From a virus, in IMG/VR virus record IMGVR_UViG_3300023198_001155, positions 1 to 25,272 of that record: a stretch of 25,272 bases of DNA; one strand, given 5' to 3'. The translations under genes and the position numbers were made by a program. Every line of letters begins with the position of its first letter. The first letter of the stretch is position 1. The notes below the pieces were generated by a model. That model ran no database searches. It was not told the origin of the DNA and worked only from the letters and a program-made list of their open reading frames with translations. Positions 1 through 25,272 of this stretch are shown here, one piece after another.

Positions 1-2
1 TT

Positions 3-107
3 TGCACTGATTTTGATGAGGACTGTGATGATGTTCCGGATAAGTTGGTATGTCAGTGTTGGCAACCTTCTACTGGGTTTTGTCCATTTTTAACTAATAT
101 GAATTGA
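3..107 (+). CDS. C-terminal end of a Cys-rich protein (5' truncated)
   Basis: An open frame enters from the left edge and stops with TGA at 105-107, one base before the next ATG at 109, the same tight spacing seen at most gene junctions here. The visible 34 residues are acidic at first (DFDEDCDDVPDK) and then carry several cysteines (C..C, CQCW, FCPF), which could bind a metal. The start lies outside the window and no family can be named. A competing frame (1-93) is hydrophobic and less gene-like. Function unknown. Confidence 0.45.
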   Translation, partial: CTDFDEDCDDVPDKLVCQCWQPSTGFCPFLTNMN

Positions 108-108
108 T

Positions 109-375
109 ATGGGAGGATGGTTTTTTGTTGCAGTATTTTTCATGGCTCTGACTGGAGCTCTTTGGAGTCTCAATGATAGGAAGCGTAAAACTATCAGAGG
201 GCTGGCTGAAATAATTGCTCGGTTGCATAAAGAGAATGAGGAAGTTGATAAGCAGAATATGATTCGCAAAGGGACGGATCCTTATGATGGCAAAGATCCG
301 GATCGAAATAAAAATATAGGCTCTACGGAGCTGGCCGGTAGCATAACGGAAATGCCGGGGAATGTAAAGGATTAA
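109..375 (+). CDS. Small membrane-anchored protein with coiled coil
   Basis: An 88-residue protein. Residues 3-20 (GWFFVAVFFMALTGALW) form one hydrophobic segment, probably an inner-membrane anchor, followed by a basic stretch (NDRKRKT) and a charged helix rich in K, E and R (about residues 28-52) that looks like a short coiled coil. The rest is polar and probably disordered. The topology resembles small phage membrane proteins such as inner spanins or superinfection-related proteins, but no family signature is visible and the lysis genes lie more than 22 kb away. It starts one base after the previous stop. Function unknown; the membrane segment is the only firm statement. Confidence 0.6.
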   Translation: MGGWFFVAVFFMALTGALWSLNDRKRKTIRGLAEIIARLHKENEEVDKQNMIRKGTDPYDGKDPDRNKNIGSTELAGSITEMPGNVKD

Positions 376-383
376 TGCACCAT

Positions 384-455
384 GGGGCGGAGATCCCGGT
401 TCTCCGCTGGTGTAGCAAGCTGGGTATCTCCGGTTCGAGTCCGGAGCTGGCTCCT
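384..455 (+). ncRNA. tRNA-like element (degenerate or unusual tRNA)
   Basis: This 90-base intergenic gap contains a textbook T-arm: stem TCCGG (429-433), loop TTCGAGT (434-440), stem CCGGA (441-445), extendable to six pairs. With standard tRNA spacing, the variable region is 424-428. A D-arm can be drawn as GGAG (389-392) with CTCC (402-405) and a loop starting with A and holding GG (398-399). The anticodon arm would be 407-423, with T at position 33 and anticodon AGC, but three of its five pairs are G-U. The acceptor stem does not close properly: only GGGGC (384-388) with GCTCC (450-454) pairs, out of register. No CCA is encoded. An alternative fold pairs 388-394 with 426-432. It may be a decayed tRNA, a tRNA mimic or an attachment-site remnant. 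The T-arm is clear; the rest is uncertain. Confidence 0.4.
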
Positions 456-465
456 AAAAAAAAAG

Positions 466-1062
466 ATGATAAGACTGAATCACTGTATTAAGCTTGATAC
501 TCCCGAAGAGGTCACTGAGGATTCCCGGGGATGTAAGTGTTACCAGAAAGAGATAATGTTCTTGTATAACTTTGAATTCTATCAGGTGGAGTGCTGCCGT
601 GGATGGTTTAACTATATGCTTCCGCGTGGTGGGTTGCATGAGATACTCAACATGGCTTTGATAAGTGAGGGCATGGAATATCCATATATCCAGGAAGGTT
701 ATGCTTGGCATCATCGTGGCACCAAACATTTCTGGGAGACTTGTACGACAAAGCCTTCTCATACCATCCATGCTATCCCGGTAATTGATATTATAGAAAA
801 TACGGACAAGTTTCTTTATAGCCGGTTCCAATCGTATGACCGCATAATCAGAACCGGGTTCAATGCGAAGATCAGGACAAAGGCATATGATCTTCACAGC
901 TGGAATCTACATAAACTTGACGAGCTTATCTGTCCGAGATTTCTAAAGAAGGACATTAGCCAGCAAATTGAAATATTAGTTAAAGAACTCCGAAAAACCA
1001 TTAGGGATGTCAACAGCAAAGGATCTGAGAAAAACCCTGTATCAGTCGATTCAGGATCTTAA
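466..1062 (+). CDS. Hypothetical protein (198 aa)
   Basis: I chose the ATG at 466 (MIRLNHCIKL), just after an A tract. The frame extends upstream to an ATG at 382, but that extension is a translation of the tRNA-like element and has no protein character. The protein is rich in aromatic residues, His and Cys (CKCYQKE, VECCRGWFNY, YAWHHRGTKHFWETC), which could bind a metal, and ends in a basic helical segment. I do not recognise a family. Its last 56 bases overlap the next gene in another frame, longer than other overlaps in the window. It belongs to the small accessory genes upstream of the structural cluster. Confidence 0.6.
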   Translation: MIRLNHCIKLDTPEEVTEDSRGCKCYQKEIMFLYNFEFYQVECCRGWFNYMLPRGGLHEILNMALISEGMEYPYIQEGYAWHHRGTKHFWETCTTKPSHTIHAIPVIDIIENTDKFLYSRFQSYDRIIRTGFNAKIRTKAYDLHSWNLHKLDELICPRFLKKDISQQIEILVKELRKTIRDVNSKGSEKNPVSVDSGS

Positions 1063-1294
1063 AGAAGGAACAATTGATGTAGCCAAGGCCAAGCAGATAG
1101 CTTCGACGGCTCAGACCATTATTAATTTGGGCAAGGTAGAACTCGAGTTTTTGAAACTTGCAGGAAGAAAGGATTCACCGTTCTTCCCTGCACTGGGAAC
1201 CGGTGAGGAGAAAGAAGAGCCTGAGCCGGAAACCATAGATCAGACATTGCAGGAAATTGAGGAGCGCAATAAAGAGCCATATAAAACTGGATGA
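1007..1294 (+). CDS. Small helical phage protein of unknown function
   Basis: A 95-residue protein starting MSTAKDLRKTLYQSIQDLKEG. The first 50 residues look like a two-helix unit with the pattern DLKEGTIDVAKAKQIASTAQTIINLGKVELEFLK split by a short turn. This resembles small proteins common in phage accessory regions that carry a xLxxGxIdxxxAxxIAxxAqxii signature; I recall this as a general pattern and cannot name the family. The C-terminal third is acidic and low-complexity (EEKEEPEPETIDQTLQEIEERN). It overlaps the end of the preceding gene by 56 bases. It may be a regulator or DNA-metabolism accessory protein, but nothing visible decides this. Confidence 0.65.
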   Translation: MSTAKDLRKTLYQSIQDLKEGTIDVAKAKQIASTAQTIINLGKVELEFLKLAGRKDSPFFPALGTGEEKEEPEPETIDQTLQEIEERNKEPYKTG

Positions 1295-1365
1295 TGACTC
1301 CGCACACGACATATCCGGTACAACCGAATGATAAATCTTTTTTTAAATCTAAATTTAATATTATT

Positions 1366-1884
1366 ATGAAAAGACACATTGGAGTAAAACTGATTGATGC
1401 CCGGGAAATGACCCGGCAGGACTATTGTGATTACAGAAATTGGCCGTTACCTGATGATGAAAATGGTCTTGACAAAGGGTTTCTGGTTGAGTACCTTGAT
1501 GGCGGTAAGCCAAATGATGATCGTCACAAAGGATATATCAGCTGGACACCTGTAGAGGTATTCATTAATGCCTACCGTCCGACAGACGGGTTGAACTTTG
1601 GACTGGCTATTGAAGCCCTGAAGATGGGCAAGAAGGTTGCTCGGGCTGGTTGGAACGGCAAGGATATGTTCTTGTTTCTCTTGACTGCAGGTACTATTCC
1701 GAAATCAGCTATTCATGACGGTGCTTTAGCATCTGTTGTTGATCAGGTTTCTGGAGATACTTTTGAGGCTTTAGCTACGATCCGGATGTGGACAGTCAAT
1801 GCTCAGGGGCGCAAAGCAGTTCTTACTGGCTGGCTGGCCTCACAGACAGATATGCTTTCGGACGATTGGTTTATTGTAGAGTGA
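1366..1884 (+). CDS. tad2: Tad2 (DUF2829) anti-Thoeris domain protein with an extra N-terminal domain
   Basis: A 172-residue protein in two parts. Residues 1-71 match a small domain often seen in phages (MKRHIGVKLI at the start, GYISWTPVEVF near the end). Residues 76-172 carry the DUF2829 pattern: LNFGLAIEALKMGKKVARAG with WNGKDMF just after it, then GWLASQTDML and DDWFIVE. DUF2829 proteins include Tad2, known to bind and sequester the cyclic-ADP-ribose-type signal made by the Thoeris TIR protein, so the NADase effector is not activated. Trp96, Trp156 and Asp162 fall in the conserved blocks. I take ATG 1366 as the start because it opens the conserved N-terminus and has an A/T-rich leader; an in-frame ATG at 1291 adds 25 unlikely residues. 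Activity is inferred from family membership. Confidence 0.8.
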   Translation: MKRHIGVKLIDAREMTRQDYCDYRNWPLPDDENGLDKGFLVEYLDGGKPNDDRHKGYISWTPVEVFINAYRPTDGLNFGLAIEALKMGKKVARAGWNGKDMFLFLLTAGTIPKSAIHDGALASVVDQVSGDTFEALATIRMWTVNAQGRKAVLTGWLASQTDMLSDDWFIVE

Positions 1885-2135
1885 TGGAAACAGAAACGAA
1901 TTATCTAAAAGATTTTATTGTCACATGGGTATGTGGCAATGAAACAATGCAGGAAGGCTTTACCAAACAGGGTCTTGACAAATATGATGGAATTACTTAT
2001 GTAGCCAAGATTCTTCAGTGCTATGAAGAGTTTAATGAAAAAGAACCATTGGAGAGACGCAGATTTGTCACACTGATCGAAGCCGTTACCCGGGAAACTC
2101 TCTGGGAAAAAGAAACGTTAAAAGACGATGACTGA
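1884..2135 (+). CDS. Hypothetical protein (83 aa)
   Basis: The start ATG overlaps the previous stop by one base (TGATG at 1882-1886), so the frame upstream of it is shadow. The protein is acidic and mostly helical: METETNYLKDFIVTWVCGN, a central YVAKILQCYEEFNEKEPLERRRFV segment, and a charged tail ending KETLKDDD. It has no membrane segment or signal peptide, and I do not recognise a family. Its coupling to the Tad2 gene on one side and the next small gene on the other suggests expression as one early accessory operon. Confidence 0.6.
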   Translation: METETNYLKDFIVTWVCGNETMQEGFTKQGLDKYDGITYVAKILQCYEEFNEKEPLERRRFVTLIEAVTRETLWEKETLKDDD

Positions 2136-2407
2136 TGGGAATAAAGGTAGCTGGCTACTCGTTGGAAAAACCTGGATATACAGCTCATGTCTCTTTGTTG
2201 AGGTATGAGCTTAAACTCCGGATTACAGCTCCTGGGATCCATGTAAGTTTGGCAGATATTTATCATTCCTTTTATAGTATCTTCCAGGATCCTCAGTGGG
2301 GGAGTGACCTTACTGAAATTGAATTTCCACTTGAAATCGATCATGAACGAAATACAATAGAAGTAAAATCGCCTTGGATATTTAGTTTACATTCATTTAA
2401 GAAATGA
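2135..2407 (+). CDS. Hypothetical protein (90 aa)
   Basis: The start again overlaps the upstream stop by one base (TGATG at 2133-2137). The predicted protein alternates hydrophobic and polar residues in short strands (YTAHVSLLRYELKLRITAPG, ITEIEFPLEIDHERNTIEVK-like segments), suggesting a small beta-rich fold. It contains no recognised motif. It overlaps the following gene by four bases (ATGA at 2404-2407). Function unknown; its place between the Tad2 gene and the winged-helix gene suggests an accessory role only. Confidence 0.6.
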   Translation: MGIKVAGYSLEKPGYTAHVSLLRYELKLRITAPGIHVSLADIYHSFYSIFQDPQWGSDLTEIEFPLEIDHERNTIEVKSPWIFSLHSFKK

Positions 2408-2814
2408 TAACTAATTTCGAACATATTACCTTCGAGCTGACCGATTATGAGATCGAGTATATACTGCCATTTGTCGTTTCGGAACTGGAAGGCCGGTTCG
2501 GTAAATCGGCAGCGATCTCGAATAAAAGTCTCGTTGCCAGGTGCCCGACGAAAACATCAGGCCCCCGTATCCGAAAGGTCATACATGAACTCCGGGTCAA
2601 AGGGATCCTTACGAACCTGCTCGCAAATTCATCTGGTTACTATCGAAGCAATAATTCCAGTGAAGTTGATACTTACATCAAGAGCTGTATGGAAAGGGTC
2701 CGGTCAATCAGGGAGATTGTTTACTCCTTAGAATCACAGAAGCATGGGCAAAGGAATCTAAATGAATCAACAATATCCGGATCATTATCTGATGCACTCA
2801 TAGAAATTTCATAA
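2404..2814 (+). CDS. Winged-helix-like DNA-binding protein
   Basis: A 136-residue protein. Residues from about 38 to 82 read as a helix-turn-helix with a wing: ISNKSLVARCPT, then a recognition-type helix GPRIRKVIHELRVKGIL, then a turn and SSGYYRSNN ending in a beta hairpin, followed by a basic helix (YIKSCMERVRSIREIV). This order (GxxIRKxIxxLRxxGxL, then SSGYY) is typical of small winged-helix proteins in Bacteroidota phages. It may be a transcription regulator or a replication accessory protein. It is the last gene of the first cluster; a 45-base gap with a candidate promoter follows. DNA binding is inferred from the pattern. Confidence 0.65.
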   Translation: MITNFEHITFELTDYEIEYILPFVVSELEGRFGKSAAISNKSLVARCPTKTSGPRIRKVIHELRVKGILTNLLANSSGYYRSNNSSEVDTYIKSCMERVRSIREIVYSLESQKHGQRNLNESTISGSLSDALIEIS

Positions 2815-2824
2815 ATTAGTCTTG

Positions 2825-2854
2825 TTGATCAATAATTCTTAAACTTTAAATTTG
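2825..2854 (+). promoter_or_regulatory. Candidate Bacteroidota-type promoter
   Basis: TAAATTTG at 2847-2854 matches the Bacteroidota -7 element TAnnTTTG. A TTG at 2825-2827 lies 19 bases upstream, the expected distance for the -33 TTTG element, which it matches only in part. The inferred transcription start falls at or next to the ATG at 2860, so the transcript could be leaderless. This is a motif match only. Confidence 0.35.
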
Positions 2855-2859
2855 TACAA

Positions 2860-3225
2860 ATGGAAGATGAATCTAAGAACACAGAAGCTGCTGACCAGGG
2901 TGAAGGTCAGGGTGAAGGAACTGGAGCTGCTGGCGAAGGTCAGGGTGATGGTGGAACTGGTGAAGGTGAAGCTGGTGACGGTGGAACCGGAGCCGAGAAT
3001 ACTGAAAATGCAGGTGATGGTGTCAATGAAGGCGACGGATCTGCTGACAACGATCCCACTGTAGAGAAACTGGAGACAGAACTCGGTGTGGTCCAAGATC
3101 AGGTCGAAGAACTGAATGAGATCGTCAGGAAGAAAGATGTTCACATCACAAACCTGAAAGCTCAGATTAAGAACCTAAAAGCAGGCGGTGCGAGTGACAG
3201 TGGCGGGAAGATGCAAAGACATTAA
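2860..3225 (+). CDS. Acidic Gly/Glu-rich protein with C-terminal coiled coil
   Basis: A 121-residue protein. Residues about 14-65 are low-complexity repeats of Gly, Glu, Asp, Ala and Thr (GEGQGEG, GDGGTGEGEAGDGG) and must be disordered. Residues about 67-110 (VEKLETELGVVQDQVEEL onward) form a heptad-like coiled coil, followed by a short Gly/Ser-rich tail. The composition closely resembles the N-terminal half of the scaffold protein encoded at 10174. It may be a small scaffold or assembly partner, or an unrelated linker protein. A strong terminator follows the stop, so it appears to be transcribed alone or as the end of a unit. Confidence 0.65.
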   Translation: MEDESKNTEAADQGEGQGEGTGAAGEGQGDGGTGEGEAGDGGTGAENTENAGDGVNEGDGSADNDPTVEKLETELGVVQDQVEELNEIVRKKDVHITNLKAQIKNLKAGGASDSGGKMQRH

Positions 3226-3228
3226 CGG

Positions 3229-3267
3229 TTCCCGGTAGGCTTAGTGTAGTTTACCGGGAATTTTTTT
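3229..3267 (+). terminator. Rho-independent terminator
   Basis: A 9-bp perfect stem, TTCCCGGTA (3229-3237) with TACCGGGAA (3252-3260), has a 14-base loop and is followed by seven T (3261-3267). It begins 3 bases after the stop of the acidic coiled-coil gene. Confidence 0.85.
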
Positions 3268-3283
3268 ACTTTTGAGTAACATT
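3267..3283 (+). promoter_or_regulatory. Candidate promoter -7 element
   Basis: TACTTTTG (3267-3274) fits TAnnTTTG and lies directly after the terminator T tract, 35 bases before the next ATG. The same element with nearly the same following bases (GAnTAACATT-like) occurs before the portal gene at 7904. No clear -33 TTTG is visible at the right distance, since that position is inside the terminator hairpin. Confidence 0.35.
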
Positions 3284-3309
3284 TTGTTATACATAAATAT
3301 TTTATTCTT

Positions 3310-4338
3310 ATGAAAATCTTGAAATTTAAACTGATCAGCAATGGTCGTGACGGCATTACAGTAGATGCTACTGAAACAATCAATACCGGAAAATGGAAGG
3401 TTTCTGATCATGTTCAAAGAACCAGAAAGATGCCTATTTCCGATGAACTCACCGATCTTATCCAACGACTAAAGTATTACTATCTCAATCTCACCGGTCA
3501 CTGGATCTCTCCTTATTCAAATTTTTATGATGATGTGAATAAGAAACTCTTACCTGTCCCGTCAGAATCTCCAAAGCCTGCACACATGACGGTTAAAGAT
3601 ATCTGGAGTAAAACGCTTGTTACTGGCGCCAGGATCGAAAAAGACGGATTTCTTATTACCGGAACCGTTGAATCCGTAGAAGGGAAGAAAGTTGGAATTA
3701 CTACAGCAACGATTACTGAAAGTGATGATATTGGATTCTACGCAGATTGCCTGGCTGTACTTCATGATATTGCAGAAGGTATAAGTGAATACTTCAGTTC
3801 CCATGAAATCAGTATCGATCAGGCTAAACGACTCCTTCCGGAAGAAGCAAAAACCATGACCGCGGATGAACTGATCGAAGAGGCAATGAAAAGATTCATT
3901 GATGATGATTACTTTGTTATGAAAGGCATAAAACAAGACGAAAAGGCTGAACTCAATACAGGCACTGGTAGTATTGACAGCAAGGATAAACCGGAAGCCG
4001 AAACAGTCAAGGAAGAAAAAACTGTCACTCAGGATCAAAAGAATAAAGACATCAAGGCTCATGTTGAAGGAAATAAAGGTGAACAGGAAGGTTCTTTTGT
4101 AGGATCTGCTGAAGGAACTCCGATAGATCCTACCAAGCAAACGGCAAAAGCCAAAGAACCATTTGGTAAACCTGCTGCAAATATTCCAGCAGATGTGAGT
4201 GGCAATGTAGCTACCAAGGCTGAGGAAGGTGCAGCAAATGAAAGCCAGGGTGATATGAGTGGCCTGGAGCATTCCGAAAATATGGGAATTGTAGAAGATG
4301 AAAATCAGAACAATACCCAGAAAGAAGATGACTGGTAA
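3310..4338 (+). CDS. Phage protein with acidic -DDW tail, next to a nuclease (possible ssDNA-binding or recombination partner)
   Basis: A 342-residue protein. The first half is folded: a beta-rich opening (MKILKFKLISNGRDGITVDA) and a second unit around residues 100-155 (VTGARIEKDGFLITGTVESV, then a helix ending near EGISEYF). Residues from about 210 on are disordered, rich in E, K, T, G and N, and end in EDDW. The two-part N-terminal layout reminds me of a widespread phage family of unknown function found near nucleases; this is from memory and weak. An acidic tail ending in an aromatic residue resembles the partner-binding tip of bacterial SSB. Its stop overlaps the nuclease start by one base, implying co-production. 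Start: ATG 3310 behind an A/T-rich leader. Confidence 0.6.
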   Translation: MKILKFKLISNGRDGITVDATETINTGKWKVSDHVQRTRKMPISDELTDLIQRLKYYYLNLTGHWISPYSNFYDDVNKKLLPVPSESPKPAHMTVKDIWSKTLVTGARIEKDGFLITGTVESVEGKKVGITTATITESDDIGFYADCLAVLHDIAEGISEYFSSHEISIDQAKRLLPEEAKTMTADELIEEAMKRFIDDDYFVMKGIKQDEKAELNTGTGSIDSKDKPEAETVKEEKTVTQDQKNKDIKAHVEGNKGEQEGSFVGSAEGTPIDPTKQTAKAKEPFGKPAANIPADVSGNVATKAEEGAANESQGDMSGLEHSENMGIVEDENQNNTQKEDDW

Positions 4339-5186
4339 TGGGTGGCCCTATATTTAATCAAGACAATCGGATCAAATTTGAACCCGAGTCACATACTTAT
4401 TGGGATGGTGATACCCAGCTTAAAAGTGTGACTCGGCTTCTCAACTCAATTACAGAGCCTTTCGACAGCAAGAAAATATCCGGTTATATGGCTAAGAGTG
4501 AAGCCAACAAAACCGGAGAGGATCCTAATGTGATTCAGATGCGTACCCTTGAGGAGTGGGAAGTGAAACGCAAGAGTGCTGAGGATCGGGGAAATTTCAT
4601 TCACGATAACCTTGAATCCTATGTAGTCAAAGGCAAGTATAGCCCCAAGCTCCAGGAAGTAGTTCAGCAGATAGCTCCTCTGGTAAAAGAAGGCTACCGA
4701 ACATATCCCGAAGCTCTACTCTATTCGATAGAACATCAAACTGCAGGACTCACTGACCTGGCTATCCAGCGGCAGAAAACTCATAATTCTGTATATGACT
4801 TCTGGGATTATAAAACTAATGAAGCCAAAGGGATTCAGTATGACAGCATGAATAGGAAGAAAGATCCTACCAAGCATTACAATCGATACTTCATGTCTCC
4901 TCTGGCCCATCTTGAAGACTGCAATTACAATCGGTATGCACTTCAGCTCAGTTGTTATGCATTCATGGCTATGCACTCCTGGGGAATACGAGTGGGCAGA
5001 CTTGGGATCCTGTATGTAGATCTGAAGATGATAGTCCATAAGATCCCGGTACCATTCATGGCACTGGAAGCTGAGAAAGTCTTAAATTTGAGCAAGGAAC
5101 TGAAAGAACTTCCGAAAGAAGGTCCGGCTTTCCCTGCTGGGTCACATAATACTTTTGTTCCAACTGGTAATGATAATGACTGGTAA
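4338..5186 (+). CDS. PD-(D/E)XK nuclease of RecB/Cas4 type
   Basis: A 282-residue protein with the ordered signature of this family. An N-terminal strand region FEPESHTYWDGDTQLKSVT leads to GNFIH (Gly85-His89), the GxxxH motif; then PEALLYS (about 124-130), GLTD (Asp140), DYKT (Asp157, Lys159) and QLSCY (Gln203, Tyr207). Asp140, Asp157 and Lys159 are the expected metal and catalytic residues, so the enzyme appears intact. Such nucleases process DNA ends in phage recombination or replication. It is coupled by a one-base overlap to the gene before it and to the terminase candidate after it. The C-terminus ends GNDNDW, echoing the tail of its upstream neighbour. The exact substrate (single or double strand, 5' or 3' end) cannot be read from sequence. 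Confidence 0.85.
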   Translation: MGGPIFNQDNRIKFEPESHTYWDGDTQLKSVTRLLNSITEPFDSKKISGYMAKSEANKTGEDPNVIQMRTLEEWEVKRKSAEDRGNFIHDNLESYVVKGKYSPKLQEVVQQIAPLVKEGYRTYPEALLYSIEHQTAGLTDLAIQRQKTHNSVYDFWDYKTNEAKGIQYDSMNRKKDPTKHYNRYFMSPLAHLEDCNYNRYALQLSCYAFMAMHSWGIRVGRLGILYVDLKMIVHKIPVPFMALEAEKVLNLSKELKELPKEGPAFPAGSHNTFVPTGNDNDW

Positions 5187-5188
5187 TG
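5163..5188 (+). repeat. Direct repeat ACTGGTAATG at a stop/start junction
   Basis: The 10-mer ACTGGTAATG occurs at 5163-5172 and again at 5179-5188, the second copy spanning the stop TAA and start ATG of adjacent genes. The same sequence with a preceding G also spans the junctions at 4330-4340 and 23712-23722. Confidence 0.6.
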
Positions 5189-5716
5189 TCAGTATTCAAA
5201 GTAGATAAGAATTTTGAGGTCATTCTAAACCGGGAAGCTGTAAAACTTGTTCCGGAACTGGCGAATGTCACTCAGCAACAGCTCAGATATATAATTTTGG
5301 TCGTGGACTATGTTGATGGTCCCTTCCGTAAAAAACCACCAGATGAACGAAAACTCCTTGCAAGGCGTCAGGTGTATGGAGACTCGAAGAAGATTACGGA
5401 GCCTGACAGCCTCCGAATCAAGATGGAAGCATATAAATCGCTTGTCTTCGATATTAGACGAGAAACAATTGATGTCTTTACACAGAAGGTAACTGCTTTG
5501 CAGAAAGAAGTCATCCAGCCGGAAATCACATTCACCCGCATGAAGGAAATTGATCAGTCGATCAGTTTCATGCAGGATCGGATAACAAGTATCAACCATG
5601 AACTTGATATTGAAGAAGGAGAGGAAATAGAATTAAAAGGCCAGAAGAAATTGTCCTACGTTGAGATCTGGCAGAAAAACCAGAAAGCATACAGAGAGTA
5701 CCAAAGTCATGAATAA
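5186..5716 (+). CDS. Candidate small terminase subunit
   Basis: A 176-residue, highly charged, mostly helical protein immediately upstream of the large terminase and overlapping its start by one base (TAATG at 5714-5718). Residues about 75-165 look like long helices that could oligomerise (LRIKMEAYKSLVFDIRRETI, then QSISFMQDRITSINHELDIEE, ending VEIWQKNQKAYREYQ). I see no clear helix-turn-helix at the N-terminus. The assignment as TerS, the DNA-recognition subunit that helps TerL start packaging, rests on position and size; the sequence itself is not diagnostic. It could instead be a structural or chaperone-like protein. Confidence 0.5.
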   Translation: MSVFKVDKNFEVILNREAVKLVPELANVTQQQLRYIILVVDYVDGPFRKKPPDERKLLARRQVYGDSKKITEPDSLRIKMEAYKSLVFDIRRETIDVFTQKVTALQKEVIQPEITFTRMKEIDQSISFMQDRITSINHELDIEEGEEIELKGQKKLSYVEIWQKNQKAYREYQSHE

Positions 5717-7875
5717 TGGGCTGGCAGCAACCATACGTTCCAATAGTCAAAAAGAAGAACTTCAAGCCCAATCCGGTTGCTGGGAATATACCTATCTATG
5801 CTGATGGCAAGACCAATCCCAAGATCATAGGTACGACAGGATACACTGATTTTTGGGACGAACAGTTTGACCGTTGTATAAACGGCTACGATACCGGCGG
5901 GATGCATATTCCTGGCCGGTATTATTTTTATCTGAACTTTGTTGTACTCCAGGGACTCAAAGGGCCCATGTATCCGATGTATGTTGATCTGGATCTTGAA
6001 TATTATAAACTCGTTGATTATGTCAAAGAAAACCAAAAAACCGGAATCGTATCTCCCAAAGCCAGAAGAAAGGGATTATCTGAGAAGGCTCAGAATATTC
6101 TCAGCCATGGACTACGGTTTACCGAAGGTTACAGAGGAGCTATTGCGGCAGGTCTGGACACCTACCAAGTAGGTCTGCGTAAGAAATTTGAATCTGCCCA
6201 GGCTAAGTTCCATGATGAACTCAGGCTGAATCTTCTCAAGGACAATGAGAAGATGCATCAGATTGGATACGAGAGAAAGGATCCCATCGGTGGATTTGTG
6301 CAGGATGGTTATGGTGGCCGGCTCTCCTTTGAGACTATGTATGATGACCCAAAGAAACTGGAAGGAGAATATTTCCATGATGTGATCTTTGAGGAGTCAG
6401 GTCAGTTCAAACTCCTGGGCGAAGCATTTGAATCAATAAAGCCAGCTCTTGAATTCGGATCCATAATGGAAGGTACATTCTATATATATGGTACTGGCGG
6501 GAATATTCTCAGCACATCAAAGGACTTCAAGGATTTCTGGGATGCAGCTGAGACTTATGGACTCGAAAGGTTCTGGGTTCCCGGGACGAGATTGTATTTT
6601 CCTTTTTTTGGCAACCGGACAAGAGAAGAGCATAAGGATCCTGACAGCGGAAAGAAAATTGATGCCATCCCCAACCTTCGTCATCTCAAGCCTTGGCAGC
6701 GACTCGGATGTGAAGATATTGAAACGGCAGAGAAATATATCCTTGCAAAGCGTGTTGAGTATGCCAAGTTGCCCAACAAGAAGAAACTCAAGGAACATAA
6801 CCAAAATTACCCGCTGACTGTTGAAGAAGCATTCACTTCCGGAGGATCGAACAACTTTGACGATGAATTGATCTATGGCAGGCTCTTTGACATCGAAGGA
6901 AATATTGGCAATTACAAACCGATAATCCTGGAGTGGGTCTATAATGTTGATCGTGATGGTGTGAAACGCAGGGCCAGTCCACTTGAAGTAAAGCACAGAC
7001 CGGCAAAGAAGGGCGATCCACCAGGACACATCATATGGGTTTACCAGCATCCCCGAAAGGATATACTCGATCTTGATGTTGGCGGTATTGATGGATACAA
7101 CCAGGACCAGACTCAGACCGGTTCTTCTCTGGGAGCTATGGCTGTTGTACGTCAGGGAAACAAGGTTAATCTCGAAAAGGAAGGAATCCATCGTGGAGAG
7201 TATCCGATCTGCCTTTACTACCAAAGACCGGCACGAAAAGAAATGTTTTACGAGAACTGCCTGAAGATCTCCGTATGGTACGGACTGATGCGTAACACAA
7301 TGGCTAATGCAGAGCAGGATTTCGTGATCGATTACTACAAGAAGAATGAAGGCAGGATGTATCTATCTCCGCGGCCAAAATCATTTGAGTCAAAGAAATC
7401 CCAACAACAGCATAAGTTCGGTGCCAAGATGACAGGTTATTCCAAGCCGATGATCCTTGGATTGGTGCAGAGTATGATTGTTGATTATATCCAGTTTTAC
7501 AACTTCCCTGAAATGCTCAGGGACATGCTTGCCTACGATGAAGAATACATAGGTACTGACTGGGATTCAGTCGATGCTCTGGCTTATGCCAAGATGCGCA
7601 TTGAGGATATGCGTACCAGTCCGAGATCTCGTCCGGATGAAGCGGATGATCCTTATGCAGATCCTGAGTGGAAATTTGATGAAGATGGGAACGCTATCCT
7701 GGTAGAGAAAACCCATGAGGAAGAAACCGCGAAAATCAAGAAGGGCGTGAAGTTTGAGGGCGAAGGAGGTTGGCGACCAGGCTTCAGTTATGACGAAATT
7801 GACAAGGAAGATAAGGGCGTTCCAGGTAAGGATCCTGGAAGGGAGGATGAGGAGTTTATGAAAAATACTCTCTGA
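5716..7875 (+). CDS. terL: Terminase large subunit (TerL)
   Basis: A 719-residue packaging motor protein that moves DNA into the prohead by ATP hydrolysis and cuts concatemers. ATPase motifs: Walker A variant SPKARRKGLS (about 113-122), Walker B HDVIFEES (about 221-228) with the catalytic glutamate, and coupling motif YIYGTGG (about 257-262). Nuclease (RNase H-like) motifs: GGIDGYNQD (Asp459, Asp464), AEQD (about 532-535) and WDSVDALAYA (Asp617, Asp620). The last 85 residues are an acidic, charged extension (DEADDPYADP onward) of unknown role. It starts by a one-base overlap with the TerS candidate; the portal gene follows after a 51-base gap with a candidate promoter. The KARRKG form of Walker A is unusual but I recall such variants in Bacteroidota phages. 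Confidence 0.93.
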   Translation: MGWQQPYVPIVKKKNFKPNPVAGNIPIYADGKTNPKIIGTTGYTDFWDEQFDRCINGYDTGGMHIPGRYYFYLNFVVLQGLKGPMYPMYVDLDLEYYKLVDYVKENQKTGIVSPKARRKGLSEKAQNILSHGLRFTEGYRGAIAAGLDTYQVGLRKKFESAQAKFHDELRLNLLKDNEKMHQIGYERKDPIGGFVQDGYGGRLSFETMYDDPKKLEGEYFHDVIFEESGQFKLLGEAFESIKPALEFGSIMEGTFYIYGTGGNILSTSKDFKDFWDAAETYGLERFWVPGTRLYFPFFGNRTREEHKDPDSGKKIDAIPNLRHLKPWQRLGCEDIETAEKYILAKRVEYAKLPNKKKLKEHNQNYPLTVEEAFTSGGSNNFDDELIYGRLFDIEGNIGNYKPIILEWVYNVDRDGVKRRASPLEVKHRPAKKGDPPGHIIWVYQHPRKDILDLDVGGIDGYNQDQTQTGSSLGAMAVVRQGNKVNLEKEGIHRGEYPICLYYQRPARKEMFYENCLKISVWYGLMRNTMANAEQDFVIDYYKKNEGRMYLSPRPKSFESKKSQQQHKFGAKMTGYSKPMILGLVQSMIVDYIQFYNFPEMLRDMLAYDEEYIGTDWDSVDALAYAKMRIEDMRTSPRSRPDEADDPYADPEWKFDEDGNAILVEKTHEEETAKIKKGVKFEGEGGWRPGFSYDEIDKEDKGVPGKDPGREDEEFMKNTL

Positions 7876-7881
7876 TAATTC

Positions 7882-7920
7882 TTTATTGTCATATTTTTTT
7901 TCATACTTTTGATAAACATT
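7882..7920 (+). promoter_or_regulatory. Candidate promoter before the portal gene
   Basis: TACTTTTG (7904-7911) fits the -7 element TAnnTTTG and is followed by ATAAACATT, nearly the same as after the copy at 3267. A weak -33 match, TTTA (7882-7885), lies 18 bases upstream. The transcript would begin close before the portal ATG at 7927, giving the capsid genes their own promoter. Motif match only. Confidence 0.35.
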
Positions 7921-7926
7921 GGTGTT

Positions 7927-10140
7927 ATGTCATTTCCTAATATAACTGACAAAAACTTTGCAGTTGGCGGCAAGGAAAATCAGGATACGATTCAAATGCT
8001 TGATTATGCCGTACTGCAATGGGAGGCTCGCGGAGAACACAGAGCCAGGCTTGAAAAGCTATATAATGCCTATAACGGTGTTGTTGATGAAAAGGAGATT
8101 GAGTCAATAACAAAAACCACCGGCAAGAAGTCCAAAACCAAATATGTGAAGTACCGCCTTGGGCGCTCCAAGCTCAAACAGCTTCATGGTGAATTCTTGC
8201 AGATCCCCATCAAAGCAACTGTCCGTAGTGTCAATCGTGATGCACAGAATGAGAGAATGGCAAAGTATAAAAAAGCTCTGGGCATGGCAGCAGCTAAGCC
8301 GTGGCTGGAACAACTCAGGGCACAAGGCTACGATGTCTACTCAGGCGTGAAAATTCCGGACAGGAAAGACAAAAGCTTCTGGAGTGTCAATAACTTCAAA
8401 CTTGCGAATGAAATTATCATGGGTACTATCATCCAGGATAAACTGGAGAATGAAAGGCTGAAGGCTCAGTTTCATGGCAACTTTGTGGATATGACTATCG
8501 CTGCCGAAGTGTTTGGGAAAAACGAAAGGGATGCTGACGGAATAGATACTTATAGGTTTATTCCGGCAAAATATGCTCTATATGAAGAATCAGTTTTCGA
8601 TCCATTCTTAGACCGGTCCCCTTACCTGGGTGAAGTTCGGTTTATGTATATGCATGAGATCCTGACCAATCCGGAGTTCAACCTTGATGCAGACCAAAAA
8701 ATCAGACTAAAGGAAATCAGAGAGGAATTTTCAAGAGAGAACTATGACGGTCATATCCAGAAGATCAATGGTCATCCTGCATTCCCAGTGTACTCTATTC
8801 AGTGGAAAGGATTGGAAACTGTCTATAAAAAAACTGCTCCGGCAGAAGGTTCAAGCGTTCCGTACAAACGGATCCTTAGCGAAGAATACTACAACAAAAA
8901 CAGGGCAAAGATCCAACGTGATATAAAAGCTGGCAAATATAAAGTTGAAAAGTTTTATAGGGAGATAGTGTGGACGGCTGCTCGTATTACTCGCGACATA
9001 TACACCAAAGCTAAGAAAGAAGATTTCGTTATCCAACGCCTCAATGATAACGGCAAATTCCGGGCTGAGTTCGATTATACGGGTATGCTGTTCACTACTG
9101 TAAATGGCTACCGTGTAAGTATTCAGGAGATCATATACGAACTCGAAAGGATCTACGATGATATTCGATTCATGATTAATAAGGAGATCCGTAAGATTCG
9201 GGGTGATACCCTGATCTATGATGATGCTTTCCTGCCCAAGAACAAGAAATTCACTGACATCCTTCATAGCGTGAGTGAGGATGGTGTTGTACGATTCAAC
9301 TCTGCAACAGAAGGGAATCGGTCTGCCTCAGAGATCGAAAGCAATAAAGTCGGTATAGGGGCCCTGAATCTTGGGCAGAGCCAAACGATTGTCGTGCTGA
9401 TGAATCAGGCAATGGATATTGAAAGAGTCATGGATCGCATTACCGGGATGAATGAATCCCGTCAGGGACTTGAAAAGGCAACAGCCACAGCAACCACTAA
9501 TGTAAATAATGTTGAAGCATCCAGGTCGATGACCTATGATATGTTCTGGTTCATGAAGGATTATATCGAAAGGGTACTAATGAAACTTGCCGAAAAGACT
9601 AAACTGAACGAAGTCTACTACGGTGAGGATTCCCGCCAGTTTGTCCTTTCCGATGAGGAGATGCAATATCTCGTTTCGACAAAGAACTTAATATTCCATA
9701 ATTATGCAGTTTCAGTCACTGACGGCAAGAAAGAAAAAGATACACTTGATAAGATCGAGCAGTTATTCTCGGTTGACATCAACGCAGGAACTCTACGAAC
9801 CAAGGATGTTGCAAAGTTCTATATGGAGACGAACTTTGCAAAAGCAATTAAGATCCTGGATCAAGCACACGATGAACTCGCTGCTATACGGCAACAGGAA
9901 ATAAAGGCTGGTCAGGAAGCTAAGCAATCGGAAGTTCAGAGTAAACAGCAAATTGCTACTGAAGATCGTGAGGATGGTCAGCTTCATGACAAGGACATGG
10001 AGGTGCTCAGGACAGAGGGAAAGAAGGAAGTTGAAGTGCTCAAGGGATCCATGAAGGCAACTATGGCATTCCAGGATGGCATATCAAAGTCCAATATTGA
10101 AAGTCAGAAGGCTCAGGTACAGAGTCCCTTTGAAGGATAA
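7927..10140 (+). CDS. Portal protein
   Basis: A 737-residue protein directly after TerL and before scaffold and capsid genes, the usual place for the dodecameric portal through which DNA enters and leaves the head. The conserved-looking block VMDRITGMNESRQG (about 501-514), followed by a Thr/Ala-rich stretch (KATATATTNVNN), is typical of portals in crAss-like and related phages. The upstream half carries alternating helix and strand regions fitting clip and wing domains. The last 90 residues are charged helix (QQEIKAGQEAKQSEVQSKQQ and on), like the crown or barrel helices of long portals. Start: ATG 7927 gives MSFPNITD; upstream in-frame codons are in the promoter-like A/T-rich leader. Confidence 0.85.
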   Translation: MSFPNITDKNFAVGGKENQDTIQMLDYAVLQWEARGEHRARLEKLYNAYNGVVDEKEIESITKTTGKKSKTKYVKYRLGRSKLKQLHGEFLQIPIKATVRSVNRDAQNERMAKYKKALGMAAAKPWLEQLRAQGYDVYSGVKIPDRKDKSFWSVNNFKLANEIIMGTIIQDKLENERLKAQFHGNFVDMTIAAEVFGKNERDADGIDTYRFIPAKYALYEESVFDPFLDRSPYLGEVRFMYMHEILTNPEFNLDADQKIRLKEIREEFSRENYDGHIQKINGHPAFPVYSIQWKGLETVYKKTAPAEGSSVPYKRILSEEYYNKNRAKIQRDIKAGKYKVEKFYREIVWTAARITRDIYTKAKKEDFVIQRLNDNGKFRAEFDYTGMLFTTVNGYRVSIQEIIYELERIYDDIRFMINKEIRKIRGDTLIYDDAFLPKNKKFTDILHSVSEDGVVRFNSATEGNRSASEIESNKVGIGALNLGQSQTIVVLMNQAMDIERVMDRITGMNESRQGLEKATATATTNVNNVEASRSMTYDMFWFMKDYIERVLMKLAEKTKLNEVYYGEDSRQFVLSDEEMQYLVSTKNLIFHNYAVSVTDGKKEKDTLDKIEQLFSVDINAGTLRTKDVAKFYMETNFAKAIKILDQAHDELAAIRQQEIKAGQEAKQSEVQSKQQIATEDREDGQLHDKDMEVLRTEGKKEVEVLKGSMKATMAFQDGISKSNIESQKAQVQSPFEG

Positions 10141-10173
10141 TTTTTTTTTATTTTATATACAAATTTTATTATT

Positions 10174-11547
10174 ATGGACGATGATGTTAAAACACAGGGA
10201 CAAGTCGTTGACGAAGAAGACGACTTTGATTTCGGCAACACCGGCGATGGTGATGGCGGAGAGGGATCCGGGGACGGATCAGGAGAAGGAAATGAGGGTG
10301 AAGGCGATGGTGACGGAAAAGGCGACGGAGGTGAAGGTAAGGAAGGTGATGGAGATGGAAAGACCGGTGATGATAGTGAGTCCGGCGATGGCGAAGGCGA
10401 TGCAGGAGGCACTGGAGAATCATCCGATGATGAAGGCGATGGAGGAGAGGCTGGAGAAGGAGAGGCTGGCGAAAAAAAAGAGGGAGAGGGAAAAGAAGGA
10501 GACGGTGACGGCGAAGGAGCTGAGGGAAAGGAAGGTTCTGAATCTTCTGAAGGTGACGGATCCGGCGAAGGCGGTGAAGATGGAAAGGGAGCTGAAAGCA
10601 AAAAAGAAGGCGAAGGCGAACCTGATTTCTTCGGTGAGGAATTCAAAGATGATGGAGAGGGTCAGCAAGCAGAAACCGTTAGCTATAAGCCACTGGCCGA
10701 GAAGTTTGGTCTTGAATTGGAATCGGATACCCCGCAGGAATTTGAGCAGAAATTAGCAGAGAAAATTGAGTCATCGAAGCAGGAATTTAAAATTGAGGAT
10801 TACCCGGCAGATGCACAAGCGATAATAAAGCACCTGACAACCAATGATGGAAAGATTGAGGATTTTTTCCAGAACGACAACATATCATCATTGCAGGGTG
10901 TAATCGGGTTGAAACCCGAAGCAAAAGTTCTTTACATACGGACCAACGAATTTATTAACAAAGGTATTGATCCAGAGAAGGCAAAAGAGCAGGCGGAAGA
11001 GGAGATTGAGAACTGGAGCACCAAGGAGGTCAAGAATCAAGCTGATTCCATTGATGCCGATGCCAGGAGGCTGATCAATGAAGAGATCGTGAATGTCGTT
11101 GGCAACAGAGAGGAAATAGTCTCGAAGCAAACTGAAAAGCAAAAAGGTCAGGATGCTAAAGAGTTAAATAACCTGAAGGCATACGTAAATTCTCAGGACG
11201 AGTTCATGGGAATGAAACTTACGCCAAAAGCAAAGCAGAACATTGTTCAAGCTATTGACTCAGGAGAATTTGACAATTTAACAGACAAGTCACCTGAAGC
11301 TTCCAAATTCAGAGCCTATATGTTAGGCAAGTTTGGAAAGAAGATTGCAGAGAGTTATTCAAATACAGCGTCCGAACAGAATCGGAAGGGTCATAACGCA
11401 GCCATTGATAAATCGACGAGTGCATTGCACAAGACGAAGGCAGGGGCCCAACAGAAAAGTACGGGACATCAACAAGAGAAATCGAAGGATAAAGGAAAGT
11501 TCGATGGCTTTACTGATGACCTTTTTGATCTGGAGGCTGAAGAATAG
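10174..11547 (+). CDS. Capsid scaffolding-type protein with acidic Gly/Glu/Asp repeat region
   Basis: A 457-residue protein between portal and major capsid protein, the normal place of a scaffold that shapes the prohead and then leaves. Residues 24-149 are almost only Gly, Asp, Glu, Ser and Lys (GDGDGGEGSGDGSGEGNEGE style) and must be disordered. Residues about 170-400 are helical (FGLELESDTPQEFEQKLAEK; NSQDEFMGMKLTPKAKQNIV). The tail is basic and Gln/Ser/Lys-rich, then acidic (FDGFTDDLFDLEAEE). No protease motif is visible. The start has no Shine-Dalgarno site and an A/T-rich leader ending ATTATTATG. Scaffold function is inferred from position, composition and length; the repeat region is longer than in scaffolds I know. 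Confidence 0.75.
   Translation: MDDDVKTQGQVVDEEDDFDFGNTGDGDGGEGSGDGSGEGNEGEGDGDGKGDGGEGKEGDGDGKTGDDSESGDGEGDAGGTGESSDDEGDGGEAGEGEAGEKKEGEGKEGDGDGEGAEGKEGSESSEGDGSGEGGEDGKGAESKKEGEGEPDFFGEEFKDDGEGQQAETVSYKPLAEKFGLELESDTPQEFEQKLAEKIESSKQEFKIEDYPADAQAIIKHLTTNDGKIEDFFQNDNISSLQGVIGLKPEAKVLYIRTNEFINKGIDPEKAKEQAEEEIENWSTKEVKNQADSIDADARRLINEEIVNVVGNREEIVSKQTEKQKGQDAKELNNLKAYVNSQDEFMGMKLTPKAKQNIVQAIDSGEFDNLTDKSPEASKFRAYMLGKFGKKIAESYSNTASEQNRKGHNAAIDKSTSALHKTKAGAQQKSTGHQQEKSKDKGKFDGFTDDLFDLEAEE
10243..10620 (+). repeat. Low-complexity GGN-GAN codon repeat
   Basis: About 126 codons made mostly of glycine and acidic codons (GGC, GGA, GGT, GAT, GAA, GAC), encoding the disordered N-terminal part of the scaffold-type protein. 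The purine bias opens long spurious frames on both strands. The copies are irregular, so this is not a CRISPR array or an exact tandem repeat. Confidence 0.85.
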
Positions 11548-11569
11548 GGGGATTGACTGGATGGATTTG

Positions 11570-11587
11570 AGGATTAGTAATAATCTT
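11570..11587 (+). promoter_or_regulatory. Small hairpin between scaffold and capsid genes
   Basis: AGGATTA (11570-11576) can pair with TAATCTT (11581-11587) across a GTAA loop, 7 pairs including one G-U, followed by TAAAAA. It ends 16 bases before the capsid ATG. It could protect or adjust the capsid message, but it is A/T-rich and weak and may be chance. Confidence 0.2.
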
Positions 11588-11603
11588 TAAAAACAGTCAG
11601 ACA

Positions 11604-13112
11604 ATGAAAATTAAGATCACGCAGGGTCAGGTTAGCGAAGGTGATGCGCAGGAATTCCATTTGGTGCAAAATCATTTGCTCGATCCGACCAAGAATATTG
11701 ACAGGGTTATAATGTATGCAGAACAACGCTACTTGATGACCTTGCTGACATCAGGTGCCCGTGACTCACGTTACACAGCTCCTGGTATTACTCCTAAAGG
11801 TGGTGACACAATTACCACTAAGATTAAGCCTATCCCTCATGGGGAAATGGTTTCTTCAAACGCATGGTCCTACAAGATCATGGGTCGTATCCAGAAGGCT
11901 TCCGAGATCGTTGGTACAGCAGCCGTTGGTACGGTTACTGCCGCAACGACATCGAAAGGCGGAACTTTCCAGATATATCTCAAGGATTCCTATATGACTA
12001 TTGGCATGAACTGTGTCTTCAGTAATGGAGAGCACGCTCGCGTTATGAGCCGGCCAACAGGATCGGATGGGAAATACTTATACCGTTTCGAATGTTATCC
12101 TGGTAAAACTTTTTCATGGGCAACCTGGGTTGGTACACAGATTGGTCGCAAGACTGTATTTGGTGGATACACAACTTATGGAGAACGCTCCAGGAGAGGT
12201 TATGGAAACTTCCATTATCCGGACCGGTACATCCAGCACACTACCAAGCAGAGAAAGTCAATCTCCTTGTCTGGTGATGTGAATGCCAATGAAGTTGTAT
12301 GGTACGAGGTAAACCAGTCGAAAGGCTTTGTTTATGAAGCGGAAGCTCAAACTCGCGCCCAATTCCTTTTGGAAGATGAATACCGCCTCTGGTGGGCTGA
12401 ATCATCCATGAGGGATCAATACGGTAATCTGTTACCGCGTCCTTCCATGCAGGATGAGTACGGACAGGATATTGTTGCCGGCGATGGCTGGGTACAGCAA
12501 ATCAAAGGTGCTAACGATCTTGAAGCCTCCGGGATTGATGGATCGGCTCAGTACGATGACTTTGGTGATATGATCCGTACCTTGAAGAAAAAGAAGAACA
12601 GAATTTCCGGGAACACCTGGATCGTTGTTACCGGCGCTGATGGCATGGAGAATGCTCACGCTGTAGCCGCATCCAGATTCACTTCTGGCAATCCTCTCGT
12701 TCAGGTAGTCAACCAGGGAACTCAGGCCGGTGGAGCTGAGCCTTATGTTGGTTACAACTTCAAGAGACTGAACATTGCTGGTGAGCAGATCGTTTTCGTC
12801 GAGAATCCAATGATGGACGATGAGGAGAAATTCCCTGCCAAACTGACCAATGGAAAACTCAGGATGAGTATGACGTATTACTTCATGGACCTTGATGTTG
12901 ATTTCAAAGGGCGTAAGAACGTCGAGATCCGCGCCAGGGGTCGTGCCGGTGTGAACAGGAATATTGTATATTACTGGGAGAACGGTATGACGGGTGAAGG
13001 AAACCCAATGAGTCCGGTTGATGCCAAGGCATTCCATATGCTGAAGGAAACGCTGCTTGCAGTATTCAACACAAAGTCCTGCGGGATTTTGAGTCCTTCC
13101 GCTACCGCGTAG
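11604..13112 (+). CDS. Major capsid protein (HK97-fold type)
   Basis: A 502-residue protein right after the scaffold and followed by a strong terminator, as expected for the most abundant virion protein. Its length fits capsid proteins of crAss-like and related phages (near 500). The order also fits: an N-terminal arm (LLDPTKNIDRVIMYAEQRYL), a region that could be the E-loop and an inserted beta domain (about 85-200, rich in G, T and aromatic residues), a long central part with VVWYEVNQSKGFVYEAEAQT and LLEDEYRLWWAESS, and a C-terminal domain that crosses back (KGRKNVEIRARGRAGVNRNI). No protease cleavage site can be pointed to. The call depends on position plus general resemblance; a fold search would settle it. 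Confidence 0.85.
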   Translation: MKIKITQGQVSEGDAQEFHLVQNHLLDPTKNIDRVIMYAEQRYLMTLLTSGARDSRYTAPGITPKGGDTITTKIKPIPHGEMVSSNAWSYKIMGRIQKASEIVGTAAVGTVTAATTSKGGTFQIYLKDSYMTIGMNCVFSNGEHARVMSRPTGSDGKYLYRFECYPGKTFSWATWVGTQIGRKTVFGGYTTYGERSRRGYGNFHYPDRYIQHTTKQRKSISLSGDVNANEVVWYEVNQSKGFVYEAEAQTRAQFLLEDEYRLWWAESSMRDQYGNLLPRPSMQDEYGQDIVAGDGWVQQIKGANDLEASGIDGSAQYDDFGDMIRTLKKKKNRISGNTWIVVTGADGMENAHAVAASRFTSGNPLVQVVNQGTQAGGAEPYVGYNFKRLNIAGEQIVFVENPMMDDEEKFPAKLTNGKLRMSMTYYFMDLDVDFKGRKNVEIRARGRAGVNRNIVYYWENGMTGEGNPMSPVDAKAFHMLKETLLAVFNTKSCGILSPSATA

Positions 13113-13119
13113 AGCATTC

Positions 13120-13153
13120 GGGGGGAGCTTCGAATTCCCCCCACTTTTTTTTT
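13120..13153 (+). terminator. Rho-independent terminator after the capsid gene
   Basis: GGGGGGA (13120-13126) pairs with TCCCCCC (13136-13142) around a 9-base loop and is followed by AC and nine T (13145-13153). It begins 7 bases after the capsid stop codon and closes the packaging and capsid unit. Confidence 0.88.
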
Positions 13154-13190
13154 ATTTTGTATTAATAATCATATTTTTATTTTAAATATT

Positions 13191-14102
13191 ATGGCACAAG
13201 AATTAGTTACAATGGCTGAACGTGAGTGGATCAAAAATTCCGCAGTCGTTCAAATGGGATCCAAAATCAAATATCCTGTAATGGACATTGATAAGGTCGC
13301 TGAGAGGATTATGACTGAACGCAAAGGATCAGGAATGACTCCTTGGGTTGAGATCCAACCTATCAGTGAGGACATGCACAAATCTCCAAATAGGATGGCA
13401 ACCTTTCAGAAAGATCCAAAGACAGGTGTTTTATATGGTATTCCAATTGCTGAAGATGATTTCGGAAATATCCGCTGGCAGAAGATCCAGCTTCACGATC
13501 ATCTGTCCCTTAACCTGGACAAACGTGATGATGCAAGGATCTGGGCTGCTGTGAGATTTCATCCAGAGATCCAGGGGTCTCCCTGGCAGAGTGACACTCC
13601 TTATTACAAGATCTACGATCCTGTCGAAGAGGCAAAAATCGAAATCAATGAGGTAGAGCAAATCAAACTTGCTTTCAACCGTGTTGATAAGCTTCTTGAG
13701 GATCCTAAGTCCATGGTTCATTTTGTCAGGTATCTTGGGGAAGACCTGATGGAAAATGCGAACTACAGGATTGTTAGGGGCCGGCTGCTTGCTTCTGCAA
13801 GGAATCATCCAATGGAGTTCAATAAACGTTGGGATTCCCGGGCAAGAAGTTATGCCGAGCATTTCTATTCTGCAAAAGCTCTGGGTATTATTTCAAGCGA
13901 AGCTGACAGGGGATTTCTGTTCAAAGGCATATCTCTTGGCCTCAGCGAGAATGAAGCAATCAAATTTCTCAGTGAGGATTCAGGCACCATGAATTCCATT
14001 GTCACAGAACTCAGTGACAAGGATAAAGTAGTGAAGTCTGTATCTGACACTATTAATGAGACTGTTAAAAGCAAAGAAACAGTAGAGGAGGATTTTAATT
14101 AA
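13191..14102 (+). CDS. Capsid-associated structural protein (function unassigned)
   Basis: A 303-residue soluble protein between the capsid gene and the adaptor candidate. The first 110 residues contain MAEREWIKNSAVVQMGSKIK and a patch of short strands and loops (YGIPIAEDDFGNIRWQK); the middle reads RFHPEIQGSPWQSDTPYYKIYD; residues about 155-240 are helical. The C-terminal 60 residues are acidic and polar (ELSDKDKVVKSVSDTINE, then ETVEEDFN). No family is recognised. Position suggests a virion or capsid-maturation role. It has its own leader (long T/A tract, ATATT then ATG) after the capsid terminator, so it probably has a separate promoter, and it lies 5 bases from the next gene. Confidence 0.6.
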   Translation: MAQELVTMAEREWIKNSAVVQMGSKIKYPVMDIDKVAERIMTERKGSGMTPWVEIQPISEDMHKSPNRMATFQKDPKTGVLYGIPIAEDDFGNIRWQKIQLHDHLSLNLDKRDDARIWAAVRFHPEIQGSPWQSDTPYYKIYDPVEEAKIEINEVEQIKLAFNRVDKLLEDPKSMVHFVRYLGEDLMENANYRIVRGRLLASARNHPMEFNKRWDSRARSYAEHFYSAKALGIISSEADRGFLFKGISLGLSENEAIKFLSEDSGTMNSIVTELSDKDKVVKSVSDTINETVKSKETVEEDFN

Positions 14103-14107
14103 ATACT

Positions 14108-14986
14108 ATGAATATAGTACAACTTCATGAAAGGGCTCGATTCTGGGTGGATGTAGTATCATCCACTCGGTTCGAATCCGAAGATATAGATAATGCACTC
14201 AATGCTGCCATTGACAACAGGGTGACTGAGGCTTATGACAAGCATTATCCTCTGAGTAAATCTGATACCTTCCAGCGTACTCAGCGTGTACGTGACGAAC
14301 TGCACAAACTGGTGATCTACTATCCTTATGATCATGCTTTGTCTTTCGTTCTTCAATTACTGGATGAATGGGCAGGTTATTATCTGTTCATACCAGAGTC
14401 GGTAGGATACAGACATTTGCTGTCATTAAAAATCAAAATGGTATCCGGAGCTGTACTTACTGCTTATCCCATGACTCAGGATCGTATAAATACCAATCCA
14501 AAGAATCCATTCAGGCGCGTGAGAATGACTCATAATCCAAAGGTGTATTACCAGGAAGCTGTAGTGGATGAAACTTTTCCGGCAGGTCATTACTGGAAAC
14601 TAATCTTTGATGAATCAACTGGTCTTACTGAAGGATTCTATCCTGTTACACCAGATGGAGCAGAACTCTACTGGTTAAGAAATCCAGCTATTGTAAATTA
14701 CGGCATTGAGTATGACCTCAATAAATCCTTTTCGGAGGATGATGTTATATATGCAGTTCAGGAAACTGTATATGATGGGACTACCTATAAGATCGGTGAT
14801 AAGATCATTGTTACGGCAGGACAGTTAACCATCACTTCAGGATTAGTCGTTTTCGATTATGTAGAGACGGATATGCATACATCAACACATGAAGAAATTT
14901 CTCGTAGAGCAGCCATCAACTGTCTGTTGACAGCAAGTGAGACGGCAAAGGCTAACGAGCTAAGAAAAGAAATAATGGCCTCATAA
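14108..14986 (+). CDS. Head-tail adaptor (connector) candidate
   Basis: A 292-residue protein. The N-terminus is a helical bundle with the spacing seen in phage adaptors that dock under the portal: LHERARFWVDVVSSTRFESE, DIDNALNAAIDNRVTEAY, QRTQRVRDELHKLVIYYP. Residues about 140-260 are beta-rich (HYWKLIFDESTGLTEGFYPV; TYKIGDKIIVTAGQLTITSG), and a C-terminal helix follows (HEEISRRAAINCLLTASETA). The wound layout of N-terminal helices, beta insert and closing helix is compatible with ring proteins downstream of the capsid gene in crAss-like phages. A T-arm-like string inside the gene (near 14170) is only coding sequence. The role is inferred from pattern and position. Confidence 0.6.
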   Translation: MNIVQLHERARFWVDVVSSTRFESEDIDNALNAAIDNRVTEAYDKHYPLSKSDTFQRTQRVRDELHKLVIYYPYDHALSFVLQLLDEWAGYYLFIPESVGYRHLLSLKIKMVSGAVLTAYPMTQDRINTNPKNPFRRVRMTHNPKVYYQEAVVDETFPAGHYWKLIFDESTGLTEGFYPVTPDGAELYWLRNPAIVNYGIEYDLNKSFSEDDVIYAVQETVYDGTTYKIGDKIIVTAGQLTITSGLVVFDYVETDMHTSTHEEISRRAAINCLLTASETAKANELRKEIMAS

Positions 14987-15033
14987 GGCTTGTTTTTAAA
15001 CCAGGTGTAATATCACCGCAAAATTAATTTACG

Positions 15034-16155
15034 ATGAAAAAAAGACCAGTAGTAGCAGTTCTAAATGCGATAGAAGCTACAAGATTGAATCTCATTGAAT
15101 CCAACGGTGAGTGGATGATTGTGAAAACAGATGCCGCTAAGGAACTGCTTTTAGGACCATTCCGTATTGGAAAACTTGTCAGAACCGATTCTTTTGATCC
15201 GGTAGCTGAGGTAAGTCAGATCACCCTTATTGATGCAGCATCCGATAAGGTGAAAGAAACTATTGTTGCTGCAACCAGGTATCGGCTTGAAATTGGCAAT
15301 CCCGATGACAAGTATGAAAGCCATCGAAGGTTTCCTATTGTCCATGCTTACACGACTGCAGCTGCTCTCAGCGGTAACGCTGATACAGACCGGCTGAATG
15401 TGTACACGGCATTGGCGGGAAAGGTTAACGGTTATGCAACGAATAACGCTACGGCTTATACGTTGACATATGTTGCCTTCACCCTTGGAGGATCTGTTGG
15501 AGATGCATCTACTAACTATGTTGCTGGAGAACTTGTAACTCAGGCAACTTCCAGTGAAACTGCCAGAATTGCGAAAAGTGTCATTACATCAGGTACAATG
15601 GCTGGTGATAATGCCGCAGGAGATCTCTGGTTGTTTGACATCAGTTCCATCGGTGATTGGCTCGAAACAGCAGTTACCCTTACAGCTGCAACTTCATCCA
15701 ACTGTATTGTTACTCAAACTAATGCTACAACCGTTCATGGTACAGGACTTGCCATCGAAGATGCATCTGGGTATTTCACCAGTAGCATTGGCAGGGCTGG
15801 ATTGAACTGGGTAGGAGTTACTCAAGGGTTCTCCATAGCAGCAGTTGAAGTAGGTCTGACAGGAGCCTATGCAATGGGTATCGGATCTGTCATGGCTGCT
15901 CTTGCACCGGTCTATGACCACAGCAACCAGGATGTTGTTCGCGGATTCCTGGAGTATGAACTTGCAAACTCAGACGATGCATTTGACGTTGCCAAGACCT
16001 ACCGGAAGTATGTCTTTACCATCAATGATGGGGATGAAGATGCCATGGCTGGTGAACGTCAGCATGGTGATACAGAAGTGACTCTGTACTGTGACTACTC
16101 CGAACTTGGTGGAGATTTGGATGACCTTGATACCGCTATCGGGAACTTGACTTAA
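15034..16155 (+). CDS. Beta-rich virion protein (tail tube or decoration candidate)
   Basis: A 373-residue protein rich in T, A, V, G and S. Residues 1-110 and 280-373 look like one domain split by an insert: the first has VVAVLNAIEATRLNLIESNG and VAATRYRLEIGNP, the last FEYELANSD-like and TEVTLYCDYSELGGDL. The middle 160 residues are an all-beta insert with repeats such as VGDASTNYVAGELVTQ and TAATSSNCIVTQTNATTV, similar to decoration domains that phages carry on capsid and tail surfaces. Position after the adaptor and before a terminator fits a major tail or head surface protein, but I cannot choose. A/T-rich leader, no Shine-Dalgarno site. Confidence 0.55.
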   Translation: MKKRPVVAVLNAIEATRLNLIESNGEWMIVKTDAAKELLLGPFRIGKLVRTDSFDPVAEVSQITLIDAASDKVKETIVAATRYRLEIGNPDDKYESHRRFPIVHAYTTAAALSGNADTDRLNVYTALAGKVNGYATNNATAYTLTYVAFTLGGSVGDASTNYVAGELVTQATSSETARIAKSVITSGTMAGDNAAGDLWLFDISSIGDWLETAVTLTAATSSNCIVTQTNATTVHGTGLAIEDASGYFTSSIGRAGLNWVGVTQGFSIAAVEVGLTGAYAMGIGSVMAALAPVYDHSNQDVVRGFLEYELANSDDAFDVAKTYRKYVFTINDGDEDAMAGERQHGDTEVTLYCDYSELGGDLDDLDTAIGNLT

Positions 16156-16169
16156 TAGTATAATTTGAG

Positions 16170-16196
16170 AGGGGGTCTTCGGGCCCCTTTTCTTTT
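16170..16196 (+). terminator. Rho-independent terminator with UUCG tetraloop
   Basis: AGGGGGTC (16170-16177) pairs with GGCCCCTT (16182-16189), 8 pairs including two G-U, closed by the very stable cUUCGg loop (16178-16181) and followed by TTTTCTTTT (16188-16196). It follows the stop of the beta-rich virion gene by 14 bases. Confidence 0.88.
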
Positions 16197-16208
16197 AACT
16201 TTTAAGTT

Positions 16209-16475
16209 ATGGATCCTACCGATTATAGTGGTAAGGCTATCCATTATTCTGCTGAATGGCAACAGATAGCCTGGACCAATGGTTTATTTAGACCTGGAAA
16301 AGCATTCCGGATTTATACTCCTATTGCCCATACTCTTGTTCTGAAAGGAACCAAGATGAATCGTGATCAGGCATTCGCGATAAACCTTACCGAAGGATAC
16401 CATAATTTTGTTTGTGATGAAATAATCGAATCCGGATCCGATGTGGATATAGACGGAGTTTTAGCTTTATACTAA
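16209..16475 (+). CDS. Small virion-type protein (88 aa)
   Basis: An 88-residue protein beginning MDPTDYSGKAIHYSAEWQ. The pattern of short strands (KAFRIYTPIAHTLVLKGT, YHNFVCDEIIESGSDVDIDG) suggests a small beta-sandwich, as in minor virion or decoration proteins. No known motif. It starts 13 bases after the terminator T tract, so transcription must restart at a promoter inside or next to it or read through. Its stop overlaps the next start by one base (TAATG). Confidence 0.6.
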   Translation: MDPTDYSGKAIHYSAEWQQIAWTNGLFRPGKAFRIYTPIAHTLVLKGTKMNRDQAFAINLTEGYHNFVCDEIIESGSDVDIDGVLALY

Positions 16476-17026
16476 TGCCAAGATCAAGAGGGATAGGAAT
16501 AGGAATACCGTTCTGGAGTCTGACAGGACTACCTTTTAAGGTTAATCTGTTACGGTTCCTGCGTCCCCGGGATGTTCTGAGGATCTATGACCTTATTGGC
16601 GATTACGATGCTGAGGAGCCGGTAGAGAATGAGTATGACTTAAATCCGGATGATGATGTTGATGCTGGATTTGCTCTTCAATGTATGAACAAAGACAATG
16701 TTACCATCTGGGGAGGTACCGATGCCAATGGTGATACGATCAGAGATCTTCCTGGATACAATCCTCTGGATCCTTACGAATGGCTCGATGCAGAAATGAA
16801 TGTTGATATATTCAATACTTACCTGAGCGATGCTTATACAGGAAGGATCTTCGGGAACTTTTTTGATGATACAACGGACTTAGCTGTTTATGACCGGCAG
16901 ATGACTTGTGCAGAGAGTAGGCTTATCCATGGCAAACTTCAGACCGGTGGATGGTGGATACTCAATCGGGCTGTCTGGAATGATTGCGGTAAATGGAAGG
17001 ACTCAGCAGTATGGAGGGATAGCTAA
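16475..17026 (+). CDS. Tail-fibre-type protein with Trp/Asp C-terminal repeat
   Basis: A 183-residue protein starting MPRSRGIGIGIPFW, an opening I recognise from fibre-associated proteins in phages of Bacteroidota (RxIGIGxGIPF). The middle is acidic (EEPVENEYDLNPDDDVDAGF), followed by a region around residues 100-150 with DIFNTYLSDAYTGRIFGNFF that may be a small lectin-like or LamG-like beta fold. The last 23 residues carry Trp-x-Asp steps at regular spacing: AVWNDCGKWKDSAVWRDS. Such W-N-D repeats are common at the ends of virion and fibre proteins. It overlaps its neighbours by one base on both sides, so the small genes here form one translation unit. Role inferred. Confidence 0.55.
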   Translation: MPRSRGIGIGIPFWSLTGLPFKVNLLRFLRPRDVLRIYDLIGDYDAEEPVENEYDLNPDDDVDAGFALQCMNKDNVTIWGGTDANGDTIRDLPGYNPLDPYEWLDAEMNVDIFNTYLSDAYTGRIFGNFFDDTTDLAVYDRQMTCAESRLIHGKLQTGGWWILNRAVWNDCGKWKDSAVWRDS

Positions 17027-17394
17027 TGGCACAGGAAACATTAAATGATGGAGAAGGCGGAGATATTATCAGAGGGAAGATCAATGATAACTTCACTGAG
17101 CTATATGCAGATCTCAGTGTAGAGGATCAGGAACTGATTCATTGGGCAGGAGGTAAGGCTGTAGAATTATTGGTTCGGACAATTGACGGAGTGGGCAGGA
17201 CGACCAGCTCAACGCTAAAATGGCCTGATGGTTCGCTCGGGACATTTACGGCTACAGATTTTAATGCGACCTTTGGATCATATGATGGCTGGACCAAGAG
17301 CCATACGGATTCCGGAAAGACAGTAACGCAGGCAGCTTACACCCGGAATGGCATAGGAGCAATAACAAATAAGCCTGCACTGACAGTGGCATGA
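17026..17394 (+). CDS. Fibre-type protein with conserved N-terminal peptide
   Basis: A 122-residue protein beginning MAQETLNDGEGGDIIRGKIN, then DNFTELY. This opening (xTLNxGExGxxIRxKINDNFTELY) is a recurrent N-terminal attachment peptide of phage fibre or virion proteins, where it probably anchors a longer fibre; here the rest is short, so it may be a truncated fibre or a small adaptor. The remainder is rich in T, G and S with LKWPDGSLGTFTATDFNATF. It ends in an ATGA overlap with the next gene. Confidence 0.55.
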   Translation: MAQETLNDGEGGDIIRGKINDNFTELYADLSVEDQELIHWAGGKAVELLVRTIDGVGRTTSSTLKWPDGSLGTFTATDFNATFGSYDGWTKSHTDSGKTVTQAAYTRNGIGAITNKPALTVA

Positions 17395-17711
17395 TGAGAA
17401 TAAAACTGTTTGCGCGATTAGCAAGGATCAACAGAAAGACCAATTATGCGGTAGGATCACATCATGTCAGAGTCTTTAAACATAGAAAAAAAGCAATCGT
17501 CTATTTAGACGGTACAGTGATATTTAATAATACAATTTCAAGGGAGAGGTTTAAGGATTGGTGGAGAGAATTTAAGGAAGAATGGAAAAATGATTTGTTT
17601 ACAAAGATGACAAAAAAGGGAGCTCACGGTAGATTGATTAATTATATGGAAGATCGGGAACAGGAGAATCCTCTTATGAGCAAATGGGACAGACAAATGA
17701 AGAATTTATAA
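17391..17711 (+). CDS. Small basic hypothetical protein (106 aa)
   Basis: A 106-residue protein, strongly basic (MMRIKLFARLARINRKTNY, VFKHRKKAIVYLDGT) with a Trp/Lys/Glu-rich helix (FKDWWREFKEEWKND). Two ATG codons overlap (17391 and 17394); the first overlaps the previous stop by four bases and the second by one, so the true start is one of these. Its charge sets it apart from its acidic virion neighbours and may point to a DNA- or RNA-binding or assembly role, but this is inference. No family recognised. Confidence 0.55.
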   Translation: MMRIKLFARLARINRKTNYAVGSHHVRVFKHRKKAIVYLDGTVIFNNTISRERFKDWWREFKEEWKNDLFTKMTKKGAHGRLINYMEDREQENPLMSKWDRQMKNL

Positions 17712-17712
17712 T

Positions 17713-19524
17713 ATGGCAGCACCAGCATACGCAACAGATTTGAATGACATCTTCCTTGATGGTGGTGGAACTGCTTGGTTCTTGATAGGCGGTGGACGAC
17801 AAACCGATCCTGAAACCGATGACTTCATTCAGGGTAACTCGTGCTGGTCGCATGACCCGTTCTCATCAGGTATTGAGGGTGGCTTATATCCTTCCACTGA
17901 AACTGTTAATTCTGGTGATGCAGTTTTTGTCTGGATTAAATGTGACGTTGTAGCTACTTTAGCAGCAAAAGCAGCCGGTGGTATGCAAGTCTGTATTGGT
18001 AGTGCTACGACTGCGTACAATGCTTATTATATTCGTGGCTCAGATGATTATGCTTATGGTGGTTGGATTTGCGTACCCGTAGATCCAGCTAACCCTGTTA
18101 AGTCACAATCAGCTCAGGTTGGATCTCCATCAGCACCATGGTCACAGTTCGGAGGAAGGTGGAATGTTCCAAGTACCGGTGCTGGTAAAGGCTACCCCAT
18201 GAAAATTGATGCTATGCGACATGGCAGGCAAATTGAAGTTACCGCTGGTGACTCTGGTACTCCTGCTTCTTGGAATTCGGTATCAGCTTACGATGCTGCT
18301 ACTACTCGTATGTGGGGTATTTGCCAGCCAACCGATGCTGGTGCTGCACTTCAAGGACTCATTTATTGGGGTACTGCTACGACTGCGGTTTACTCTCGTG
18401 ATAGCAACCGAACTATTGTTATTATCGACACTGAATGGACAGCCACCGACTTCACTCAAATATTGTTTGCTCATGCAAGTAATGATGTTGTATGGGATAA
18501 CGTAGGGTTAGTTGCACTTGGCACTAATAACCGAGGCATCATTGATGTTACCGCCAACGGAGCAATCACCTGGACTAATAGTGTATTTCAGGACATTGAT
18601 GTTACCACATTGTTATCAAGTTCTACATTTGATGGCACAAAATGGCTTAGTACCAACGGTGTAACTGCTGGTGGGGCCTCTTTACTTGGTTCTAAGATTC
18701 TTACTCCTACTGTTGCTGCTGATACTTATGCTCTGTTATGGAACGTATCTACTGATACAGACGGTAAACTTGATGGAATGGAATTTTCCATAGGTGCAAC
18801 TGCTCATCATGCAATATCCTTTACAGACAATACTACTGTTGAATACACATTAAGAGGAATAGATTTCTCAGGATTTAATGTTGCGGATGGACAGAATTCT
18901 TCGGCTTTATATTTTCCAGACTCAGGGAGTGATATTGATTGGGTAATAAATACTGTTGGTTGTACTGGAGATATAAAATACAAGAAAGTACGGGCAGGAG
19001 ATACTGTAACGATTGTTAGCGATCCTGTCACACATAACCTGACAGGAATGATTGAAAATTCAGAGGTAACCTACATGAAAAGAGGTGCTGCAGTTGATAC
19101 CGGATCTGATGGATCTACAACAGTCGGTTCCAGAAACTTTGTAACAACTAATTCCTGGGCCACCGATGCCTATAAAGGACATCTATTATATATTACTTCA
19201 GGCGCAGATGCCGGAAGATATTATTGCTACGGAAACAATGCAACAACTTTATATCTGGATAAAGATATGACTGCAACAGCCGGGACTCTTAATTGGGAAC
19301 TCTATGATGAGAATGATGATATAGAAGTTTTCCATCTTGAAAATGTACCCGCAAGCGGGATCTCAGGATATGCTTATACTGCTGGAGCAGATGTAGATGT
19401 TGATATTTATGTTCACAAATATGATTATTATTTTGACCCGTTATTGGGAGTTACCTTGAGTAGTTCAGACGCAAGTATTCCAATAGCACAAATACCAGAT
19501 GTAAATTATTTTAATCCAACTTAA
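17713..19524 (+). CDS. Large virion protein with beta-helix-like region (head fibre or decoration type)
   Basis: A 603-residue protein. The N-terminus MAAPAYATDLNDIFLDGGGTAW, then QTDPETDDFIQGNSC and FSSGIEGG, belongs to a type of phage surface protein I recall in large phages. The middle (about 200-400) is regular short strands with many V, N, T, D and G, like a parallel beta-helix. The C-terminus has GSDGSTTVGSRNFVTTNSWA and ends IPDVNYFNPT. Codon use changes inside the gene: the first two-thirds prefer GGT and ATT and use CGN arginine codons, while the last third prefers GGA, ATA and AGA like the rest of the window. This suggests domain exchange by recombination. It begins 1 base after the previous stop. 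Confidence 0.6.
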   Translation: MAAPAYATDLNDIFLDGGGTAWFLIGGGRQTDPETDDFIQGNSCWSHDPFSSGIEGGLYPSTETVNSGDAVFVWIKCDVVATLAAKAAGGMQVCIGSATTAYNAYYIRGSDDYAYGGWICVPVDPANPVKSQSAQVGSPSAPWSQFGGRWNVPSTGAGKGYPMKIDAMRHGRQIEVTAGDSGTPASWNSVSAYDAATTRMWGICQPTDAGAALQGLIYWGTATTAVYSRDSNRTIVIIDTEWTATDFTQILFAHASNDVVWDNVGLVALGTNNRGIIDVTANGAITWTNSVFQDIDVTTLLSSSTFDGTKWLSTNGVTAGGASLLGSKILTPTVAADTYALLWNVSTDTDGKLDGMEFSIGATAHHAISFTDNTTVEYTLRGIDFSGFNVADGQNSSALYFPDSGSDIDWVINTVGCTGDIKYKKVRAGDTVTIVSDPVTHNLTGMIENSEVTYMKRGAAVDTGSDGSTTVGSRNFVTTNSWATDAYKGHLLYITSGADAGRYYCYGNNATTLYLDKDMTATAGTLNWELYDENDDIEVFHLENVPASGISGYAYTAGADVDVDIYVHKYDYYFDPLLGVTLSSSDASIPIAQIPDVNYFNPT

Positions 19525-19535
19525 ACAATACAGAA

Positions 19536-21374
19536 ATGGCAAAAGTAGTAGACCCCGATGTGTTAGCATTGATCGTTGATGGTTCAGCGAGTACTGAAGA
19601 AATTGAAATTCAGACCGATGCTAAAACCATTGAAGTCACCTTAGTTGGTGATGTCGATGATGATAGTCCTGGAGCAACATCTGGGGTTACAAAGCAATGT
19701 GTTTATTCATTTCTTAAAGAAGAATGGAAAACCAATGCAACTCTTAATAAGTTTAAATTTCCACTGAAAGCTATCTATGAAGCTAAGTTTATCTGGCAGT
19801 TTGGATGGCAACCGGCTAATCAACAAACCAGGGACCTGTTTCGGGATGCTGGATGGCAGGAGATTGATGGAAGTGAAAAGGCTTGCCTGATCTCACTTGG
19901 TAGCCAGTATGATACTACTCAGCAAGCAGGTTATCAGCAGATAGAAGGTTTCGACCAGGCTTTAACTGATTTTGATAAAACAGGTCTTCTTAACGAAGCA
20001 GTTGAGATTGTAGGTGCAGGAGGTACTCCTGATTATACTGGTTTCATGAAAGTATTCTTGAGAGTATGGCAGAGACTTTATGCTGATTATAATCTTATCG
20101 TAGAGCAGGGATTTACTGCCTTGACATATATCGCATATCGACTTCCTCTTGCCAATGCAAATGATACTAAGAATACTGGTACAACAGAAGCGTTCATTGA
20201 TACTGCGGTGGATCCATATCAGAATATGGAATTGCAGTATTATGTCGGTCAGCTTTTTGTTACAGCTACGGCTACGACCTACGTTCAGGACGATGTTGTT
20301 CAGGATGGTACAGGCAGGTGGGCAAGATGTACTACAGGCGGTACGGTGACTACTCCTGGTGGTGGTTGGGCTGCTTTTGGAGGAACGTCTGTATGGGAAG
20401 CATATCCAGGAGAGCGTCTTATTGGTACGACCTATTATGCTTTCAACAGATCCATTCTTGATGGTGTTAGTGGAACACAGCCAAACAGGGATGAGATCTA
20501 TAAATTTTGTCAGCAGAGACTCCGTAAAGCATCAGACATTAATGATGATAGTGAAGTTGAAGGATACGGAACGGTCAATGGTGAGGTTGCTGTAAGACTT
20601 TGTTACTATGTAGGAGATCAACTTCATTCATGGCCGGGAGTACATTTTGATGATTACGATCCTAATATCAAGAACTTCATCACTCTCCATGATATTAAAG
20701 TAGATACTGGTGGATTGGATGCCGAGGATGTTCCTCTTGAATCCAATGAGATAAATCACCCATTTACTTCAGCAGGGAATATAGTATTTTCTCAAAACCT
20801 GGTTGATGAGACAAATGCTGATACTCTCTATACGATGTACTTCCAGTATATTGCTATACAAACAGCTCAGACCGACTTTACTATATCAGGATCAGCTGGT
20901 GCGAATGCTGTACTTAACGGTACAGGAATGACTTTATCTGTTGGGGAATATTTCATCCTATCTGGATTTACAACTAACCCTGAAAACAATGGTGTTAAGG
21001 TAGCAACTGGATCACCTACTGCAACTGTTGTACCATACACTGATGCTCTTGGGGTTTCTCAGACAGATGATGTAACCGGAGAAGCTGTAACCTTAAAGGA
21101 ACAGCCTTACGATACTGATAGTGCGATCATTGTTGAAGATAGTGCAGTAGCAGACATCCAAGGGCAGGTTACTCAAACTAATGAGCCATTCACCTTTGAT
21201 TATGACGGCAATGTTCAGGGTGGTCGTACTTTTGGGGAGGATGCTCCGGTAGTTGTAACTGCTCAAGGACTGAATGATTCGGAAGTTGTCTTTGCAGAAT
21301 TTACCATTACCCGAGCTGCAGGATTATCATTTCCGGTCAACGCTCCCGATGAAAGAACTTATCTAAATCCATAA
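19536..21374 (+). CDS. Large structural protein with a KEEWKTNA-type domain
   Basis: A 612-residue protein. Residues 61-77 (KEEWKTNATLNKFKFPL) match residues 38-54 of the protein at 21857 (KEDWKTNAALNKLKFPL, 14 of 17 identical); a following block with aromatic residues (KFIWQFGWQPANQQ) also resembles FKYGWTIRPY there. I recall such segments in tail-tip or fibre-adaptor proteins of phages (IYSxWKxW..., then GWRIRP). Residues about 150-420 are mixed, and from about 440 the protein is beta-rich Ig-like (TDFTISGSAGANAVLNGTGM; TFDYDGNVQGGRTFGED). It ends RTYLNP, like YFNPT in the protein before it. Possibly two related virion proteins that assemble together. Role inferred. Confidence 0.6.
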   Translation: MAKVVDPDVLALIVDGSASTEEIEIQTDAKTIEVTLVGDVDDDSPGATSGVTKQCVYSFLKEEWKTNATLNKFKFPLKAIYEAKFIWQFGWQPANQQTRDLFRDAGWQEIDGSEKACLISLGSQYDTTQQAGYQQIEGFDQALTDFDKTGLLNEAVEIVGAGGTPDYTGFMKVFLRVWQRLYADYNLIVEQGFTALTYIAYRLPLANANDTKNTGTTEAFIDTAVDPYQNMELQYYVGQLFVTATATTYVQDDVVQDGTGRWARCTTGGTVTTPGGGWAAFGGTSVWEAYPGERLIGTTYYAFNRSILDGVSGTQPNRDEIYKFCQQRLRKASDINDDSEVEGYGTVNGEVAVRLCYYVGDQLHSWPGVHFDDYDPNIKNFITLHDIKVDTGGLDAEDVPLESNEINHPFTSAGNIVFSQNLVDETNADTLYTMYFQYIAIQTAQTDFTISGSAGANAVLNGTGMTLSVGEYFILSGFTTNPENNGVKVATGSPTATVVPYTDALGVSQTDDVTGEAVTLKEQPYDTDSAIIVEDSAVADIQGQVTQTNEPFTFDYDGNVQGGRTFGEDAPVVVTAQGLNDSEVVFAEFTITRAAGLSFPVNAPDERTYLNP

Positions 21375-21386
21375 AATAATTAAGTT

Positions 21387-21857
21387 ATGAGTAAGTCTAA
21401 AAACGAATCAGGTATAAGTCCTGATGTTCTCAAGAAATACAATGGAGATCTGCTTGACGGATTCTATGATGGTAAGCACCTGAAAAAAATTGGTCTTTAT
21501 GATCGGATGTGTAAAAAGATGGCAAGGTACTGGTGTTATCATTTCAGGAAACTTGTAGTACATGAACAGGATCCTCAAATAAATTCAGGAGTTAATCCAG
21601 AGAAAACTGCCAAGGCTCCAAAGGGATTCAGAGAATTTGTTGAAAGCCTGGAAGGATTTACTGGATGGCCCAAATTTTCCGAAACCTGGGATCTGTATGG
21701 ATCCAATCCTTATATGATTGTCCACAGACTTGTAAGTGTAGAAAAGGAATGGGAGTATGTGATGGAAAGAGTTGCCATACCTATTGATTCAACAAAGGAA
21801 GAAGTTGAGGCAAGGGTAGCAGCTTTGACAAAAGATTATGCCAGAAGGAATAAATAA
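21387..21857 (+). CDS. Hypothetical protein (156 aa) in the virion gene cluster
   Basis: A 156-residue, rather basic and helical protein. It reads MSKSKNESGISPDVLKKYNG, then RMCKKMARYWCYHFRKLVVH, a Trp/Phe-rich centre (FREFVESLEGFTGWPKFSET) and a C-terminal helical part (STKEEVEARVAALTKDYARR). It is sandwiched between the two proteins that share the KEEWKTNA-type domain and overlaps the second by one base (TAATG at 21855-21859), so it may be an assembly partner or chaperone for them. No family recognised. Confidence 0.55.
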   Translation: MSKSKNESGISPDVLKKYNGDLLDGFYDGKHLKKIGLYDRMCKKMARYWCYHFRKLVVHEQDPQINSGVNPEKTAKAPKGFREFVESLEGFTGWPKFSETWDLYGSNPYMIVHRLVSVEKEWEYVMERVAIPIDSTKEEVEARVAALTKDYARRNK

Positions 21858-22384
21858 TGGCTGCGCATCTGGATTATGATACTGATCTGAGAGTAGTTTA
21901 TGTTACTACTGCTCCTACAGACGGGGTGCTTACTCTGGATGTGCAGGTTGATATTTACAGTGATATGAAAGAAGATTGGAAAACTAATGCAGCACTTAAT
22001 AAGCTCAAGTTTCCATTACTGGAACCGGTTGGAGGAAATATCACTAAACCGCCTGACAAGATCAGTCCTTTTTACTTTTTCAAATATGGATGGACAATTA
22101 GACCATATGAAGCTGACCACACATTATATCTACAGAACGCTTATTTGCTTGTTGATGGTGGAGGGGATCCATGGAGAACGACACTTGGAGCTTATACAGT
22201 TAATGTCAGGGATACAGTACCGGCAGATGCTTTTGCTATAGCAGCCGGAGGAGGTGCGACACCAGCAGCGATAGCCGCAGCAGTATGGGCTGAACTGCTC
22301 AATCTTGATGAAGGTGATATGACAGCAGAAGAAGCAATGAGTTTAATTTTACAACGCGCCAGTCTTGGTGCTTTCAAAGAATAA
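21857..22384 (+). CDS. Virion protein with KEDWKTNA-type domain and Ala-rich C-terminal linker
   Basis: A 175-residue protein. The first 140 residues have the pattern of a phage fibre-adaptor family: VQVDIYSDMKEDWKTNAALN, then PLLEPVGGN, FYFFKYGWTIRPYEADHTLY, and TLGAYTVNVRDT. The C-terminus GGGATPAAIAAAVWAELLN, then EGDMTAEEAMSLILQ, is a linker and helix often at the end of this family. It shares a 17-residue stretch with the larger protein at 19536. It is followed 4 bases later by the holin-like gene, so virion genes and lysis genes appear to be on the same message. Role as a tail-tip or fibre-base component is inferred. Confidence 0.65.
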   Translation: MAAHLDYDTDLRVVYVTTAPTDGVLTLDVQVDIYSDMKEDWKTNAALNKLKFPLLEPVGGNITKPPDKISPFYFFKYGWTIRPYEADHTLYLQNAYLLVDGGGDPWRTTLGAYTVNVRDTVPADAFAIAAGGGATPAAIAAAVWAELLNLDEGDMTAEEAMSLILQRASLGAFKE

Positions 22385-22388
22385 TATC

Positions 22389-22712
22389 ATGACAATTCCT
22401 TGCAGTCAAGAACAAAAAATAAAAGATATGTCCAGAGAAATTGGCGAATTAAATAAAGCGGTATTCAAGGGCAATGGAAAAGATAGCATCGTTGTTATGA
22501 TTACGCAGACCAGGGATTCCCAGATAAACCAAGGAAGGAATGTCGATATTCTTAATCAGAATGTTGCTGAACTTCTTAAATTTCAAAATAGGGCTGAAGC
22601 CAGTGAGGAAATAAAAAAAATGGTAAAGCTGAGTAAACGATGGGCAATGGGTCTTGCCATTGGAGCTATCATCAGTATTACTTGTGCATTAATAATTGTA
22701 ATAGCAACATAA
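22389..22712 (+). CDS. Holin/XhlA-like membrane protein
   Basis: A 107-residue protein. I start at ATG 22389 (MTIPCSQEQKIKDMSREIGE); an upstream in-frame ATG would overlap the preceding gene. Residues about 10-80 are a charged coiled coil (DILNQNVAELLKFQNRAEAS), followed by one C-terminal membrane helix (WAMGLAIGAIISITCALIIV). This topology is that of XhlA-like proteins that work with holins and lie next to endolysins. It directly precedes an amidase, the usual order of a lysis pair. It probably perforates or depolarises the inner membrane, or supports another holin. With only one membrane segment it could be an accessory rather than the pore former. Confidence 0.7.
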   Translation: MTIPCSQEQKIKDMSREIGELNKAVFKGNGKDSIVVMITQTRDSQINQGRNVDILNQNVAELLKFQNRAEASEEIKKMVKLSKRWAMGLAIGAIISITCALIIVIAT

Positions 22713-22714
22713 TT

Positions 22715-23323
22715 ATGGCAGAATTAAAAGCACTTTGCGGGCATTGCGCGGATACTAATCCGAATTTTGTATTAACCAAGGATCACCTTGATCAGTGGCA
22801 CATGGGCCCCCGGGATCTCCGTGACGCTCAGGGAAAGAAAACCGGAGAAGTTCGGTACAAAGGGGTAAATTATCCTACTCGCATGGCACTCCCTCATCAC
22901 TATCTCGGCATGCGTCCCATTCAGGAACTTTATGGCAGAGGTTGGGACCGGCTCGGGTACAGTGATATGATTAAACGCAACGGAACCATCGAAAACCTTA
23001 CTGCGTACAATCAAGACGACTGGGTAGATCCGAAAGAAATGACCTGGGGAGCAACAGGTACAAATAGCTGGACACGGCACTTTGTACTTGAAGGTGGCCG
23101 TAATGAAGAGAACGAATCCAGGCTCTTCCAGTTTCATGAGATCTTTACTGATGCACAATTTACTGCCATGGTTGGCTATATTAATCAGTTTCTAAAAGAT
23201 CATCCAGGAGATAAGATTGCAGGACACTATATGTTTTCCAGCAAAACTTGTCCTAACTTTACAATGGAAGATTTCTTTAACTTGGCGGGCATTGATTTAA
23301 AACATCTTTATAAACAAATATAA
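22715..23323 (+). CDS. Endolysin: N-acetylmuramoyl-L-alanine amidase (T7-lysozyme type)
   Basis: A 202-residue Amidase_2-family enzyme that cuts the bond between N-acetylmuramic acid and L-alanine in peptidoglycan at lysis. Zinc ligands fit T7 lysozyme: His10 in CGHCADT, His171 in AGHYMF and Cys179 in KTCPNF, the last two eight residues apart as in T7 (122 and 130). Lys177 takes the place of T7 Lys128, and GYSDMIKRNGTIE aligns with the usual GYHFxIxxDGTI, keeping its Tyr. No signal peptide, so export would depend on the upstream holin-like protein. Start: ATG 22715, 2 bases after the holin stop; the longer upstream frame is shadow. Length is typical, slightly longer than T7 lysozyme. Confidence 0.9.
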   Translation: MAELKALCGHCADTNPNFVLTKDHLDQWHMGPRDLRDAQGKKTGEVRYKGVNYPTRMALPHHYLGMRPIQELYGRGWDRLGYSDMIKRNGTIENLTAYNQDDWVDPKEMTWGATGTNSWTRHFVLEGGRNEENESRLFQFHEIFTDAQFTAMVGYINQFLKDHPGDKIAGHYMFSSKTCPNFTMEDFFNLAGIDLKHLYKQI

Positions 23324-23333
23324 ATCAGAAATC

Positions 23334-23720
23334 ATGAAAAAAATAATTATTTTACTATGCATCGCAGCTGTAGGATTACTTTCTATGGCAGCAAATCGCC
23401 AGAATACAAGTTCTGGTCATGCTTATGCTTTTGTTGACACTGATCCTGCTGCGGCTGGATTTTGGACAGCTTCGGTAAATGTCAAAAGAGAAACATCCAG
23501 GAACAATGTCAAAGATGTTTATTTTTCTTACAGAGGCACCGGATCCATAGTTACACTTCAGTTTAAATGTACAGGTGATGCTGACTGGAGCGATTATGCT
23601 ACATACACGACTGTCACAAGGGTAGTGATTGGCGATAGTGGTGATGGTGTTCTATGGCGAGCTGGAGTAAAAGATGCAGATTATTCAAGTGGGAATACAA
23701 CCTTTGGATTTGACTGGTAA
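23334..23720 (+). CDS. Secreted protein with Sec signal peptide (128 aa)
   Basis: A 128-residue protein with a clear Sec signal peptide: basic start MKKIII, hydrophobic core LLCIAAVGLLSMA and likely cleavage near AA-N at about residue 21. The mature part is beta-rich (HAYAFVDTDPAAAGFWTASV; GSIVTLQFKCTGDADWSDYA) and ends FGFDW; it resembles a small sugar- or surface-binding sandwich domain. Phage proteins with signal peptides are uncommon: they may act in the periplasm or on the surface of the infected cell, or be virion proteins assembled after export. It overlaps the next gene by one base through the repeated GACTGGTAATG junction. Function unknown. Confidence 0.7.
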   Translation: MKKIIILLCIAAVGLLSMAANRQNTSSGHAYAFVDTDPAAAGFWTASVNVKRETSRNNVKDVYFSYRGTGSIVTLQFKCTGDADWSDYATYTTVTRVVIGDSGDGVLWRAGVKDADYSSGNTTFGFDW

Positions 23721-25272
23721 TGAGAAAACTACTGTTCATATTATTGTTGTTGCCACAACTGGCATTTAGTCAGGTAGTTCAACCTGTGGTTAGAAATGTA
23801 GTTCTGGAAACGATCTATCCTCTTACTGGAAGGACTCTTACTCCATATGAGAGGATTTATAATGCCTTTCCTGTAAAACCAACTGAGCCTAAAAGAACAT
23901 ATCAGGAAAATATGATTAATTCTCTTGATGCTTCCGGTTATCTTGATAGGATGTCTGGACTATGGGTATATAATCAGGGAGATTCGGCAACAGCATTATT
24001 TGATTGGAAAAGACTTGATTCAATTTCTGTTGCCAGTAATGTAACCTTCCATGCTGATTCAGGATTTAAAGGTAATGCTGGATCAAGTGGTTATGTAGAT
24101 GCACTATTTAATCCTCATTATAATGATTCAACATATTTTAATAGGCTTAGCGGTTCAATATCTGCCTATGTTATTACCAATGAAAAGGAAGATCATACAT
24201 TTCTATTTGGAAATTCCAGTGGAGGAACACCAGCTAATCCTGCTTATGGACTTATAGTTCGTACAGATGGCTTTCAAGGGAAGTATTCAAATATCAATTC
24301 TCTTTATACTGAAAGTTCAACAGGAGGAAGATATATAGGGTATTGGTCTGTAAATAGATCAGATACTTTAAGTATGCAGCAGTATTACAATGGGATGATT
24401 CAAGATTCAGATGTGGATAAACCGGGACCAAGTAGTCATAATGATGGTTCGATGCACTTTTTCCGCAATGCATCAACAGGGCTGAATCAAAACTCAGACA
24501 TAATTGCTCTGGCGTGGATAGGAGATTCGCTTACTGAAATAGAACAGGGTGAGGTATATGATATATTCTGGACTTATCTTAATAATTGTAATATCGCTGA
24601 TTCCTGGTCTAACAATACAATCATGCGTAATGATTTTGATGGAGTAGGTTATGATGAATGGGCAAATTGGACAGAATCAGGAGCAGTAGATGAAGATTAT
24701 ACCACACCTATATTACAGGGAACTCATTCCTTGTATATACCTGATGGTGCAAATAGTTACAGATATTTTCCTTTTCATGGTGATACTACCAGAATCTTTT
24801 TCAGGATGTTTCTTAATGATGCATCTCCCTCTTCAAACATCAATCCGATGTTTCAGTTACAGAATGTATCAACTACATTACTTGACTTGAGACTATATAC
24901 TACAGGGAGGATACTCCTTGCTTGTGGAGGCCAAACAAATTACGGAGCAACAGTATTGTCTGATGATACAGAATATTTTGTGTGGATAGAATATATTAAA
25001 GGAAGTGGCTCTGATGCCATAGGGAGAATGTGGATAAGCGAAACATCCACAAAGCCGGGTATTGTAGAGTGCGAAGTAACTACAGGGAATAGCACACTTA
25101 AATCAAATAGATTAAGGTACTATGCTGCTTATGGAACGAATCTTTTACTCGATGAACTAACCGTATATACGGACTCGGTTGCAATTACAGAATATAGTGA
25201 GTCTGCATATTATGTTTCTAATAGTGGTAATGATCTAAACGCTGGACACAATCCTGACGCTCCTTGGGCAAC
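23720..25272 (+). CDS. Spike-like protein with signal peptide, LamG-like and beta-helix parts (3' truncated)
   Basis: The frame is open from ATG 23720 to the right edge (517 codons seen). The N-terminus MRKLLFILLLLPQLAFSQ is a Sec signal peptide with the FSQ ending common in Bacteroidota. Two beta-sandwich regions follow, each with concanavalin/LamG-like features: about residues 95-270 (GYVDALFNPHYNDSTYFNRL, IGYWSVNRSDTLSM) and about 310-490 (FDGVGYDEWANWTESG, LLLDELTVYTD). At the edge begins AYYVSNSGNDLNAGHNPDAP, then WA, the typical opening of a right-handed beta-helix (pectate-lyase-like) domain. It is probably a glycan-binding or depolymerising spike or a secreted enzyme. The stop codon lies beyond the window. 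Domain calls are from pattern. Confidence 0.75.
   Translation, partial: MRKLLFILLLLPQLAFSQVVQPVVRNVVLETIYPLTGRTLTPYERIYNAFPVKPTEPKRTYQENMINSLDASGYLDRMSGLWVYNQGDSATALFDWKRLDSISVASNVTFHADSGFKGNAGSSGYVDALFNPHYNDSTYFNRLSGSISAYVITNEKEDHTFLFGNSSGGTPANPAYGLIVRTDGFQGKYSNINSLYTESSTGGRYIGYWSVNRSDTLSMQQYYNGMIQDSDVDKPGPSSHNDGSMHFFRNASTGLNQNSDIIALAWIGDSLTEIEQGEVYDIFWTYLNNCNIADSWSNNTIMRNDFDGVGYDEWANWTESGAVDEDYTTPILQGTHSLYIPDGANSYRYFPFHGDTTRIFFRMFLNDASPSSNINPMFQLQNVSTTLLDLRLYTTGRILLACGGQTNYGATVLSDDTEYFVWIEYIKGSGSDAIGRMWISETSTKPGIVECEVTTGNSTLKSNRLRYYAAYGTNLLLDELTVYTDSVAITEYSESAYYVSNSGNDLNAGHNPDAPWA

Follow-up and report, generated by a model that had tools for sequence, protein, structure and literature searches.

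The window analyzed here, that is, the whole stretch of DNA, is a complete IMG/VR virus record of 25,272 bases. A structural block with a terminase (phrog_6681; distantly crAss-like), a portal, and a major head protein is followed by a holin-like gene, an amidase gene, ORF1, and ORF2 in that order, the last four on the + strand. The holin-like gene (22389-22712) encodes a one-TM, XhlA-like protein (PF10779, E = 0.0038, below the cut-off), and the endolysin gene (22715-23323) encodes an amidase (phrog_822, E = 4e-23). ORF1 (23334-23720) encodes 128 aa. ORF2 starts at 23720, overlaps the ORF1 stop codon by 1 nt (TAATG), and runs for 517 aa to the contig end, where it is open and truncated; its 3' end is absent from the record itself. 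Of 15 records that contain ORF1 relatives or signal-peptide cassettes, none had the window terminase, a count that proves little for fragments. Two other window proteins, encoded at 19536-21374 and 21857-22384, had the motif YSxxKExWKTNAxLNKxKFPL in common (16 of 22 residues identical), and these are possibly repeated small structural domains.

The first-pass annotation had described two adjacent signal-peptide genes directly after a lysis pair, and both points were borne out. ORF1 and ORF2 each began with a convincing Sec signal peptide, in which a positively charged n-region and a hydrophobic core lead up to a cleavage site with small residues. The ORF1 signal peptide covers residues 1-19 (23334-23390), with a predicted cut between AVGLLSMA and ANRQ, and that of ORF2 covers residues 1-17 (23720-23770), with a predicted cut between LLPQLAFS and QVVQ. 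Signal peptides throughout were called with our own heuristic caller, not SignalP; by this caller, the true start of both proteins is followed by an n-h-c signal peptide, as in substrates of Sec and signal peptidase I. Of the 29 window ORFs with 80 aa or more, only ORF1 and ORF2 were positive, so that the late block has two consecutive signal-peptide genes near lysis genes, directly after the amidase. As controls, the caller was positive for 15 of 1225 internal 45-mers, for 0 of 37 CDS from the fibre regions of five annotated phages, and for 0 of 51 structural CDS of the Bacteroidota phages phi38:1, phi14:2, phi17:2, and crAss001. The A-rich leader typical of the ORF1 family precedes the signal-peptide start in the window and is missing before the internal ATG at 23385 (Met18); a dual start, with a cytoplasmic ORF1 made from Met18, was rejected for that reason. 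A two-component spanin, considered from the position of the genes, was also rejected, since no lipobox was seen by eye at the usual place and the ORF1 family also exists without a signal peptide as a soluble jelly-roll.

The mature part of ORF1 (23391-23717) is a candidate adaptor or connector of the spike, as judged from an AF2 model and the family alignment. The model, built on a 25-row alignment, was a jelly-roll with a pLDDT of about 95 over residues 21-128, and confidence over the signal-peptide segment was low (pLDDT 57-58). A fold search returned weak, generic jelly-roll look-alikes (Ena2A, 6.8; HFTV1 turret, 6.2; C1q/TNF), and with Z below 8 for all matches no family could be assigned. 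Scans of viral contigs gave 34 distinct ORF1 family members including that of the window, with the N-terminus visible in 33, and searches with ORF1 among phages, as well as scans of genome contigs, gave no matches. Signal peptides were present in 4 of the 33 (the window, L002, L008, and L009), with GGAGG and AGGAG just upstream of the starts in L002 and L008, respectively; the other 29 had none. In the 25-row alignment, the members without a signal peptide began (MAN or MSN) exactly at the cut of the longer forms (SMA/AN, VFA/AN, and SFA/AN), and over all 29 they began at or near the residue of the predicted cut. The mature products of the two forms would therefore be alike. Those relatives lay in structural blocks, near terminase, portal, and MuF-like genes (roles judged by eye). 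At one further locus (L020 6010-7143), an ORF1-type start led into a longer protein of 377 aa, which had no Pfam match.

The signal-peptide state of ORF1 was coupled to that of its neighbor. The next gene had a signal peptide in all 3 loci with the signal-peptide form and the next gene in view, versus 0 of 25 loci with the short form (Fisher 0.0003; the loci are phylogenetically dependent and represent 1 to 2 independent pairs). The best ORF1 tree had at least 2 changes of signal-peptide state, and a single signal-peptide clade was not rejected (p-AU 0.385). A signal peptide was also called on the second gene after a short ORF1 at five KIEDL-type loci (L012, L014, L015, L025, and L028), and at a sixth if L070 is counted; the signal peptides of ORF1 and of the spike are thus not strictly tied. 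Whether the KIEDL fibre N-terminus occurs both with and without a signal peptide was also considered, and we make no such claim, the profile search having been significant for signal-peptide forms only.

ORF2 is a large, spike-like protein. Its mature N-terminus (23771-23824) has a tag, QVVQPVVRNVV, whose pattern resembles the starts of fibre genes that lie behind a short ORF1 and themselves have no signal peptide, such as MVMIRPVVRSVVSNVV in L018, in a comparison made by eye. Residues 44-287 (23849-24580) form a phage domain of the phrog_26223 type (E = 1e-8 over residues 46-284), a PHROG of unknown function, with tblastn matches in Microcystis, Sinorhizobium, and Flavobacterium phages. Residues 301-494 (24620-25201) were 31% identical to a signal-peptide-bearing gene of the virus vir555 and are probably ConA/LamG-like, as suggested by their relatives. 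The LamG-like regions proposed earlier were weakly supported: ORF2 itself had no Pfam match, and a relative of residues 301-494 in L042 matched Laminin_G_3 with an E-value of 4.5e-4, below the gathering cut-off. The last 20 or so residues (YYVSNSGNDLNAGHNPDAPW) have what we take to be the motif of a pectate-lyase-type beta-helix, and at residues 497-517 (25208-25270), where the contig ends, a right-handed beta-helix may be making its first turn. Used alone as the query, ORF2 gave no matches among viral contigs, its AF2 model made with no alignment had a pLDDT of 31, and a PDB search by sequence gave nothing convincing (best match for the ORF2 domain profile, an alginate lyase, E = 0.06).

Relatives of ORF2 residues 301-494 were found in 8 IMG/VR contigs, seven with a two-row profile and the eighth with a larger one. 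The matching gene had a signal peptide in 7 of the 8; in one of these (L039) it was called only from an inner start preceded by GGAGG. At the eighth locus (L061), neither the relative nor the spike-like genes after it had one. Signal-peptide genes around the relatives occurred in runs of two to five, several of which adjoin lysis-like genes, and Shine-Dalgarno-like sequences preceded many of the starts. Among the genes of these runs were one for a pectate lyase (phrog_27797, E = 1.5e-50) and one for a beta-helix/F5-8 protein of 1595 aa that matched a tail PHROG. In vir555 (L003 3143-8816, BK063671), five consecutive signal-peptide-bearing ORFs follow a tail protein. The small signal-peptide gene of vir555 was considered as an ORF1 homologue and was unsupported (probability 1.2%). 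The recorded host of vir555 is Methanomicrobiales. Cysteine content was 13.4 per 1000 residues in 40 signal-peptide proteins versus 8.6 in other ORFs of the same loci, with 10.9 for fibres of the ORF1 loci without a signal peptide and 3.6 for isolate fibres; the window proteins are Cys-poor, and a disulfide argument for them was dropped.

The predicted cleavage sites were compared with the Q rule, which characterizes the substrates of signal peptidase I in Bacteroidetes and is tied to that peptidase and to a periplasmic glutaminyl cyclase, according to the available part of PMC5837995. The likely cut lay between a small residue and Gln in 30 of 33 distinct signal-peptide N-termini of the Bacteroidota type (47 genes), whereas in later parts of the same proteins a small residue was followed by Gln in 96 of 5142 cases (1.9%). 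N-termini of the Shine-Dalgarno type gave a loose Q call in 8 of 28, several outside the likely cut. This grouping is our own and rests on start-codon leaders and, for isolates, on the recorded host. ORF2 follows the rule, and ORF1 does not; the exceptions among the 33 include the ORF1 of the window and that of L009. As read from sequence, the cassette signal peptides are strong and their cut sites match the rule of the host signal peptidase. These counts bear on a reading in which the hydrophobic N-terminus stays uncleaved and anchors the protein in the membrane or during assembly, with assembly otherwise cytoplasmic. The two ORF1 exceptions, which have no Gln and still carry a Met at the junction, would suit such an anchor, but we regard it as quite unlikely given the Q rule in most N-termini, the complete absence of the segment from homologues without a signal peptide, and the drop in AF2 confidence over the segment relative to the mature domain. 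Cleavage of both proteins by signal peptidase I is the reading we prefer.

Isolated Cellulophaga phages link signal-peptide spikes to virions. In phi10:1, phi19:1, and phi18:3 (NC_021802, NC_021799, and NC_021794), there are 5, 4, and 3 consecutive spike genes with signal peptides. The structural block of phi10:1 ends with gp91-gp95, all with signal peptides, and gp91-gp94 are annotated from MS/MS, as are phi19:1 gp101-gp104 and phi18:3 gp85-gp87, all signal-peptide-bearing. In total, 11 of the 12 genes are annotated as "based on experimental MS/MS proteomics analysis" in GenBank notes, a form of virion evidence compatible with co-purification. Across the analyzed stretches of four phages, which were picked around spikes and so do not give a genome-wide rate, 12 of 24 MS/MS-annotated CDS had a signal-peptide call, namely the 11 cassette spikes and one phi4:1 protein that lies behind the endolysin and has a membrane-anchor-like N-terminus. 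The signal-peptide genes were the only fibre or spike candidates seen in the phi10:1 tail module. Related cassettes with no MS/MS notes of their own were present in phi19:3, phi46:3, phi13:2, Nekkels_1, and Ingeline_1. The annotation as seen does not mention the signal peptides of the spike genes.

Within these cassettes, the N-termini were conserved and the C-termini varied. Residues 1-118/132 of the second spike were 82-96% identical among phi10:1, phi18:3, and Nekkels_1, with different C-termini, and the third spikes had the signal peptide and about 20-40 residues in common and were otherwise different. In phi46:3, the pectate-lyase domain of phi10:1 (93%) sits on the signal peptide and anchor of a third spike, and in phi4:1 and phi14:2 the same domain sits on an N-terminus with no signal peptide and is MS/MS-annotated there too. 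By these comparisons, the signal peptide goes with the anchor, not with the enzyme. Homologues of the first cassette protein occurred in both Assiduviridae and Pachyviridae (52-76% between the compared pairs), families whose members include the siphovirus-like Nekkels and the podovirus-like Gundel, according to the available text of PMC8776804. The swapping of anchors and enzymes and the shared first protein would fit an exported adaptor that carries exported spikes. Two side observations were made at these loci. The genes gp80 and gp81 of phi46:3 (L107 1856-6624) represent a natural spike-domain swap, in which the usual pectate-lyase anchor bears another domain. A conserved, unannotated ORF of 90-91 aa, membrane-protein-like and a possible holin, follows the spike cassette in Pachyviridae and Ingeline (L105 9104-9379, L107 8834-9109, L108 8832-9107, L109 9461-9733, and L112 9069-9344), and the L109 copy had no Pfam match.

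The first-pass annotation had left three options for the exported proteins: enzymes released from the cell, a coat on the cell surface, or parts that virions acquire during or after lysis. If ORF1 and ORF2 were free secreted proteins, released or surface-displayed, that strip capsule or block receptors, they would not be virion parts. Their signal peptides and polysaccharide-active folds would suit that role, and Q-rule signal-peptide proteins of Porphyromonas phages have been proposed to modify the host outer membrane (PMC10367356, in the part available). Against this stand the 11 signal-peptide spikes annotated by MS/MS in virions of three isolated phages, the phi10:1 tail module with its signal-peptide genes as sole spike candidates, and the structural blocks that house the short ORF1 relatives. 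In addition, 10 cassette proteins searched for a type IX sorting domain had none, which makes the periplasm the likely waiting place. We therefore consider free secretion unlikely as the main role of the pair. The third option is favored, because cassettes of the same layout are recorded by MS/MS in Cellulophaga virions and the cut sites follow the host rule; a fraction may also be released free of the virion. A dual location, in which inefficient signal peptides leave part of the spikes to be assembled in the cytoplasm while the exported part acts outside, would reconcile the virion MS with classical assembly, and forms of the same domains with no signal peptide do work in other phages. The signal peptides are nevertheless strong and host-matched, and the sequence has no second start with a proper leader, so we consider this arrangement very unlikely.

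Taken together, these data suggest that ORF1 and ORF2 are probably an exported, signal-processed pair of adaptor and spike that docks on virions at or after lysis. In this scheme, the small jelly-roll adaptor (ORF1) and the large spike (ORF2) would form the receptor-binding end of the virion. Both would be made as preproteins, exported via host Sec, and cut by signal peptidase I, and they would stay in the periplasm for as long as capsids and tails are under construction in the cytoplasm. Once the holin and endolysin from the adjacent genes opened the cell, the compartments would mix, and the adaptor and spikes could dock on the particles. By analogy with the isolates, these findings suggest that some tailed phages may export their receptor-binding parts and mount them at or after lysis. 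A wider version, for which we see evenly balanced prospects, is a two-compartment assembly in which the whole receptor-binding apparatus is Sec-exported, processed, and mounted when the cell opens, encoded by a mobile cassette that moves across siphophage and podophage backbones in phages of Bacteroidota, of bacteria that use Shine-Dalgarno sequences, and perhaps in the methanogen virus vir555. If the host record of vir555 is right, Sec-exported spikes extend to archaeal viruses.

Tailed-phage virions are taught as products of the cytoplasm. If the spikes leave the cytoplasm beforehand, several questions become open and testable: how they fold (with disulfides in Cys-rich cases), whether glycans are digested before lysis, whether progeny are kept from sticking to debris, and whether co-infecting phages mix their spikes phenotypically. 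The isolated Cellulophaga phages make the export question directly testable. Consecutive genes with Q-rule signal peptides close to lysis genes could also offer a simple way to recognize the receptor-binding proteins of uncultivated phages from sequence. As a separate observation, the flavobacterial phages elemoF (L005 3460-5273 and 10426-10968) and phi38:1 (L098 2251-4374) encode their own chaperonins, and the elemoF copies lie beside fibre genes.

Known systems resemble the proposed one in part. The coat proteins of filamentous phages are Sec-exported virion proteins, but those phages lack a tail and leave the cell by extrusion through the membrane. The P22 tailspike can be added late to particles, but it is cytoplasmic. 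In the literature covered, which lay mostly outside subscription journals, no description of Sec signal peptides of tail spikes was found. Host Sec is used by fOg44 Lys44 and SAR endolysins, which are lysis enzymes rather than spikes (PMC6116005, in the part available), and by lambda Lom, which is an outer-membrane protein rather than a spike (PMC12309495, likewise in part). Phages of Porphyromonas gingivalis also encode proteins with Sec signal peptides that obey the Bacteroidetes Q rule; in the available text of PMC10367356, however, these are of unknown function and are not called spikes. The phage crAss001 (NC_049977), also a Bacteroidota phage, has a small head fibre (gp21) followed by a large tailspike (gp22), but unlike in the window neither has a signal peptide. 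The Cellulophaga cassette, with its conserved signal peptide and anchor, variable C-terminus, and pectate lyases, is like the window in having consecutive adaptor and spike genes with signal peptides that close the structural block, near lysis genes. It differs in that those phages are isolated and MS/MS-annotated, whereas the window phage is uncultivated. A phmmer search of ORF1 and ORF2 against the Cellulophaga spikes gave no sequence match at E ≤ 0.1, so the virion evidence reaches the window by layout rather than homology, and we propose that the window pair may work like the Cellulophaga cassette, as its counterpart rather than as a member of it.
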